Source: Thalassomonas haliotis (GTDB lineage: Bacteria; Pseudomonadota; Gammaproteobacteria; Enterobacterales; Alteromonadaceae). From it: a stretch of DNA of 64,000 nt. The stretch lies in NCBI RefSeq assembly GCF_028657945.1, contig NZ_CP059693.1, positions 4,960,001 to 5,024,000 on the forward strand, given 5' to 3'. Both the position numbers and the translations under genes were made by a program. Of the stretch, positions 1 through 64,000 are shown in pieces. The first letter of the stretch is position 1, and each line of letters begins with the position of its first letter. Below the pieces are notes generated by a model. That model made no database searches, was not told the origin of the DNA, and saw only the letters and a program-made list of their open reading frames with translations.

Positions 1-2
1 GG

Positions 3-1574
3 CAATATAACCCTTCCGTCAGCCTGCTGATTTATTTGGCCTGGTTAACTTTATCCCTGTTTTTATTGCGCTATATCCACAAAAACGTCTCCGCGCCGGG
101 CTTTATCAAGCAAATGCAAAACCCCGGGTTGAAAATAGCTTTGGTCCTGCTGGCTTTTATATTACTGGCAGTGGCGACCAGGGGCTCACTAAGCACCCGC
201 CCGGCGATGCGAAAATGGGCGGAAGTCACCGCCGATAGCTTCTTAAATAAAACCATCATCACCCCGGCGCGCTCGCTGGTGTATGCGGTTAAGGACTACC
301 GGGCCTTACAGCAACAGGGCGAAGACAACCCTTTCACCGGCGAGCTGGATATCCTCACCGTAGCGCAGCAGACCTTTGGCGACCATGCCGGTTCAGGTCA
401 ATTAACCGACTACCTGAAAAAACAGGCCGGTGGCGCGGTTATCGAGACACCCGAGCATATCTTTTTAGTGGTGATGGAAAGCTATGACGCCTGGCCGCTG
501 CAACAGCAATATGCCCCTTTACACCTTACCGACCAGGTAACAGCCTTAGGCACGAAAGGGCTGCACTTTAAGCGCTTTCTACCGGCATCGAGCAGCACCA
601 TGAACTCATTGTCGTCAATTTTATCGGGTATCCCCTTTACCGGGGTAAATGTCAGCCAGCGCGGCGCCGTAGGCGGCCCCAGTATCTCTTCGGTATTTAC
701 CACTATGGAAGCCCTGGGTTATCAAACCAATTTCTTTTACGGCGGCCTGGCTTCCTGGCAAAATATCGGCAACTATGTGAAAAACCAGGGGGTCGACAAC
801 ATCTATACCGCCGCCCATGCCGGCGGTAAAAGCAGCGCCGGTATCTGGGGCATAGACGATGATCAGCTGTTTGAATTAGTGCAGGATAAAATCAGCGGGC
901 AAAAGAAAAGCTTTAGCGTGATCATGACCACCACCTATCACGGCCCCTTTTCTATGGATGTGTTGGCGCGAGGTTACCCCTACCGGGATAACAGCGACTA
1001 CCCGGATGAGATAAAGCAGCTCGATGACGGCTCCATAGACGCCAATACCCTGGGCCATTTATGGTTTTCCGATAAAGCGGTGGGAGACTTTGTCCGCCGG
1101 GCAGAAAAAAGCTGGCCTTCTTCCTTATTTGCCCTGACCGGTGATCACTATGGCCGCCGCTATTTCCATGCTAAGCCCAGTTTATATGAGATCTCCGCCG
1201 TGCCCTTTATTTTATACGGGCAAAATATCACTCCGGAGCTGATCAACACAGAGGTTGCCGGTAATCATTTAGATATACTGCCAACTGTGATCGAACTGAT
1301 CGCCCCGAAAGGTTTTTCCTACTTTAGTTTCGGCGATGCCCTGCAGCATAAAACCGCAAACGACTTTACCTTTGCCAACCAGAAAATTATGAGTACACAG
1401 CAGCTTTGGACAATACCAAAAGGCGGGACCATCAAGCCGGGGCATGCTACGAACAACAAAAATCAGGAAAAAGACCAGCAAAAATCCTTAGGTGTAGTAG
1501 TGCATAACTATGAAAACCTGATGGGCCTGGCCTGGTATTACATCATGGAAGGAGCGCAATTAATTAAAGGCTAA
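3..1574 (+). CDS. LTA synthase / sulfatase-type membrane protein, 5' end missing
   Basis: The frame is open to the window edge, so the gene starts upstream; the TTG at 36 is not needed as a start. The visible part has two hydrophobic segments near its beginning, then a large extracytoplasmic domain of the alkaline-phosphatase/sulfatase superfamily. Family-like motifs are the ESYDAWPL segment, the Ser/Thr-rich SSSTMNSLSSILSGIP stretch where the nucleophile of LtaS-type enzymes sits, TTTYHGPF, and LTGDHYGRR with a likely metal-binding Asp-His. Relatives transfer phosphoglycerol groups or otherwise modify envelope polymers; the substrate here cannot be told. A strong hairpin follows the stop. 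Confidence 0.8.
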   Translation, partial: QYNPSVSLLIYLAWLTLSLFLLRYIHKNVSAPGFIKQMQNPGLKIALVLLAFILLAVATRGSLSTRPAMRKWAEVTADSFLNKTIITPARSLVYAVKDYRALQQQGEDNPFTGELDILTVAQQTFGDHAGSGQLTDYLKKQAGGAVIETPEHIFLVVMESYDAWPLQQQYAPLHLTDQVTALGTKGLHFKRFLPASSSTMNSLSSILSGIPFTGVNVSQRGAVGGPSISSVFTTMEALGYQTNFFYGGLASWQNIGNYVKNQGVDNIYTAAHAGGKSSAGIWGIDDDQLFELVQDKISGQKKSFSVIMTTTYHGPFSMDVLARGYPYRDNSDYPDEIKQLDDGSIDANTLGHLWFSDKAVGDFVRRAEKSWPSSLFALTGDHYGRRYFHAKPSLYEISAVPFILYGQNITPELINTEVAGNHLDILPTVIELIAPKGFSYFSFGDALQHKTANDFTFANQKIMSTQQLWTIPKGGTIKPGHATNNKNQEKDQQKSLGVVVHNYENLMGLAWYYIMEGAQLIKG

Positions 1575-1601
1575 TGATTTAAAATACCGATAATGTGTTA
1601 A

Positions 1602-1636
1602 AAGAGAAAAGCGATCGCTTGATCGCCTTTTCTCTT
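1602..1636. terminator. Bidirectional terminator hairpin
   Basis: A 15-bp stem (AAGAGAAAAGCGATC against GATCGCcTTTTCTCTT, one bulged C) with a GCTT loop lies between the convergent sulfatase-type gene and the enolase-superfamily gene. Its A/T-rich ends let it serve both directions. Confidence 0.75.
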
Positions 1637-1666
1637 GGCATGATTTAATTACATATACAGACAGCG

Positions 1667-2842
1667 CTATTTAATCACAACATGAGGAGAGCGTTTAACC
1701 ACTTCATCATTAAGCTCTATCCCTATGCCGGGCACTTCAGTCACCTGAAAGAAACCGTCTTTGGGCTGAGGATCCTGCAAACACAGCTCCCGGTTCCAGT
1801 CTTTAATGGCGTAGGTATGATGCTCATGAATCAAAAAGTTCGGAATAGCCGTTTCCAAGTGCAAAGACGCCGCCGTCGCTACCGGACCACCACAAACATG
1901 GGCCTGGATACGGACATCATACACATCGGCGTAATCACACACTTTTTTCGCTTCGGTAAAACCGCCGCATAGGCCGATATCCGGCTGCAAGACATCAATG
2001 CTCTGATCTTCAAAGTATGGACGTACGCCCCAGCGGTTATATAAACGCTCACCGCCGGCAATCGGCACATTAACTTTATCCGCGACTTTTTTATGCACCG
2101 CGGAGTTCAGGTAATTCACCGGCTCTTCATAATATAAACAGCCGATGTCTTCTACTATCGGCCCCATTTGTATTGCCGTGGCCGCCCCCAGCAGGGAGTG
2201 GCATTCAAAGATAATATCGACATCTTCACCGACGGCATCACGGATCGACTGCAATCTGTCTTTAAATAATCTCAGCTCAGGTTTAGTGAAAAGCTTGGTA
2301 CGGTCAAAATGGGAATTACCGTCTTTGTCATAAACAATCGGGTCAACTTTCACCGCATCATAACCCTGGGCGATGGCTTTTTCCGCCGCACGGCCATAAT
2401 CTTCCGGCTGCACCAAACGATTCACCTGGCTGTCCCAGTCGAATTGCAACTGGCTGGCATAGGTGCGCAACTTATCGTTGACCTTACCGCCAAGCAGCTG
2501 ATAAACCGGTACGCCCAGCGCCTTGCCTTTAATATCCCACAGGGCGGTATCTATGGCGCTCATGGCGGCATAAATCACCGGGCCGCCGCCTAAGCCCCAG
2601 AAACTTTCCCGCAGCATTCTCGACCATAACAGCTCGGTCTGAAACGGATTAAAACCGATCAATATGGCCTCGGCTATTTCTTTGATCATCGCCGCCGCGG
2701 CGCTGTGGCCCCAGTCGTACGCCAAACCGGCTTCACCGACCCCGGTTAAACCTTCATCTGTGGTGATACGGATAAACACAGGATTCCAGCCTTCGCGCTT
2801 CGGGCATTCAATATCAAATACTTCTACTTGGGTGATTTTCAT
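1667..2842 (-). CDS. Enolase-superfamily (mandelate racemase/MLE type) sugar-acid dehydratase
   Basis: At 391 residues this has the usual size and order of the family: an N-terminal capping domain, then a TIM barrel. Visible active-site elements are KVDP (catalytic Lys region), IIFECHS, YYEEPVN and IAGGERL carrying the three acidic Mg ligands, and QAHVCGGP carrying the general-base His late in the barrel. The pattern resembles galactonate/gluconate-type dehydratases, which remove water from an aldonic acid to give a 2-keto-3-deoxy acid; the exact substrate is not readable. The ATG is preceded by AAGGA at good spacing. The gene lies 62 bp downstream of a class II aldolase on the same strand, suggesting a two-gene catabolic operon. 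Confidence 0.85.
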   Translation of the reverse strand: MKITQVEVFDIECPKREGWNPVFIRITTDEGLTGVGEAGLAYDWGHSAAAAMIKEIAEAILIGFNPFQTELLWSRMLRESFWGLGGGPVIYAAMSAIDTALWDIKGKALGVPVYQLLGGKVNDKLRTYASQLQFDWDSQVNRLVQPEDYGRAAEKAIAQGYDAVKVDPIVYDKDGNSHFDRTKLFTKPELRLFKDRLQSIRDAVGEDVDIIFECHSLLGAATAIQMGPIVEDIGCLYYEEPVNYLNSAVHKKVADKVNVPIAGGERLYNRWGVRPYFEDQSIDVLQPDIGLCGGFTEAKKVCDYADVYDVRIQAHVCGGPVATAASLHLETAIPNFLIHEHHTYAIKDWNRELCLQDPQPKDGFFQVTEVPGIGIELNDEVVKRSPHVVIK

Positions 2843-2904
2843 AATATTCCTTGGTAATTAACTGACAGTTCAGCCAATCATGATAATTAAACAACTATAC
2901 CGCC

Positions 2905-3675
2905 CTAACGGGAAAAATGGGGATCCGAGCGGTAAACCTTACGCAACATCGCCGGCCAGGACTTTTGCCCGCCGGTAAGGCCGGTATGGACAATATTGGC
3001 CTGGGCGCGGATGCCGTCAACAATGTCCTGGTCAACCAAAACCGCCGGTTGGCCGGTGCCCTGAATTTGTAATTGAATTTGGCAGGCGCGGGTTAAGTCA
3101 TACATATGCATGAAGGCATCACCTATGGTTTTACCTAAGGTCAAGCCACCGTGATTGCGCAGCAGCATAAAATTGCTGTTACCCAGGTCTTGCTGCAAAC
3201 GTAATTTTTCCGCCGGGTTAACCGCCAGTCCTTCGTAGCCGTGATAACTCATTGAAGCCAGGGCAAACATGGCGTACTGGCTCAAGGGCAGCAACCCCTG
3301 CTCTAAACTGGCCACCGCTATGGTCTCATTGGTATGTAAGTGCAAAACGCACATGGCATCGTGACGGGCTTCATGAATGGCACTGTGGATGGTAAAGCCT
3401 GCCGGGTTGATTTCAAACGGACAGTTCTCGTCGATAATATTGCCCTGAAGATCAATTTTCACCAGGTTAGAGGCGGTAATTTCATCGAAAGCCAGGCCAA
3501 AAGCGTTGATCAGCAAATGTTCGCTGTCAGGAATACGCGCCGAAATATGGGTATAAATAAGATCGTCCCAGCCATGCATAGCTACCAGACGGTAGCAGGC
3601 AGCTAAATCTACCCGGGTCTGCCACTCGGCATCCGAGACCTTACCTTTTAAATCCAACTGGGGAATTTCAAACAT
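2905..3675 (-). CDS. Class II aldolase/adducin family protein
   Basis: This 256-residue protein has the class II aldolase/adducin core: LHLHTNE (two metal-binding His), a third His region around LLRNHGG, and a C-terminal helical part. Members are Zn-dependent aldolases, epimerases or decarboxylases acting on small sugar phosphates or related acids; some are catalytically different, so only the family is safe. The ATG has a strong AAAGGAG ribosome site. It is the first gene of the operon with the downstream enolase-superfamily dehydratase. Confidence 0.85.
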   Translation of the reverse strand: MFEIPQLDLKGKVSDAEWQTRVDLAACYRLVAMHGWDDLIYTHISARIPDSEHLLINAFGLAFDEITASNLVKIDLQGNIIDENCPFEINPAGFTIHSAIHEARHDAMCVLHLHTNETIAVASLEQGLLPLSQYAMFALASMSYHGYEGLAVNPAEKLRLQQDLGNSNFMLLRNHGGLTLGKTIGDAFMHMYDLTRACQIQLQIQGTGQPAVLVDQDIVDGIRAQANIVHTGLTGGQKSWPAMLRKVYRSDPHFSR

Positions 3676-3893
3676 TTTCTCTCCTTTAACTCAGATCCCG
3701 GCCCTTCATCAGCGGCCTGGTTATCTGTAAAAAATTATCTACAAAAACTAGATATCTAAACTAGATGCCAAAACGTGTAATACTCGGCAAAATAAAGTAA
3801 ATTTAACCTGCTTAACGCTGCAGATAAAGTACCGGTAAAGCACAAAATAAACTAACTTAGTTCACTCTTGATTAAAACAGCTGATTGCGCCTT
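3676..3893. promoter_or_regulatory. Divergent promoter region with a repeated CTAGAT motif
   Basis: This spacer separates the leftward aldolase/dehydratase operon from the rightward NRDE gene. Around 3748-3766 lie a perfect palindrome TAGATATCTA (3749-3758) and a second AACTAGAT copy, an arrangement typical of a regulator site. No adjacent regulator gene is present to assign it to. Confidence 0.35.
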
Positions 3894-4748
3894 ATGTGTA
3901 TATTATTTTTTGCCCTGAAACAACACCCCAATTACCCGGTGATCATTTGCGCCAACCGGGATGAGTTTCACCAAAGGCCCACCCGGCAAATGTTTCGCTG
4001 GCAACAGCCTGATATTCTGGCAGGCCAGGATTTACAGGCAGGTGGCAGCTGGTTAGGTTTAACCGCCAATGGCGACTTTTCAGCCCTGACCAATTATCGC
4101 CAGGGACAAACCGGAGGCAAAAGCAAGGGTGACGAGCAAAAATCCCGTGGCAACCTGGTTTTAACGGCTTTAACCGAGCTGGAAAAAAGCAAGCGTACCG
4201 CGACAAAACCTCCGAATATATCTGCAGGCCAACAAAGTGACAACACTGACTTTTTTTCATCCCTGAGCAAGCAGGCCCAAGATTACCAGGGCTTTAACCT
4301 GATATATGGTCCGTTAAATAACCTGCACTGCTATGACAGCATCAACAACAAGTATCATCAATTAACGCCGGGCTTTCACAGCATATGCAACGGTGCTTTA
4401 GATGATATCTGGCCGAAAATGGCCCTGGGGCAGTCCGCATTAACCAAGGCAATCAGGGAAGATCAGGGGCAAAACAGGGCCGAGCTAGTCGAGCAATTAT
4501 TTCAATTGATGACCAACAGCCAGGAGGCTGATAGCCATGAACTGCCAGATACCGGCATGCCGCCGGCTATCGAACAAATGCTCAGTGCTATTTTTATTGT
4601 CTCGTCGCAATATGGCACCCGCTCCACCACTATCATCACCCAGGATAACCAGGGAGAGATATTAATTAACGATCGCAGTTATACTCCCCAGGGAGAAAGC
4701 AGCGAGCAGCAGGTCTTTAACTTATCTCAGGTATTTGCAAGTTCTTAA
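3894..4748 (+). CDS. NRDE family protein (TANGO2-like Ntn hydrolase)
   Basis: I start the gene at the ATG at 3894, because the family begins Met-Cys, with Cys exposed as the N-terminal nucleophile after Met removal; the frame extends three codons further to a TTG at 3885. The N-terminus then shows ICANRDEFHQRPT, the NRDE signature, and AGGSWLG and ALTNYR follow as in relatives. The length, about 284 residues, is normal. The biochemical function of bacterial NRDE proteins is not settled. Its stop codon overlaps the 3' end of a small convergent gene. Confidence 0.85.
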   Translation: MCILFFALKQHPNYPVIICANRDEFHQRPTRQMFRWQQPDILAGQDLQAGGSWLGLTANGDFSALTNYRQGQTGGKSKGDEQKSRGNLVLTALTELEKSKRTATKPPNISAGQQSDNTDFFSSLSKQAQDYQGFNLIYGPLNNLHCYDSINNKYHQLTPGFHSICNGALDDIWPKMALGQSALTKAIREDQGQNRAELVEQLFQLMTNSQEADSHELPDTGMPPAIEQMLSAIFIVSSQYGTRSTTIITQDNQGEILINDRSYTPQGESSEQQVFNLSQVFASS

Positions 4749-4918
4749 ACCAGGGCTTTAATCAGGCCGGCAATCAGCATAACAAACACCAATATCGGGA
4801 TAATTTTGGCATATTTGGCCTGTTGCTCTTCTTCCATGGGTTTGCCAAAACGCTCTCCCAAAATAACCATAAGGGCAATGCCGCCAAAAACTGCCGCCAA
4901 TATCATCAATAACGTCAT
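4745..4918 (-). CDS. 57-residue two-helix membrane protein
   Basis: A short reading frame converges on the NRDE gene and shares bases with its stop codon. The product starts MTLLMILAAVFGGIALMVIL, has a charged middle (GERFGKPMEEEQQAKYAK) and ends in a second hydrophobic segment, so it should form a two-helix inner-membrane hairpin. A GGAAAAAG stretch precedes the ATG. I do not recognise the family. The clean membrane-charged-membrane pattern supports a real gene. Confidence 0.6.
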   Translation of the reverse strand: MTLLMILAAVFGGIALMVILGERFGKPMEEEQQAKYAKIIPILVFVMLIAGLIKALV

Positions 4919-5088
4919 CTTTTTCCAACCTTCCGCTAAGTTTGCTGTTTCACTGTTTTGCCTATGATAACAGTAATTTCTTTCTTTTATTACTATCGCT
5001 TTTTCCTATAATTAACCACTACCATTTATTGTGAAATAAAGTAACATAGCGACTTTTAATGACCCTTTAACTGGAATGTTTTCTTTAT

Positions 5089-6315
5089 ATGGTTCAATCC
5101 GCTGATTTTATTGAAAAACGCCGTTTCCTTATTCGTCTGGGCAAAGCGCTCCATAAATTCGGCACCCCGGCTTACCGCCTCGAAGCCCATTTACAAAATG
5201 TCGCCGGCTTTTTAGAGATACAGGCCTCCTTTATTATCACCCCCACCGCCCTGACCTTTGTTTTATCGCATGAGGAAGACAGCCAGGAATACAACCATGT
5301 GGTCAGGGTAAAACCCGGCGAACTCGATTTAGGGGCACTGGCGCGTACCGATGAATTAGTGGATGAATTAAGTTCAGGGCAACGCAGCTTGTGCGAAGCC
5401 ATCTTACGCCTGGATGAAATCGCCCAAAAACCTTCTCCGTACGGCACTTTCCTGACTTTTTTGGCTTTTGGCGCTTCCAGCGGGGCGTTTGCCATGTTAA
5501 TGCATACCAGCTGGAACGATGTATTCTGGTCCACCTGGCTCGGATTTATCGTCTTTGGTTTTGTAAAGTGGTCTGAGCGCTCACGCCGGGTCACGGAAAT
5601 GCTTGAGCCTCTTTCCGCCATCATCACTGCCATACTGGCATCCGCCATCACCCTGGTCGATCCCGGCATCAATATGCCGCTGGTGATCCTTTCCAGCATT
5701 ATCGTTTTCATTCCAGGACTGGCCCTGACCCTGGGCCTGTCAGAACTGGCGGCCCGGCATTTGATCTCAGGCACAGCGCGTATCATGGATGCCATTATGT
5801 CGCTGTTTAAGCTTTATTTTGGCGCAGTATTAGGCATGGCTTTGGGGGATTTATTCTGGGGTACGGCGGAATTCGTGCGCCCGGAGATCACCCCGGTATG
5901 GACCGCCTGGCTCGCGGTGACCATCTTGTCCGCCAGCCTGGTGATCCTGTTTAAATCGCGCAAAAAAGATGCCCCCTGGGGCATCATCTCAGGTTATGTC
6001 GCCTTCGGCGCCAGTATCTGGGGCGGCCTCTATTTAGGCGGCGCCCTGGGGGCTTTTGCCGGCGCCTTTATTTTAGGCCTATACAGCAACCTGTTTTCCC
6101 GCATCACCCATTTACCGTCGAGCATAGTAAAAATTCTCGGCCTGGTGGTACTCGTGCCCGGCAGCAAGGTTTATATCGGCCTGAACAGTCTGGTCTCCGG
6201 CCAGGTGATATTAAATGCTACCGATATAGGTTCACAAACCTTTTTGATCTTTATGTCCTTGGTCGCAGGCTTAATTTTTTCCAATGTCGCCCTGCCGTCG
6301 AAAAAGACCTTATAG
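5089..6315 (+). CDS. Threonine/serine exporter family protein (ThrE/YjjP-YjjB type)
   Basis: This 408-residue protein has the fused two-part ThrE architecture. The N-terminal half starts with a cytoplasmic domain (LGKALHKFGTPAYRLE, typical of YjjP) followed by several membrane helices. The C-terminal half is a second helix bundle (WGIISGYVAFGASIWGG onwards) corresponding to YjjB. Characterised relatives export Thr, Ser or dicarboxylates; the substrate here is inferred from family only. The ATG sits about 13 bases after a GGAATG stretch. The last 83 bases of the gene are repeated just downstream. Confidence 0.8.
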   Translation: MVQSADFIEKRRFLIRLGKALHKFGTPAYRLEAHLQNVAGFLEIQASFIITPTALTFVLSHEEDSQEYNHVVRVKPGELDLGALARTDELVDELSSGQRSLCEAILRLDEIAQKPSPYGTFLTFLAFGASSGAFAMLMHTSWNDVFWSTWLGFIVFGFVKWSERSRRVTEMLEPLSAIITAILASAITLVDPGINMPLVILSSIIVFIPGLALTLGLSELAARHLISGTARIMDAIMSLFKLYFGAVLGMALGDLFWGTAEFVRPEITPVWTAWLAVTILSASLVILFKSRKKDAPWGIISGYVAFGASIWGGLYLGGALGAFAGAFILGLYSNLFSRITHLPSSIVKILGLVVLVPGSKVYIGLNSLVSGQVILNATDIGSQTFLIFMSLVAGLIFSNVALPSKKTL

Positions 6316-6437
6316 GCATTTACCACACCAGGCTACACCTCACAAAAAGCAGCCCACAAACCGGTTTGATCTTTATCTCCTTGGTCCCGGGACTGATTTT
6401 TTCCAATGTCGCCCTGCCGTCGAAAAAGACCTTATAG
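6233..6437 (+). repeat. Imperfect direct repeat of the ThrE 3' end
   Basis: The last 83 bases of the exporter gene (6233-6315) recur at 6355-6437, offset 122 bases, with a handful of differences and the same terminal codons and TAG. The second copy has no start of its own. The 39 bases between copies do not match the gene, so this is a duplicated fragment, not a simple tandem duplication. Confidence 0.85.
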
Positions 6438-6455
6438 CCCTCTGAGATAAAACCC

Positions 6456-6485
6456 GGTTACCGCTCCCGACAAATAGCGGTAACC
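6456..6485 (+). terminator. Hairpin downstream of the ThrE gene
   Basis: A perfect 10-bp stem (GGTTACCGCT/AGCGGTAACC) with a 10-base loop lies after the duplicated exporter fragment. An A/T-rich stretch follows but no clean T-run, so it is a weak terminator candidate. Confidence 0.45.
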
Positions 6486-6543
6486 CGCCTTAAATAAAAC
6501 AATTTTTAAAGCGGGAAAACCGCAACAAGCAAGCGGCTATGTT

Positions 6544-6571
6544 TTGACATGCCCGGGCTTGGCTGTTAGAT
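6544..6571 (+). promoter_or_regulatory. Candidate promoter placing the TetR mRNA start at its ATG
   Basis: TTGACA at 6544-6549, a 16-base spacer and TTAGAT at 6566-6571 form a good sigma-70 promoter. The expected transcription start falls within a base or two of the ATG at 6580, implying a leaderless or near-leaderless message. Confidence 0.5.
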
Positions 6572-6579
6572 TGCCCGAC

Positions 6580-7206
6580 ATGAAAACAACATCTGATAAG
6601 ACCAAATCCAGCTATCATCACGGTAACCTGCAAAGCACTTTGATCTTTGCCGCCACCGAAATGATCCATAGCGACGGCGTAGAAAACCTGTCGTTAAGAA
6701 AACTGGCTGAGCGCGTCGGAGTTTCCCGCACCGCCCCCTACCATCACTTTAAAGATAAAAATGAATTGTTATGCGCCGTGGCCGCCCAGGGCTTTATTGC
6801 CTGGCGGGAAATCGCCGAGCAAATCTTTAACGATGACAGCTTGTCCCCGCGCGAATGCTATCGCCAGTTTATTTCCCGCTATATCGGCTTTGCTGCCGAA
6901 AACCCGGCCTTATATGATTTGATGTTTGGCGGCACCATCTGGAAAGGGGCCAAAAGCACCCAGACCTTACGGGATATCGCCTACCCTAACTTTCAATACC
7001 AGGTGGAAATGACCAAGATCTGGCAGGAGAAAGGTCTGATGCCCGAAGGTGAAAATACCCTGAGATTGGCTCAGGTTACCTGGGGTACCATGCATGGCAT
7101 CGCCAGGTTACTGATTGACGGTATTTATGCCGATGCCAGCAGTATTGAAGAAATGTGCGAGTGCGCGTTAAACCTGTTCCTGTCCCATATGAAAGCACAA
7201 ACGTAG
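6580..7206 (+). CDS. TetR/AcrR family transcriptional regulator (WHG-type C-terminus)
   Basis: The frame extends to a TTG at 6544, but that TTG is also a perfect -35 box; I start at the ATG at 6580, which gives MKTTSDKTKSSYHHGN. The YHHGNL beginning and LRKLAERVGVSRTAPYHHFKDKNELL form the TetR DNA-binding helix-turn-helix. The C-terminal half matches the WHG-type ligand domain (GTIWKG, TWGTMHGIARLLIDG). It stands alone between the ThrE-type exporter and an M13 peptidase; its target is not evident. Confidence 0.85.
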   Translation: MKTTSDKTKSSYHHGNLQSTLIFAATEMIHSDGVENLSLRKLAERVGVSRTAPYHHFKDKNELLCAVAAQGFIAWREIAEQIFNDDSLSPRECYRQFISRYIGFAAENPALYDLMFGGTIWKGAKSTQTLRDIAYPNFQYQVEMTKIWQEKGLMPEGENTLRLAQVTWGTMHGIARLLIDGIYADASSIEEMCECALNLFLSHMKAQT

Positions 7207-7476
7207 CTTTTCTTTTAGCATAACCAGTTAAGCTAAAAAGCCCTGTTCACCGCCGCTGCAGGCTGATTCACGGCGGCTAGCCGAATGTAAAATTATCCTG
7301 ACGCTAAATTGTCATAAAATGTTAATAGTATGTGTCCCATACTGGCGTTTATGGGCTATAAGCCTTACTATCTGCTCCATGACATTATCAAACAGTGCGG
7401 TTTGTCGGGCATTTTTTGACTTGTCCAGCAAATATCACTAAAGATAACATTTAATTACACAGGAACTTGCTCCCAC

Positions 7477-9537
7477 ATGAAAACTATAATAACAAGTGCT
7501 TTATGCTCTTCTTTGTTGTTAGTTGCCGGTTGTAACACCACAGAAGAAACAAATTCAACAAATACTGCTATGCAAAAAACCGCTTTAGCCTCGGGCATTG
7601 AAAAAGCGAACATGGACATGAGCGTCCGCCCCCAGGATAACTTCTATAAATATATCAACGGCGGCTGGTTAAAGTCACATGACATCCCCAGCGATAAAAC
7701 CACTATCGGCTCATTTTATGATTTACGCGATAAAGCCGATGATGATGTTAAAGCCATCATCGAAGAGCTGGCCGCCACTAAAAATTTAAAAGACGGCAGT
7801 GATGAGCAAAAAGTTGCCGACTTGTTCCGCTCCTATATGGATACGGCTGAGCGCGATGCCATGGGGATTAAGCCAATCCAGGATATCCTGGATGTGATCA
7901 ACAACATAAGTGACAAAGATCAGCTTGCCAGTTTCTTCGCCAAATACCAGGCCATTGGCATCAATAACCCGCTGGGTTTTTATATCGGCATCGACGCCAA
8001 AGACTCCAGCCGCTATGCCAGCCATATCTGGCAAAGCGGCTTAGGTTTACCTGACAGAGATTATTATTTAAATGAAGCCGAGCGTTTTGTTAAATTACGC
8101 AGCGGTTACCTGACCCATATTGAAAACATGTACAAGCTTGCCGGTCTGAATAACGGCCAGGCGGCGGCAAAAACCATTATCGGCATAGAAAGCCAGCTGG
8201 CCAAGCACCACTGGACCCGGGTTGAAAGCCGCAACAGCGAAAAGCGTTACAACAAATTCGCTACCGCTGATTTATCTACCATCACAGATGCCTTTAACTG
8301 GCAGGCTTATCTGGCCGCCCAGGGAGTTGCCGGTGAAAAAGATATCATCATCAACCAGCCTGATTTCATTAAAGGCTTTGGTAGCATATTTGCCGAAACC
8401 TCGCTCGAAGACTGGAAAAGTTATCTGACTTTCCATACCTTAAGCAGCTTTTCTTCTTACCTGAGCCAGGACATAGTTAACGAAGACTTTGATTTTTACT
8501 CCAAGCAGCTTAACGGCCGCCAAGAGCAGCGCCCATTATGGAAACGCGGCGTAGCTGTGGTTAACAGCAACTTAGGTGAAGTCATAGGTAAAGTGTACGT
8601 GGGTCGTCATTTCACCCCACAAGCGAAATCCCGGATGAGCACTTTGGTCGAGAATTTACGTAGCTCCTACGGCCAGAGCATAGACGAACTGGAGTGGATG
8701 TCTAAAGAAACCCAGCAAGCCGCCCATGTAAAATTAGCCGCCTTTACCCCGAAAATCGGCTACCCGGACAAGTGGGAAGATTATTCTTCTCTGACCATCA
8801 AAAGCGATGACTTAGTCGGTAATATCATGCGCTCTCGTACCGTCAGCAACCAGAAAGAGCTGGAAAAACTCGGCGGCCCGATCCGCAAATGGGAATGGGG
8901 CATGACGCCACAAACGGTAAACGCCTACTACAGCCCGACCCGCAACGAAATCGTTTTCCCGGCCGCAATTTTACAGCCGCCGTTCTTTAATATGGCTGCC
9001 GACGATGCCGTCAACTACGGCGGTATCGGCGCCGTGATCGGTCATGAAATGGGCCATGGCTTTGATGACCAGGGCAGTAAATACGACGCCGATGGTAACC
9101 TGCGCAACTGGTGGTCTGAGCAGGATTTAGCAGAATTTGCCAAGCGCACCAAATCCCTTGTTGAGCAGTACCAGGGTTACCAGGTATTTGATGATTTACA
9201 CGTCAACGGCGAATTAACCTTAGGTGAGAACATAGGTGATCTTTCCGGTGTCACTATCGCTTATAAAGCTTATAAGGCCTCTTTAAACGGTAAAGAAGCT
9301 CCTGTAATCGACGGCTTAACCGGCGACCAGCGCTTCTTCATGGGTTATGCGCAAATCTGGCGCAGCAAAATGGTAGAAAAATCTATGCGTAACCGTGTGG
9401 CCACCGACCCCCATTCGCCGGGAGAGTTCCGCGCCTTAGGTTCTTTATCGAATATGAATGAATTCTACGAAGCCTTTGACGTTAAAGAAGGCGATGCCAT
9501 GTACTTACCGCCGGAAAAACGCGTTAAAATCTGGTAA
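7477..9537 (+). CDS. M13 family metallopeptidase lipoprotein (PepO/neprilysin-like)
   Basis: The 686-residue product begins with a lipoprotein signal ending LLVAGC, so it should be anchored on the periplasmic side of a membrane. The N-terminal M13 domain (DNFYKYINGGWL) precedes the catalytic domain, which has the zinc motif HEMGH near residue 524 and the third zinc ligand in GENIGD near residue 583. The NAYYSPTRNEIVFPAAILQPP segment ahead of the zinc site is the substrate-positioning region of the family. M13 enzymes cleave small peptides. An AGGAA ribosome site precedes the ATG and a terminator follows the stop. Confidence 0.92.
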   Translation: MKTIITSALCSSLLLVAGCNTTEETNSTNTAMQKTALASGIEKANMDMSVRPQDNFYKYINGGWLKSHDIPSDKTTIGSFYDLRDKADDDVKAIIEELAATKNLKDGSDEQKVADLFRSYMDTAERDAMGIKPIQDILDVINNISDKDQLASFFAKYQAIGINNPLGFYIGIDAKDSSRYASHIWQSGLGLPDRDYYLNEAERFVKLRSGYLTHIENMYKLAGLNNGQAAAKTIIGIESQLAKHHWTRVESRNSEKRYNKFATADLSTITDAFNWQAYLAAQGVAGEKDIIINQPDFIKGFGSIFAETSLEDWKSYLTFHTLSSFSSYLSQDIVNEDFDFYSKQLNGRQEQRPLWKRGVAVVNSNLGEVIGKVYVGRHFTPQAKSRMSTLVENLRSSYGQSIDELEWMSKETQQAAHVKLAAFTPKIGYPDKWEDYSSLTIKSDDLVGNIMRSRTVSNQKELEKLGGPIRKWEWGMTPQTVNAYYSPTRNEIVFPAAILQPPFFNMAADDAVNYGGIGAVIGHEMGHGFDDQGSKYDADGNLRNWWSEQDLAEFAKRTKSLVEQYQGYQVFDDLHVNGELTLGENIGDLSGVTIAYKAYKASLNGKEAPVIDGLTGDQRFFMGYAQIWRSKMVEKSMRNRVATDPHSPGEFRALGSLSNMNEFYEAFDVKEGDAMYLPPEKRVKIW

Positions 9538-9563
9538 GCAATTCATATTGTTACTTTTTATCT

Positions 9564-9588
9564 AAGGGAGCTTTCGCTCCCTTTTTTT
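9564..9588 (+). terminator. Rho-independent terminator of the M13 peptidase gene
   Basis: An 8-bp stem (AAGGGAGC/GCTCCCTT) with a TTTC loop is followed by a T-run. The remaining 250 bases before the next gene show only the tetR promoter and operator. Confidence 0.85.
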
Positions 9589-9812
9589 ATGTTCAGGACG
9601 AACGGCTAACTTACCGGTTCCTGAGATAAGTTAAGTACCTGCTTTCCCTGCCGGTACTTTGGCGGTGACAGGAAAGCAAAAAGTAAAATCATTCTAAAAC
9701 AGCGCAGGCAGAAGCAAAATTCAGTTGTCACTATCAACCTTTGTTAGGCCAGTCCCCTATACACTTCTACATAAGAAATGACAGTTCTTTACATTAAAGT
9801 CCGCTAGTATAT

Positions 9813-9862
9813 TTGACTAATATCTCGCCATGCTATTTAATTAATCAAGCGATTAGTTAAAT
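9813..9862 (+). promoter_or_regulatory. Promoter of the tetR-RND operon with overlapping palindromic operator
   Basis: TTGACT (9813-9818), a 17-base spacer and TTTAAT (9836-9841) form the promoter. An inverted repeat at 9835-9862 has 12-base arms (left ATTTAATTAATC, one mismatch) around AAGC, so the -10 box lies inside its left arm. It ends 12 bases before the tetR ATG. This is the classic layout of an autoregulated TetR operator. Confidence 0.7.
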
Positions 9863-9874
9863 AACAGTAGTTTT

Positions 9875-10525
9875 ATGCCGGACAAAAAACCATCAAGCAG
9901 CAAAGGCCGACCGGTCGACAGCGAAAAACAAGCAATGCAAAAACAGAAATTACTCGATGCCGCATTAGCCCTGCTAAATAAAAAAAACCTTGGCGAAATC
10001 ACCATACGGGAGTTAGGCAAAGTGGCGGGGGTGAACTCCGCCATGGTCAGTTATTATTTTGATAATAAAGAAGGTTTGTTTATCGCCTTACTGGCTCAGC
10101 TCTCGGAAAACAAATTCAACCAACTCGGCGATTTACGCCAAAATCAGGAGCCGATAAAAACGGTGATCACTTTTATGCTCGAAATGCTGAACCAGCATCC
10201 GGGATTAATGAAGCTGATACACAGCGAAGCCATGTCGGGGGAATCAACCTTAGGGGCGGCTATGATCGAGCGCTTCCCCAAACGCATGGCTGCACTTTTA
10301 CCCGCGCTTATCGCCGACCAACAGGCCCGGGGAAAAATACGCGAAGACATTAATCCCAAATATGCAGCATTTTCACTGATCAGCCTGGTTGTAACCCCGT
10401 TTCTCGTTACCCCGATCCGGGAAAAGGCCTGGCAAATTAGCTCACAGGAATTAAATACCCGTCAATGGACTGAGCATATTTATCAACTTTTTACCTCAGG
10501 AATTACCCAAAGGTCCAGCAAATGA
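9875..10525 (+). CDS. TetR/AcrR family regulator of the adjacent RND pump
   Basis: The protein has a basic, Ser/Lys-rich start, then a TetR helix-turn-helix (ITIRELGKVAGVNSAMVSYYFDNKEGLF) and a helical ligand-binding domain; at 216 residues it has normal size. Its stop overlaps the ATG of the membrane-fusion gene (ATGA), so all three genes form one operon. It probably represses its own operon through the inverted repeat covering the -10 box, with induction by a pump substrate; this is inferred from layout. Confidence 0.85.
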   Translation: MPDKKPSSSKGRPVDSEKQAMQKQKLLDAALALLNKKNLGEITIRELGKVAGVNSAMVSYYFDNKEGLFIALLAQLSENKFNQLGDLRQNQEPIKTVITFMLEMLNQHPGLMKLIHSEAMSGESTLGAAMIERFPKRMAALLPALIADQQARGKIREDINPKYAAFSLISLVVTPFLVTPIREKAWQISSQELNTRQWTEHIYQLFTSGITQRSSK

Positions 10526-11898
10526 AAGCATCCATAGAAAATTTTTTAAAGACAAAGTTTGCCTTACCCGCGATAGCCGTTGCCGGTGTAGTGTTGATGG
10601 TGCTGATTGTTAAGTTGCAGCCGCAAATGAAGCACAACCCCAAGGCCCGGCCTTCGGTGCCGGTCAATACCGTGACCGTTGAAGAACACCTGATCCGACC
10701 CGCCATCACAGGCTTTGGCACGGTAGAGCCGGATCTGACCTTACAGGCGAAAGCCGAGGTATCCGGCCGCATCACTTATATTCATCCGGAATTAAAAACC
10801 GGGGAAATTATCCGTAAAGACACTGTCATGCTGCGTATAGACGACCGCGACTACCAGCTCAATTTAAAACAGGCCCAGGCGGATTTATTATCCAGCGAAG
10901 CCAATTTAAAAGAAATGCAGTTGACGGTGGAAAACAACAAATTGGATCTGAAACTGGCCAATGAAAAACTCAAGGTCAGGAAAAAAGAGCTGGCCCGGCT
11001 GGAAAAATTACGCAAATCCGGCGCCGTATCCGTTTCTACCCTGGATGCGGAAAGGCAAAACATGCTGCAGCAGCAACAGGAGGTCCAGCAGCTGAAAAAT
11101 ACCCAGATCACCCTGCCGTCGGATATCGAAGTATTAAAAGCGAAAATAGACATTTCCAAAGCCCAGTTGGAGCAAAGCAAAAGGGATCTGGCCCGCACCG
11201 AAATCCGCCTGCCGTTTAATGGCCGGGTCAGCGAGGTCACGGCAGAGCTGGATCAATTCGTCAGCACCGGGACATTATTGTTTGAAGCCTATGGCATAGA
11301 TAAAATGATCGTCAATGCCCAGGTATCCATGGAGCAGTTTGGCCAGCTCGCCGCCGGCTTTAACCGCGAGTTGATCAATTATGAAAACCTGCTTTCCGGC
11401 AACAAAATGAGTGACATTTTTGATGCCCTGGGGCTGAACGCCACTATCCATATTGCCGGCAATAAAAGCTTTAACTGGCAGGCAAAAGTAGAACGCCTGT
11501 CCGGCAATATCGACAGTAAAACCCGTACCTTAGGGGTTATTGTCAGTATCAGCGACAACTATAAAGATATTGACCCAAGTGTCAGGCCGCCGCTGCTGGC
11601 GGGTAACTATATGCAGGTAGACTTGCTCGGCGCGCAGCGAAAATTTATTGCCGCCCCCAGGTTTGCCCTGCACCAGGGACAAATCTACCGGGTCAGCAAA
11701 AGCCAGACCCTGGAGCGCGTTGACTTGCCCAGGGTACAGCTGCAGGGAGAGCTGGCGCTATTTACCGACACCCTCAGTCCCGGCGACAAAATTGTCACCT
11801 CGGATGTTTTTCCCGCAGTACAGGGGATGGAGCTGACGGTAATGGACGATAAAGCCATACAGACACAACTCGATACCTGGGTGAGGAAAGCACAATGA
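10522..11898 (+). CDS. RND efflux periplasmic adaptor (membrane fusion protein)
   Basis: The 458-residue protein starts with one N-terminal membrane segment (FALPAIAVAGVVLMVLIVKL). Next come a lipoyl-like half (AEVSGRITYIHPELKTGEII), a long alpha-hairpin rich in Gln/Lys/Leu (about residues 115-235), the second lipoyl half (RLPFNGRVSEVTAELDQFV) and beta-barrel regions. This is the standard adaptor architecture linking an inner-membrane RND pump to an outer-membrane channel. It overlaps both neighbours by ATGA junctions. No TolC-type gene lies in the operon, so the channel must be encoded elsewhere. Confidence 0.9.
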   Translation: MKASIENFLKTKFALPAIAVAGVVLMVLIVKLQPQMKHNPKARPSVPVNTVTVEEHLIRPAITGFGTVEPDLTLQAKAEVSGRITYIHPELKTGEIIRKDTVMLRIDDRDYQLNLKQAQADLLSSEANLKEMQLTVENNKLDLKLANEKLKVRKKELARLEKLRKSGAVSVSTLDAERQNMLQQQQEVQQLKNTQITLPSDIEVLKAKIDISKAQLEQSKRDLARTEIRLPFNGRVSEVTAELDQFVSTGTLLFEAYGIDKMIVNAQVSMEQFGQLAAGFNRELINYENLLSGNKMSDIFDALGLNATIHIAGNKSFNWQAKVERLSGNIDSKTRTLGVIVSISDNYKDIDPSVRPPLLAGNYMQVDLLGAQRKFIAAPRFALHQGQIYRVSKSQTLERVDLPRVQLQGELALFTDTLSPGDKIVTSDVFPAVQGMELTVMDDKAIQTQLDTWVRKAQ

Positions 11899-14800
11899 TA
11901 CGTTTTTTTACTGCCCACCCGACGGCAGCCAATCTGTTGATGTTACTGCTGCTCTTTATGGGCATCAGCGTATTGCCGGATATCAAACGGGAAACTTTCC
12001 CGGAAGTTAAAGCCTATTCATTGCAGATAAATGTCCCCTACCCCGGCGCCACGCCGGTAGATGTCGAACAGGGTATCTGCTTGCCGCTCGAAGATGCCTT
12101 CGACGGTATCAGCTTTATCGAAGAAAAAGTGTGTGAGGCCAGGCAGAATCTGGGCTTAATGACCATCAAAATGCTTGAACAGGGGGATTTTGTAAAATTC
12201 ACCGATGACGTAAAAACCGCCATCGACGGCATCAACGAATTTCCCGAGAATGCCGAAGAGCCTGTGGTAACAGAAAAAGGCCGCACCCAGCATGTTATTT
12301 CCATCGCTTTAACCGCCGACTTACCGAGATCTGAGCTAAAAACCCTGGCAGAAAATCTCAAGCAGCGCATCCTGCAGCATCCGAAAATCCCGCTGATAAC
12401 CATAAACGGCTTTTCCGAGCGCCAGCTCAGGGTGCAGGTTTCCCAGGAAAACCTGCGCCGCTACGGCCTGGATCTGCAGCAGCTGGTCAATTTGATCAAC
12501 AAACAAGATCTCGATTTACCCCTGGGCTCGATTGAAACCCGTCACAGCGAAACCCAGCTAAGGTTTAGCGATGAAAGGCGCAGCGCCGCAGATCTGGCGC
12601 AGTTGATCATCTTAAGCGGCGAGCATGGCAGCGAAGTCACCTTAGGGGAAATTGCCACCATTATCGATACCTTCGAACAAGTCGAAGATAAAGTGGAATT
12701 TAACGGCCGCCCCGCCGCCCTGCTAAAAATCGAAAAAAATACCATAGACGACAGCCTGGACGTGCTGGCGGCGGTAGAAGACCTTATCATCACCGAGTCC
12801 GCCCGCCTGCCTGGTGGCGTATCCCTGGAGATCACCCAGGATGCCACCAGCATAGTCAAAGACCGCATCAATATGCTGATCACCAATGCCTGGCAGGGCT
12901 TGTTGCTGGTTTTTGCCACCATGTGGATGTTTTTTACTTTCCGTTACGCCTTTTGGGTGGTGATGGGGCTGCCGGTATCCTTTTTGGCCAGCGCCTTTAT
13001 CCTCGGCCATATGGGGATCACCATCAATATGATTTCCATGGTGGCGCTGCTGCTGGCACTGGGCATCTTAATGGATGATGCCATAGTGATCGCCGAGTCT
13101 ATCGGCACCCAGCTGAAAAAAGGCTTAAAACCTATGGAGGCGGCAATAGCGGGCACCAAAACCGTCGCCCGCGGCGTTGCTTCTTCCTTTGCCACTACTT
13201 TATGTATTTTTGTCGGCCTGATCTTTATTTCCGGCGATATCGGCCAGATCCTCAAAGTGATCCCTATCGTGCTGATTTCGGTAATTTCCGTGTCGCTGAT
13301 CGAGGCTTTTTTTATTCTGCCGAACCATTTGCACCACTCCCTGGCCCACGGCGAAAAACAAAAACCGTCCCGGTTCAGGGTTAGGTTCGAACAAAAATTC
13401 GAGCACTTAAGGACCCGCACCTATGTGCTGGTAGAAAAAATCATTCATTACCGTTATGCCTTTATCGGCACGGTACTGGCCTTTTTCCTGCTGTCGGTGA
13501 GTATGCTCGCCTCGGGCATCTTGCAGTTCTCGGCCTTTCCCAATGTCGAAGGAGACAGGCTGCAGGCACGGATTTTAATGCCCGCCGGTACTCCGTTAAA
13601 GCAAACCGAAAACATCGTTAAGCAGCTGCTGGCTTCCCTGGATAAAACCTCAAAAACCCTGCAGCAGGACGAAGACCAGGTGCTGGTCAAATCATTCGCG
13701 GTCAGCTTTAACCAGAACTCAGACGCCTTTGAGTCCGGCCCCCACCTGGCAACAATAGATGTCGACCTGCTGTCGGCAGAAATACGCAATACCAAGATGC
13801 AGCGCTTTATCAATCTGTGGCGGGAAAATACCGGTATCATTGCCGATGCTATGACCCTGTCTTTTAAAGAGCCGAACATAGGGCCGAGCGGCCGCGCCAT
13901 TCAGATCCGTTTAACGGGTAAGGATCTAGAGCAGCTGGCGCAAGCCTCCTATGAACTGCAAACCTGGCTGTCCGGTTATCCCGGGGTCAATAACCTGCTG
14001 GATGACCTCAGGCCCGGCAAACCGGAATTTACCCTGAAACTCAGGGAAGGCGCCTATAACTTAGGCATAGATGCCCAGACCATAGCCAACCAGGTCAGGA
14101 GCGCCTTCCAGGGCAACAAGGTACTGGAAACCAATGTGGACCTGGAGACCTTTGAGATCACTGTGATGCTCGCCCCCGAATCCCGGGATGAATTTGCCGA
14201 TTTCGATAACTTCCCGATAGTACACCCGGGCAGCGGCGCCATTATCCCGTTGTCTGCCGTGGCTGAGATCAGCGCGACCCGGGGCTACTCGCGCATCGGC
14301 CGCTACAATAACCAAAGGGCGGTGACCGTATACGGCGATATTGACCATAACGTCAACAATACCCAAAAGGTGATGACAGATCTAAGCAAACGCTGGCTGC
14401 CGGATTTCCAGCTAAGGTATCCGGATATCAAGCTCAGTCAGGAAGGGGAAACCAAAAATGCCGCCATTACCCAGCAGTCTATGATGCGCTCCTTTGTTTT
14501 TGGCCTGTTGGGGGTATTTTTACTGCTGTCATTCCAGTTCCGCAGTTATATCGAACCTGTAATCGTGTTGGTGGCGATCCCGCTGGCCATGATAGGCACC
14601 ATCTGGGGCCATCTGATCATGGGCTTAAGTTTTACTATGCCTTCCATGCTCGGCTTTGTTTCCCTGGCGGGGATAGTGGTCAACGACTCGATATTACTGG
14701 TGGAGTTCGTGAAAAAACGGGTGGCAGAAGGACACAGCGTACACCAGGCCGCAGCCAAAGCCAGCTACGACAGATTCCGCGCGGTATTCCTAACCTCGGT

Positions 14801-15026
14801 CACCACTATCGCCGGCATGACGCCGCTGCTGTTTGAAACCAGTTTGCAGGCACAAATATTGATCCCGCTGGCCACCAGCATAGTGTTCGGTATTGCCACC
14901 TCGACTTTACTGGTGCTGTTTGTGCTACCTTGCCTGTACACCATATTGGAAGATTTTGGTTTGGCCAAGTCGAAAAAAGAACAGCATCAGGGTGAGCTAA
15001 CGGCAGATGCCATACCTGAGCACTAG
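11895..15026 (+). CDS. RND efflux transporter permease
   Basis: At 1043 residues this is a full-length AcrB/HAE-type permease with two repeats of six membrane helices separated by large periplasmic loops. Near residue 393 the fourth helix has LALGILMDDAIVIAES, including the Asp pair of the proton relay; the second repeat has GIVVNDSILLVEFVKKR. The opening MIRFFTAHPTAANLL and PYPGATPVDVEQGI are typical of divergent RND permeases found next to TetR-type regulators. Substrates cannot be predicted. A strong terminator ends the operon. Confidence 0.93.
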   Translation: MIRFFTAHPTAANLLMLLLLFMGISVLPDIKRETFPEVKAYSLQINVPYPGATPVDVEQGICLPLEDAFDGISFIEEKVCEARQNLGLMTIKMLEQGDFVKFTDDVKTAIDGINEFPENAEEPVVTEKGRTQHVISIALTADLPRSELKTLAENLKQRILQHPKIPLITINGFSERQLRVQVSQENLRRYGLDLQQLVNLINKQDLDLPLGSIETRHSETQLRFSDERRSAADLAQLIILSGEHGSEVTLGEIATIIDTFEQVEDKVEFNGRPAALLKIEKNTIDDSLDVLAAVEDLIITESARLPGGVSLEITQDATSIVKDRINMLITNAWQGLLLVFATMWMFFTFRYAFWVVMGLPVSFLASAFILGHMGITINMISMVALLLALGILMDDAIVIAESIGTQLKKGLKPMEAAIAGTKTVARGVASSFATTLCIFVGLIFISGDIGQILKVIPIVLISVISVSLIEAFFILPNHLHHSLAHGEKQKPSRFRVRFEQKFEHLRTRTYVLVEKIIHYRYAFIGTVLAFFLLSVSMLASGILQFSAFPNVEGDRLQARILMPAGTPLKQTENIVKQLLASLDKTSKTLQQDEDQVLVKSFAVSFNQNSDAFESGPHLATIDVDLLSAEIRNTKMQRFINLWRENTGIIADAMTLSFKEPNIGPSGRAIQIRLTGKDLEQLAQASYELQTWLSGYPGVNNLLDDLRPGKPEFTLKLREGAYNLGIDAQTIANQVRSAFQGNKVLETNVDLETFEITVMLAPESRDEFADFDNFPIVHPGSGAIIPLSAVAEISATRGYSRIGRYNNQRAVTVYGDIDHNVNNTQKVMTDLSKRWLPDFQLRYPDIKLSQEGETKNAAITQQSMMRSFVFGLLGVFLLLSFQFRSYIEPVIVLVAIPLAMIGTIWGHLIMGLSFTMPSMLGFVSLAGIVVNDSILLVEFVKKRVAEGHSVHQAAAKASYDRFRAVFLTSVTTIAGMTPLLFETSLQAQILIPLATSIVFGIATSTLLVLFVLPCLYTILEDFGLAKSKKEQHQGELTADAIPEH

Positions 15027-15117
15027 TTGAGTATTGGCCGAGCATTAATTGAGCGTTAATCAAACGCAGCCAAGCGCTAAACATTAACCGGGAAAAGTCC
15101 TGGCCTTATCGCCACTG

Positions 15118-15152
15118 AGCCGCCGCAATTTTTGTCGGCGGCTTTCTTTTTA
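15118..15152 (+). terminator. Rho-independent terminator of the RND operon
   Basis: GCCGCCG (15119-15125) pairs with CGGCGGC (15136-15142), closed further by an A-T pair, and is followed by TTTCTTTTT. Between here and the riboswitch at about 15326 I see no gene. Confidence 0.85.
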
Positions 15153-15325
15153 CCTGAACCTGCAGCCTGCCCTTCTGCCTGGCTTATTTGGCCATCTAAA
15201 CCGCTAAAGCTTGCCAGTGATGAAAATAACCAGTACACTTGCCGCCTTAAGATGGTGTTTTCTTTAGATTTCGGCTATTTATTTCAATTTTTAATTTCAA
15301 TAAGTCAGTCACATAAAGCAAACTT

Positions 15326-15504
15326 AATAGGGAACGTGGTGCCTGTCTTAAGGTTTTTACTTTGAGCTATCGACTTCAAAATAAGGACTTTAAAACATTA
15401 ACCCACGGCTGTACCCGCAACTGTAAACAGGGCTGGTAATACAAACCACTGGCAAAGGCCGGGAAGGGTATTATCGGGTTACCCCTAAAGCCAGGAGACC
15501 TGCC
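15326..15504 (+). promoter_or_regulatory. Cobalamin riboswitch upstream of the B12 uptake operon
   Basis: The leader shows conserved elements of an AdoCbl riboswitch in order: AATAGGGAACGTGGTGCC, then CCCGCAACTGTAA, ACCACTGGCAAAGGCCGGGAAGG in part, and the terminal B12 box AGCCAGGAGACCTGCC at 15489-15504. The downstream leader has a GGTGCGGG stretch (near 15532) that can pair with CCTGCACC (near 15590), a possible expression platform. High B12 should switch the following operon off. Ends are approximate. Confidence 0.88.
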
Positions 15505-15634
15505 ATTGAAAACTTATACACTAAAGGTGCGGGCCTACGCCTTGGGTTACAATTCATTGACTTTTCAGTGTTATTTGTACTCTTTTCCTGCACCTGCTAG
15601 CTTAAAACGATAAATCTCAGGCCGGGACAAGAAG

Positions 15635-15682
15635 ATGTTTAGCCAGACAATTCATAACACCTTATCGACAGGCACAAAGTGA
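15635..15682 (+). CDS. Possible 15-residue leader peptide coupled to the ATPase gene
   Basis: An ATG opens a frame encoding MFSQTIHNTLSTGTK, whose TGA shares its last base with the ATG of the ATPase gene (TGATG). The ATPase ATG lacks a good ribosome site, so translation could be passed on from this short frame. There is no homology support; it may be chance. Confidence 0.35.
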   Translation: MFSQTIHNTLSTGTK

Positions 15683-16485
15683 TGCCGGCCCTTATCAAAT
15701 TGGATAAGCTTAACTGGGCCGTTGGCGATAAGCGCATTCTCAAAGATATTTCCCTGGAACTGGAGAAAGGAGAACTCTTGGCCATTATCGGTCCCAACGG
15801 CGCCGGTAAAACCAGCCTGCTCAACTGCCTGCTCAACCAGCAAAAAAACGTTACCGGCTCGGTAAATTTTAAAGGCAAAAATATCAGCAGCTATACCCCG
15901 CGGCAGCGGGCCAAATCCTTTGCCCTGGTGGCGCAAAAAACAGCCCCTGTGTTTAACCTTTCAGTGTTTGATATTGTGCGTATGGGATTATTACCCCATA
16001 AGACCCTGTTTAGCCTGGATAATGATTTTGATAAGCACCAAATTGAGCTGGCGCTGGAAAAAGTCGGTTTATCGGATAAAGTCCATGATGCCTTCACTAC
16101 CTTATCCGGCGGTGAGCAGCAGCGGGTGTTGATCGCCCGGGCCTTAGTGCAAAAAGCCGAGGTATTGATCCTGGATGAACCCACCAACCACCTGGATGTC
16201 TATTACCAGCATCAGATATTAGCCCTGGTAAAAAGCTTAAACATCACTGTGGTGATGACGGTACATGATTTAAACCTGGCCGCACAATATTGCCGGCGTT
16301 TGCTCTTGCTCGATCAGGGACAAGTCATTGCCGACGGCGCTCCCGAAAAAGTGCTGACTAGCCAACTGTTAACACAAGTCTTCCGCCTTGACTGTCAGCA
16401 GGAGTTAGATGCTGTTACCGGAAAAACCCGGGTCTATTTTCATCTGCCCACACACAGTCAAACTACCGGGGAAGCAAGCCGATGA
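15682..16485 (+). CDS. btuD: Cobalamin ABC transporter ATP-binding protein
   Basis: This is a complete ABC ATPase with Walker A GPNGAGKTS near residue 38, signature LSGGEQQRV, Walker B VLILDEPTNHLD and a switch His in MTVHDLNLA. It belongs to the FecE/BtuD branch serving siderophore, heme and cobalamin importers. The B12 riboswitch upstream and adenosyltransferase downstream mark the substrate as cobalamin. A GTG at 15679 sits directly before the ATG; I favour the ATG, which overlaps the stop of a short upstream frame. It overlaps the permease gene by ATGA. Confidence 0.88.
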   Translation: MPALIKLDKLNWAVGDKRILKDISLELEKGELLAIIGPNGAGKTSLLNCLLNQQKNVTGSVNFKGKNISSYTPRQRAKSFALVAQKTAPVFNLSVFDIVRMGLLPHKTLFSLDNDFDKHQIELALEKVGLSDKVHDAFTTLSGGEQQRVLIARALVQKAEVLILDEPTNHLDVYYQHQILALVKSLNITVVMTVHDLNLAAQYCRRLLLLDQGQVIADGAPEKVLTSQLLTQVFRLDCQQELDAVTGKTRVYFHLPTHSQTTGEASR

Positions 16486-17477
16486 GCCAGATCAGGTTTA
16501 ACCTGCCAGTTAAGTTAAGCTTACTGGCACTCTTATGTCTGGGCAGTATCGGCGCTGCCCTCACCTTCGGCCCGGTTAATATCAGCCCGCAGCAGCTAGT
16601 TGCCTGCTTCAGCACCACCTGTGAAACCCCGGTGATCGATATGGTGGTCTTTCAGGTACGGGTGCCCCGCATCCTGGTGGGCTTAGTCGCCGGCATGGGC
16701 CTGGCCATCGCCGGGGCAATTTTACAAAATACCACCCGTAACCCGCTGGCCGACCCTTACCTGTTCGGCATCGTTTCCGGCGCGGGCCTGGGCGCCACAA
16801 TCGCCAGCATTACCCTGGCTAACATGCTGACCCTGGCACTGCCGCTGGCGGCATTTCTCGGCGCTTTATTTGCCGTGATTATTGTCGTGCTTATCGCTAA
16901 GGCCCTGCAACGCATGGAACAGCTTTTATTGGCGGGCATAGCGGTTTCTTTTATGCTCTCTTCCATCAGTCAGTTCCTGCTTTACCTGGGAGAGCCTTTT
17001 GCCACCAACCGGGTAATGTTCTGGCTTATGGGTAGCCTGGCCCGGGTTGAGCTGGAAAATTTTTATGTTATAAGCGCGGTATTGTTTTTTGCCCTGGCAG
17101 TGATTACCGCCTTTCACCGCCATATTGATGCCCTGTTGCTCGGCGATGAAAGCGCCGCCAGCTTAGGGGTAAATGCCGACAAACTCAGATTGATCATGCT
17201 GGCCCTGTGCGCAGCGCTTACCGCGACCATAGTGGCCTACTGCGGCGGCATAGGTTTTGTCGGCTTAATGATCCCCCATATTGTCAGGCAAATACTCGGC
17301 GTTACCACTATCCCCTTGATTTTAGGTTCAATGCTTATCGGCGGCACCTTTATTCTCTGGGTCGATGTTATTGCCCGCACCGCGCTGGAAAATGCTGAAA
17401 TTCCCATCGGCATCATTACCTCCGCCACCGGCAGTATTTTCTTTTTATTGATCATGTACCGAACCCGTAAAAATTAG
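16482..17477 (+). CDS. btuC: Cobalamin ABC transporter permease (FecCD/BtuC family)
   Basis: The 331-residue, highly hydrophobic protein has the roughly ten helices of the FecCD family. Motifs include RVPRILVGLVAGMGLAIAGA, QNTTRNPLADPYLFGI, and GGIGFVGLMIPHIVR, the coupling-helix region touching the ATPase. Start and ATPase stop overlap (ATGA), indicating translational coupling. With the ATPase and the binding protein two genes downstream it makes a complete importer. Confidence 0.9.
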   Translation: MSQIRFNLPVKLSLLALLCLGSIGAALTFGPVNISPQQLVACFSTTCETPVIDMVVFQVRVPRILVGLVAGMGLAIAGAILQNTTRNPLADPYLFGIVSGAGLGATIASITLANMLTLALPLAAFLGALFAVIIVVLIAKALQRMEQLLLAGIAVSFMLSSISQFLLYLGEPFATNRVMFWLMGSLARVELENFYVISAVLFFALAVITAFHRHIDALLLGDESAASLGVNADKLRLIMLALCAALTATIVAYCGGIGFVGLMIPHIVRQILGVTTIPLILGSMLIGGTFILWVDVIARTALENAEIPIGIITSATGSIFFLLIMYRTRKN

Positions 17478-17533
17478 CAAAAATGACCCATAGTTATTAA
17501 CAGGGTTATTGAAAAAAGCATCAGGAAAACATT

Positions 17534-18139
17534 ATGGCTACTTCAAACGATAAAGAACAACAGCATCAGCAAAGGATGCAGCGCACCAAGGAAAAAGTGG
17601 ATGCAAGAATCGAAAATGCCCAGCAGGAAAAAGGCCTATTTATCGTGATCACCGGCAACGGCAAGGGCAAGTCGACCTCAGGTTTTGGCACAGTTGCTCG
17701 TGCGGTGGGCCATGGTTTAAATACCGCCGTAGTGCAATACATCAAAGGCAGCTGGGCCTGCGGCGAGCGGGAATTACTGGCCAATGCCGGGGTGGAATTT
17801 CATGTGATGGGAACAGGTTTTACCTGGAATACCCAGGACAAGACCAGCGACATTGCTGCGGCCAACAAGGTATGGCAGGAAAGCAAACGCTTGCTGAGCG
17901 ATCCCCATATCGATCTGGTGTTACTGGATGAACTTACCTATATGCTCACCTATAAATACCTGGATCTGGATGAAGTTATCGAGGCGATACGTAACCGTCC
18001 GAAAATGCAACATGTGATCGTCACCGGCCGCGCCTGTCACCGGGCACTGATCGAGCTGGCCGATACCGTCAGCGAAGTGCGTTCGGTTAAACACGCCTTT
18101 GATGCCGGGGTAAAAGCGCAGAAGGGAATTGACTGGTAA
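17534..18139 (+). CDS. cobO: Cob(I)alamin adenosyltransferase, CobO/BtuR type
   Basis: The 201-residue protein is the expected size for the CobO/BtuR family. The P-loop is TGNGKGKSTSGFG near residue 40. Other family landmarks are WACGERE, LVLLDELTYML and VIVTGRACHRALIELADTVSEVR, and the C-terminus ends KAQKGIDW, close to the KGID ending of relatives. It transfers the adenosyl group of ATP to cob(I)alamin, making coenzyme B12 from imported corrinoids. It shares one base with the next gene (TAATG). Confidence 0.95.
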   Translation: MATSNDKEQQHQQRMQRTKEKVDARIENAQQEKGLFIVITGNGKGKSTSGFGTVARAVGHGLNTAVVQYIKGSWACGERELLANAGVEFHVMGTGFTWNTQDKTSDIAAANKVWQESKRLLSDPHIDLVLLDELTYMLTYKYLDLDEVIEAIRNRPKMQHVIVTGRACHRALIELADTVSEVRSVKHAFDAGVKAQKGIDW

Positions 18140-19041
18140 TGATCTTGTTTAAAGCCGTGACCGTAAAAATTTCCCTGGTGATAACCCTGGCAGTAACATT
18201 GCTGGCAAGCCCCTGCCTTGTTGCCAAGTCACAGGAAGTAAAGCATGGAGAAAATAAGCCTTTACCGAAAATTATCGCCCTTGCTCCCCATATTGTTGAG
18301 ATGCTTTATGATGTCGGCGCAGGTGCTCAAATCATCGCCACCACAGACTTTGCCGACTATCCCGAGCAGGCAAAAAACATTCCCAGCATAGGCAACTATA
18401 TCCGGCTGCAGCTGGAAAAAGTGATCGCCCTGCAGCCTGATTTAATCATCGCCTGGCAAAGCGGTAATCCCAGCGATGATCTGGCCAGGTTAAGCCAGCT
18501 CGGCTTTAAGGTGGTTTATTCCGAGCCGAAAACCTTTAGCGATATTGCCAAAGAGCTGCGCCACTTTGCCGACTTATCCGGCCATAGCGAGCAGGGCCGG
18601 CAAGTGGCGGATGAATTTCTTAAACAGCTTGGCGATATCCAGGACCGTTACCGGGATAAGCAACCGATCAGCACCTTTTATGAATTATGGTCACGGCCGC
18701 TTACCACAATAGCCAGGGGCAGCTGGCCGCAGCAGCACTTAAATATCTGCCGCGCCGAGAATCCGTTTGAACAGGTGAGCAGCCCGTATCCCCAGGTCAA
18801 TATCGAACAGGTCTTAAAAACACCGATCAGGCTTATTATTCAGCCGCTGTCCGTCAATCAAAAAGATAAAGAAGGTTTTAACTGGCAGAACTGGCCGACA
18901 ATAAAAGCCGTGAGTGAAAACAATATTATCACCCCGGATGCCGACGCCCTGCACCGCATGACCCGACGCAGTTTGCTGGCCCTGGATAAGTTATGCTCAG
19001 ATATCGACAAGGTGCGCCGCTCTTATTTATCCGGCATATAA
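18139..19041 (+). CDS. btuF: Periplasmic cobalamin-binding protein (BtuF-like)
   Basis: A signal sequence (KISLVITLAVTLLASPCLVA) precedes a helical-backbone-type binding protein of about 270 residues. PKIIALAPHIVEMLYDVGAG and KVIALQPDLIIAWQSGNPSDDL are typical of the BtuF family, as is the later SQLGFKVVYSEPKTF. It should deliver cobalamin to the BtuCD complex. The start codon overlaps the cobO stop, so it is the last gene of the operon. The next 290 bases hold only the second B12 riboswitch. Confidence 0.88.
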   Translation: MILFKAVTVKISLVITLAVTLLASPCLVAKSQEVKHGENKPLPKIIALAPHIVEMLYDVGAGAQIIATTDFADYPEQAKNIPSIGNYIRLQLEKVIALQPDLIIAWQSGNPSDDLARLSQLGFKVVYSEPKTFSDIAKELRHFADLSGHSEQGRQVADEFLKQLGDIQDRYRDKQPISTFYELWSRPLTTIARGSWPQQHLNICRAENPFEQVSSPYPQVNIEQVLKTPIRLIIQPLSVNQKDKEGFNWQNWPTIKAVSENNIITPDADALHRMTRRSLLALDKLCSDIDKVRRSYLSGI

Positions 19042-19125
19042 ACAGGCCAGAATAAGAAATAACAAATTTAATCACCCGGCATTGCTTGGCTAAGTTAAGC
19101 AATGACGGATATCACTTAATATCAG

Positions 19126-19290
19126 GTGCTGGTGCTAAGACATTTGCTGGTTTTATCCACTAGCAAGCTTAGCAGCAGTGAAACGGGAAACAGGTGTTAT
19201 ACCCTTAGGTAAAAATCCTGTACTGCCCCCGCAACGGTAATTCACTTTGCTTTACCGGCAAAGTGATAAGTCCGGAGACCGGCCTGGTAT
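19126..19290 (+). promoter_or_regulatory. Cobalamin riboswitch upstream of btuB
   Basis: Conserved parts in order are CGGGAAACAGGTG (19184 on), CCCCCGCAACGGTAA and the B12 box AAGTCCGGAGACCGGCC ending at 19284. A hairpin AAGCAC/GTGCTT at 19304-19320 sits directly before the GAGGA ribosome site of btuB, a plausible on/off element. The 5' limit is approximate. Confidence 0.85.
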
Positions 19291-19333
19291 TGTTAATCAC
19301 ATCAAGCACGGTGGGTGCTTCATTGAGGAAAAT

Positions 19334-21199
19334 ATGAAAAAGAACATACTTGCATTAAGCGTTGTCAGCGCTTTAACATCAACGCTTGCTGTTGCAGCAC
19401 CAGCCGATACCAGTACAGCCAAGAAAGATATTCTGGTGGATGAAACCCTGGTGGTCACGGCAAACCGTGTCGGACAAAACAGCGCCGACATCTTAAGCAG
19501 CGTCAAAGTCATCACCCGGGAAGAGATAGATTTATCTCCGGCGCTTTCTATTGCCGAACTGATCAATGATGTCAACGGCTTTCAATTATCGCAAAACGGC
19601 GGTATTGCCCAAACAACCGGCATCTTCAGCCGGGGCACCAATGCCGGTCATACTTTAGTGGTGATCGACGGACAACGCATCGGCTCTGCCACTTTAGGCC
19701 TGGTTGAATTTGCCAACATATCAACAGACCAGATTGAAAGAATAGAAATTATCAAAGGCCCCAGGGCCTCGCTATGGGGCTCTGATGCCATCGGCGGCGT
19801 GATCCAGATATTTACCCGGCAGTTAAACGCAGGTGAACTGGCCCTTGATTTATCTGTTGGCAACCAGTCACAGCAACAAGGCAGTTTAAGCAGTGCTTTT
19901 AGCCATGGTGACGGCAAAACCACCATCACCTTATCCGCCAAATCGGCCGAGGGTTATGATGTTTTGGATAACGCAGAGCCGGATGATGACGGCTATCACA
20001 GAGAAGATATCTCCATTATCGGCGGACAAAACATCAACCAGGACTGGCGCATAAACTGGCTGGCAAAGTATAACCAGGGACAAAGTGATTACGACAGCGC
20101 CTTTGGCGGCAGCAATAAAAGCGAGCTGGAAACCAAACAGTGGCAGTTAACCGCCATTCAGGACACAGGGAGCTGGTATCAGACATTCTCCTGGGGCCAG
20201 CAAGTCGATGAGTCCATCAATTTTATTGAAGGCGGCAACAAAAAAGACGGCAGCTTTTTTGAAACCAAACGCCTGCAGGCTAACTGGCTTGGCAGCTACC
20301 GGGTTTCCCAGGTATTAACTAGCGCCTTAGGAATAGATTTAACCCGGGAAGAAGTCGATACCAAGCCAAGGGCAAACAATCAGCCGGGATACGATAAAAC
20401 CGAGCGGGATAAAAAAGCGATATACGCCCATATCGCTTACGATGAAGACGATATCCTGCTGGACGGCGCACTGCGTTACGATGATATTGAAGGTATAGAC
20501 GACAAGTTTACCTATAATGCCAGCGCCGGGTTACGCTTTGGCGATAACTCTCTGGTCAGTATCAACTTAGGGCGGGGTTTTAAAGAGCCGAGCTTTAACG
20601 ACCTCTACTACCCGGAAGATGCCTTTTCTTACGGCAATCCCGATTTAAAAGCGGAAACCTCCAACAGCGCCGAAATCTTGCTTAAAACCAGTGTTGCCGA
20701 AATCCAAACTGAGCTAAGTGTCTATAAAACTAAAATTGATGACTTGATCGAATGGGTGCCGGATGAAAACTTCAGATACAATCCATTAAACATTCATCAG
20801 GCCACCATCAAAGGGGTCGAGTTAAACTTTACCGGTGATCTCTTCGGCTTAAACCAGTCTCTGCAGCTGGGCTATCTGGACGCGGTTAATGACGGCACTA
20901 ACAAACCCCTGATCCGCAGGGCAAAACATACCGCCCGTTATCAAGTCAGCCGGGACTTTGATAACCTGAACCTGCTTGCCAGTGTCGATTACCAGGGGAA
21001 ACGTGAAGACAGCGAATGGCCGGGTACTATAGAATTGCCCAGCCATACCCTGGTAAATCTCAGCGCCGCCTACCGCTTTAACAGCCAGTGGAAATTAACG
21101 TTGAAAGCCAATAACCTGTTCGACCGGGATTATGTCACCAATAATCATTATGTCGGCCAACCGGCGCAATATTTACTGACCCTGAACTATCGCCAGTAG
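19334..21199 (+). CDS. btuB: TonB-dependent vitamin B12 receptor
   Basis: The start is the ATG at 19334, which has a GAGGA site; an in-frame start at 19247 would lie inside the riboswitch and is rejected. A signal peptide ends near VAVAAP, followed by the TonB box region DETLVVTAN, the plug (SVKVITREEI, IERIEIIKGPRASLWGSDAIGGVI) and a 22-strand-type barrel with typical LKAETSNSAEI and FNDLYYPE segments. It ends near YLLTLNYRQ, a usual receptor C-terminus. At 621 residues it matches BtuB size. The B12 riboswitch fixes cobalamin as ligand. Confidence 0.92.
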   Translation: MKKNILALSVVSALTSTLAVAAPADTSTAKKDILVDETLVVTANRVGQNSADILSSVKVITREEIDLSPALSIAELINDVNGFQLSQNGGIAQTTGIFSRGTNAGHTLVVIDGQRIGSATLGLVEFANISTDQIERIEIIKGPRASLWGSDAIGGVIQIFTRQLNAGELALDLSVGNQSQQQGSLSSAFSHGDGKTTITLSAKSAEGYDVLDNAEPDDDGYHREDISIIGGQNINQDWRINWLAKYNQGQSDYDSAFGGSNKSELETKQWQLTAIQDTGSWYQTFSWGQQVDESINFIEGGNKKDGSFFETKRLQANWLGSYRVSQVLTSALGIDLTREEVDTKPRANNQPGYDKTERDKKAIYAHIAYDEDDILLDGALRYDDIEGIDDKFTYNASAGLRFGDNSLVSINLGRGFKEPSFNDLYYPEDAFSYGNPDLKAETSNSAEILLKTSVAEIQTELSVYKTKIDDLIEWVPDENFRYNPLNIHQATIKGVELNFTGDLFGLNQSLQLGYLDAVNDGTNKPLIRRAKHTARYQVSRDFDNLNLLASVDYQGKREDSEWPGTIELPSHTLVNLSAAYRFNSQWKLTLKANNLFDRDYVTNNHYVGQPAQYLLTLNYRQ

Positions 21200-21228
21200 T
21201 TATTCTCTATCTATTTCCATAACAATTC

Positions 21229-21263
21229 AAAATGTTAAGCTCGTATTATGAGCTTAACATTTT
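21229..21263 (+). terminator. Rho-independent terminator of btuB
   Basis: A perfect 14-bp stem (AAATGTTAAGCTC plus one A) around GTATTAT is followed by Ts. From here to the next gene at about 21547 I see no feature; a 74-codon frame at 21311 has no gene-like traits. Confidence 0.85.
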
Positions 21264-21546
21264 TCTGTTTATAATGGCTTGAATACCTGTCCCGCGCCCA
21301 TGTCAAAATATTGAACCAAATACAGCCATCGGCCTTGCCCGGACACATTCCCGAAACTCCTGTTTATTCATACCTCCTTTTAAACCCTAATGTAAGTTTT
21401 ATTATTTTTTATTCCCAAGCCTCAAGTAATAATCATCAATTTCATCACAGAGAAACTTCACCGCTGTTCACAAAGCCGGCTAAAACAACACATAAAGAGC
21501 CTCTTCTAAGTTGGCTCATTGATATAACCGCTTAAATCATATAAAT

Positions 21547-23808
21547 TTGCAGCAAAAATGCTCTGCGCATCATTTTAAAATAGGGATATTGGTCTTGTAT
21601 AATTTTGTGTTTACCCTGCTCTGCTTCTTCGTCTTTCTTATTGATAACATGGCATTCGCCGGTCATTTAAACCTTGGTTTTGAAGACGTCCAGGGGCAAA
21701 GGGCTGATGGTTGGGATACATTTGGCAACCCCCGCTATGTAACTTCTCTGGATAACAAGCAAAGCCATAGCGGCAAATACTCAGCTACCATTAGCTATCA
21801 CGGTAAATCTTCGGATTATAAAGCCTGGAATTACACCATTCCGGTCACCTTTACAGGTAAAAAAATCAAGTTAAGCGGCTATGTAAAAACAGAAAATGTT
21901 ACCGGGGGCTTCGCAGGACTTTGGATGCGGGTAGATCCGGATATCGCCTTTGATAACATGCAAAACCGCGGCATTACATTGAGCCAAGACTGGACCAGAG
22001 TCGAAATAGAACTTGAACTGAAATCAAATTATGCCGAGCAGGTTGCCTTCGGGGGTCTGTTGGTAGGTGAAGGACAAATGTGGTTTGATAGTTTAGAGCT
22101 CTCCCTCGACGGTGAACCGCTGGAAGCCGGGATGATGAAAAATGAATATCGGGCAGAAAAAGATCACCGATTTAACAACGGCTCATCCCTGGATGCCCTT
22201 GAGATAAAAAACCATCCAAGCGAAAACTTAGCTTTATTAGGGCGAGTCTGGGGATTTTTAAAATACCATCACGGGGAAATTGCACAAGGTAAATACCACT
22301 GGGATTATGAGTTAATAGCACGACTGCCTGCTTATTTAAAGTTAAGCACTGCCCAGGACAGGGACAAGTTTTTATTAAACTGGATAAATAATTTAGGGGC
22401 TGTGCCCGAATGCTCAAAGTGCCCGAAAACTCAAGCAGACGCTAAACTCAAGCCGGATCTGAATTGGCTTGATCACTTTTCCCTTATGCCTGCATTAAAG
22501 CAACGTTTAATTTCTATCCATAAAAATAGACACTTAGGAAAACATTATTATATCGATTATATTCCTCAAATAGGCAACCCGGTATTTAAGAATGAAGAGA
22601 GTTATGCCGACATGCCCTATCCGGATGCAGCTTTCAGGCTGTTAGCCCTGTATCGCTATTGGAATATCATAAATTACTATTTTCCTTACAAATACTTAAC
22701 CAACACCCCTTGGGACAAAGTTTTATCTCAATACCTGAATGAGTTTATCCAGGCAGAAAATGAATTGGAATACGAACAGGCCGTCACAAAACTAATTGCC
22801 GAAGTAAATGATTCTCATGCAAAAATTTACTACGGCAATAATGCTATCCAGCAAAAAACAGGAAATTTCTACCCTCCGGTACATGTGCGATTTTTAGGGC
22901 ATCAACTAATCGTCACCGATTATTATGGAGAAGAGCAAGAAATAAGTAGCAAACTTAGAGTTGGCGATATTATCACTAAAATCAATGGTGTAGGGATAGC
23001 AGACATAATCGCAAACTCCACCTCCCTATATCCGGCATCCAACCCCGTCGCCCAAATGAGGGATTTAGCCAGCGATATCTTACGCGCCAACAGTCAATAT
23101 CTGGATATCGAATATCAAAGAAACGCAAACACCTCCCAGGAAAGGATAAGCTTGTATCAAAAACATCAAATAGATTTTTCCCCCTATTACCCCATTAAAC
23201 AGGGAGCAGCTGGCTACCGCTGGCTGGAGCAAGATATTTTATATATTGACCTTAAAAGCTTTACTCAAACAGATATCCAGAAAATCGCAGGACTGCTGGA
23301 TAAAAGCAAAGGGGTCATTATTGATATCCGCGGTTATCCCGCCAGTTTTGTACCTTTTTCATTGGGGCGGTATTTTATTTCCGGCTCAAGGCCTTTTGTT
23401 ACTTTCACAACAGCAAACATGAATAACCCGGGAGAATTTAACTTCAACCAACAGCCATTTAGGATCAATAACCCGTCAGCTCCCTATACAAACAAGCTGG
23501 CAATACTGGTAAATGAATATTCTCAAAGCCAATCTGAATATACAGCCATGGCGTTTCAGGCAGGCATAAACACCACAGTTATAGGTAGCCAAACAGCAGG
23601 TGCCGATGGTAATGTCTCGACCATTGAACTTCCCGGCGGCATACAAACAGCTATTTCGGGAATAGGCATTTATTACCCTGACGGCACAGAAACCCAAAGA
23701 ATTGGCATTGTCCCCGATATAACCATACAACCAACCCTTGAAAGCATCAAAACAAACACGGACCTTATATTGGAAACGGCGATTAAATTCATCACTAAAA
23801 ACCCATAA
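21547..23808 (+). CDS. S41 family peptidase (C-terminal processing protease type), exported
   Basis: No ATG starts the reading frame before the mature protein. TTG codons at 21547 and 21595 are candidates; the latter has AGGGA eight bases upstream. A hydrophobic segment ending NMAFA looks like a signal peptide. An N-terminal beta-sandwich-like domain (FEDVQGQRADGWDTFGN to about residue 190) precedes a helical region, a PDZ-like segment (VGDIITKINGVGIAD) and the S41 domain (GVIIDIRGYP, LAILVNEYSQSQSEYTA near residues 655-667 with the likely catalytic Ser, GSQTAGADG). A Gly/Cys-rich frame continues in phase beyond the stop. Confidence 0.82.
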   Translation: MQQKCSAHHFKIGILVLYNFVFTLLCFFVFLIDNMAFAGHLNLGFEDVQGQRADGWDTFGNPRYVTSLDNKQSHSGKYSATISYHGKSSDYKAWNYTIPVTFTGKKIKLSGYVKTENVTGGFAGLWMRVDPDIAFDNMQNRGITLSQDWTRVEIELELKSNYAEQVAFGGLLVGEGQMWFDSLELSLDGEPLEAGMMKNEYRAEKDHRFNNGSSLDALEIKNHPSENLALLGRVWGFLKYHHGEIAQGKYHWDYELIARLPAYLKLSTAQDRDKFLLNWINNLGAVPECSKCPKTQADAKLKPDLNWLDHFSLMPALKQRLISIHKNRHLGKHYYIDYIPQIGNPVFKNEESYADMPYPDAAFRLLALYRYWNIINYYFPYKYLTNTPWDKVLSQYLNEFIQAENELEYEQAVTKLIAEVNDSHAKIYYGNNAIQQKTGNFYPPVHVRFLGHQLIVTDYYGEEQEISSKLRVGDIITKINGVGIADIIANSTSLYPASNPVAQMRDLASDILRANSQYLDIEYQRNANTSQERISLYQKHQIDFSPYYPIKQGAAGYRWLEQDILYIDLKSFTQTDIQKIAGLLDKSKGVIIDIRGYPASFVPFSLGRYFISGSRPFVTFTTANMNNPGEFNFNQQPFRINNPSAPYTNKLAILVNEYSQSQSEYTAMAFQAGINTTVIGSQTAGADGNVSTIELPGGIQTAISGIGIYYPDGTETQRIGIVPDITIQPTLESIKTNTDLILETAIKFITKNP

Positions 23809-24048
23809 CCCCGCCTGATCGCTGGAGGCGGCGGTTATACAAGAGAAAACAATATTACAGGTGATAATATTAGCGGTGGCGGCGGCAGCGGAATTGGCGG
23901 TGGCGGCAGTGGAGTAGGCGGTGGCGGCTTATCTAATCTATGCACTCAATCCGTTAATTGTGATTACTTTACCGTTGGCGATAACAGTTATACCGGAACC
24001 GCAAATCCAACAACCAATTGCCATACCAATTTCTGTACCATGGGTTAA
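23809..24048 (+). other. In-frame Gly-rich, Cys-containing tail after the S41 stop codon
   Basis: Directly after the TAA of the S41 gene the same frame stays open for 79 codons. It encodes PRLIAGGGGYTREN, four Gly-rich blocks (GGGGSG, GGGGSG, GGGGL) and then a segment with four Cys ending NFCTMG. It has no ATG near its beginning and no ribosome site, so it could be a readthrough extension, the remainder of a longer ancestral S41 protein, or the body of a double-glycine peptide gene (LIAGG) that lost its leader. I cannot choose among these. Confidence 0.45.
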
Positions 24049-24090
24049 CGCATCAAATGGGCTAACCTCATAGCCCTTATTTACCTTAAT

Positions 24091-24114
24091 ATAAGCCCAT
24101 TTCCATGGGCTTAT
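24091..24114 (+). terminator. Stem-loop after the S41 region
   Basis: A perfect 10-bp stem (ATAAGCCCAT/ATGGGCTTAT) with a TTCC loop; only a short T stretch follows. The 300 bases to the next gene show no clear feature. Confidence 0.5.
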
Positions 24115-24414
24115 TCAGCTATGTCTGCGTTGACTGTTGTTGCCCTGTAACAAGTCATCAGTCTCTATTTTTATTCATACATTTCATATAGTTGACGTTT
24201 TTTTACTGCTAACAATACAGTGCGGGCAATTGACATCAACATTAAATGCCAACCCAGCCTGATTTTTCCGGTATTTTGTACTAACACTAACAGGTGAATT
24301 CCCCGTCAGCGGAGGTATTTTAAAGCAGAGAACCAGCAGATAAACCAAGCGCTGCCCCTAAGTGCGACACCACTCAGAGACAGCTAACCACAACAGATAA
24401 AAGGAGTATCCATC

Positions 24415-24576
24415 ATGGCTAACTCTAATGATATGCCAGAGTTTCACTCGGTTAAAGCTTGTCTAAAAGAAAGTTTAACAGGAAATATACCAACCCCCAT
24501 CGCCAAACAGCCACCATCGGCTTATGCTGGCAAGGATACGCCGTTAAGCCGCAAGGGAGGACACCGTCATGTCTGA
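24415..24576 (+). CDS. Small hypothetical protein, 53 residues
   Basis: An ATG with an AAGGAG ribosome site opens a frame for a polar protein starting MANSNDMPEFHSVKACLKES. I recognise no domain. Its last bases overlap the start of the next small gene by eight bases in another frame, so the two are probably co-translated. The good ribosome site and coupling are the evidence for a real gene. Confidence 0.55.
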   Translation: MANSNDMPEFHSVKACLKESLTGNIPTPIAKQPPSAYAGKDTPLSRKGGHRHV

Positions 24577-24856
24577 ATCAAACCTGCCACTCACGGAGGA
24601 TGCAATCAAAAGGGAACAGCTGTCGAGCGATTTTGCCAATCTAAGTGAGGATTTTGACAAATTCAGCGAAGAATGCGCCTTCCTGTTCGATGCATTTGCA
24701 GCGGTTACCCGCGAGCCAGAATGCATCACGGAGCACACCAGTGAAGGGATCAGGCACCTGTGTTATTGGCTCAAATATCAGGTTATCGGCTACCGGGAGA
24801 AAATAGACGAGATGCAAGGGTGCTGGAGAGTGCTCAGCCGCAAGAAGTCATGTTAA
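24569..24856 (+). CDS. Small hypothetical helical protein, 95 residues
   Basis: The ATG has a strong GGGAGG site eight bases upstream, inside the end of the preceding small gene. The product is acidic and helical (QLSSDFANLSEDFDKFSEEC, then a region ending YREKIDEMQGCWRVL). No signal peptide or membrane helix is present, so it should be cytoplasmic. It is not recognised; the compact two-gene arrangement could be a regulatory pair, which is speculation. Confidence 0.6.
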   Translation: MSESNLPLTEDAIKREQLSSDFANLSEDFDKFSEECAFLFDAFAAVTREPECITEHTSEGIRHLCYWLKYQVIGYREKIDEMQGCWRVLSRKKSC

Positions 24857-24892
24857 CGACATAAGATTGACTATGACTTAAACGAAGCAAAA

Positions 24893-24946
24893 GCCGGGCG
24901 AGTTAACGGCAAGCATAATTTCCGCTATGCCGGTGACCCGCCCGGC
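24893..24946. other. Structured intergenic element with perfect 8-bp outer stem
   Basis: GCCGGGCG at 24893-24900 pairs with CGCCCGGC at 24939-24946, and an inner GCATA/TATGC stem lies between. There is no T-run on either side. It separates a rightward small gene from a leftward lipoprotein gene and may be a terminator-like or RNA structure. Confidence 0.3.
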
Positions 24947-25052
24947 ATTACAGATAACAGCAACCGCTAGCAATTCATATATTTTATCGCTACTGGCTAC
25001 CCATCCTGATGCCGTGCTAATTCCCAATAAAGCAGCCGACTACGCTATACGG

Positions 25053-26414
25053 TCAATTTAATTGGATCTGCAGATGCAGTTTTTTCACATCCCTGACAAA
25101 ATCACTGCTATCGACATGTTTACTTTCAACTTCCTGCTGCTTTGCCTGCTGATAGTAACGGATATAATCCTGGTAATCCGTACTGCTCATACTGCGGATA
25201 AGTTCAATATCGGTGAGCTGAACATCGGTATCGTCATTAATAACATCTTCATAACCGGACAAGGGCACCGAACTTGGCAAAACCCCCTCATCCGGGCCGT
25301 AACTGGCCCACTTCACCGGGAATAAACCGGTATCAACATCATAGGCGGCATACGTATAAGTGATCACTGCCAGCGGATAATTGCCCGCGCCGCTGTAGTC
25401 ATAACTGCCGTCACTGCCCAGCTCGGAGAAATTCTCATCATCAACATCGGGTTTGTTATCCGAGACTTCCACCTCAAACGACTGGGCATAATCGCTGGAG
25501 ATTTTTTGATGACTGGCCTCGGTTAATGTCGTGCCGAAAAAGGTATCTTTTAACTGGTAAACACGATTGGTCTGGCTGATGTAATCCGCTTCGCTGTTAT
25601 ACAAGTGGCTGTTGAATAAAATCAGGCTGCTGTCACCTTCATTTACTGTGAGCGGAAAATGCTTGCTGCCCTGGATAATTTGCGCCGAGAGCATCAACTG
25701 CTGATCATTTCCCAGTGTTATTTCATCGGCCACTTCCACCGCAGAAAAGGCCCACAACGAGCCTTCATTGGCATCGAAATTATCATGGATATCCGCGGCC
25801 CCTATGGCATCCCCGGCATTGTCCGTCCCCATCACCATAAATGACTGTACCGGCCAGCTTTCACCGATAATACGGCAGGCTTCAACATCCCGGTATAAGG
25901 TAGTTTGCTCGTCCAACTCCTCAAAACCGGCATAGGGCAAGGAACTGGCCACTAAGTCCCGGGTGGTGAACGACCTGTGTCTTAACTCCACATCCTGAGT
26001 TACGCATTGACAACTGCTGTTATCCAGCTGCAGATCATAACGTCCGTAATATTTTGCCGCCACCGAGCTGTCTGCCTGGTAAAAGCTGACAATATCCAAC
26101 CCTTGCTGTTCATCTCCCTGCTGGTTTTTCGCCACCAGGGTGTAGTTAATATTGGCCGTTGTGGCGGTGAAACTAATCACCCCGTTTTCATCCGGCAAAT
26201 ACTTCTCCAGCAATTGCCAATTATCATCCTGCAGTAATAATTCCACCTGGGTAAAAGCGGACTCCTTACCGCATTTATTGGTGACGAGCGAGGTCAAGGA
26301 AAAGGTTTGCTCTACCGGCTCTGCCGGGGTCTTATCTTCATCCGAGTCTGAGCTGCCGCACCCGGCAAGCAGCGACAGTAATGAACAAGCAAGTAAATAT
26401 CGGTTATTGGTCAT
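25053..26414 (-). CDS. Lipoprotein of unknown function, 453 residues
   Basis: I start at the ATG giving MTNNRYLLACSLLSLLAGC, a canonical lipoprotein signal with lipobox LAGC; a longer frame upstream has no signal-like start. After an acidic linker (SSDSDEDKTPAEP) comes a beta-rich domain with VTNKCGKESAF, then VKWASYGPDEGVLPSS near the C-terminus. No catalytic motif is visible. Its lipid anchor places it in the periplasm or at the outer membrane. Function unknown. Confidence 0.75.
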   Translation of the reverse strand: MTNNRYLLACSLLSLLAGCGSSDSDEDKTPAEPVEQTFSLTSLVTNKCGKESAFTQVELLLQDDNWQLLEKYLPDENGVISFTATTANINYTLVAKNQQGDEQQGLDIVSFYQADSSVAAKYYGRYDLQLDNSSCQCVTQDVELRHRSFTTRDLVASSLPYAGFEELDEQTTLYRDVEACRIIGESWPVQSFMVMGTDNAGDAIGAADIHDNFDANEGSLWAFSAVEVADEITLGNDQQLMLSAQIIQGSKHFPLTVNEGDSSLILFNSHLYNSEADYISQTNRVYQLKDTFFGTTLTEASHQKISSDYAQSFEVEVSDNKPDVDDENFSELGSDGSYDYSGAGNYPLAVITYTYAAYDVDTGLFPVKWASYGPDEGVLPSSVPLSGYEDVINDDTDVQLTDIELIRSMSSTDYQDYIRYYQQAKQQEVESKHVDSSDFVRDVKKLHLQIQLN

Positions 26415-26536
26415 AGGTTTCTTTGCACAGAAAATAACGTAATGGCAAAGATTATAAGACCGGAAACAAGCAAATGAAAAGTGAAACAAGCTGCAAAACA
26501 GCCAAGGTAACGCTTTGATTACAAAATAGTTTTAAA

Positions 26537-26554
26537 GGTATACATAAGTATACC
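26537..26554. promoter_or_regulatory. Perfect inverted repeat upstream of the lipoprotein gene
   Basis: GGTATAC-ATAA-GTATACC lies about 125 bases before the lipoprotein ATG and 75 bases past the leftward stop-side neighbour. It has the shape of a regulator site; no assignment is possible. Confidence 0.35.
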
Positions 26555-26623
26555 CCAAGGTTACATTTAGCTACATTTATCACACTTGCCTGCAAGGCTC
26601 TTAGAACAGGCCCCCTCCAGGGA

Positions 26624-27610
26624 TCAGCCGATAAAGAAAATTCCCGCTAGAATCAACAGGGCAAAAAAGACGGTTTCCAACGTCATCAGGAAGACCGGCT
26701 TCCAGCCCACAGACACCACCTGCTTTAACGAGGTTTTAATGCCAATCGCCACCATAGACACCACCAGGGCACCACCGGAAATGCTTTTGACCATATCCAC
26801 CAGGGGAGCGGGTATAAAACCTAAATTATTCACCAGCGCCAGGATAAAAAACGCAATTAAAAAGCCCGGAATAAAGCTGCTGACACCAGCGCTTAAACGC
26901 GAGCTTTTCTCTTTAAAGGCAAAAAATATCATCACCACTATAGGTAAGAGCAAAGCCACCCGCAGCAGCTTGATATAGGTGGCAATATCCCCGGCTTCTG
27001 TAGATACGGAGTAACCCGCCCCTACGACCTGGGCAACGTCATGAATGGCGCCGCCGATAAAAACCCCTGCCTGCTCATCACTGAGTTTCAGAAAGTCAGT
27101 CACCAGGGGGTAGGTCAACATCGCCAAGGTACTTAACGCGGTAATGCTGATCACCGTCAGGGCAAAAAATTTCTCCTGATGGGCTTTTTTCGGCAATACC
27201 GTGGAAATGGCCGCCGCCGCAGAGACCCCGCACACCGCCACCGCCCCGCCGGAAAGTACCCCGAACACTTTAGGCAGGCCCAACAAACGCGCCAGCAAAA
27301 TCCCAAAAAAAATGGTTAACCCCATGCTGCCGACAACAATAAGCGGCGGCATCAAGCCCAGTGAAACAATATCGGCAAAGGCAATGCGCACTCCCAGCAG
27401 GGCCACGGCAAAACGTAAAACGGTTTTACTGCAAAAGTCTATGCCCGGCTGATAACTTTTAGCTTCATACAAAAAATGCAGCGCCAGGCCAAGCAAAAGG
27501 GCAAATAACATCACAGGCGCCTGATAGCGATGTGCCAGGGCGCTGGCGGCAATGGCAATAACGGCGCAAACAAAGAGCCCGGCATAATGGGATTTAATAA
27601 AAGCTAGCAT
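26624..27610 (-). CDS. YeiH family putative sulfate exporter (UPF0324)
   Basis: The 328-residue protein has about ten membrane helices and the family landmarks FCSKTVLRFAVALLGVRI, GGAVAVCGVSAAAAI and GGAIHDVAQVVGAGYS. UPF0324/YeiH members are annotated as putative sulfate exporters, with little direct evidence. It is a single gene without obvious partners, 209 bases upstream of (and on the same strand as) the lipoprotein gene. Confidence 0.85.
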   Translation of the reverse strand: MLAFIKSHYAGLFVCAVIAIAASALAHRYQAPVMLFALLLGLALHFLYEAKSYQPGIDFCSKTVLRFAVALLGVRIAFADIVSLGLMPPLIVVGSMGLTIFFGILLARLLGLPKVFGVLSGGAVAVCGVSAAAAISTVLPKKAHQEKFFALTVISITALSTLAMLTYPLVTDFLKLSDEQAGVFIGGAIHDVAQVVGAGYSVSTEAGDIATYIKLLRVALLLPIVVMIFFAFKEKSSRLSAGVSSFIPGFLIAFFILALVNNLGFIPAPLVDMVKSISGGALVVSMVAIGIKTSLKQVVSVGWKPVFLMTLETVFFALLILAGIFFIG

Positions 27611-27765
27611 AATGGCAGGTACCGGAAAATGATTTGGCTAACATAAAATATGCCTTAGTCTATCATGAAAAAATGTTGTTTTAACAAGAGATTAAGCAAA
27701 AGTTCAAGCTTCGGCTTAAAAGAGCATAACTCGGCTCCTGCATATCCATATGCCCGCAGGTGTAC

Positions 27766-27795
27766 AAAAAAAGGCGTGGGGGATTAGCCCACGCC
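27766..27795 (-). terminator. Rho-independent terminator of the zinc-ribbon gene
   Basis: GGCGTGGG (27773-27780) pairs with CCCACGCC (27788-27795) around a 7-base loop. Seven As at 27766-27772 give a T-run on the minus strand; a short T-run on the plus side makes it potentially bidirectional. Confidence 0.8.
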
Positions 27796-27843
27796 GTTTT
27801 TGATTTTGATAATGATACTTAAGATAAGAATCTTGCCCGGGTA

Positions 27844-28170
27844 TTAATTGGGCTTAGTGCAATTGTCTGCTGCGGCGGATTTTTCGATATCCACAACCTG
27901 GGCTTGCCCCTCCTGATCTATGATGAAATTAAAACATGTCAGGGTATCGCAATAATAACAATAACCCTTGGCTACCATCAGGCAACGCTCTGCCGACAAG
28001 GTAGAAATGGACCCGTGTATATCATCAGGCCGGATAAGCTGCCCACAATTGCCACACTGTCCGTTAAGACCGTTAAACACTAATCCGTTAGTAAAGGTGT
28101 ACGGTAATTGCTGACTAATCGGTTGACTCTGACTCCATTCAAACTGCTCTATTTGAAGTGGTTTATTCAT
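27844..28170 (-). CDS. Small Cys-rich protein with two CxxC pairs
   Basis: I start at the ATG at 28170 (MNKPLQIEQFEW), preceded by an AGGTAG-type site; the longer upstream frame looks non-coding. The 108-residue product has CGNCGQLIRP and YCYYCDTLTC, two CxxC knuckles spaced as in a zinc ribbon. No signal peptide is present. It is probably a small cytoplasmic zinc-binding protein of unknown role. A terminator follows it. Confidence 0.65.
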   Translation of the reverse strand: MNKPLQIEQFEWSQSQPISQQLPYTFTNGLVFNGLNGQCGNCGQLIRPDDIHGSISTLSAERCLMVAKGYCYYCDTLTCFNFIIDQEGQAQVVDIEKSAAADNCTKPN

Positions 28171-28458
28171 ACAACTACTACCTAAACTACATCGCAGATT
28201 TACGACCTTCTTAGTATAGGACAGGAACCGGCTTTTGATTACCTGGCCTGCAGGGCAACAAAAGTAAAATTTAAGCCTGTTTTTATTTTTCTCCGGCAGA
28301 AACAAAAAACAGCGTCTACACTTTATCGGACCAAATATCATGAAAAATAATCAATTTATTACTATATCCCCCCATGATATAAAGTGGCTTTATCTGCCGC
28401 TAAAACCAGGTTTAAAGCAAAAATAATAATTATTGTGCTGTGAACAAGGAACGAACCT

Positions 28459-29046
28459 ATGAGCAACAAGGAACCATTTAAAGGCCTGCCGATGGAGCAA
28501 TTAATTGGCGCGCCTTTATCGGCTATCTGCGAAGGCCAGGTGATGATGGCCAGCGCTACCAAAGACTATATCGAAAGTGTCGGCCTGGATGAAAACAACC
28601 AGGTGCGCATGATAGACTTTACCTTCCAGCGCCCCCAGCAGATAGAACAAGCCGATGGCAGCATCAACCAGGGGGTGCAGGATGTAAAGGTCAGCGTACC
28701 TTTTATTTCCATCGTTTCCGTACCCACCCTGCAGGTTGACAGTGCCCGTATCGATTTCACCATGGAAGTCAAATCAACCGAGTATATGGAAAGCAAGCAA
28801 AACGGTGAAAACTCAACGACCAGTACGCCGCCAAAAGCTTCCCCGCCGCTGAACCGGAAGGCTAAACCCACCCTGATAGGCAATGTCACCAAAAAGGAAA
28901 GCGCCAGCGCCGCCACCTACAAGGTGGAAGTAAGCGCCAAACAGGGCGATACCCCGGAAGGTTTGTCCCGGCTGATGGATATACTGCACCGCCATATAAC
29001 CCCGGTAGAAATTGGCGACCCTAAGATCCTTAAAAATAACCAATAA
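28459..29046 (+). CDS. DUF2589 domain protein, first paralogue
   Basis: This is a 195-residue protein with DUF2589 traits: an N-terminal helix (GLPMEQLIGAPLSAICEGQV), a beta-rich middle (VRMIDFTFQ, VSVPFISIVSVPTLQVD, IDFTMEVKST), a Pro/Ser-rich linker and a C-terminal strand-helix unit (YKVEVSAKQGDTPEGLSRLMDIL). No signal or membrane helix is present. The biological role of DUF2589 is unknown. It leads a four-gene cluster with short spacers, which also contains a close paralogue and a diverged relative. Confidence 0.8.
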   Translation: MSNKEPFKGLPMEQLIGAPLSAICEGQVMMASATKDYIESVGLDENNQVRMIDFTFQRPQQIEQADGSINQGVQDVKVSVPFISIVSVPTLQVDSARIDFTMEVKSTEYMESKQNGENSTTSTPPKASPPLNRKAKPTLIGNVTKKESASAATYKVEVSAKQGDTPEGLSRLMDILHRHITPVEIGDPKILKNNQ

Positions 29047-29057
29047 CAGGTGCCCTG

Positions 29058-29600
29058 ATGCAATTAGACGATTTAGTAGAAGCCATCATGTCTTCTGTGG
29101 CTTCGGCGCAGGATGAAATAGAAAAACAAAACATTCAGAACCTCAGCCGCTATTTTAATAAAGACGGCGAGCCGGAAGTGGTCACGGTACGCCTGCCCTC
29201 GGCATCCGCCCATTTACAGGCGGTGGGCGGCAATACCAGCCAACCGCCCCAGGGCAGCGACGGCTACCAGGAAATCGATATTCCCCTGCTGACCCTGCTC
29301 CAGGTAAAACCGATAAAAATCAAAAGTATGAGTGTTAATTTTAATATCTCCCTCACCGCCGTAGAGTCCATCGAACAGGCGGCAGAAAACGAGGATAAAG
29401 CCGACAACCTGCTACACACCTCCACAAGTACAATAATGAAAAAAGCGCGCAAGAAGAAGTATATGTCGACGGATTTATTCGGCGGCAGCTTATTCGGTCG
29501 GGGTAAAAACCGAAACGCGGAAGTGAAAATCACTTTCGAAAGTGGAGAGCCGCCAGAGGGATATTTGAAGTTGAATAGCCACCTGCTCAAGCTCTTCTAA
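29058..29600 (+). CDS. Diverged DUF2589-like protein
   Basis: It starts 11 bases after the previous gene with an AGGTG site. Although overall different, it keeps the same layout as its neighbours: an N-terminal helix (LDDLVEAIMSSVASAQDEI), strands IDIPLLTLLQVKPIKIKSM and VNFNISLTAVES matching the VPFISIVSVPTLQVDS and FTMEV strands of the others, and a final PPEGYLKLNSHLL matching TPEGLSRLMDIL. I read it as a third member of the family, perhaps a hetero-oligomer partner. Confidence 0.7.
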   Translation: MQLDDLVEAIMSSVASAQDEIEKQNIQNLSRYFNKDGEPEVVTVRLPSASAHLQAVGGNTSQPPQGSDGYQEIDIPLLTLLQVKPIKIKSMSVNFNISLTAVESIEQAAENEDKADNLLHTSTSTIMKKARKKKYMSTDLFGGSLFGRGKNRNAEVKITFESGEPPEGYLKLNSHLLKLF

Positions 29601-29624
29601 TTTTAATTATCAAGGAGATCTAAA

Positions 29625-30230
29625 ATGGCTGGAGAACTCGTAAAAATGTCCGATCAGTTCCAGGGACTACCCATGGATTCATTGATTGGCGGGCCGTTAA
29701 CGGCAGCTTGCGACGCTCAGGTGATGTTGGCCAAAGCTACCTCAGATTTTATTACCGATGTGGGTTTTGATGAGCAGAAAAAAGTCCGTATGGTAGACTT
29801 TTCCTTCTCAAAACCCGAACAAATTGAAAGAGACGACGGCACGGTAGACATAGTTAAAACCGACTATGAAGTGAGCGTGCCTTTTATTTCCATCGTCTCT
29901 GTGCCTACCCTACAGGTAGACAATGTCGATGTGTCGTTTAATATGGAAGTGAAATCGTCTTTTTCCGAGTCCAAGAAATCGGACCGTCAGGCGGCTTTTT
30001 CTGCTGAAGGCAGCGGCGGTATCGGGCCTTTCAGGGTTAAGGTAAAAGTCAGCGGCTCTATTTCATCGTCAACGGCTTCAGAGCGTAAAAGCGATAACTC
30101 GGCAAAATATGCGGTACAGGTAGTCGCCAAACAAACCGGCACCCCGGAAGGGCTTTCCCGGGTACTGGATATTTTGCAGCAGTCGATAGCGCCGGTACCT
30201 AAAGATCCGGCACCGGCCACCGGTAGCTAG
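29625..30230 (+). CDS. DUF2589 domain protein, second paralogue
   Basis: This 201-residue protein is closely similar to the first gene of the cluster: QGLPMDSLIGGPLTAACDAQV, VRMVDFSFSKPEQIERDDG, VSVPFISIVSVPTLQVDN and GTPEGLSRVLDILQQSI. The central linker differs. A good AAGGAGAT site precedes the ATG. The protein appears cytoplasmic. Retaining two similar copies plus a diverged one suggests a mixed assembly; function is unknown. Confidence 0.8.
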   Translation: MAGELVKMSDQFQGLPMDSLIGGPLTAACDAQVMLAKATSDFITDVGFDEQKKVRMVDFSFSKPEQIERDDGTVDIVKTDYEVSVPFISIVSVPTLQVDNVDVSFNMEVKSSFSESKKSDRQAAFSAEGSGGIGPFRVKVKVSGSISSSTASERKSDNSAKYAVQVVAKQTGTPEGLSRVLDILQQSIAPVPKDPAPATGS

Positions 30231-30284
30231 GATTATGCCTTTGGGCTAACAGCTCAAACGAAACAGTAAATTAAGGAGATTGCG

Positions 30285-30647
30285 GTGATACCTTCAAACA
30301 ATACCTCATCAGTAAACACTTTTGACATGTCGGAAGTAGGTTATGTAAAACGTATTGTTGTCGGCACGGTGGACCCGCAATCTATTCCGCCGGAAAGCGA
30401 AACCCAGGCAAAAATGGATTTAATCAACCGCTGCCTCAATGAATTTCCCAAAGGCAAATTGCTCGGCATGGAGCGCAGCTTTTCCATTTTACGCATCGGC
30501 GAGCACCAGGTGGTATTGGAAGCGGTAGCTTACCACATAGGTTTTAGCCGCCAGCCCTTCTGGCTGCAGGAGGAAGAGCTTAAAGCCAAGCAAAAACCCG
30601 ACTTTCAAATTGACCCGGAAAAGGTCAAACAGTTTATTGACGTATGA
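30285..30647 (+). CDS. Hypothetical protein closing the DUF2589 cluster
   Basis: The frame starts at GTG with an AAGGAG site seven bases upstream. The 120-residue product has VGYVKRIVVGTVDPQS near the N-terminus and a core around MERSFSILRIGEHQVVLEAV; it ends in a charged helix. No known domain is recognised. Tight same-strand placement after three DUF2589 genes suggests a shared process. Confidence 0.65.
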   Translation: MIPSNNTSSVNTFDMSEVGYVKRIVVGTVDPQSIPPESETQAKMDLINRCLNEFPKGKLLGMERSFSILRIGEHQVVLEAVAYHIGFSRQPFWLQEEELKAKQKPDFQIDPEKVKQFIDV

Positions 30648-30664
30648 CCTTACCTGGCACCTGC

Positions 30665-30698
30665 TTCCCTTAAGATAGGATTTACTATACTAAGGGAA
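30665..30698. terminator. Stem-loop between convergent genes
   Basis: TTCCCTTA (30665-30672) pairs with TAAGGGAA (30691-30698) between the DUF2589 cluster and the leftward gene ending at 30701; few T residues follow. Confidence 0.4.
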
Positions 30699-30700
30699 AA

Positions 30701-31096
30701 TTAACGCTGGCTTATTATCAAGCCTGATTTAAGTACTTTCCTGTTCAGCCTTGCCCTGGTGAGTTCTTTTTTTATCACGCAAAAATCCATGCCGAGGCAA
30801 TAAAGGTAATCTTGCTTTACCAAGCCCGGCCTGCTTATACCAACAGACAAGGTGAAATACACCTTCATCGGCTCACATGTAAAACCTTCTCTGATTGCAC
30901 TCTTCAAAGCAGCCCTTTCGATAAAACCGTCACCAGCAAGTTTTCTCTCTACCAGTTCACCATCTACCGGGGCCAGCGGCTCTCCATCTATTAAGCACGT
31001 CTGCACAGAGACTATCCGGGCCTGTCTAAGTGTTTCGAATACAGATACCGTGCAGCCGCACCACAAATCACTGAGATTGCCGCCCACTGATGCCAT
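30701..31096 (-). CDS. Hypothetical protein, 131 residues
   Basis: This is the third gene of a leftward three-gene unit, starting four bases after the preceding stop. The product (MASVGGNLSDLWCGCTVSVF...) has no signal peptide or clear domain; the middle VDGELVERKLAGDGFIERAA and later FTLSVGISRPGLVKQDYLYC look like mixed alpha/beta. It is not recognised. Tight spacing with its two upstream partners is the main support. Confidence 0.55.
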   Translation of the reverse strand: MASVGGNLSDLWCGCTVSVFETLRQARIVSVQTCLIDGEPLAPVDGELVERKLAGDGFIERAALKSAIREGFTCEPMKVYFTLSVGISRPGLVKQDYLYCLGMDFCVIKKELTRARLNRKVLKSGLIISQR

Positions 31097-31100
31097 TTCT

Positions 31101-31316
31101 TCATTGCATTTCTACTTTTATTGCCTTCAGTACATTTTTCTTTTCTTCATCCGGCAAAGTATCCAATAGTTCGATCAGGCAATTTACTATTCTTAGTTCC
31201 TGCCTTTCATATTCAGCCTTTCTCGCCGGGCATTTCACCTTAGTTAATTGCAATACCGCTGAATCGTGTGCGCCGTTCAATCCCATGATGGCGGTTACTG
31301 TTGGGCTATATAACAT
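31101..31316 (-). CDS. Small hypothetical protein, 71 residues
   Basis: It starts four bases after the stop of the upstream 158-residue gene. The product has LTKVKCPARKAEYERQELRI and a helical end LLDTLPDEEKKNVLKAIKVEM. It is probably a cytoplasmic helical protein and is not recognised. Its position between two genes with almost no spacers suggests an operon. Confidence 0.55.
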   Translation of the reverse strand: MLYSPTVTAIMGLNGAHDSAVLQLTKVKCPARKAEYERQELRIVNCLIELLDTLPDEEKKNVLKAIKVEMQ

Positions 31317-31320
31317 TGAT

Positions 31321-31797
31321 TTACTTCCTTGGTTTGTAATTCAAAAACTCAAAAAATACCGGATCACCAATTCTTTCCCGGCCCGCTAATTTCTTTCTAA
31401 TTGTCCTGACGGATACCCACCTGGAAGACCACACATTTTCCCTTTCGCCGCCTATCTCAAGTTCCCGGCATACATATTTAAGTTCATGCAATATTGCCTC
31501 TATGGCCAGTTCCGGGTCGCTGCAGCCATATCGAAGTTCTGACCAGCAAAATACAGGGTTTGCAGCTATGAAATAAATTATTGCTTCCCGCAGCTCTGCA
31601 CCATATCGGTCAATACCAAGCGCATATAACACCAGTGCCCGAACTTCCACCATGTCATAAATGGTGATCACTGGCGGTCTGGTGACACCTGCCTCGTTGA
31701 GGATCTGCTCTATCGGCATTCCTCCGCCTTTCCTGTTGTTCACTATCCTAAGCAGCGCATCGGTTAATTGCTTTTCCTTGAATCCGTCCGGGTGCAT
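31321..31797 (-). CDS. Hypothetical protein, leftward member of a divergent paralogue pair
   Basis: This 158-residue protein is a diverged paralogue of the rightward gene at 31943. Shared features include an N-terminal helical part with a conserved Gln-Ile-hydrophobic-Asn-Glu (EQILNEAGV against EQIINESGV), a middle with SELRYG/SELRFF and DPELAIEAI/DPEAEIFSN, and a C-terminal basic block (RTIRKKLAGRERIGDPVFFE against ATVARKLASRKRIGSPEYLA) followed by NYKP/SYKP. No named domain is recognised. The basic helix could bind nucleic acid, which is inference. Confidence 0.6.
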   Translation of the reverse strand: MHPDGFKEKQLTDALLRIVNNRKGGGMPIEQILNEAGVTRPPVITIYDMVEVRALVLYALGIDRYGAELREAIIYFIAANPVFCWSELRYGCSDPELAIEAILHELKYVCRELEIGGERENVWSSRWVSVRTIRKKLAGRERIGDPVFFEFLNYKPRK

Positions 31798-31846
31798 TGA
31801 TTTCTTTTGCTTCGCTTGATTACTGAGGGCGCTAGTTTACGGGTAC

Positions 31847-31918
31847 AACTTCAAACCTTCCTTTTCATTAAAAAATAAACTCAGAAAAAAAATTTAATGA
31901 AAAGGAAGGTTTGAAGTT
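31847..31918. repeat. Perfect 26-bp inverted repeat between divergent paralogues
   Basis: The arms lie at 31847-31872 and 31893-31918, separated by 20 A-rich bases. Both divergent genes are preceded by the same 26-base sequence in the same orientation relative to their start. The core contains GAAAAGGAAGG. It may be a duplicated promoter/operator or a long hairpin. Confidence 0.9.
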
Positions 31919-31942
31919 AAATCATTAAGATCTAAATCATCA

Positions 31943-32467
31943 ATGAACCACCAGGGAAGATACAGAAAATTGAATGATTATTTGATTCAAAGAGTACTCG
32001 CCATAGTTCGCCAGACTCTAAAGCAACAGGAGCACTTACCAGAAGATAAACAAAAATCTGTTGAACAGATTATCAATGAATCTGGTGTTAGCGGGATTGG
32101 CCCTCAAGGGATGGCAGAATTCAGGGCCGGGATATATGCCGGGTTAGGGATTGGAGTATGTCAGCCCGGTACGCTCAGGCAAAACTTGCAAGGGCTACTC
32201 TTCGACCATGATGTATTTCGCGTAAGTGAACTAAGATTTTTCTTCCCGGGAGACCCGGAAGCGGAGATATTCAGCAACCTGACAGAACTGGGCTACACCC
32301 TCAAAACCTTGGTAGGAGAACCGGAGCCAGTCTGGCGACCTAAGTTCATGCAGCGCGCAACAGTGGCAAGAAAGCTTGCATCACGCAAGCGTATTGGTAG
32401 CCCAGAATACTTAGCCTACTTATCGTATAAGCCCCCGCAACGCAACGATACGATAACACGGCATTAA
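31943..32467 (+). CDS. Hypothetical protein, rightward member of a divergent paralogue pair
   Basis: The 174-residue product is related to the leftward gene at 31321-31797 along its length. It begins NHQGRYRKLNDYLIQRVLAI and shares EQIINESGV, SELRFF, a DPEAE block and the basic ARKLASRKRIGSPEYL segment near the end. No signal peptide, membrane helix or known domain is seen. The start is an ATG about 25 bases downstream of the inverted repeat. Unknown function. Confidence 0.65.
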   Translation: MNHQGRYRKLNDYLIQRVLAIVRQTLKQQEHLPEDKQKSVEQIINESGVSGIGPQGMAEFRAGIYAGLGIGVCQPGTLRQNLQGLLFDHDVFRVSELRFFFPGDPEAEIFSNLTELGYTLKTLVGEPEPVWRPKFMQRATVARKLASRKRIGSPEYLAYLSYKPPQRNDTITRH

Positions 32468-32618
32468 GGCGGCCTAGTCTCCCGCCAAGGGCATGGAAGC
32501 ATGCAGGGTTTAGGATTTGCTACTCCTTTTGCTTAAATCCTGTGGGAGTCATCAAGGACGATGGCATATCCCTTCCAGGACGATGACCCCCCCACCTCTA
32601 TCATCCATACACCCACAA

Positions 32619-32647
32619 AAAAGGGCAAGTTCAATACTTGCCCTTTT
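32619..32647. terminator. Bidirectional rho-independent terminator
   Basis: A perfect 12-bp stem (AAAAGGGCAAGT/ACTTGCCCTTTT) with a TCAAT loop sits between the rightward paralogue and the leftward membrane-protein cassette; A-run and T-run flank it. Confidence 0.85.
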
Positions 32648-32670
32648 AATCACAATGCGTATAGCAGCTG

Positions 32671-33300
32671 TTACCTTGGTTCTGGTTCCTCATAAGGCTG
32701 TTGACCAAGATTCGAGGCCATGAGCCACACCAACAGGAAAGTTAACCCCAATAATGTAAACTTCACATTCTCATATTGGTCATAGGCCAATCTCCATGTA
32801 GAAAAGAATTCAGCCACTGGCCCGGTTATCCCGAACTCAGGTAAATGCCGTAGGAAGTTTTCCCCAAGCGCCATCAAGTCAACGACCATAAACAAAGTCA
32901 TCAAACTGGTCAGCGCCATTTCAGCATTATATTTATAAATATGGTCTGTTGGTTTACCTTGTGATTCCAGTCTGGCCCTTGTGAAAGGAGCACGTAAAAT
33001 CAGCAGGAAAAATATCACCAGATCAACGGCAAAATGAAAAGCAAAGATAATTGCATTTATAGCCATATCACTGAGCACATCGCTTTCGGTTACTATGAAA
33101 TTATGGAAGATCAGCATCTCTAGAACATAGACCGCCAGTAAAGCTCCGCACAAATGAACCACATTTATATTGTCCTGGCTCTTGAACATAATCAAAAGCA
33201 GTGACGCATTTATAATCAGGTAAACATGCAAATGATTTTTACTGATAATGGCATATACCACGCCAGCAAATATCAAAGTTAATTGAAACAACTTAACCAT
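32671..33300 (-). CDS. Multi-pass membrane protein of the double-glycine peptide cassette
   Basis: The 209-residue protein has about six hydrophobic segments, including FQLTLIFAGVVYAIIS, LCGALLAVYVLEMLIF, FAVDLVIFFLLIL, LTSLMTLFMVVDLMAL and FTLLGLTFLLVWLMA. The loop RAPFTRARLESQGKP is basic and so probably cytoplasmic. The C-terminus is a polar tail. It starts 28 bases after the peptide gene and has no recognised family. A membrane protein directly after a double-glycine peptide gene is often an immunity or export factor; here that is inference. Confidence 0.6.
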   Translation of the reverse strand: MVKLFQLTLIFAGVVYAIISKNHLHVYLIINASLLLIMFKSQDNINVVHLCGALLAVYVLEMLIFHNFIVTESDVLSDMAINAIIFAFHFAVDLVIFFLLILRAPFTRARLESQGKPTDHIYKYNAEMALTSLMTLFMVVDLMALGENFLRHLPEFGITGPVAEFFSTWRLAYDQYENVKFTLLGLTFLLVWLMASNLGQQPYEEPEPR

Positions 33301-33328
33301 GTAATTCTAATCCTTGTGACAGCACCAA

Positions 33329-33550
33329 CTAGGGTGTTGTGCCTTCTTCTTTCTCTACAGGGAAAAAACTATCTGCCATAGGAGTTATAGGAGCTGCGCT
33401 TGCAGGATTAACCCCTTTTCCGCCACCAGAACCCCCTGTGATATTTTTTAGGTCATCAAGAGTCAGTGCTGTTGGGTAAACACCTTTACCGCCATTGCTG
33501 CCGCCAGTGATATTTTTTAGTTCATCAGTTGTTAACTTCTGCATGGTCAT
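33329..33550 (-). CDS. Double-glycine leader peptide with duplicated leader-like module
   Basis: I start at the ATG at 33550, which has AAGGAA at good distance, giving 73 residues; a longer frame from 33628 is possible. The N-terminus MTMQKLTTDELKNITGG is a textbook bacteriocin/RiPP leader. The module repeats at once: LTTDELKNITGGSNGGKGVY, then LTLDDLKNITGGSGGGKGVN, each with GG followed by a GGKGV stretch. The C-terminus is Pro/Ala-rich and acidic and has no Cys. No modification enzyme or peptidase-ABC exporter lies nearby. It overlaps the upstream regulator gene by 26 bases. Confidence 0.65.
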   Translation of the reverse strand: MTMQKLTTDELKNITGGSNGGKGVYPTALTLDDLKNITGGSGGGKGVNPASAAPITPMADSFFPVEKEEGTTP

Positions 33551-33875
33551 CGGTTCCTTGTAGATTGATTGGCTGTTTGAGGTGGTCTGTTTTTGGTGCT
33601 GCCCGGCAGGCGTTAGGTTTTGTTTCATCTCCTAGATCCTTATATTGAGAAAATTGTTGCTCAAGTGCTTTGAATTGCTTTGCAAACCCCGAAAGGTCAA
33701 ATCCGCAATGAATGCAGATAAGAAAGGCTTTATCATATTTGGGCTTACTCTTGCCGTTCTCCCATTTCTCCACAGTTACCCGGCTGACCCCGACTTTTTT
33801 CGCCAGCGCTTCGGTGGTCAGGTTGACAGAGAGTCTGGCGCGCTTTAAGTCATCTTTGCTTGGTATGAAGGGCAT
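33525..33875 (-). CDS. XRE-type helix-turn-helix regulator
   Basis: The 116-residue protein has a Cro/cI-type domain near the N-terminus (LKRARLSVNLTTEALAKKVGVSRVTVEKWENGKSKP). The C-terminal half is a polar tail with FLICIHCGFDLSGF. Its 3' end overlaps the start of the double-glycine peptide gene, so the two are translationally linked. It likely controls the cassette; a TTCCTTTAT/ATAAAGGAA inverted repeat lies just upstream of its start. Confidence 0.75.
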   Translation of the reverse strand: MPFIPSKDDLKRARLSVNLTTEALAKKVGVSRVTVEKWENGKSKPKYDKAFLICIHCGFDLSGFAKQFKALEQQFSQYKDLGDETKPNACRAAPKTDHLKQPINLQGTDDHAEVNN

Positions 33876-33883
33876 TTGAATGA

Positions 33884-33935
33884 TTCCTTTATCTTTTTAT
33901 TATTCCGTATTTTTACATGCGGAAATATAAAGGAA
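33884..33935. promoter_or_regulatory. Inverted repeat upstream of the XRE regulator
   Basis: TTCCTTTAT (33884-33892) and ATAAAGGAA (33927-33935) form a 9-bp inverted repeat, with ATTCCG and CGGAAA nested inside. It starts nine bases before the regulator start codon. Autoregulation is plausible. The rest of the gap to 34263 holds the start of a repeated unit and no gene. Confidence 0.4.
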
Positions 33936-34263
33936 ACTAGAAATAAAAGGAAGGAAATACAACAAAAACGATGATGCACATCATACTAGTACCTTCCTAT
34001 GCTAGGGGAGCTTAATTTTGACTGACACAGTAAGTTTTAATGTGAGGCCTTCAGTCATACTTATGAAAACGTCGAGGTGATACTCCAGAGATACGGCCAC
34101 ATTTAAACGCTTTGCCATGAATTAAGCCCATTTGAGTCCAATCAAAGACTGCATAAAAGGGAAGCTAAAACAGGCTGCGTAGCCTGATGATGCCAGGGAA
34201 AAGCTCATACTTGCATAAAAAATAACAAGCATGATTTTTCCCTGATATGAGGGCTACTCGCGA

Positions 34264-35295
34264 TTAGCGAGACCTGCCATATAATTTGAGACGTCTTTCT
34301 ACGCAGGCAGAGCGCTTAATATTAGGCCCGGTGTCTGCATTTAAAGACTGCAAGTTATCCAACTTTTTACCGTGTTCCTCATAAAGTATGCCTAAGCTTG
34401 TTTGGAAGTCATGCGCTGCTATTTTAGGGATATCTATCTCGTCGATGGGCACTAAATTATATCGCTCCCGCCGTTTATCCAACATCTGAGAAAATACTTT
34501 TACCTCATGTTTAATATCGTCAAAATCTTGGGGAGAGAGCACATTATCGGGGTTTAATGTGCTGTTAAATGGCTCATCGCGATCAAGAGTCATAAGGTAA
34601 TCAGCTAATAGTGAAGTATCATAGCGGCTCACACCATAAAACACATACATTAAAGCCTCTTTTATATGCCATTTTACCTTAGCCGTCACCCTTTGTTTTT
34701 TACGGTATTCAGAGCTTGCCGCAGACAGCTCAAGAGAGTAAAGCGATAATAGCCCAAGGGAGGTATCACCAAATATCACCAGTTTACGTGCTATGTCGAC
34801 TCTCACATCTAAACTTAAGTCAAACCTTTGCAGCGCGGCAATCATTGCATAGCGATCATTATTGTCAACTTGCGCCAGTAAATTTTCTTTGCTCATTTCG
34901 CGATAAGGCTCTATTAAATCAGCGCTTGGTCGGTCGCTATAATTACCATCAGGGTCTTGTGTATTAAAATAAATCCGGCCTCTTGCTCTCTCCCAGTCCG
35001 CTGATTCTTGGTTGGCAAATTGCAAGTCGGCTTCCGTTAAATCTATACTCCTGAAGCACCAGTCACCTTCATAGGGGATTTTTTTAGGGCTTAAATCGGG
35101 ACTTGTATTATTTATCTGGGTTGCTTTTGCCTGACTATTCGTTTGAGGCGGTGGCTCAAGGGGAGACATATCACTTTGTTGATGACGCTTTTCAACGACA
35201 GAAGACTCTGCTATTACTGAATTGCTCTCAGTACCAAGCTGAGCCAGATAAAAAACACTCCCGAAAGCAAAAACAGCAATCGTTTTTTTTCTCAT
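34264..35295 (-). CDS. Membrane-anchored helical-repeat protein, orphan copy
   Basis: The 343-residue protein has an N-terminal anchor (KKTIAVFAFGSVFYLAQL), a Ser/Gln-rich linker and a helical periplasmic domain beginning at DWCFRSIDLTEADL. The region NNDRYAMIAALQRFDLSLDVR and GDTSLGLLSLYSLELSAA looks like an alpha-solenoid. Two conserved Cys (WCF and SACVERR near the end) could form a disulfide. It is nearly identical to its neighbour at 35626-36666 but has no secreted six-Cys gene directly upstream. Function unknown; it may be a spare partner or immunity-like protein. Confidence 0.7.
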   Translation of the reverse strand: MRKKTIAVFAFGSVFYLAQLGTESNSVIAESSVVEKRHQQSDMSPLEPPPQTNSQAKATQINNTSPDLSPKKIPYEGDWCFRSIDLTEADLQFANQESADWERARGRIYFNTQDPDGNYSDRPSADLIEPYREMSKENLLAQVDNNDRYAMIAALQRFDLSLDVRVDIARKLVIFGDTSLGLLSLYSLELSAASSEYRKKQRVTAKVKWHIKEALMYVFYGVSRYDTSLLADYLMTLDRDEPFNSTLNPDNVLSPQDFDDIKHEVKVFSQMLDKRRERYNLVPIDEIDIPKIAAHDFQTSLGILYEEHGKKLDNLQSLNADTGPNIKRSACVERRLKLYGRSR

Positions 35296-35320
35296 TGATT
35301 TACCTTAATATTATGACTTA

Positions 35321-35355
35321 AAGGTATATGCTAAGGCATTCTTGGCATATACCTT
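35321..35355. promoter_or_regulatory. Inverted repeat upstream of the orphan partner gene
   Basis: AAGGTATATGC and GCATATACCTT form a perfect 11-bp inverted repeat with a 13-base spacer, 25 bases before the start codon. A similar one (AAGGTATATG/CATATACCTT, 36692-36726) precedes the second copy. It is either a regulator site or a transcript hairpin separating the genes. Confidence 0.45.
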
Positions 35356-35625
35356 CCGATGTTAGGGGAGCTTGATTTTTAGCCTACACAGTGGGTTTTA
35401 ATGTGAAGCCTTCAGTCATACTTATGAATACGTCGAGATCATGCTCCTTAGAATATGACCACATTTAAACGCATTGCGATGAACTTAGCCCATTTGAGTC
35501 CAATCAAAGACTGCATAAAAGGGAAGCTAAAACAGGCTGCGTAGCCTGATGATGCCAGGGAAAAGCTCATACTTGCCTAAAAAACAACAAGTATGATTTT
35601 ACCCTGGCATAAGGGCTACTCGCGA

Positions 35626-36666
35626 TTAGCGAGACCTGCCATATTCTTTAAGACGTCTTTCTACGCAGGCAGAGCGCTTAATATTAGGCCCGCTATCTGC
35701 ATTTAAAGACTGCAAGTTATCCAACTTTTTACCGTGTTCCTCATAAAGTATGCCTAAGCTTGTTTGGAAGTCATGCGCTGCTATTTTAGGGATATCTATC
35801 GCGTCGATGGGCACTAAATTATATTGCTCCCGCCGTTGATCCAACATCTGAGAAAATACTTTTACCTCATGTTTAATATCGTCAAAATCTTGGGGAGAGA
35901 GCACATTATCGGGGTTTAATGTGCTGTTAAATGGCTCATCGCGATCAAGCTTACTAAGATAACTACGTAGTAGTGTAATATCATACCGGCTCACACCATA
36001 AAACACATACATTAAAGCCTCTTTTATATGCCATTTTACCTTAGCCGTCACCCTTTGTTTTTTACGGTATTCAGCTCTTGCCGCAGACAACTCAAGAGAG
36101 TAAAGCGATAATAACCCAAGGGAGGTATCACCAAATATCACCAGTTTACGTGCTATGTCGACTCTCACATCTAAACTTAAGTCATACCTTTGCAGCGCGG
36201 CAATCATTGCATAACGATCATTATTGTCAACCTGCGCCAGTAAATTTTCTTTGCTCATTTCGCGATAAGGCTCTATTAAATCAGCGCCTGGCCGGTCGCT
36301 ATAGTTACCATCAGGATCTTGTGTATTAAAAAAAATCCGGCCTCTTGTCCTCTCCCAATCATCTGATTCTTGGTTGGCAAATAGCAAGTCGGCTTCCGTT
36401 AAATCTACAGTCCTGAAGCACCAGTCACCTTCATAGGGAATTTTTTTAGGGCTTAACTCGGAACTGGTATTGTTTATCTGGGTTTGTTTTGCCTGACTAT
36501 TCGTTTGAGGCTGCTGTTCAAAGAGAGACTTATTACTTTGTTGATGACGCTTTTCAACAACAGAAGACTCGGCTATTAAAGGATTACTCTCGTTATCAAA
36601 CATAGCCAGATAAAAAACACTCCCGAAAGCGAGTACAACAAGCACAACAATCGCTTTTTTTCTCAT
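35626..36666 (-). CDS. Membrane-anchored helical-repeat partner of six-Cys protein A
   Basis: This 346-residue paralogue of the 34264-35295 product has the same anchor, linker and helical periplasmic domain. Differences cluster in the linker and in one helix (YDITLLRSYLSKLD against YDTSLLADYLMTLD). It lies 84 bases downstream of the six-Cys secreted gene A on the same strand. The pairing resembles effector and immunity genes, but no toxin or immunity family is recognised. Both should be periplasmic. Confidence 0.7.
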   Translation of the reverse strand: MRKKAIVVLVVLAFGSVFYLAMFDNESNPLIAESSVVEKRHQQSNKSLFEQQPQTNSQAKQTQINNTSSELSPKKIPYEGDWCFRTVDLTEADLLFANQESDDWERTRGRIFFNTQDPDGNYSDRPGADLIEPYREMSKENLLAQVDNNDRYAMIAALQRYDLSLDVRVDIARKLVIFGDTSLGLLSLYSLELSAARAEYRKKQRVTAKVKWHIKEALMYVFYGVSRYDITLLRSYLSKLDRDEPFNSTLNPDNVLSPQDFDDIKHEVKVFSQMLDQRREQYNLVPIDAIDIPKIAAHDFQTSLGILYEEHGKKLDNLQSLNADSGPNIKRSACVERRLKEYGRSR

Positions 36667-36750
36667 AGATTTACCTTAATATGATGATTTTAAGGTATAT
36701 GCTAAGGCATTCCTGACATATACCTTTCTATAATTAGGTCTGCTTGATTA

Positions 36751-37350
36751 TTAACCAGGACAGTGGGTGGCAATATGCAGTGCTCTATTTATCTTACACT
36801 GTCCAAAAAGCCGGTCACGTGTAGCCGCCGCTGAATTTACACACTTATCATAATCGGGCGATGTTACCGAGGCGCTTACAATAGCACCACTACCGCCAAC
36901 TTGCACTGTCCCTTTTGAATTACATACCTTGTCGAGCGTTGCTTCATATTTACTTAAAGGCCCCTCAAGACAAATTTCATAATTTAGCTCGGCCTTATCT
37001 ATACATTTTGCCCTTGTATCTTCTTTCTCTTTCTCTTTCTCTTCCTCTTCTTCTTCTTTTTTCGGGTCAGGTTTAGGGGTTAATGGCGTACTACCACTTG
37101 TCGCCCCGGAAACTCCACCATCGCCACCACCAGCATTACCTGTGCCACCAGAGCCACCGAGTACAGCCCCGCCTCCTGTACCTCCCCACCGCTCTAAAGC
37201 ATCATTACCGGGTTCACTTGAGACGCAACCTTCTGTGGTATCCCCACAACCAGCAAACACTGTAGATAAGGCAAAGTGAAATTCATTATTATCGAAGGAA
37301 AAGTTAACTTGCATTAAAGCAAGGATTAAAAGTAATTTTACGGTTTTCAT
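36751..37350 (-). CDS. Secreted Gly-rich protein A with six-cysteine C-terminal domain
   Basis: The 199-residue protein begins with a hydrophobic signal (MKTVKLLLILALMQVNFSF); FAGC at residues 32-35 could be a lipobox but is far from the start. A Gly-rich segment (GGTGGGAVLGGSGGTGNAGG) and an acidic Glu/Lys linker follow. The C-terminal domain has six Cys spaced 10-15-26-14-11 and ends HCPG. The first ~105 residues and upstream DNA are nearly identical to gene B at 39689-40285, while linker and C-terminus differ. Function unknown; the layout suggests a polymorphic secreted protein. Confidence 0.72.
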   Translation of the reverse strand: MKTVKLLLILALMQVNFSFDNNEFHFALSTVFAGCGDTTEGCVSSEPGNDALERWGGTGGGAVLGGSGGTGNAGGGDGGVSGATSGSTPLTPKPDPKKEEEEEEKEKEKEDTRAKCIDKAELNYEICLEGPLSKYEATLDKVCNSKGTVQVGGSGAIVSASVTSPDYDKCVNSAAATRDRLFGQCKINRALHIATHCPG

Positions 37351-37656
37351 TAATAAATTAAATCCATTATTTTTTATTGGAGAGAATGCCGAAGGCCTTA
37401 GCTCTTTATGAAAAGAAGGGGAGTCAGTACAACATTCCGTGTAGAACCTGATAATTCTGGGCGGCGGGTATAGACAAATTAAAAATTAGAGTAAACACAC
37501 CAAAACAAAAAAGTATAAAAAAGGTTAACTTTTTGTTTTTATCATCAAAAAATAAGTGAACCCCCAATAAAAAAGACCTTATGGTAAATGCTGCTCTCTG
37601 TAGAAATTGGCGAAATGAAAGATGCCGTCACTAACCGCGACTAAGCGTTAAAAATA
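37072..37656 (-). repeat. ~585-bp near-identical repeat, copy 1
   Basis: It covers the 5' coding part of six-Cys gene A and about 300 bases upstream of it. The other copy is at 40007-40591, offset 2935 bases, with only scattered differences. The upstream part contains no gene and presumably carries the promoter. Confidence 0.9.
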
Positions 37657-37676
37657 AAATAGTGTGATCTTATTGC

Positions 37677-37704
37677 AAAAAACGGGGAACAACTTGGTTC
37701 CCCG
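37677..37704 (-). terminator. Rho-independent terminator of the ankyrin-like gene
   Basis: CGGGGAAC/GTTCCCCG (37683-37704) has a six-base loop, and six As at 37677-37682 give a T-run on the minus strand, directly after the stop of the 641-residue gene. Confidence 0.8.
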
Positions 37705-37710
37705 GGAAGA

Positions 37711-39636
37711 TTAAATTTTCAACTGCGGATATAAAGTCACTAATTTTGTATATAACTCTTTCTTCTTTTTAGCAAAAGAAGCTACATATTGCTTATGAAA
37801 ATCAGTAATAGTTGCTCCGCCGTTAACTAAAGCATCAACATAGCGAATATCTTCAGGATAAAAATATAACTCACTGATAGCCTTGCTGAGCGGAGCATTT
37901 AAACCTTTGGCTGGATCAGGGCTAACCCCAATATTGATAAGAAAGTTAAGACTATTTAACTTTTTCCCTCCAACCGCAGCTGTAATAGCATTGTTGCCCA
38001 TAGAATCAACAAAGTGAAAATTATAACCATGTCGATAAAGGGATTGCAGTACATCTACATTACATTTATTAATTATTGTCGCGAATATATTAGGGTCTAT
38101 TTCTGCCCCTTGTTCTATTAACTTTATTAGCTGCTGAGAATCAGCATTTGCTAATAGTGCAAATAAAAAACTAACATTAAGTTGCTCTTGTTCGCTCAGT
38201 TCAACATATTCTAATCGCTCTGCCAAAGCCGTTTGCCACTCACCTTGCTTGAGTAGTTGAGCAATCCGCTTGGTAATCTCCCGCTGCTTAGGCTCAGCTA
38301 TTAGTTCATTGCTCTTTTCACTATTTTTATCAACTTCATATTTTTCTAACTCCTTTTGACGTAAAAGTTGCAATTGTTGCTCAAACTTAGATGAATCAAA
38401 ATTAGCAACTAAAAGCTCTTGCTCACTTTTTTCTTTATCTGCCACTGAGAAAATACTACTAACTAACTTTTTCTTCAGTTTCAATGAGGTTAAACAAACT
38501 CCATCATCATTTAAATCGGCCATAGCCTTAGTAAAAATGTTACTAACAGCTTCATCTCTGATATTTTTTTCGTGTTTTGACAAGCTTTGATAATCAAACT
38601 TTACAATCACTTGTGGGTGAGATTGCAAATACGAGTCAGATAATTGCAGCTTTAATAGCAGTGAAGTATCTTTCTTGTTGGGAATAATGCCGTATTCGAG
38701 TAATAAAGTAATAAATTGCTCTAATAAATGAACATCTTTGATTTCAGCAGCATAATCCAAAGCATTCTCTCGGTATTTTAAAGGTGAGGGGCTTACTCCC
38801 TCAGCAAGCCAATAACTGGCACTATCAAGCATTTCACTTTGAACAGCTAAGGTCGCTAATGTATGAATATTTTCTTGAGAATAAAAAACTTGATTAACAT
38901 CCCCAACGAAGTGTTCATTCAGCAATTGTAATATTACGATTGAAAACCCTTCAGTAGTAGACTCCACCAAATCGGAAAAATAAACAGGCACTTCAACCGC
39001 CATTAATTCATTAATGACTGTTATAGCTTTAGCTTCTGTATCCTCAATTTTCTGGCTTTTTAATGCGGTTAAAAAGAGCTGTACCGGGGAGTATAACTTT
39101 TGATCCAGTAAAATCATCTTATCCAGAGGGATATGCCCATTTCTATACAAAGATAATAACTTTTCTACATCGGCATCCTGTAATAACTGAGCGATTAATT
39201 TTCTCTGTTCAAAATTAATAAAGTTGCTATTGAGTCCAACAAGAGAAGTTACATTTTTCCGGTCATCTCCCCTTAAAAATCTATGCCCTCTGGATGTACC
39301 AACCCCAGTTTCAATTAACACTTGATCAATAACTTTACGACTGGCATTACTTTCATTCAGTTGCACCAATAAATCTTGTATCAGTTGCTTTTTTTCATAC
39401 CAATTCACTTGAGGCTTTTGTAATTTAAACAAATCCTTACACTGAGAAGCTATAACTTGAGTTTGCTCACCAACCACACCTTGCTTAATTAAAGACGGCG
39501 TATCACTAGCCTCAAGTTCTTGAATAACTTGCTGTCTATCTTCATTAGATATCAGTTCTTGCTGAACATCATAACTAAAAAAATAAACAACAACCAAGAG
39601 GAGTAAAGTGGTAATAAAGTAAAACTTAACCTTCAT
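37711..39636 (-). CDS. Membrane-anchored ankyrin-like repeat protein, partner of six-Cys protein B
   Basis: The 641-residue protein starts with one membrane helix (FYFITTLLLLVVVYFFSY). The rest is helical and should be periplasmic. The C-terminal third has ankyrin-like repeats: QLIKLIEQGAEIDPNIF, VLQSLYRHGYNFHFVDSMGN with NAITAAVGG, LNFLINIGVSPDPAKG and VDALVNGGATITDF; weaker ones occur in the middle (SYWLAEGVSPSPLKYRENALD). A Glu/Lys-rich coiled region lies near residue 410-450. It follows six-Cys gene B by 52 bases. Ankyrin-repeat partners often bind a cognate protein; an immunity role is inference. Confidence 0.72.
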   Translation of the reverse strand: MKVKFYFITTLLLLVVVYFFSYDVQQELISNEDRQQVIQELEASDTPSLIKQGVVGEQTQVIASQCKDLFKLQKPQVNWYEKKQLIQDLLVQLNESNASRKVIDQVLIETGVGTSRGHRFLRGDDRKNVTSLVGLNSNFINFEQRKLIAQLLQDADVEKLLSLYRNGHIPLDKMILLDQKLYSPVQLFLTALKSQKIEDTEAKAITVINELMAVEVPVYFSDLVESTTEGFSIVILQLLNEHFVGDVNQVFYSQENIHTLATLAVQSEMLDSASYWLAEGVSPSPLKYRENALDYAAEIKDVHLLEQFITLLLEYGIIPNKKDTSLLLKLQLSDSYLQSHPQVIVKFDYQSLSKHEKNIRDEAVSNIFTKAMADLNDDGVCLTSLKLKKKLVSSIFSVADKEKSEQELLVANFDSSKFEQQLQLLRQKELEKYEVDKNSEKSNELIAEPKQREITKRIAQLLKQGEWQTALAERLEYVELSEQEQLNVSFLFALLANADSQQLIKLIEQGAEIDPNIFATIINKCNVDVLQSLYRHGYNFHFVDSMGNNAITAAVGGKKLNSLNFLINIGVSPDPAKGLNAPLSKAISELYFYPEDIRYVDALVNGGATITDFHKQYVASFAKKKKELYTKLVTLYPQLKI

Positions 39637-39688
39637 ATTTTCCCTGCCCTAAAGTAATTCACAATAAAAATTAGATTACAATTTGTGA

Positions 39689-40285
39689 CTAAACACAATC
39701 TTTCAAATCATTCGTTCTAGTCTCAATACAAAGAGCATTTAATGTAAAATATCTATCATCATGTTTCTGAGTACAACTATAAATTGCGTCGGTAACGTCT
39801 CCAGCTCCAACAACACTTGATGCTACATTCGTTGGAGCAGCACTCTGTTTACACTCATTATATGTGGTCTTCGCTTTATAGGTTGCCGTATTCTGACACT
39901 GCGCAAACTCCCCGTTCGCTTCAATTATACATACCTCTTTTTTATCCGCTTCATTTTTCTCCGTTTCCTCTACTTCCTCTTCTTCCTCTTCTTCTTTCTC
40001 TTCTTCTTTAGGGGTTGATGGCGTACTACCACTTGTCGCCCCGGAAACTCCACCATCGCCACCACCAGCATTACCTGTGCCACCAGAGCCACCAAGTACA
40101 GCCCCGCCTCCTGTACCTCCCCACCGCTCTAAAGCATCATTACCTGGTTCACTTGAGACGCAACCTTCTGTGGTATCCCCACAACCAGCAAACACTGTAG
40201 ATAAGGCAAAGTGAAATTCATTATTATCGAAGGAAAAGTTAACTTGCATTAAAGCAACGATTAAAAGTAATTTTACGGTTTTCAT
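39689..40285 (-). CDS. Secreted Gly-rich protein B with six-cysteine C-terminal domain
   Basis: The 198-residue protein has the same signal, Gly-rich region and start of linker as gene A. After a very acidic linker the C-terminal domain differs in sequence but keeps six Cys spaced 10-14-25-14-10, within one residue of protein A at every gap. It ends DCV. Like A it is followed by a membrane-anchored helical-repeat gene, here ankyrin-like. The common N-terminus with a diverged C-terminus fits module exchange by recombination in the shared 585-bp repeat. Confidence 0.72.
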   Translation of the reverse strand: MKTVKLLLIVALMQVNFSFDNNEFHFALSTVFAGCGDTTEGCVSSEPGNDALERWGGTGGGAVLGGSGGTGNAGGGDGGVSGATSGSTPSTPKEEEKEEEEEEEVEETEKNEADKKEVCIIEANGEFAQCQNTATYKAKTTYNECKQSAAPTNVASSVVGAGDVTDAIYSCTQKHDDRYFTLNALCIETRTNDLKDCV

Positions 40286-40591
40286 TAATAAATTAAATCC
40301 ATTATTTTTTATTGGAGAGAATGCCGAAGGCCTTAGCTCTTTATGAAAAGAAGGGGAGTCAGTACAACATTCCGTGTAGAACCTGATAATTCTGGGCGGC
40401 GAGTATAGACAAATTAAAAATTAGAGTAAACACACCAAAACAAAAAAGTATAAAAAAGGTTAACTTTTTGTTTTTATCATCAAAAAATAAGTGAACCCCC
40501 CAATAAAAAAGACCTTATGGTAAATGCTGCTCTCTGTAGAAATTGACGAAATGAAACATACCGTCACTAATGCGACCAAGCGTTAAAAATA
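40007..40591 (-). repeat. ~585-bp near-identical repeat, copy 2
   Basis: Second copy of the repeat at 37072-37656, covering the 5' coding part of gene B and its upstream region. Similarity stops abruptly after GCGTTAAAAATA. From 40592 to 40761 no gene is seen. Confidence 0.9.
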
Positions 40592-40761
40592 CTGCCCTGC
40601 CCTTACAGATTTTTACAGTTTCCAACGCTTTCCCCTCAACTCCTTCACTGAATAGAACACAGCTAGCAAACTAGTCCCTCAGGACCCATATAAGAGGATT
40701 TAGTTGATAAGTGACAGATTGGAAACGCCCTCAGATTTGATTACAGAGAACGTTATTTTAG

Positions 40762-40935
40762 TTATTTATAAGAAGTTTTCTCTACAGTCACCTTTAACCT
40801 GTCTAAGCTGATCCCGTGGGTATAGTGCTTGTTGGTCTTATGGCCTAGAATCTGCTGTGTGATAACCTCGTTAGCCAGTTTATTAACTTTATATTCGGCC
40901 CCTTTTATTTCTGGCTGTACATGAAAGTTTTCGGA
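40762..40935 (-). pseudogene. Tyrosine recombinase (phage-type integrase) 3' remnant
   Basis: A 57-residue frame with no start encodes the typical end of a tyrosine recombinase: NEVITQQILGHKTNKHYTHG followed by ISLDRLKVTVEK. LGH and the following Tyr match the catalytic His region and nucleophile positions of phage integrases. A stop codon lies immediately upstream in frame and no N-terminal domain is visible, so only the tail survives. It marks the edge of the accessory array. Confidence 0.72.
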
Positions 40936-41049
40936 TTAAACAGTTGGTCAAATGCGGATAAGATAAAAACCCGCCAAGTTTACAAGAAAACCGTGTAAAC
41001 CAAAAGCCGGTTGCTAAAATGCAATTTTCTAATAAATGGAAGTATTACA

Positions 41050-42114
41050 ATGAAAATGATTTCACTCTTCATAATCACAGCGGCAATCAACCTTTTAGCC
41101 ATTAGCCCAGCTGAGGCACAAGAACACAATCTGCCAGTATACTCCTGCGATACTTGTAGCGCAGCTAAAGCGATTACTGTTGCAAAACAACATTCAAACC
41201 CGCTTGAATGCCATTGGAACAATCCCCCTGGCACTACACCACAACCGGGAGATCAATATTGTGAAACAACATACAAATTATTAGCTGTCGCAAATCCATT
41301 AACACGCGAATCGTGGAAATTCAAAGTAACCACAAGTTCAAACAATATTTACGAAAAACTTATAACGGTAGAGCAAATAAACTTTCTAGAACAAGAGTCT
41401 GAACTTATTAGTTCTTTCTTTAATATTGACCATGAATTCCGCGAGGCTGTAACTGATGCTGCTACGACCATAATGAGCAACAAAAAAAATAACATACTGA
41501 GTTCTAGTGAAGATTGCTCCAGTCACCCGGCAAGTTATTTCACATCGCAAGGTAAGCAAAAAATAGAAGATCAGATGACGGCACAAATTACCCGAGAATT
41601 AAATGGTAATAGTTGGTTTGATCATATAACCGAGAAAACATGGACAGGTGGCTCATTTAGCTTAGGTAAAGATAACGTTAGTATAGGAGTACAATTCGAT
41701 AAAGATGAACGCCCTGTATTCACTCACGCTATTTTTGGCGACCCGTTAGATAATATACTTGCTTTCAAAGTAGGGTACAGCGGCGAATATTTATATTCAA
41801 GCCACAAAAGATTGGCACTCTCTTACGAATTACAAAAAGGTGCCAGTCGCATCGAAGGTTTTATTTTAAGTCAGTTGGATAACAGCCATGTCGATATGCG
41901 TGGTATGGAATTTAGCCAGTGTTTTATAGCGTTTTTTGAAGACCTTTTAGCAAGTGATGTAGAAGAAATGATTTCAAGAAGTGCAGGAGGATTTCCCGTA
42001 TCTCCAACCATTGGTTGGGGTGGTATGGGTGGTGGCGGTGGTTTATGCACTACCACAGTTCATACCAGAGCAGGAAACCGCCAGCAAACATTTATTTTCC
42101 CGGTATCTTGCTAG
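41050..42114 (+). CDS. Exported Cys-containing protein with Gly-rich C-terminal tail
   Basis: I start at the ATG at 41050, which gives a clean signal peptide (MKMISLFIITAAINLLAISPAEA, cleavage before QEHN) and has a GGAAG site. The mature part has a Cys pair (YSCDTCSAAK) and further Cys at ECHW and YCET, a helical middle, then a beta-rich region and a tail GWGGMGGGGGLCTTTVHT ending in PVSC. It is unrecognised. The GGGGGLCT tail recalls the Gly/Cys-rich frame after the S41 gene and the Gly-rich six-Cys proteins of this island. Confidence 0.68.
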   Translation: MKMISLFIITAAINLLAISPAEAQEHNLPVYSCDTCSAAKAITVAKQHSNPLECHWNNPPGTTPQPGDQYCETTYKLLAVANPLTRESWKFKVTTSSNNIYEKLITVEQINFLEQESELISSFFNIDHEFREAVTDAATTIMSNKKNNILSSSEDCSSHPASYFTSQGKQKIEDQMTAQITRELNGNSWFDHITEKTWTGGSFSLGKDNVSIGVQFDKDERPVFTHAIFGDPLDNILAFKVGYSGEYLYSSHKRLALSYELQKGASRIEGFILSQLDNSHVDMRGMEFSQCFIAFFEDLLASDVEEMISRSAGGFPVSPTIGWGGMGGGGGLCTTTVHTRAGNRQQTFIFPVSC

Positions 42115-42347
42115 AACGTGTTGATCTTGGCGGTATAAAAAGTAGACGGCATGAAGACAAGGTATAATTGATTTCACCAAAAAAAGTTACGCCCCATCAA
42201 CATGCCAAGACTAATTAATGGAACGCTTGAAGGCATTATCTGCATCGGTTCACACCTAAAATCTGGGTGTGGCTTCAACTAACAGTGGGAACGACTGCTA
42301 ATTAATGCCACAGAGCGGTCATTAACATTAGAGCTATGACTATTCAT

Positions 42348-42652
42348 TTAGATTAGATTTTGTATTGATAACGCCTTGCTCAGCGGCAGATAGGAGGGGC
42401 GCGTATTTTTGCTTTGCAAAAATCGTGACGCTTTTGCCTGTCCGCTGTAGCTATTTGTTATAGGCTTTTTCTTACTATGACCAAACTTGCTTTTCACGGG
42501 TTTTGCTAAAACAGTAATAGCAAAAATTAATAGCAATATCGTAAATGCAGCATTCCGGAAGTAAGCAAAAAATGCCCACGCTAATAAAGCACAAATGATA
42601 CCAGCGGCAAATTAGTTGGATGCAATTCCCAAAGTTTTTCAAAAGTGAGCAC
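42348..42652 (-). pseudogene. Frameshifted small membrane-protein cassette gene
   Basis: On the minus strand a GTG at 42652 with GGAGG seven bases upstream opens MLTFEKLWELHPTNLPL. The sense then continues in another frame as AGIICALLAWAFFAYFRNAA, FTILLLIFAITVLAKP and a Lys-rich end running into the attC-like site. One missing base near TTTGCCGC explains the break. It looks like a small inner-membrane protein gene inactivated by a frameshift. Confidence 0.5.
42367..42465 (-). repeat. attC-like integron recombination site 1
   Basis: Read on the minus strand it starts GCCTATAACAAATAGC and ends AAGGCGTTATC. An internal imperfect hairpin (GCAAAAATACGCG region) and paired ACAGCGGACAGG / CCTATCTGCCGCTG parts give the folded attC shape. 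Confidence 0.6.
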
Positions 42653-42725
42653 AGCATATCCTCCATAATTTCTGCATTTATTGTCTAACTACAGGATATA
42701 TTGAGTAATTGTGGCTAGCACTGAA

Positions 42726-42829
42726 GCCTAACGCCCATTTAAGGGGCTAATAATAGTTTGCTAAAATGTGCAGCGAAGCGGAACCGAGCCAACTGTTACG
42801 AATCCGACTTTAAGGCTTTGTTATATGCC
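42726..42829 (-). repeat. attC-like integron recombination site 2
   Basis: On the minus strand it opens GGCATATAACAAAGCC, overlapping the last codons of the serine hydrolase gene, and ends AAATGGGCGTTAGGC, with GTTAGGC matching the core GTTRRRY. Inner parts contain inverted repeats around CGGTTCCGCTTCGCTGC. Confidence 0.68.
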
Positions 42830-43923
42830 ATTAAGTAGTCAATAATCTTATCTGTAATGGCTTCTAACTTTTGGTGAGTATTTCCACCTGCGACGTTTGT
42901 TACGATGAAAATACCTATATTTTTCTTCGGATAAATGGCAAGCCAACTAGACGTGCCCATTGTGCCGCCGCTTTGGTATAGCATTTGTTCATTTGAATCA
43001 TATTTATATGTGTTCCAAGAGAATGCTGTACCATGACCAGTCCAACTCTCATCCAGAAGTTGATGAGAAATAGCCACCTCAGGTTCTGAGGATAGTTGAT
43101 GTTGAATATAATGCGTGACAGACTCAACGTTTGAAGTTAACCCTCCATCAGCAAACCAATATGCACTGGCCAAAGGCATTTGATTACCATTTCCATCTGT
43201 CCCTACCGTAATTTCACCTGGCTCAAAGTTAGTACCTCTGAATTTCGTGTGCTTCTCTCCTGACTTGGTTGTAATGATTTCAGAAACTAGTAATTCAAAA
43301 GGCTTTTGGTAAACAGACTCTAGAATATATCCAGCTAAATTAGTACCTACGGGTGAATATTGATAGTCCTCGCCAGGTTTAGAGTTAAGTTTCACTTTTT
43401 TAAGATCATCAAAGTAATTATCTCTGGAATATTTTGACATTTTTTCAAAAGCAATGCCTTTTGCTCTATCTTCGCTGCTATAAGCAAAATTTTGCGGGAG
43501 CCCACTGGTATGAGCCATAAGATGTCGTAAAGTTATATATTGATTGGACAGCTCTAAATTTTTGTATTCGTTATTTTTGAGGTAATGACGAATATCTTTA
43601 TCAAGCTCAACTTTCCCGTCTAGAATGGCTTTAGCAACAACTAACCCAGTATAAGTTTTGGTTATAGAGCCAATTTCGTATATTGTTTGGTTATTAGGAG
43701 TATCTCCATTACTTAACGTCCCTAAATGATATTGGTAAGTATTTTCTGAATCTACCACAGAAATTGAGACCACCTGCCCGACATTTCCATCAATAAATTC
43801 AATGATTTCAGCTTTCGTATTTGACTCAAAATTAATTGCATCATGATTTTTACAAGAAGCCAAAACTGTCATTAATGAAATAACAAATATCAATGATATG
43901 GGTTGGGTTATTAATCGATTCAC
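42796..43923 (-). CDS. Serine hydrolase lipoprotein of the beta-lactamase/AmpC-like family
   Basis: The 375-residue product has a lipoprotein signal ending VLASC. GSITKTYTG carries the catalytic SxxK pair near residue 88-91; YQYSPVGTNLAGYIL holds the YxN-like Tyr and HGTAFSWN the third box. The fold is that of class C beta-lactamases, esterases and D-aminopeptidases; activity on beta-lactams cannot be assumed. The gene lies between two attC-like sites, and its last codons overlap one of them, as usual for integron cassettes. Confidence 0.82.
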   Translation of the reverse strand: MNRLITQPISLIFVISLMTVLASCKNHDAINFESNTKAEIIEFIDGNVGQVVSISVVDSENTYQYHLGTLSNGDTPNNQTIYEIGSITKTYTGLVVAKAILDGKVELDKDIRHYLKNNEYKNLELSNQYITLRHLMAHTSGLPQNFAYSSEDRAKGIAFEKMSKYSRDNYFDDLKKVKLNSKPGEDYQYSPVGTNLAGYILESVYQKPFELLVSEIITTKSGEKHTKFRGTNFEPGEITVGTDGNGNQMPLASAYWFADGGLTSNVESVTHYIQHQLSSEPEVAISHQLLDESWTGHGTAFSWNTYKYDSNEQMLYQSGGTMGTSSWLAIYPKKNIGIFIVTNVAGGNTHQKLEAITDKIIDYLMAYNKALKSDS

Positions 43924-43950
43924 AAAAACTCCTAAATTTGAAGCGCGACA

Positions 43951-44016
43951 GGCATATAACGCCTGCTACACCAGCAAATTGGGAGCGAAGCGAGTAGATA
44001 GCACTTGTTATAAGCC
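43951..44016 (-). repeat. attC-like integron recombination site 3
   Basis: On the minus strand it begins GGCTTATAACAAGTGC and ends GCAGGCGTTATATGCC. TGCTATCTAC pairs imperfectly with GTAGCA near the other end, and GCGAAGCGAG forms the centre. It lies 27 bases upstream of the serine hydrolase start, marking the cassette boundary. Confidence 0.65.
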
Positions 44017-44017
44017 G

Positions 44018-44270
44018 TCACTTTATACAACGCTTTATCATATAGCCACATACAGCAGCTAAACCAAAAAATAATGCTGAAAACATGTCAACGGCTAAAC
44101 AAGGTATAAAATATCTTGTTTATCGCTGACAATTATTTCATAAATACCGTACCACATTGAAAAGCCAGCTAATGAAAAAATAATAAACCGATAATCATAG
44201 CGAAAAAGACTAAAGGTTTTTGTAACCTGTTAAATTGCAAACCAATCAGTATAGCTTCGATAATACTCAC
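44018..44270 (-). pseudogene. Frameshifted small membrane-protein cassette gene
   Basis: A GTG at 44270 with AAGGA upstream opens MSIIEAILIGLQFNRLQKPL, VFFAMIIGLLFF, after which the sense passes to a second frame (SLAGFSMWYGIYEIIVSDKQD) and then a third (IPCLAVDMFSALFFGLAAVC, GYMIKRCIK, stop). Together these make a small two- or three-helix membrane protein broken by two frameshifts. It ends next to attC-like site 3 and fits a decayed cassette. Confidence 0.5.
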
Positions 44271-44463
44271 AATATTCCTTTAGGCTTATAACAATTAAGC
44301 ATTTATCCGTTGTCTCTGCATGACAGATAAATTCCGCATTTCTGCCAGAAATACTCTCGACTGAATTATTATCGAATATTTCGACTTTACCTTTTTACTA
44401 ACGTATCATCAATAGGGTATAAATTTGTGATTTTGCAACTGCCCGTTGAAAAGCGGAATTTTT

Positions 44464-44492
44464 CCGTATTTGCGGTAGAAATACGGTTTTTT
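44464..44492 (+). terminator. Hairpin with T-run at the head of the cassette array
   Basis: CCGTATTT/AAATACGG around a 7-base loop is followed by six Ts. A second perfect hairpin, TTTTTCTAAT/ATTAGAAAAA, lies at 44506-44530. Otherwise 44271-44700 shows no gene, and no integron integrase. Confidence 0.55.
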
Positions 44493-44700
44493 AATTCATC
44501 CAGCATTTTTCTAATTAAACATTAGAAAAAGTATTAGGTTTTTATTGATGATTTCCGTCCGCTTTGCCCACTATCCGGACTGTAAGGCTATATCGGGACT
44601 AAGTGGTAAAACTGTCAGGTGGAGTTCAAAACACATTATCTAGAACCTACCTGTCACTTTTTTTAAATCCCTGGCACTGCAGCTTCTTATAGCATTTCAC

Positions 44701-45810
44701 CTATTCTTGCGAAAATTTACTGGACCCCCACCGAAGTAACTGCACATCACTTTTGATCATTTGCTTGTGCAGTTCATAAACAAACTCCTGATAACGGGCA
44801 TCGGCTTCACCCAAGGTACAAACAACATCCCCCTTAGTGTTTTTAATTAAGCCATGGTGATTAAATAAAGGAAAGTCATCATCGGTATTATAAGCACGGA
44901 AATAATCATCTTCTAACGCCTCTCCCGCTTCATTTCTCACGGGGTTATCCCAAAAAATATTCCAGCGCTTGCCTTTACAGCCTGCAATCTCGCGATTTAA
45001 CCCGGCCAAAGTCACTTCGGCCAGCTCATCACGGATTTGCTGCGGGGTTATGATTTGGCTTTGCTTAATCTTATGGCATTCGCGGCTAAAGCCTGAGTTA
45101 ACATATGCCCTTAATCTTGCTTCATCCGGCGGGATCAGGTCAATCTCATCCTTAATCATCTCGGTTAAGCCCTTACCGCTAACATAGTTTTTCTCCTGCA
45201 TATAGTCGGTATATTTTTCGAAGTCCCCCATGATTTCAACTATAGTCGGGCCATGATAAACAGGCACGACATGGGCCGGTACGCCGGTATCTTCTAATAA
45301 ATGCATCAGAGCTCCCAAAAACAGCACTTTATTTTCCCACTTTTTATGATTGATAAAGTGTTCGTGAGCTTCATGCCACAACCTGTCATAAGACTTATGT
45401 ATAAGTCCCTGTTGCGTTTTTTCCGGTTGTTTTTTGTTGGGATTATAAAAGTGCCAGTTATCAATACGGTTAAGTAAGGTGAAATAGCCCCTCTCTCCTG
45501 CTATCCCTTTGTCCTCCCGACTTAATGCAGAACGGCCTTCATCCATTGCGACATTAGCGCGTAAAATCCTTTTTTTAATCTCATCATGTCGGCGATATGC
45601 AGAATCTTCGGGGAAACAGCGCTCAAAAGCGGCTAATGACAGTTTACTGACGGGCAAGTGCCCGGTTACCGGCAGCAAAGCAGAAACAACAGGCGAAAAT
45701 AACCCTATTGCTATTATCAGCACAGTGTTTATCAATTTATTTCGCAAATTCAACATCCAGAGCACCATAAGAGAAAATGACAGACAGTTACCGCCTGTCA
45801 TTTCTTTCAT
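44701..45810 (-). CDS. Secreted phospholipase C / P1 nuclease-like protein
   Basis: Several ATGs precede a signal peptide (NKLINTVLIIAIGLFSPVVSA); the start at 45756 (MLNLRNKL) is the most natural, 45810 the longest. The mature protein has LGALMHLLEDTGVPAHV, the HxxxDxxxxPxH-like zinc signature of the PLC/P1-nuclease fold, with further His in WHEAHEHFINH and NWHFYN. Such enzymes cleave phospholipids or single-stranded nucleic acids; which one applies is open. It is probably exported. Confidence 0.65.
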   Translation of the reverse strand: MKEMTGGNCLSFSLMVLWMLNLRNKLINTVLIIAIGLFSPVVSALLPVTGHLPVSKLSLAAFERCFPEDSAYRRHDEIKKRILRANVAMDEGRSALSREDKGIAGERGYFTLLNRIDNWHFYNPNKKQPEKTQQGLIHKSYDRLWHEAHEHFINHKKWENKVLFLGALMHLLEDTGVPAHVVPVYHGPTIVEIMGDFEKYTDYMQEKNYVSGKGLTEMIKDEIDLIPPDEARLRAYVNSGFSRECHKIKQSQIITPQQIRDELAEVTLAGLNREIAGCKGKRWNIFWDNPVRNEAGEALEDDYFRAYNTDDDFPLFNHHGLIKNTKGDVVCTLGEADARYQEFVYELHKQMIKSDVQLLRWGSSKFSQE

Positions 45811-45878
45811 CGTTAATTTGCCGCTATCATCACAAAATATATCAGGGGCTAAATAACATAAAGACGGGCAATTGAGCC

Positions 45879-46664
45879 TTAACCGGAAGGCATTGCCAGA
45901 ATAGCGGGAATATCAAGAGGCTCCTGATAAACCAGCAAAGCGGTTTCCTGTTTCATTCTCGCATATACCGCCATGCGATCTGCCAGTTCATTGCCTTCAA
46001 TATTGGCATGCCCTTTTACATGGCTGATAAAGAGCTGAGATTTCAGTTGTTCATACAGGGCAAAACTGCGCTGGATTATCTCCAGGTTTTTAATTTCCTC
46101 TCCCTTGCCCCGGGTCCAGCCTTTCGCTTTCCAGCCTTTGGCCCATTTGGTGATACAATCTATGGAATACTTGGAATCGGATAATATCTCTACCGTTTTT
46201 CCTTGCTCAATATAAGCTTGCGCCAATAACATAGACTCCAGGATCCCCCCCAGCTCTGCGGTATTATTGGTGCCCATGGGATGGTATAATCCGTATCTCA
46301 GCTGGGTTAATACTGAGTTTTCATAAATCGCAAGCCCAGTGCCAGACTTGCCCGGATTAGGCGAACAGGCGCCATCGCAATAAATTTGTACCTGCGCCGA
46401 TTTGCTTTGGCTCTGACCTTGATAGCCGGGTCCCTGCGATTCTTTTTTGCCACTTCCTGTCCCCGATACCTTACCTTTTGCCAATGACCTTTTCATCAAG
46501 GCCTTGGTATAAGACTCGCTAAAAGCGGCTTCGGCTTCGGCTAAAGAAGGGAACCCCATATATTGGGCGTCTGAACGACCGTCAATTAAAGCTTTGGTCT
46601 CTCCCCAGGAAGTAAAGATCCCGGTTTTGGCCCCTTTCCAGACAACGTAAAATTTCTTACTCAT
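45879..46664 (-). CDS. Ribonuclease H with N-terminal RNA/hybrid-binding (viroplasmin-like) domain
   Basis: I start at the ATG giving MSKKFYVVWKGAKTGIF, the usual beginning of the caulimovirus-viroplasmin (hybrid-binding) domain; residues 1-50 match it (SDAQYMGFPSLAEAEAAF). After a Gly/Ser/Gln linker the RNase H domain shows YCDGACSPNPG, NTAELGGILESMLLA, LSDSKYSIDCI and a final NELADRMA, the four acidic catalytic positions. It should degrade RNA in RNA-DNA hybrids. Confidence 0.9.
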   Translation of the reverse strand: MSKKFYVVWKGAKTGIFTSWGETKALIDGRSDAQYMGFPSLAEAEAAFSESYTKALMKRSLAKGKVSGTGSGKKESQGPGYQGQSQSKSAQVQIYCDGACSPNPGKSGTGLAIYENSVLTQLRYGLYHPMGTNNTAELGGILESMLLAQAYIEQGKTVEILSDSKYSIDCITKWAKGWKAKGWTRGKGEEIKNLEIIQRSFALYEQLKSQLFISHVKGHANIEGNELADRMAVYARMKQETALLVYQEPLDIPAILAMPSG

Positions 46665-46982
46665 TCTTTTTTCTGATCTTGGCTTGAATAAGCGGATGAT
46701 AAAGGGCTTTGCTGCACTAACCAAGAAAAATCATCGTCAGAGCCTGTTTATCTTTGGCCGTGAATTATCCTTTTGGCTGTTTTTACAGCTACCCGCGTTA
46801 GAAAAATGTTATGTAGAATAACTACACATCCATTTTTCTGCCTTGATAAGTGCAAAAACCGCTCAAAAATCTTAATCCCCTCCAAAAATAAACAGGCTCT
46901 AGCGGTAATAATCGTCAAGATCGGGCTTTACCATTTAGTAATATTTGTTAAGGTAATCAAGATGAATCAAGGGAGGGATAAT

Positions 46983-47600
46983 ATGCACAAGGTCACCAGG
47001 CAACTCAACAAACGCTTTTCAGCTGGCATTTTTACCGGCTTATTGATATCGATTTTATCGACACAAGCCATGGCCAGCGGCGCCAACAACATTTCGATAA
47101 AATCGGTACAGCCCTTCCACTTTTTCTATACCCGAATCGAGACAGAAAAACACCAGCTGGCCGATAAAATAAAAACCAAGGCTATGGACATGAGCGTCAA
47201 ACTGGCCAAACGTTCCAACGCCAAAATTGATGGCCCGTTAATACTGAGTTACCGGTCAGGTGAACAGCAAAGCAAACAGCTAATAGCCGCCGATATCGGC
47301 TTCCCGGTATCGAAAAGAACCAAGCGTCTGCCTCCTTATAAATACCGCAAAGCCAAGGCCTTTGATTGCGCTTCATTAACTTTTACCGGCAAGGCGGCAC
47401 AGCTGGAGCAGCAATGGCAACAGTTATACCGGTTTAGCCGGGAACAACAGCTAAACCTCAACGGGGAAAGCCGCATGTTGCTGTTATCCGGTGAGGCTGA
47501 CGGCAACATCCATGTTGAACTGCAATTAGGGATCATCAAGGCGGCAGCACAGAAAAAAGAACACCACCTCAGCACAGGCAGCATCACCGCCCGGTTATGA
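46983..47600 (+). CDS. Exported GyrI-like (SOUL/effector-binding fold) protein
   Basis: The start is the ATG at 46983, with a very strong AAGGGAGGG site five bases before it. The 205-residue product has a signal peptide (FTGLLISILSTQAMA, cut before SG). The mature region resembles a GyrI-like domain: PLILSYRSGEQQSKQLIAAD, a second half with FDCASLTFTGKAAQLEQQW, and GNIHVELQLGI near the end, where the family keeps an acidic ligand-binding residue. Related domains bind small hydrophobic ligands; export is unusual. Confidence 0.6.
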   Translation: MHKVTRQLNKRFSAGIFTGLLISILSTQAMASGANNISIKSVQPFHFFYTRIETEKHQLADKIKTKAMDMSVKLAKRSNAKIDGPLILSYRSGEQQSKQLIAADIGFPVSKRTKRLPPYKYRKAKAFDCASLTFTGKAAQLEQQWQQLYRFSREQQLNLNGESRMLLLSGEADGNIHVELQLGIIKAAAQKKEHHLSTGSITARL

Positions 47601-47720
47601 TAAAGCGCAACACAGGAAAAATAATTTCACCCTTGAATAGGTAATTTACTTGTTTATTCAATGGTAAAAATAATAAAGTATGCCCATAAAAAGAATCTCA
47701 TTGCAAAATAGGAAATGACA

Positions 47721-48383
47721 ATGCCGAGTATCAGCAAAAAACTTCTTGTCTGGAGCACAGCGGCCCTGCTGCTAGTCAACCTGGGGGCGTGTAGCGATAA
47801 AGATCAGGCGCTTAAAAAAGCCGATAACCTGATCGCCAGCCAACAAATCGATAAAAGCCAGGATGACTGGAAAACCAAGCTTAAGCAGCCGGAAATGATG
47901 GAATTCACCCAGGGCAAGAGTTATATCTGGGATCTGGAAACCAACCAGGGCATGTTATCCATTAAGCTGAACCCGGAAGTGGCGCCTATGCATGTCAGCA
48001 GCACCATTTATTTAACCCAACTGGGCTTTTACGATGGCCTGACCTTTCACCGGGTGATCCCCGGATTTATGGCACAAGGCGGCGATCCTTTAGGCAACGG
48101 CCGTGGTAACCCGGGTTATAAATACGAAGGCGAATTCTCCGACACGGTTTCCCACGACAAGCCGGGGATTTTAAGCATGGCCAACGCCGGACCGGGCACA
48201 GACGGCAGCCAGTTCTTCATCACTTTCAAACCAACCCCTTTCCTGGACGGCAAGCACACCATTTTTGGTGAAGTGATCGAAGGTTTAGATACCACTTTGG
48301 CGAAGCTGGAAAAATTAGGCAGCCGCCGCGGTAAACCTAGTGAGCCGCTGATGATCAACAAGGCCAGTATCCGCGTACTGTAA
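47721..48383 (+). CDS. Cyclophilin-type peptidyl-prolyl isomerase lipoprotein
   Basis: AGGAAATGACA precedes the ATG at 47721; an ATG two codons earlier lacks room for a ribosome site. The lipoprotein signal ends LVNLGAC. The cyclophilin domain shows [25 protein letters not shown] and [12 protein letters not shown], the standard active-site residues (Arg, Gln/Phe, His). It should catalyse proline isomerisation in periplasmic folding. A terminator follows. Confidence 0.92.
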
Positions 48384-48400
48384 ACCATAAAAACAAGCCG

Positions 48401-48445
48401 GAGCCTGCAGTTATCCTGCCGTTATAACAACAGGCTCTTTTTCTT
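48401..48445 (+). terminator. Rho-independent terminator of the cyclophilin gene
   Basis: GAGCCTG/CAGGCTC with an inner GTTAT/ATAAC stem is followed by TTTTTCTTT. Confidence 0.85.
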
Positions 48446-48510
48446 TCAACGTATGAAGCTCATCAGCTTGCCTCTCATCGAAATAAGCTCAACAACGGGA
48501 AAATCAACTC

Positions 48511-49215
48511 ATGAGCTACCAGAGCATAAGCGAACATTTAACTAAGCTGGCCAACCCCGACATTGCCGCGCACTCACAGCGCTTTTTTAAAACCGCCAAA
48601 GGGGAATATGGTTATGGCGATAAATTTCTCGGTATCCGGGTACCTGTGCTGCGCCAGCAGGTAAAACACTTTAAAAAAATCCCGCTGGCAACAGCCGAGC
48701 AGGTATTATCTTCCCCCTATCACGAAGTCAGGCTGTTTGCTTTGTTGGTGCTGGTTTACCGCTTCAAGCGGGCAAGTGAAACCGAACGCGAAGCCATTTA
48801 CCGGCTTTACCTCAATAATACCCAGCATATTAATAACTGGGATCTGGTAGATTCTTCCGCCCATGTCATTGTCGGCGGTTACCTGCTTGACCGGGATAAG
48901 ACCCCGTTAACACAGCTGGCAACCTCAGCGATTTTATGGCAGCGCAGAATCGCCATCATCGCCACTTTGCATTTTATCAAATATGGCCAATACCAGCCGA
49001 CCCTGGCCATAGCCGAGATATTGCTGGGCGACACTCATGACTTAATCCACAAAGCCGTCGGCTGGATGCTCAGGGAGCTAGGCAAACGTGACCAGGCCCT
49101 GGAGCAGGCGTTTTTAAAACAGCATTATAAAAAGATGCCCAGGACCATGCTTAGGTACAGCATTGAAAAATTTACCAAAGAACAGCGGGATAAGTATTTG
49201 CACGGCCTTATCTGA
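48511..49215 (+). CDS. DNA alkylation repair protein (AlkD-like HEAT repeats)
   Basis: The 234-residue protein is all-helical with AlkD-family landmarks: GEYGYGDKFLGIRVPVLR, HEVRLFALLVLVYRFK, NNWDLVDSSAHVIVGGYL and HKAVGWMLRELGKRD. AlkD relatives are DNA glycosylases or DNA-binding proteins acting on alkylated bases; whether this one is active is not shown. It stands as a single gene. Confidence 0.88.
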   Translation: MSYQSISEHLTKLANPDIAAHSQRFFKTAKGEYGYGDKFLGIRVPVLRQQVKHFKKIPLATAEQVLSSPYHEVRLFALLVLVYRFKRASETEREAIYRLYLNNTQHINNWDLVDSSAHVIVGGYLLDRDKTPLTQLATSAILWQRRIAIIATLHFIKYGQYQPTLAIAEILLGDTHDLIHKAVGWMLRELGKRDQALEQAFLKQHYKKMPRTMLRYSIEKFTKEQRDKYLHGLI

Positions 49216-49297
49216 GACAAACCGCCAGTAAAGGGTAAATTTTATTCAGGTTTTAGCCGCTGCTGCCGATAACAAGCCATATGAACAGGAGTCCATT

Positions 49298-50407
49298 ATG
49301 GCTATCCATACGCTTGCAGTATCCCAACAGCAGCAGTATCAGCATACCCAGACCAGTGGCCGCACCCTGAGCAGAACCGGGCCACAAGCATCAGCAAGAC
49401 AACAACCAACTCAGGAAGAAAGCGAGACTACCCCTTTGCCCCGGACGATAGCCGATGAGGTTTCCACCGCCATTAACGTCCCCGGCACCAGTTCTCCAAC
49501 ATCGACATCAGCAGAAACCATTTATGCCCGGCCACTTAATCCACGCCTGGAATCAATCAAGCTTATTCTTGCCGCCTATTTTGGTAAAAACCTGGATCTG
49601 GAAGAATACCTTTTCGATTTCTCCTCCCCGGATTCACGGCAAGGCAACCCCCTGAATCCGGAGCAGGCAATTAATGCCGCCAATAGCGGCGCTGAATTTG
49701 TCAGGGTAGACAACCAGGTATTCAGAGCCGGAGAACAAGTACAGGTTGAAGAATGGTTTACCCGGGAGCAAAGTCTCAGCTACCAGATGCAGGGGCAATT
49801 CCAGCTCGATGACAAGCAAATATCCCTGAGCTATGAATTTAACATCAGCAGTGAAAGTACACGTTACCGCCGTTTTGCCACCCGGGCAGGTAATCTGCAG
49901 GACCCCTTGCTGGTACAGTTCGGCAACCAAAGCCTGGGACATATTCAGGACCGGCAGGCATTTGATATCAATAACGACAAGAGCCTGGATAAGTTGCCGG
50001 TATTCTCCGGTGATGTCGGTTACCTGGTGTTTGATGAAAATGCCAATGGTCGCGCCGATGACGGCAGCGAACTCTTTGGCCCTGCCAGCGGCAACGGTTT
50101 TCAGGAATTAGCCGCCTTTGACAGTAACCAAAACGGTTTTATCGATAAAGACGATGAACACTTTGAACAGCTGTATTTGTGGCAGCCCAAAGGAGAAAGC
50201 GAAGGGGAAGTTGAGCCGGGAGCACAGCAGCAGTGGTTATCCCTGGATGATGCCGGGATCGCAGCAATAAACCTGTCGGCGATAGAGACCCCGTACAGCT
50301 TTTATGATGAAAACGATCAATTAGAGGCGCAAATGAGGCGTTCAAGTTTTGCCATTGGCGAAAACGGTCGGGGTTATGGCGTACACCAGGTAGATGTGCG
50401 CATATAG
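49298..50407 (+). CDS. Protein with EF-hand-like calcium-binding motifs
   Basis: A 369-residue protein with a Gln/Ser/Thr-rich N-terminus and no clear signal peptide. The C-terminal half carries Asp/Asn-rich loops: FDINNDKSLDKL, FDENANGRADDGSELFG and FDSNQNGFIDKDDEHF, the layout seen in many calcium-binding surface or type I-secreted proteins. An AGGAG site precedes the ATG. Function unknown. A long hairpin follows. Confidence 0.65.
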   Translation: MAIHTLAVSQQQQYQHTQTSGRTLSRTGPQASARQQPTQEESETTPLPRTIADEVSTAINVPGTSSPTSTSAETIYARPLNPRLESIKLILAAYFGKNLDLEEYLFDFSSPDSRQGNPLNPEQAINAANSGAEFVRVDNQVFRAGEQVQVEEWFTREQSLSYQMQGQFQLDDKQISLSYEFNISSESTRYRRFATRAGNLQDPLLVQFGNQSLGHIQDRQAFDINNDKSLDKLPVFSGDVGYLVFDENANGRADDGSELFGPASGNGFQELAAFDSNQNGFIDKDDEHFEQLYLWQPKGESEGEVEPGAQQQWLSLDDAGIAAINLSAIETPYSFYDENDQLEAQMRRSSFAIGENGRGYGVHQVDVRI

Positions 50408-50414
50408 ACTCGGC

Positions 50415-50455
50415 TCCTGTTCATCCTTCTTTTTATAAAAAAAGGATGAACAGGA
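50415..50455. terminator. Long bidirectional terminator hairpin
   Basis: A 14-bp stem (TCCTGTTCATCCTT/AAGGATGAACAGGA) continues into CTTTTTA/TAAAAAAAG in the loop. It sits between convergent genes. Confidence 0.85.
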
Positions 50456-50482
50456 AATAAAGAGGAAATAGAATTAACCGCC

Positions 50483-51697
50483 CTAAAAATACCGCTCCAC
50501 CGTTAACTGCAGGTGATCATCATCTTTAATGCTGTAAAGCGCATCATAAGGATCCTTGCTCTGGTATAAACGTATATCCAGGTTAACCTTATAATCTTCG
50601 CCAAAACGCCGGGTTGCCTCCATCACAAAGCTCACCGCATTATGCTCAAGATCGGCTCCCATGCCAAAGAGGATCTCACTGCTTTGTACATCGTTAAAAG
50701 CCAAACGGCTACCGATAAACAAATCATTTTGCATCGCCGCCCCGGTTGAGCTTAAACCGGCTTCGCCGCGGGAATCCCAGCCGTATTCCAGCAATAAGCC
50801 GACATCCGCCACAGTATCCATTACCCCGATATAGGTATATTCAAAACCTGCCTGGGCAGCCCAGAAATTATCGGTTTCGGTATGACGGTAGATGCTCTCA
50901 AACTTCCATAACCAGTCTTCTATCGTGGCCTGGACATCCAGTCCCAATTGATCCATTTGCTGATAATAAGGGGTCAGCTCAGTTTGGCCATTTTCAAGCT
51001 GCACATTAAAGACAGGTTCGCGGTTGGTGCCGTGAAACCAGTAACTGCCGATATCAAAATCTCCCAGGGTATGGCTCCAGCGCACGGCAAAATCCAGGTG
51101 CTGCTGTCCGGCAGAAGATTCATATTCGGCCTCGTCACCCTTTATCACCACAGGGCCGCGTAAGCGCCCGTCTTTTGAGGCAAAGGTACGTTCACGAAAA
51201 CCAGGCAACAAATAAAGGTCGACTATGCCCCAGTCTTCTACCAGGGATAAGTTGACCATCAGCTGGCCAAGCTTGTCTTCACCGTCTACATCTTCAATGC
51301 TGTCGCTCTGGTTGATAACATCCACTAAGTGCTGAAATTCGGTAACCCCCCAAAACTCTTTGCGGATCCCGGTCCTAAGCTCCCAGTCATCCCCGGCATG
51401 AACATAAGAGAATTCCCGGATATCGCCATGGCTGCGTTCATCATCCTGACTATCGAGACGATAGTAAGGTTTGAAAATCACACTATCGTCACCGTTATTC
51501 CAGGCCCAGTAAAATTCCGGCTCGGCAAATACCGAAAACTGACTGTTATCAAATTGTCCGTTATATTGGCTGTTTTCAAGAAAATAACGGGCATCCATGC
51601 CGACTTTGCCGCTGAACTCAAATTCCTCACCAAACACCTGAGTGCTTGTGGCCAGCGTCAGTGATACCGCTGTCGCCTTCAGCCATTTAACCGCCAT
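50483..51697 (-). CDS. Outer-membrane beta-barrel protein (DUF1302-like) of an RND operon
   Basis: A signal peptide (VSLTLATSTQVFG) precedes a 380-residue all-beta protein with alternating aromatic strands (FYWAWNNGDDSVIFKPYYR, WELRTGIRKEFWGV) and a terminal Phe (LTVERYF), typical of outer-membrane barrels. It begins one base after the stop of the LolA-like gene, so it is the third gene of an operon with the RND transporter. In such operons the barrel may provide the outer-membrane end of a lipid or hydrophobe transport path; this is inference. Confidence 0.72.
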   Translation of the reverse strand: MAVKWLKATAVSLTLATSTQVFGEEFEFSGKVGMDARYFLENSQYNGQFDNSQFSVFAEPEFYWAWNNGDDSVIFKPYYRLDSQDDERSHGDIREFSYVHAGDDWELRTGIRKEFWGVTEFQHLVDVINQSDSIEDVDGEDKLGQLMVNLSLVEDWGIVDLYLLPGFRERTFASKDGRLRGPVVIKGDEAEYESSAGQQHLDFAVRWSHTLGDFDIGSYWFHGTNREPVFNVQLENGQTELTPYYQQMDQLGLDVQATIEDWLWKFESIYRHTETDNFWAAQAGFEYTYIGVMDTVADVGLLLEYGWDSRGEAGLSSTGAAMQNDLFIGSRLAFNDVQSSEILFGMGADLEHNAVSFVMEATRRFGEDYKVNLDIRLYQSKDPYDALYSIKDDDHLQLTVERYF

Positions 51698-51698
51698 A

Positions 51699-52511
51699 TT
51701 AACGTACCCGTTTTAAAGAGTTTTTATTAAAGTCACCGTCGGTCAAACCGGTTTTAAAGGCGTAATTCTGCCATTCCAGCTCAGTGCTTTTACCGTTTTG
51801 ATGATTAACCATTTCCATGCTTTGTGCGCGCCAGTGCTTATTCAGATATTGCTGATAGCCCTTGTAAGTCAGGGTTTTTAACAGGGAGTTTTTACGGTCA
51901 TAAAAATCAATTTTTTGTATCAGGTATTCTTTTTTATCGATCCAGACAATACGGCGGGTATAACCGGAGTTTTCATCCACCGGGTACTGTTCCACCTTAA
52001 AGCTGTCCAGGCCGTTGGCCATTTCATCCCCTAAATACTTATAGGTGTACTTTTCAATTTCAAACGAGCTTAAATCTTCAAAAGCAAATTCAGAGCCCAT
52101 AAAAGGACCGGATTTGTTGCGGGAAGATATGCGTTTAACCCGCTTTAATGCCGGCAAATATAACCACTGGTCATCCGCTGCCACCGGGTGGGAGAAACTT
52201 AAAAATGCCGTGCCTTTAACATCCCGGGGTTTATTAAAGATGGTCAGGCTTTTATCGCCGTCATCGGCTACTTCCATATTTCTCATCTTAATTTCCCGCA
52301 CGCTTTCCTGCCCCTGCTTATTACGCAGCAACATTTTCATATCGGCGGTGCTGTCGGTCCAGCCGAGATCCCGCTCTTTAGACTCTTTGGAAATCGCCAG
52401 ACCCTTTTCCTGAGGGCTTTGTGCCAGCGCCGTACTGCTCAGCAACGTCATGGCCGCTGCGGCAAACAGCGCAGCGATTTTATTTTTCTTTACTAAGTTA
52501 TTGTTCAACAT
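51699..52511 (-). CDS. Outer membrane lipoprotein-sorting (LolA-like) protein
   Basis: The 270-residue product has a signal peptide (AALFAAAAMTLLSSTALA) and the LolA/LolB-like half-barrel pattern found beside MMPL-type RND pumps: ADMKMLLRNKQGQESVREIK, WLYLPALKRVKRISSRNKSG and GYTRRIVWIDKKEYLIQKI. Such proteins are thought to carry lipids through the periplasm for the partner pump. It lies three bases after the RND gene, indicating an operon. Confidence 0.85.
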   Translation of the reverse strand: MLNNNLVKKNKIAALFAAAAMTLLSSTALAQSPQEKGLAISKESKERDLGWTDSTADMKMLLRNKQGQESVREIKMRNMEVADDGDKSLTIFNKPRDVKGTAFLSFSHPVAADDQWLYLPALKRVKRISSRNKSGPFMGSEFAFEDLSSFEIEKYTYKYLGDEMANGLDSFKVEQYPVDENSGYTRRIVWIDKKEYLIQKIDFYDRKNSLLKTLTYKGYQQYLNKHWRAQSMEMVNHQNGKSTELEWQNYAFKTGLTDGDFNKNSLKRVR

Positions 52512-52514
52512 GTG

Positions 52515-54815
52515 TTACTCCTGAACTTTTTTCGCTTTTGAATTATCAATCGCCATCAACAGCGGCGGTAAAAATAAGAAATCGACTACCAGGGCAATAA
52601 AGATAGTGGTGGCGGTTAGCAAGCCCATATCAGCATTCATTTTAAAACTCGATTGCGCCAATACGCCAAAACCGGCTACCAGTACCAAGGTCGTGATCCA
52701 TAAGGCCCGCCCAACATTGTCAAAGGCATAATGCACGGCTTTTTTGCTGTCGAGGCTTTTATGGCGACGGGCATGTAAATACTTACTTAAAAAGTGTACG
52801 GTATCATCGACGACTATGCCTAAGGTCATGCCGATCACCACAGACATGCCAAGCCCTACCTGGCCGTCATAAACTCCCCACAAACCAAAACCAACGGCGG
52901 CGGGGATCAAATTAGGCAGTAAACTGATGGCGCCATAACGCCAGCTGCGCAGCGCGATGCCAAGCAATATAGAGATCAGGATCAGCGCCAGGGTAGTCCC
53001 CAGCAGCATGCTGAAGATATTGCGCTGGCCGATATGGGCAAACATCAGGCTCGGGCTGGCAACATCCATTTTATACTGGGGGGCATGTTCGGCGAACCAG
53101 GCATTGATCTCCCCTTCCAGCTTAACCAACTCGTTGCTGGTCAGGTTTTTAAAGGTGGCAATAATGCGGGTAGAAGATTTATCGACATCCAGCTGGTTAT
53201 TGAGATCTAAGCCATATGGCAGTGACATTTCATATAACAACAGGTATTGCGCCGACATTTCCTGACTTTCCGGTAACTTATACCAGGCTGGATCGTCAGC
53301 ATGCATGTTTTTATTTAACCGCTTTAAGGTATCGGTAATGGTATTAACATGATCGGTTACCGGCTGCTGACGTAACCAGTCACTGAAATCCGAAACTGTC
53401 TGTAGATACACAGGGTCATTGATGCCGCTTGGCGTCTGCGTTTGCACCGAGACTTCCATCAGCATCATGCCGGAGAGGTTTTCTGACATAAAGTCGGTTG
53501 ACGCCCGAAACGGCACGGTTTCATCAAAATATTTAACAAAATCGTCGTTTAATTCATTGTTGGGGATGAAAAACGCCGTCGCGATAATAATGGCACTGGT
53601 CAGGGGTAATAACAACCGGCGCTTATTAATCACTAAATCTGCCAGCGAGGCCATTCTGTCCTTACGGCCATTTTTCTGCGGCTTAACTTTCACCGGCAAT
53701 ACCGTCAACAGGGCCGGGAAAATGGTCATAGAGAAAACAAAAGCCAGCATCACCCCGATGGCCACCAGGTTACCCAAGTCGCGAAACGGCGGCGAATCGG
53801 AAAAATTCATGCTTAAAAAGCCGATAGCTGTGGTGGCGCTGGTTAAGAAAACCGGCTGCAGGTTAATGCGTAAACTTGCGGCAATGGCGCTGCGTTTATC
53901 CGCCCCCTGGCGCATCTCATAAAACATCGAAGTAAGAATGTGGATACAGTCGGCTACCGCCAGCGTCAGGATCATGGTCGGCGCAGAGGAAGAAGGTCCG
54001 GTCAGGTAAAAGCCCAACCAGCCGGCTATGCCCATAGTGGTAACGATACTTACGGCAATCACTAAGATAGTGGCAAAAGTACCGCTAATGGTTCTCAGTA
54101 AAAAGCCGATGGCGATGATCACGACTAAAAACATCAGCGGGATCAGGGTCGCGCTGTCGTTGAGGGAAGCCTCGCCAAAGGCGCTGTTCATCATCACCAT
54201 ACCGGACAAATAAACCTCAGTGCCGGGATTGTCTGCCAGGAACTTAGCTTTGATCTCCCGGACAAAAGTCGCCACTTCCGGTACTTCGGTGATCGGATCT
54301 ATGCCGGGCAACTGCACGGTAACATTCACCACAGATACATGACCGCTGGGAGAGATGATCTTATTCACCAGCAGAGGTTCGCTCATGGCAACCTGTTTGA
54401 TTTTCGCCAGTTTTTCTGAGGTTAACCTTTGCGGGTTCATCACCAAATCTTCGACAATCATGTCGTCTTCTTCGGCAAAGGTATATTGAAAGTTAGTAAC
54501 TGAGTCTACCCGGGTAGAATAAGGCACCTGCCAGCTTTCTTTGGTCAGCTGTTTTAGCGCCGCCAAATGCTCAGCAGTAAAAATGGTATCCCCTTTGGGC
54601 ACAACAATAAAAGAGACACTGTCGCTTTTACTGTAAACCTTTTGCATGGTTTCAAATGCGGTCAGCTGGGGATTTTCTTCGCCGAAAAATATCCGGTAAT
54701 CATTTTTAAAAACCAGCTTCTGTGCCCCGCCGGCCGCGGTTACCACTAATGCCAGACAAACTAAAATCACCCATATAGGATGCTTGCCGACAAAGCTGAA
54801 AAATTTCTCTCTCAT
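52515..54815 (-). CDS. RND superfamily (MMPL-type) transporter
   Basis: I start at the second ATG (54815): a GGAG site lies between the two ATGs and serves only the second. About 766 residues hold two sets of six helices with periplasmic domains. Landmarks include LTLAVADCIHILTSMFYEMRQG and IGMTLGIVVDDTVHFLSKY, the Asp-containing fourth helices of each half. This half-size RND type usually moves lipids, hopanoids or hydrophobic compounds. A TetR-type palindrome lies just upstream. Confidence 0.9.
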   Translation of the reverse strand: MREKFFSFVGKHPIWVILVCLALVVTAAGGAQKLVFKNDYRIFFGEENPQLTAFETMQKVYSKSDSVSFIVVPKGDTIFTAEHLAALKQLTKESWQVPYSTRVDSVTNFQYTFAEEDDMIVEDLVMNPQRLTSEKLAKIKQVAMSEPLLVNKIISPSGHVSVVNVTVQLPGIDPITEVPEVATFVREIKAKFLADNPGTEVYLSGMVMMNSAFGEASLNDSATLIPLMFLVVIIAIGFLLRTISGTFATILVIAVSIVTTMGIAGWLGFYLTGPSSSAPTMILTLAVADCIHILTSMFYEMRQGADKRSAIAASLRINLQPVFLTSATTAIGFLSMNFSDSPPFRDLGNLVAIGVMLAFVFSMTIFPALLTVLPVKVKPQKNGRKDRMASLADLVINKRRLLLPLTSAIIIATAFFIPNNELNDDFVKYFDETVPFRASTDFMSENLSGMMLMEVSVQTQTPSGINDPVYLQTVSDFSDWLRQQPVTDHVNTITDTLKRLNKNMHADDPAWYKLPESQEMSAQYLLLYEMSLPYGLDLNNQLDVDKSSTRIIATFKNLTSNELVKLEGEINAWFAEHAPQYKMDVASPSLMFAHIGQRNIFSMLLGTTLALILISILLGIALRSWRYGAISLLPNLIPAAVGFGLWGVYDGQVGLGMSVVIGMTLGIVVDDTVHFLSKYLHARRHKSLDSKKAVHYAFDNVGRALWITTLVLVAGFGVLAQSSFKMNADMGLLTATTIFIALVVDFLFLPPLLMAIDNSKAKKVQE

Positions 54816-54828
54816 TGCCCTCTCCATT

Positions 54829-54843
54829 GTGACGAATCGTCAC
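54829..54843. promoter_or_regulatory. TetR-type operator at the RND operon
   Basis: GTGACGAATCGTCAC, a 7+1+7 perfect palindrome, lies 13 bases before the RND start. The same core (TGACGATTCGTCA) precedes the adjacent tetR gene. A second palindrome, GTACGAATTTCGTAC at 54907-54921, may be a variant site. Confidence 0.7.
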
Positions 54844-54966
54844 TATACTTTGTAAAAAAAACGGCTTTTACGCCGCGTTATTCTTTCTTTTTCACATGCA
54901 AGGCCTGTACGAATTTCGTACAAAATCTTATCTTAACTCGTACCGGTTGTCATGTGAAAAATGATG

Positions 54967-55719
54967 TTAAAAATTAAGTTCGCGCCCCAAGGCTTTCATC
55001 TGGAGCAATTCCTCGCCAAAGACTTCTTCTAAGGCTTTTTTCAGACTGAGTTTATAATCTTTTTCATGACTCAGCGGCGCCCACTGCATGCCGTCGAGCA
55101 ATAAGTTATGCTGATTGAACAGCTCCCGCTCCACAACTAAGCCCATACGGCCACCGCATGAATCCAGCTCATCGGCCAGCAAAGAGATAACCCCGTACCC
55201 CAGCGACCAGTTGGAAAAACAAATTTGTTGCATATCCATATGGGGGGGCAAGGTAAAGCTCTTGTCAGCGGTGGCCTCTTCAATCAGGCCAAAAAAGATC
55301 CCCATCAATTTCATTTCGAGCTGTTCCTGCTCTTGCACCCGTTTTTCCGTGGACTTCTCATAAACATTGGGGCTTTTGGCACAAATGGCCGATTGAAACA
55401 GGGCCGGATGTAGAATGGCATAGATCAGATAAGAAAAGTTGATCAGCAACATGCGTTCACGAGCACAGCCAGGATAACTGTAGGCCCGGAAAAATAAATC
55501 CGACATTATCGTAATGGCTTGGTTACCTATGGCCAATAGCAAGTCTTCTTTACCGGTAAAATGTTTGTACACAGTGCCTTTGGAATAAGACACTTCCGCC
55601 ACCACTTTATCCATGGTGACATTTGCCACCCCCAAACGAGCAATCAAGCGAATAGCCGCATCAATAATTTCTTGCTCTCGGGCCTGCAAGCTGTGTTCGT
55701 CTAATATTTTTGGCGCCAT
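54967..55719 (-). CDS. TetR/AcrR family regulator of the RND operon
   Basis: The 250-residue protein has an N-terminal TetR domain (EIIDAAIRLIARLGVANVTM, DKVVAEVSYSKGTVYKHFTGKEDLL) and a longer than usual helical C-terminus ending GEELLQMKALGRELNF. It lies upstream of the RND/LolA-like/barrel genes on the same strand. Identical palindromes in front of it and in front of the RND gene support control of both transcripts by this protein. Confidence 0.85.
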   Translation of the reverse strand: MAPKILDEHSLQAREQEIIDAAIRLIARLGVANVTMDKVVAEVSYSKGTVYKHFTGKEDLLLAIGNQAITIMSDLFFRAYSYPGCARERMLLINFSYLIYAILHPALFQSAICAKSPNVYEKSTEKRVQEQEQLEMKLMGIFFGLIEEATADKSFTLPPHMDMQQICFSNWSLGYGVISLLADELDSCGGRMGLVVERELFNQHNLLLDGMQWAPLSHEKDYKLSLKKALEEVFGEELLQMKALGRELNF

Positions 55720-55767
55720 AAAGGATCGTTTACCATGTTGTCGTCAGTTTTCGTTACTGTTTTTAAA

Positions 55768-55780
55768 TGACGATTCGTCA
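55768..55780. promoter_or_regulatory. TetR-type operator upstream of the regulator gene
   Basis: TGACGATTCGTCA (6+1+6 palindrome) lies 49 bases before the tetR start; a degenerate second box TGACGTTTCGTCG follows directly and ATGACGAAATAATGTCA lies further on. Confidence 0.68.
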
Positions 55781-56018
55781 GTGACGTTTCGTCGATAATA
55801 AATTCATGACGAAATAATGTCAATCCCCGGATGAGAAAAGTTTACACCGTCCAGCGCAGTTCCCGGTTAATCGCTTGATTAATAAAAGTACTTTTTTCAG
55901 CCGTATCTCTTCCCGCCAAAACAGCTTTTTTCTTTAAGATGAAAAGTCGGCTTGCCCTTGCGTATCGGCACTTTTCCCCGTATGCTACGCGGCTTTTTTG
56001 CAAACCGGAGAGGAAAAA

Positions 56019-57386
56019 ATGTTAGGTTTTGATTACGGTACTTCAAACTGCGCCCTGGGGATCATGTCGGGTGACAAACCTGAGCTCATCTCATTAGCCG
56101 ATCACGGCACCTATATGCCTTCCTCCTTATACGCCCCCAGCAGGGACGTGATTGTTAACTGGTTACAGCAACAATTATGCCCGGGTGCGAAAACAGAGTT
56201 TGCCGCTTTAAGACGGTTCCAGCTACAAAAAGGCCAGAGCATGTTGCGCGAACTGGCGCTGGATGATATTCCCGGCGATTTGTTTTTCGGCAAACAGGCA
56301 CTTAACCGCTACCTCGAAGATCCGTCGGAAGGCTATTATATAAAATCCCCTAAATCTTTCCTCGGCGCCAGCGGCCTCAAACCCCAGCAAATTGCCCTGT
56401 TCGAAGATATCGTTGCCGCTATGATGGCCCATGTTAAGCAATTGGCAGAGCAGACATTACAGCAGGACTTGCACCAGGTGGTGATCGGTCGTCCGGTAAA
56501 TTTCCAGGGGTTAAAAGGTGAAGAAAGCAATAAACAGGCAATTGACGTACTGACCAATGCCGCCAGGCGGGTCGGTTACCGGGATATAGAATTCCAGTTC
56601 GAACCCATTGCCGCCGGGTTTGAGTTTGAGGCCAGCCTTAACCGGGAAACCCGGGTATTAGTGGTGGATATCGGCGGCGGCACCACAGACATCTCTATGC
56701 AGCTTATGGGACCGGAGCTGATGCCAAGCCTGGACAGGAGTCCGCACTTACTCGGCCACAGCGGACAGCGTATCGGCGGGAATGATTTTGATATCCAGCT
56801 GGCCCTTAAGGGCATAATGCCGGAGCTGGGCATGGACAGCTTACTGAAAACAGGCAAACCTATGCCGGTCAACAGCTACCGTGAAGCCGTGGCCATCAAT
56901 AATATCAATGCCCAGACAGAGTTTTACAGTGCCGCCAACGGCCGTTTGCTGCAACAGCTTAAACGCGATGCCGAGCAACCTGAGCGGGTAGAGTACTTAG
57001 TAAAGGTACATCAGGAAAAACTCAGTTACCAGCTGGTCAACAGCGCCGAACAGGCAAAAATTGCCCTGAGCGACAGTGATAGCGGCAAAATTTCGCTGGA
57101 CTATCTCGATAATCGGAACAGGGATATGACAGCTGATGTTAACCGGCAACTGCTGCTCGACGCCGCCACCCGGGAATTAACCAGCATCAGCGAGTTGATG
57201 CAAGATACTGTGTTACAGGCCGGTTGTCAGCCGGATGCCATTTTTGTCACCGGCGGTACGGCAAAATCTCCGGTATTAAGAGAATATTTACAAGCCCAGT
57301 ATCCCGACAGCCAGTTTATTGTCGGCGATAACTTTGGCAGCGTGACCGCCGGCCTTACCCGCTGGTCCCGGAGAATATTCGCTTAA
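56019..57386 (+). CDS. yegD: Hsp70 family chaperone-like protein YegD
   Basis: The ATG at 56019 has a GGAGAGG site; the protein then begins MLGFDYGTSNCALGI, the phosphate-binding loop of the actin/Hsp70 ATPase fold. VLVVDIGGGTTDISM is the second phosphate loop and DAIFVTGGTAKSPVLREYL the adenosine region. At 455 residues it has the ATPase part but lacks a DnaK-type substrate-binding domain, as does E. coli YegD. Family function is poorly known. Confidence 0.92.
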   Translation: MLGFDYGTSNCALGIMSGDKPELISLADHGTYMPSSLYAPSRDVIVNWLQQQLCPGAKTEFAALRRFQLQKGQSMLRELALDDIPGDLFFGKQALNRYLEDPSEGYYIKSPKSFLGASGLKPQQIALFEDIVAAMMAHVKQLAEQTLQQDLHQVVIGRPVNFQGLKGEESNKQAIDVLTNAARRVGYRDIEFQFEPIAAGFEFEASLNRETRVLVVDIGGGTTDISMQLMGPELMPSLDRSPHLLGHSGQRIGGNDFDIQLALKGIMPELGMDSLLKTGKPMPVNSYREAVAINNINAQTEFYSAANGRLLQQLKRDAEQPERVEYLVKVHQEKLSYQLVNSAEQAKIALSDSDSGKISLDYLDNRNRDMTADVNRQLLLDAATRELTSISELMQDTVLQAGCQPDAIFVTGGTAKSPVLREYLQAQYPDSQFIVGDNFGSVTAGLTRWSRRIFA

Positions 57387-57408
57387 ACCAAGCCCCTATC
57401 AGCCAAAA

Positions 57409-57438
57409 AGCTTCCCCTGTAGCATTTAGGGGGAAGCT
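57409..57438. terminator. Stem-loop after yegD
   Basis: AGCTTCCCC/GGGGAAGCT encloses an 11-base loop. No T-run follows on the plus strand; five As precede it. The gap to 57689 otherwise shows only an AT-rich promoter-like stretch. Confidence 0.5.
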
Positions 57439-57689
57439 AACCTGCCATTTGCCACTGCCCTGAAAGCGGCAACACTCCCCCTTTGCCCGGCTGAATTGTT
57501 AATATTTCGTTTTTTATTAGTAACAAAGATGAGACGAAAAAACATACCAATATTGTTTCCTTTCCATACACATTTTACAATTGCTAACATTTTCATAAGC
57601 TTAAACACTAGCACCTTAGGTACGAAACATTTAGTATGCGCCTGTGATTTTTAACACTGACAATGTCAGCTACAAGCAGGAATGTATTT

Positions 57690-58502
57690 ATGAAATTATT
57701 ACCTATTGCCGCCTTGTTATTAACCGGCACTTCCCTTTTAGCCAGCACTGGAGTCCATGCTGAGGATTACCAGTCTTTTTCTTCCGTTTCATACAGTGAC
57801 TTAGATAACAAACATAACGACAGCGATGCTTTTTCGCTTGCCACCCGTTACTATTTCGACAAAAAGTCAACTTTAGGTCCGTTGGATGAGTTTGAATATA
57901 TCAATAAAACCAGCAATGTTTTCGGCAGTTTTGTCGATACCGACACCAACAAAAACTTCAACTTAGGCGGTGAAGCCTTTATCGATAAGTTATTGGTTGG
58001 CGCGACATATCATTATAGCGATTTTGATCATGGCGGTAACGAGGATATCTACACCCTGAGCTTAGGCTACTTGGTCTCTGATGACTTTTTGATCAAAGCC
58101 GTTAAACATGATAATGATGACGAATATCTGTTTTCTGCCTCATATAACCATCAAATCAACGACAGTGACTATATCGGTTTTACTTACTCTACCGATGATG
58201 ATGTTGATGTCCAAACCTTGGCATCAAAATACTTCACTGACTTGGGACAAGGCCGTTACCTGACCGCTGAAGTTTCATTTTCTGATTATGACGATGCCGA
58301 TAATGACCTGGCAGGCCGTGTCGAATACTTCTTCAACAGCCACACTTCGGTAGCGGGCAGCTACAATGATGATGAAGACTACTCTGTCAGTGCCAAGCAT
58401 TTCTTCAATAAAAACTACGCATTAAGCGCCAGTTACCAAAGCAATACCGAAGATCATATAGATTACGATCTATACACTATCGACTTTACCGCCCAGTTTT
58501 AA
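57690..58502 (+). CDS. Putative porin-like outer-membrane beta-barrel protein
   Basis: I start at the ATG at 57690 (MKLLPIAALLLTGTSLLAST, signal cut near VHAED); the frame extends nine codons further. The mature 247 residues are acidic, all-beta, with repeating strand/turn units rich in Asp-Asp (YSTDDDVDVQTLASKYFTD, SYNDDEDYSVSAKHFF) and end in Phe (IDFTAQF), the signal for barrel assembly. A putative-porin relationship is likely; the ligand is unknown. A bidirectional terminator follows. Confidence 0.75.
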   Translation: MKLLPIAALLLTGTSLLASTGVHAEDYQSFSSVSYSDLDNKHNDSDAFSLATRYYFDKKSTLGPLDEFEYINKTSNVFGSFVDTDTNKNFNLGGEAFIDKLLVGATYHYSDFDHGGNEDIYTLSLGYLVSDDFLIKAVKHDNDDEYLFSASYNHQINDSDYIGFTYSTDDDVDVQTLASKYFTDLGQGRYLTAEVSFSDYDDADNDLAGRVEYFFNSHTSVAGSYNDDEDYSVSAKHFFNKNYALSASYQSNTEDHIDYDLYTIDFTAQF

Positions 58503-58523
58503 CAGCAAAGCTGATTGGTCGCA

Positions 58524-58557
58524 TAAAAAAAAGCCAGTTATCCCGGATAACTGGCTT
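58524..58557. terminator. Bidirectional terminator
   Basis: AAGCCAGTTATCC/GGATAACTGGCTT forms a 13-base-arm hairpin between convergent genes; an A-run before it gives a T-run for the leftward gene. Confidence 0.82.
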
Positions 58558-58649
58558 ATATCATTTACTGCTTCCGGCTTAAACGCCCTGATGGCTTTTT
58601 AGAGCCGAGCCAAATATCAATCGGCCCCTTCAATCAGAGCGAATATATC

Positions 58650-58898
58650 TTAGCGGCGAATTCCGCCACCGGCACAAGGTTCAGAGCCAACAATTCTCCG
58701 GTAAGAAGTTACCGTTCCCGTGGTATAGGTTGTGCCAGTACACTGGTTCATCACTTTTTCACCAACAACCGTTGAATAACTGGCATCAGAATAATAAGCA
58801 AATTCCAAAATAGAAAATGCGGCATAGGCATAAGAAGCGCCAAAAATAGTTCCGGCAGCCAAGCCGATTGAAAGTAGTTTTTTCAAAGATGTTTTCAT
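58650..58898 (-). CDS. Small exported protein, DUF6289-like, copy 1
   Basis: The 82-residue product has a signal peptide (SIGLAAGTIFGASYAYA) and a short mature part: EFAYYSDASYSTVVGEKVMN then QCTGTTYTTGTVTSYRRIVG with two Cys (QCTG, EPCAGG). It closely resembles the next gene. The Tyr-Tyr-Ser-Asp start and the Cys-Gly-turn pattern recall DUF6289, an uncharacterised family; this assignment is tentative. Confidence 0.68.
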   Translation of the reverse strand: MKTSLKKLLSIGLAAGTIFGASYAYAAFSILEFAYYSDASYSTVVGEKVMNQCTGTTYTTGTVTSYRRIVGSEPCAGGGIRR

Positions 58899-59047
58899 AG
58901 GTTAACCCTTTTATTGTTATTTACATTAACCAGGATTCGAAAGCAAAGGTCCGTTTTTTCCGATCGATTTCGCTACCACATCTCCTCCTGAAAATTAACA
59001 TTAATATAACAACCTGCTTTTGTAAACGGCCAGTTTAAAACAAACAT

Positions 59048-59076
59048 AAAAAAGCCAGTCCTGAATGAGACTGGCT
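59048..59076 (-). terminator. Terminator of small exported gene copy 2
   Basis: AGCCAGTC (59053-59060) and GACTGGCT (59069-59076) enclose CTGAATGA; As at 59048-59053 give a minus-strand T-run. Confidence 0.75.
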
Positions 59077-59106
59077 GAATGTACGGCAAGTGTTTAAAAG
59101 TTTTCG

Positions 59107-59397
59107 TTAAAACTCACTGCCACCGCACATCTCCATGCCAACAAGCCTTACGTACGAAGTGACCTGGCCACTCGCATAAGTGGTGCCACGGCATTGGTTG
59201 ACCACCTTTTCACCAACAGGCGTTGAATAACTCGCATCAGCATAATAAACGAATTCTTTAATATAACCGGAACTTGCTGCATAGGCATAAGAAGCTGCTG
59301 AAAGTGTAATACCTGTTAAGGCAATAGCGGCAATTTTCTTTAAATTTGATTTCCTTTTTATTATTTTAAGAAGATTTAAGGGTTTGATTACTATCAA
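59107..59397 (-). CDS. Small exported protein, DUF6289-like, copy 2 (start uncertain)
   Basis: The mature part parallels copy 1: EFVYYADASYSTPVGEKVVN, QCRGTTYASGQVTSYVRLVG and a final MCGGSEF. The signal peptide region is KKIAAIALTGITLSAASYAYA. No ATG is available: the frame opens at TTG 59397 inside a perfect inverted repeat (GGTTTGAT/ATCAAACC), with a poor ribosome site. Aligned to copy 1, the expected ATG corresponds to an AGG codon, so the original start may have been lost. Confidence 0.55.
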   Translation of the reverse strand: MIVIKPLNLLKIIKRKSNLKKIAAIALTGITLSAASYAYAASSGYIKEFVYYADASYSTPVGEKVVNQCRGTTYASGQVTSYVRLVGMEMCGGSEF

Positions 59398-59495
59398 ACC
59401 TTTAAATAAACACTAATGCAACTGCCAAACAATGCAAACAGAAGTTACAAATAATTTACAATAAAGTAACAAGGAGCGACTTATTACAATAGCAT

Positions 59496-60206
59496 TCACC
59501 GGAAGAAAATTTCCCTGACCTGCTCGACAATCTCCGGCGCTGTTTTCAGGCTAAAAGCCATGCAATTATCCGCAACCCCGGCCGTATTCATTTCAAAAAC
59601 AGGTATCACCCGCTCAAAGTTATAACCTATATTCTTTAACCGTATCTCCATGGTATCGCTGGACTCAATAATTAAGTCCACCCTTTTCTCTATCAGTTTA
59701 CGCAGGTTGATATCATAGTTTGGGGTAATATCCAGCTGTTTCGCTTCTTTAAAACCATGCTCAATCAGATATTGGTATCCATACTCTTCCTTGGTGATCC
59801 CTATGGTGTACTGCTTCAGCTCTTCCAGGGCTTTGACTTTAATATCTTTGCGGTCAGATAAAGCATAAAAATACATCGAATGGGTCGGTAATAACGGACA
59901 AAGCCACTGGAATTGCGCCTCCCGCTCCGGGGTGCGGTAAATGGAATAAATCATGACATTTTTTTGCGTCAGCGCCATCTTATAGGCACGTACCCAGGGA
60001 TAAAGACTAATGCGGTATTCCAGCCCGGCTTTATCCAACAGCTTACGGACTTTGTCTGTCGCCATGCCGCCGACACTGCCGTCGGGTAACAGGAAACTAT
60101 AAGGCGGCCAGTCTTCTGTCACCACTTTCAGGGGTTCCTGGCCACAAGCGGTAGCTGGGATAAATTGCAGGGCACAAGTCAGTAAAAAGGCGCTATTTTT
60201 TAACAT
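59496..60206 (-). CDS. Periplasmic solute-binding protein (SBP family 3-like)
   Basis: A signal peptide (SAFLLTCALQFIPATACG) precedes a 215-residue domain with EPLKVVTEDWPPYSFLLPDG, GGMATDKVRKLLDKAGLEY and IYSIYRTPEREAQFQW, typical of family 3 binding proteins without adjacent ABC transporter genes. YTIGITKEEYGYQYLIEHG and VDLIIESSDTMEIRLKN complete the fold. Stand-alone members are common in Alteromonadales; the ligand is not known. Confidence 0.82.
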   Translation of the reverse strand: MLKNSAFLLTCALQFIPATACGQEPLKVVTEDWPPYSFLLPDGSVGGMATDKVRKLLDKAGLEYRISLYPWVRAYKMALTQKNVMIYSIYRTPEREAQFQWLCPLLPTHSMYFYALSDRKDIKVKALEELKQYTIGITKEEYGYQYLIEHGFKEAKQLDITPNYDINLRKLIEKRVDLIIESSDTMEIRLKNIGYNFERVIPVFEMNTAGVADNCMAFSLKTAPEIVEQVREIFFR

Positions 60207-60310
60207 CTATCCCTCCAGCTAAAGCCATACCGTCGCTCAAAATGCACAAGCAATTATTTATAACCCTATTTTTACCCGCCAACAAGGATAAAAATCAACA
60301 AAAGCCAAGA

Positions 60311-60664
60311 TCAGGCGCCCTGCCCCATAGGCTGATTATAAGTCGTTGAAGAGGATGAGCTTTTTCTATTGGCCATTTCAAGCAGCAATTGTCCCAGGTT
60401 CACCTGCTCACTGGTCATAAAGGACGGTGATTCAAGCTTATCTTTAGTCAATTGCTCCCCTGAAGGTTTCGCCAATAAAGAAGCTTCACTGTTATCTTGC
60501 CAAAGGCTTAGCGAAGGGAAGTTAAATTGTTCGGAGATTTCAGACGGGTAAAAAAGCACACTGGCAAAAACCAATGTACTGATCAATAAAATAGCCACAA
60601 GAGGTTGATATAGGAAAAAGTTTTCCGAATCATCAGCTTTACTTTGATTGTCGCTCGTATTCAT
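60311..60664 (-). CDS. Small single-pass membrane protein, 117 residues
   Basis: A polar N-terminus is followed by one membrane helix (FLYQPLVAILLISTLVFASVL) and a Ser/Glu-rich region with a helical segment VNLGQLLLEMANRK. The start ATG has a GGGGGAAAG stretch upstream. No family is recognised. The topology suggests an inner-membrane anchored periplasmic tail. Confidence 0.6.
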   Translation of the reverse strand: MNTSDNQSKADDSENFFLYQPLVAILLISTLVFASVLFYPSEISEQFNFPSLSLWQDNSEASLLAKPSGEQLTKDKLESPSFMTSEQVNLGQLLLEMANRKSSSSSTTYNQPMGQGA

Positions 60665-60856
60665 CTTTCCCCCCTCTAATATAAAACAACAAGATTAACA
60701 GCATTGTCTGCAAGATCGGAGCAGTCCAATCCATAATAGGGAAATAATAACACCCTCGCGGGAACTTGTTAATATCCTGTAATGCCTTGTAATGTTTTGT
60801 ATTAGATTAAAGGAGTATAACTTCATTCCTCAAAGCAATAAATTCCCCATTCACCG

Positions 60857-61774
60857 CTAGGGCACGGACTCACCGTTTCTGGCTTCAAGCAGGCGGTACC
60901 AGTCTTCCCGGCTGTAATCCAGCTCCAACGACTGCCTGGCGGCAAGAATACGCTCTGGCGTAGTTGAGCCGATAATAGGGCATATTTGCGCCGGATGTTT
61001 CAATAGCCAGGCAAGGATCAGCTGCCAGGGCTGACATTGATATTTTTCCGCCTGCAAATTGAGTTCATTTTCTATCCTTTGCTCATCTGCGGCGCTGAAG
61101 GTATTGCCCCAGGCAGAATAAGCCACACCGCCAAGGGGACACCAGGCAACGGGGGTTATGCCCGACTGCTGGCACTGATCTAAGGTACCGTCATTGAAGC
61201 TGTTGATATTGTGGATATTGATCTCCACCTGGTTCACCATCAAAGGCAAAGGCAAGGCCGATTGCAACAGCTTGACCTGGGAGGGGGTGAAATTACTGAC
61301 ACCGAAATGCTTCACCTTACCGGCATTGTGAAGTTGCATTAAGGTCTCCGCCACCTCTGCGGCATTAAACAAATAATCAGGCCGGTGCAGTAAAAACATA
61401 TCCAATGTTTCTATTTCCAGGCGTTTAAGGATGCCATCAACACTGTTAACGAGATAATCCCGGCTAAAATCATAACATTTGGGATCACCTGGGTTTGGGG
61501 TATTCTCAATACGGATCCCGGCCTTGGAAGTGATGATCAACTGCTGCCTCAAGCCGGGATTTTCTTTTAAGACCTCGGCAAATAAAGACTCACTTAAACC
61601 GCCGGCATAAATATCAGCATGATCAAAGTGGTTATAACCCGCTTCAATCGCAGTGCGCAGCGCTATTTTACCTTTCTCCCTGTCTCCTGGAGTGTTATCG
61701 CCGCTTATACGCATGCAACCATATATTAGCCTTGAAGAAGCTATATCAGATTTGCCTAACTGAATCTTATCCAT
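60857..61774 (-). CDS. Aldo/keto reductase (YdhF-like)
   Basis: I start at the ATG at 61774, with AGGTGA just before it; a GTG two codons upstream is less likely. The 305-residue protein has the AKR tetrad: NHFDHADIYAGG (Asp, Tyr), LIITSKAGI (Lys) and LDMFLLHRPDY (His), and the NADPH loop IGSTTPERI. It closely follows the YdhF subgroup. It should be an NADPH-dependent carbonyl reductase of unknown substrate. Confidence 0.92.
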   Translation of the reverse strand: MDKIQLGKSDIASSRLIYGCMRISGDNTPGDREKGKIALRTAIEAGYNHFDHADIYAGGLSESLFAEVLKENPGLRQQLIITSKAGIRIENTPNPGDPKCYDFSRDYLVNSVDGILKRLEIETLDMFLLHRPDYLFNAAEVAETLMQLHNAGKVKHFGVSNFTPSQVKLLQSALPLPLMVNQVEINIHNINSFNDGTLDQCQQSGITPVAWCPLGGVAYSAWGNTFSAADEQRIENELNLQAEKYQCQPWQLILAWLLKHPAQICPIIGSTTPERILAARQSLELDYSREDWYRLLEARNGESVP

Positions 61775-61905
61775 CGTCACCTGATTATCCGAATTTTATT
61801 AAAAAGTAAAAATATAACGTTAAGTAAATGAAGTACACAATAAAACATTTCACCAAGCTGACACATACGGCAAAACATTAGGCAAATACATTAACCGCTG
61901 AGTAT

Positions 61906-63411
61906 TTACCGTAAAGCCCGGCAATGGCGCTGAATAAAATCCTCATGCGCTGGCATTGTTGCCGCGGTTTTATCTATGATACCCGCAAGGTCGGTTAACA
62001 ACTGCCGGTTCTGTTCACCACTTAGCTGAGCCGTTATCGGATGAACCGCCTTTGGCCTTAGCCCCTGGCCAAGCAATACCTGTTGCCAGGCTTCTTCACT
62101 AAAGAGTTCATCCTGCTCACGGTAAATGCGCCCGTGGGATTTGAACAAGGCAATTTTATGCTCCAGCGACTCGGGAATGCTCATTTCCCGGCAGGCCTGC
62201 CAAAAAGGCAGGGCTGTTTTTTGATTCACCTTGTAATGCAAGATAATGAAGTCACGGATCTGCTGATACTCAACCGCCCCCTGGCGATTATATTCGTCGA
62301 TATCGGCTTGATGAAATTGTTTATCGGGAAACATTTTAACCAGGCGCATAATGCCCGACTGGATCAAGTGTAAGCTTGTGGATTCCAGCGGCTCTAAAAA
62401 CCCGGACGACAGGCCGATGGCAACACAGTTTTTATGCCATAACTTTTTCCGTTTTCCTGTGGTAAATTGAATGGTCCGCGGCTCGTTAAGCAGCTTAGCG
62501 CTGATATTGTTAACTAAAAGCTGCCGGGCGTCTTCATCGCTTTGATAAGCACTGCAATAAACCAGGCCGTTGCCGCTGCGGTGTTGCAACGGAATTTGCC
62601 ACTGCCAGCCGGCATCACGGGCAATGGCACGGGTATAGGGTAACAACACCCGGGCACGGCTACTTTGCACCGCAATCGCCCGGTCACAGGGGAGCCAGTG
62701 AGACCAGTCTTCAAACCCCACCTTAAGCGCCTGCTCAATCAACAAGGCACTAAAGCCGGAGCAATCAATAAAGAGATCGCCGATGAGCCTTTCGCCACCG
62801 GCCATAGTTACCGCGTCAATGTTCCCGGTGTCGGGGCATAACTGGCTGCCGGACACTTTACCTTCAATTCTGTTAACGCCAAGGCGCTCACTAAAAACAC
62901 GCAAATAGCGGGCATATGCTGTGGCATCAAAATGATAGGCATAACGGATCCCCGGCAAAGGGGTGGCGGCAATCTTCTCCATAGGAGCAAACTTATTTGC
63001 TTTTGCCGCCCGGTAATTCAGCGAATAATCCCAGAATGAACTTAAATCCCCTTCTTGCTGCGCCTTTAACCAGTAATGGTGAAAGCTGGTAAATCCCAGG
63101 TTCTTCCCTATGCTGCCAAAGGCATGCATATAGCTGTCATCAAGCTGCCCCCAATTTTCAAATTGAATACCTAATTTAAAGGTGCCTTCGGTTTCCCGGA
63201 CAAAGTCAGCTTCATTGATCCCCAATACATTATTAAAAAGCTGGATCGGCGGAATGGTCGCTTCCCCGACCCCGATAGTGCCGATGTCATCCGACTCGAC
63301 CAGGGTAATTTCCAGCTCTTGCCCCAATAACTTTGCCAACATCGCCGCCGTCATCCAACCGGCACTGCCGCCACCGACAATCACGACTTTTTTAATCGTA
63401 TTACTCATCAT
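61906..63411 (-). CDS. Tryptophan halogenase family flavoprotein
   Basis: The 501-residue protein has VVIVGGGSAGWMTAAML (FAD-binding), GVGEATIPPIQ, a Lys at position 79 (TFKLGIQFENWG) where flavin-dependent halogenases have the catalytic Lys, and the halogenase WxWxIP motif in GWQWQIPLQHR. SSGFLEPLESTSLHLIQSG is also typical. It lies next to the TonB receptor on the same strand; many marine bacteria keep such halogenase-like genes beside TonB receptors. Substrate unknown. Confidence 0.9.
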   Translation of the reverse strand: MMSNTIKKVVIVGGGSAGWMTAAMLAKLLGQELEITLVESDDIGTIGVGEATIPPIQLFNNVLGINEADFVRETEGTFKLGIQFENWGQLDDSYMHAFGSIGKNLGFTSFHHYWLKAQQEGDLSSFWDYSLNYRAAKANKFAPMEKIAATPLPGIRYAYHFDATAYARYLRVFSERLGVNRIEGKVSGSQLCPDTGNIDAVTMAGGERLIGDLFIDCSGFSALLIEQALKVGFEDWSHWLPCDRAIAVQSSRARVLLPYTRAIARDAGWQWQIPLQHRSGNGLVYCSAYQSDEDARQLLVNNISAKLLNEPRTIQFTTGKRKKLWHKNCVAIGLSSGFLEPLESTSLHLIQSGIMRLVKMFPDKQFHQADIDEYNRQGAVEYQQIRDFIILHYKVNQKTALPFWQACREMSIPESLEHKIALFKSHGRIYREQDELFSEEAWQQVLLGQGLRPKAVHPITAQLSGEQNRQLLTDLAGIIDKTAATMPAHEDFIQRHCRALR

Positions 63412-63499
63412 CTAACCCCGCTTGTTTTGGCCCTACGTATCAATGAACAACCCGGCATCTGGTTTCATCGGGCTGCGACTTTACTGCCATTTATACATA

Positions 63500-63532
63500 A
63501 AAGCCCCTGAAATCATAGATCTCAGGGGCTTT
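63500..63532. terminator. Terminator hairpin between TonB receptor and halogenase genes
   Basis: AAAGCCCCTGA/TCAGGGGCTTT with an 11-base loop lies just beyond the stop of the leftward receptor gene. Confidence 0.75.
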
Positions 63533-63562
63533 ATCAAAGCTTGTTTATAAACAATTCATTTA

Positions 63563-64000
63563 TCAGAACTTATAGTTCATGCCTAACATAAAGTTACGGC
63601 CATATACCTGGTGATCTTTCACCTGGCGCGCATCTTTGTTTTCATAGGTAGTGAAAGGTTCATCGGTTAAGTTGTTCACCTGCAGCTGTATGCTTAAGCC
63701 GTCCAACGAGTCAAAATTCGACTCGGAGAAGTCATAACCTAACTGGGCATCAACAACCAGCTCACCTTTTACCAAACGTTGGTTACGGGATAAACTGCGC
63801 CCGGTCACTTCGCCGATAAACTCAGAGCGGTAACGTGAACTGACTCTGGCCTCAAAACCGCTGTTTTCATAATACACAGTAGCATTAAGCACTTTCTTCG
63901 ACAGTCCAGGAAGGGCAAGCGGATCACTGTCGGCATTTTCTTTTACTTTACTGTCGGTAATGGCGCCACTGATCACCATACCAAAGCCTTCAAGTACATC
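63563..64000 (-). CDS. TonB-dependent receptor, C-terminal part
   Basis: The frame is open to the window edge, so the N-terminal plug and most of the barrel lie beyond 64000. The visible 146 residues are barrel strands: LSKKVLNATVYYENSGFEAR, VSSRYRSEFIGEV, LVVDAQLGYDFSE and the usual end QVNNLTDEPFTTYENKD ... YGRNFMLGMNYKF with terminal Phe. It is the family found next to tryptophan-halogenase-like genes; its ligand may be a carbohydrate or other large solute, by association only. Confidence 0.9.
   Translation of the reverse strand, partial: DVLEGFGMVISGAITDSKVKENADSDPLALPGLSKKVLNATVYYENSGFEARVSSRYRSEFIGEVTGRSLSRNQRLVKGELVVDAQLGYDFSESNFDSLDGLSIQLQVNNLTDEPFTTYENKDARQVKDHQVYGRNFMLGMNYKF

Follow-up and report, generated by a model that had tools for sequence, protein, structure and literature searches.

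A candidate family of Sec-exported polymorphic toxins with paired partner proteins in Thalassomonas haliotis

What is encoded by two neighbouring genes that begin almost identically, end differently and are each followed by a different partner gene? We addressed this question for a locus of Thalassomonas haliotis within the window, i.e., the whole stretch of 64,000 nucleotides analysed here, which belongs to a genome of 6.45 Mb in a single contig; the genus sample comprised 4 genomes. The components of the two cassettes are collected in Table 1, in which CTD stands for C-terminal domain and pA for the partner family of CTD-A. We consider it probable that the two cassettes encode toxin/immunity pairs belonging to a family of Sec-exported polymorphic toxins. 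Since similarly built proteins of related bacteria carry known toxin domains, the cassettes of the window are most likely weapons and their antidotes.

Table 1. Components of the two cassettes, in positions of the window
Feature	Position	Strand	Description
Module B	39689-40285	-	ORF, 198 aa
Partner of B (candidate immunity protein)	37711-39636	-	ORF, 641 aa
Module A	36751-37350	-	ORF, 199 aa
pA1, partner of A (candidate immunity protein)	35626-36666	-	ORF, 346 aa
pA2, further partner copy without own module (orphan immunity candidate)	34264-35295	-	ORF, 343 aa
Upstream region of B, common to A	40286-40591	-	Within 620-base repeat
Upstream region of A, copy of that of B	37351-37656	-	Within 620-base repeat
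N-module of B	39973-40285	-	Signal-peptide-like start, AxA-like site, Gly-rich stretch; signal and cleavage site by eye
N-module of A, copy of that of B	37041-37350	-	Repeat comparison
CTD-B, candidate toxin domain	39692-39949	-	86 aa as trimmed, six Cys
CTD-A, candidate toxin domain	36754-37014	-	87 aa, six Cys, predicted two-helix hairpin
Terminator-like hairpin between cassettes, 3' of the 641-aa gene	37683-37704	-	Terminator-like site scan

When aligned over 620 bases, the segments 39973-40591 and 37041-37656 show 96.45% identity, and such a shared stretch cannot be explained by chance. This repeat spans about 306 bp of upstream sequence and about 104 codons of modules B and A, and beyond it the CTDs and the following genes of the two cassettes differ. 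It thus bears out the sequence-only reading of this DNA, which had described two genes with near-identical starts and upstream regions and different C-termini, and whose outer limit (40591) corresponds to the end of the repeat to the base. A second duplication (33990-35396 and 35350-36768, 90.9% identical) corresponds to pA1 and pA2 with their flanks, the two proteins being 89% identical. Together with the ORF map, it confirmed the earlier view that the extra partner copy, pA2, is an orphan. Between 34000 and 41000, promoter-like matches were not in excess (16 for a shuffle mean of 17.8) and terminator-like sites not in clear excess (7 for a mean of 5.5), so that the cassettes are graded only as likely to be separate transcription units.

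On comparison with the congener G001, dN/dS was lowest in module B (0.11 in CTD-B and 0.14 in the N-part) and in its 641-aa partner (0.17), and reached 0.32 in pA2 and 0.34 in pA1, values as for real genes in all five comparisons; these cover module B, its partner, pA1 and pA2 because module A has no counterpart in G001. The first 100 codons of modules A and B, which show few changes, gave a dN/dS of 0.77 when compared with each other. CTD-B is under purifying, not diversifying, selection relative to G001, which counts against the toxin reading. G001 harbours module B, its partner and one pA gene, without CTD-A; the A cassette thus varies between sister species and the pA of G001 is an orphan.

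Other features were observed around the cassettes. Just outside them lies a gene for a secreted-looking protein without Pfam or NCBIfam match at E<=1 (41011-42114, plus strand), followed by a beta-lactamase-fold protein on the minus strand (42796-43923, PF00144 1.4e-40) whose best NCBIfam match, AmpH, is below the cut-off. On the other side, a 99-aa ORF (33329-33628, minus strand) that overlaps an HTH gene (33525-33875) contains two DxLKNITGG stretches resembling double-glycine bacteriocin leaders (TIGR01847 1e-5, ComC 3e-4). Two divergent ORFs, 31321-31797 (minus) and 31943-32467 (plus), have C-termini that look alike by eye and no Pfam match at E<=0.001, and two tandem DUF2589 genes are located on the plus strand (29058-29600 and 29625-30230).

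Modules A and B had no family match under E=0.05 in Pfam or NCBIfam, in agreement with the earlier statement that no known toxin domain is recognised. A T6SS- or CDI-type N-terminal delivery domain was not found in either module with Pfam and NCBIfam at E<=1, nor was a receptor-binding domain recognised there by Pfam, and PADLOC only retrieved a weak PDC-S15 match for module A (E=0.019). CTD-A had no PDB sequence match under E=0.15, and neither CTD-A nor the pA family matched Pfam, NCBIfam or, by sequence, PDB. The two CTDs of the window exhibited no similarity on direct comparison. The spacing of the six Cys in each is similar by eye, and the CTD-A and CTD-B groups are joined under single linkage by one link only (L072-L194), so that the two domains may be very remotely related. 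Five Cys columns were invariant in the alignment of nine CTD-A sequences. The predicted fold of CTD-A is a two-helix hairpin (H2-29 and H53-84, mean pLDDT 83.5, with positions 40-48 uncertain) in which the six Cys could form three rungs between the helices; conserved Cys in such a predicted hairpin would fit an oxidising compartment. A possible lipobox, identified by eye, reads VFAGC in the window but VYADC in G001.

On the partner side, the 641-aa protein has an N-terminal hydrophobic segment (by eye) and an ankyrin-like stretch at 525-589. The ankyrin-like nature that the sequence-only reading attributed to this protein is marginal in the window, where the Ank_2 match (E=1.6e-5, 25.8 bits) stays below the curated cut-off of 27.3, and holds for the relative L117, where an Ank match exceeds the cut-off (29.5 bits). 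The predicted structure of pA1 consists of an N-terminal helix, a low-confidence segment (24-70) and an all-helical body (85-343), with a mean pLDDT of 83.7; as modelled, this combination of helix and helical body fits a tethered binder. A profile scan built from four pA proteins retrieved matches in Alkalimonas amylolytica, an Alkalimonas MAG, a gammaproteobacterial MAG and Rheinheimera sp. YQF-1, with CTD-A directly upstream of pA in A. amylolytica and in Rheinheimera. Matches to pA were present in 20 of 196 family genomes and in 9 of 295 genomes of the order sample (four already known and five new, two of the latter weak and partial), and pA1 had no match among 72,556 plasmid records.

The association of CTD-A with pA was assessed by running a CTD-A profile (9 sequences) against 80 selected genomes (20 in which pA had been matched, 53 in which it had not and 7 outside the pA family search); this unbiased genome scan for pairing covers CTD-A only. 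Matches were obtained in 9/20 pA-positive genomes, 0/53 pA-negative genomes and 1/7 of the others. CTDs without a partner gene, which the sequence-only reading had set against the idea of a paired system, were not encountered for CTD-A: pA came directly next in all ten cases, including that of G261, where the match is a fragment close to the end of its contig. Conversely, only 10 of the 28 distinct pA genes had CTD-A upstream, one of them (L070) a mere 54-aa remnant. The other 18 are orphan partners, including L064, which is situated at the edge of a contig, and L062, which is preceded by only some 700 bp. They also include all five new pA genes of the order sample (L221-L225, of which two are weak or partial matches), none of which had CTD-A upstream; this counts against the toxin/immunity reading. 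Partners without toxins and never toxins without partners is the pattern expected of immunity genes.

We also compared CTD and partner types over 28 hand-picked module loci, using trimmed CTDs and thresholds of E<=0.01 for CTD and E<=1e-4 for partner similarity, and excluding leader genes that head Rhs, RTX or 616-731 aa proteins or that lack a CTD. Among the 42 pairs of loci with similar CTDs, 38 also had similar partners and four disagreed; none of 10,000 shuffles, which ignore common descent, reached 38 (maximum 33). When two near-duplicates were removed, 35 of 37 such pairs were concordant. The co-variation of partner with CTD type that had been anticipated from the sequence was thus found over these loci. 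Because most of them were located via their partners, this test supports co-variation and not pairing itself. Another 102 pairs had similar partners without detectable CTD similarity, a pattern that would arise if CTDs evolved faster than partners. An initial run on untrimmed CTDs without filters (64 concordant pairs, 28 similar in CTD only) had placed nearly all CTDs in one cluster; this was attributed to low-complexity linkers, and the trimmed CTDs were used instead. At 9 of the 28 loci (L088, L089, L095, L098, L117, L123, L129, L191, and L192) a membrane ORF of 63-149 aa, possibly a second immunity protein, lies between module and partner. A link of this ORF with hydrophobic CTDs (5/9 versus 4/19 at the other loci) was not significant (Fisher p=0.097) and was kept as a hint only.

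Relatives connect this architecture with known toxin domains. In the congener G003, a 116-aa N-module occurs at four loci, three copies being 93-99% identical to the one used as query. It precedes a CTD-B-type CTD with a 645-aa ankyrin-like partner at L080, CTDs of another cluster with partners of 304 and 308 aa at L089 and L117, and a phospholipase A2 (PLA2)-like CTD at L116. The latter matches PF06951 (8.7e-6) and PF09056 (4.2e-5), both under the curated cut-offs, and contains a CxxHDxCY motif (by eye); the gene that follows it encodes a different protein of 507 aa. In G049, the PLA2 CTD of L126 is above the Pfam cut-off (1.1e-9) and its partner clusters with that of L116. The CTD and partner of L060 and L080 are of the same kind as those of cassette B, the L080 partner being 39% identical to the 641-aa partner over about 628 residues. 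Module B itself matched in 4/196 family genomes, and a search of genome contigs with module B retrieved no relative.

Related leaders (the leader profile has 58 positions) were found on the Rhs proteins L122 (RHS_repeat 8e-51), L195 and L196 and on the RTX proteins L193 and L200, the match being strong for L122 (1.6e-21) and weak for the four others (1.9e-4 to 8.6e-8). At E<=0.01, leader matches occurred in 32/395 family genomes, at least one of them (L202) looking like a stomatin-type protein and those in G027, G070 and G129, of similar length and score, probably likewise; in the class sample only the own genome was matched (1/229). Recognised toxin domains are absent from the window modules and present, as PLA2-type, Rhs and RTX, in relatives bearing another leader. 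The leader profile did not match the window N-modules (hhalign probability under 4%), so that the bridge to the Rhs and PLA2 relatives consists of CTD-B, its partner family and the layout. The own genome contains a further module/ankyrin-partner locus (L095 5823-7727, at about 5.806 Mb of G000:C1); its leader is of the G003 type, it shows a TonB-box-like motif, and a 69-aa ORF separates module and partner. In four genus genomes (L118-L121), a leader ORF without recognised toxin part adjoins a 398-aa ORF that is the same in all four, and a Fic gene lies no more than about 5 kb away.

In the own genome the plug domain of transporters was matched 52 times, and a loose [IV]x[VI]x[GA] pattern precedes the plug in 26 of the 30 transporters read, often as E-x-I-x-V-x-G-x-R and in some cases within the signal peptide. 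We built a TonB-box matrix from 29 segments selected by this pattern in 30 of the 52 transporter matches (six in signal peptides by eye), and scored the 60 residues after the leader in 33 representatives, with 1,000 shuffles each; these were self-chosen and partly non-independent, with leader ends set by hand. A TonB-box-like motif was detected (p<0.05) in 21/33 representatives, three of which (L193, L197, and L200) look unconvincing, and in 2/28 controls, residues 26-85 of partner proteins treated by the same procedure; scores above 8 were reached by 17/33 and 0/28, respectively. The window module showed no such motif (p=0.27). According to the part of PMC11658791 used here, TonB boxes are required by TonB-dependent colicins and lie in colicin M within a disordered N-terminus. 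As judged from sequence, the motif suggests a colicin-like uptake via the TonB system for the relatives, not for the window pair. TonB is also needed to export a protease (PMC11658791, same part), so that an export role of the motif is possible too.

Fic-family genes adjoin many leader genes (PF02661 5.1e-16 in L126). Among Fic matches of at least 120 bits, 20/24 lay within 6 kb of a leader match, or 11/15 after removing by hand nine that had built the model, compared to 1/25 of the weaker ones; conversely, 23 of 39 leader matches had a Fic match within 6 kb. There is no Fic gene in the window. A wider scenario, which we find rather doubtful, is that of a new class of colicin-like weapons in Alteromonas-type bacteria. 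The mature N-terminus would mimic the TonB box of outer-membrane transporters, of which these genomes encode dozens and through which rivals would import or the producer export the toxin; CTDs ranging from six-Cys hairpins to PLA2, RTX and Rhs types would be swapped on one leader, tethered solenoids would confer immunity and Fic would tune or license the system. The window cassettes would then be a divergent branch in which leader, motif and Fic were lost or replaced.

At the sequence level, the window pair combines three features of polymorphic toxin systems: a shared N-module with swapped CTDs, a co-varying downstream partner and orphan partners. The N-module would export the protein from the cytoplasm and provide a flexible Gly-rich arm, and the exchanged CTD, presumably disulfide-bonded, would be the toxic part, attacking rival bacteria in their periplasm or at their membranes. 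The gene behind it would encode a membrane-tethered helical repeat protein facing the periplasm, which would bind the cognate CTD and shield the producer and its kin, and the extra pA copy would be a spare or orphan immunity gene. The signal-like start and the predicted structures suggest that the toxin would act, and the partner protect, at the membrane or within the periplasm.

The toxin/immunity interpretation offered by the sequence-only reading has gained support from the 10/10 association of CTD-A with pA, the co-variation and the toxin domains of relatives. These relatives weaken the two alternatives that it mentioned, adhesins and receptor/ligand pairs, although the CTDs of the window pair have no match among known toxins and its leader cannot be recognised as the one on the Rhs and PLA2 relatives. 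If the modules were surface adhesins or matrix proteins, the CTDs would be binding domains and the partners periplasmic assembly chaperones, which would suit secreted proteins with a signal and a Gly-rich stretch and CTDs devoid of a toxin domain. We regard this as unlikely, since PLA2, Rhs and RTX domains are found on relatives of similar build and the partners vary with CTD type and survive as orphans, both of which chaperones would not need. Pairing, co-variation and orphan partners would suit equally well the receptor of a signalling pair, in which a secreted six-Cys ligand and a membrane-tethered receptor would serve kin recognition. However, Pfam recognised no signalling domain in either window partner, and the PLA2-type CTDs of relatives favour enzymatic harm, making such a pair very unlikely. 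Finally, PLA2, Rhs and RTX domains also occur in anti-eukaryote toxins, and those of the relatives would be compatible with a weapon against eukaryotic hosts or grazers whose partner is a self-protection factor. Cognate and orphan partner genes, both present here, are more typical of antibacterial systems, and we give this last possibility hardly any credit.

The antibacterial toxin/immunity reading points to a secreted family whose CTD-A type and pA family lie outside Pfam, NCBIfam and PDB matches. It links small hypothetical proteins, PLA2-, RTX- and Rhs-type proteins and a Fic subfamily in one modular picture, and the TonB-box-like motif of the relatives makes outer-membrane crossing directly testable. 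In the portion of the open-access full-text literature covered (which excludes subscription papers and preprints), we found no description of the leader, the six-Cys CTDs or the pA family, of a TonB box on Sec-exported toxins or of a link to Fic.

Several known systems resemble the cassettes, as far as described in the parts of the sources cited here. TonB-dependent colicins such as colicin M require a TonB box (PMC11658791), and the relatives have a TonB-box-like motif in a low-complexity N-terminus. The colicin M immunity protein is membrane-anchored and periplasmic (PMC5821083), as the window partners may be, and some ColM-type bacteriocins carry Sec signals (PMC11658791, PMC5821083), as the window modules probably do. 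In contrast to these colicins, the window modules lack the motif and a recognised receptor-binding domain and have small CTDs. The SitA toxins of myxobacteria are likewise modular exported toxins with swapped C-termini and operon-linked immunity; they differ in being lipoproteins and in having escort domains some 375 aa long (PMC8546572), whereas the possible lipobox of the window is not conserved between species. In the Tle6/Tli system of T6SS, an ankyrin-repeat immunity protein neutralises a lipase from the periplasm (PMC11470151), a periplasmic ankyrin-repeat defence against a membrane-attacking toxin similar to the one proposed here. Tli is lipidated (PMC11470151), whereas the window partner would be tethered by its N-terminal segment, and the modules have no T6SS signature. 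Polymorphic toxins that depend on Sec and contain PLA2 and Rhs parts are already known (Zhang et al. 2012, PMC3482391). That work names the N-modules MafB-N, MicroscillaN, APD1 and APD2, whereas modules A and B contain none that Pfam recognises. The word "TonB" is absent from the first 300,000 of its 357,715 characters, and CTD-A and pA are without any family match here. The Sec/T2SS polymorphic toxins that it describes share with the proposed organisation of the cassettes a signal peptide, a variable C-terminal toxin and an adjacent immunity gene, and include Tox-PLA2 and Rhs repeats as in the relatives identified here.
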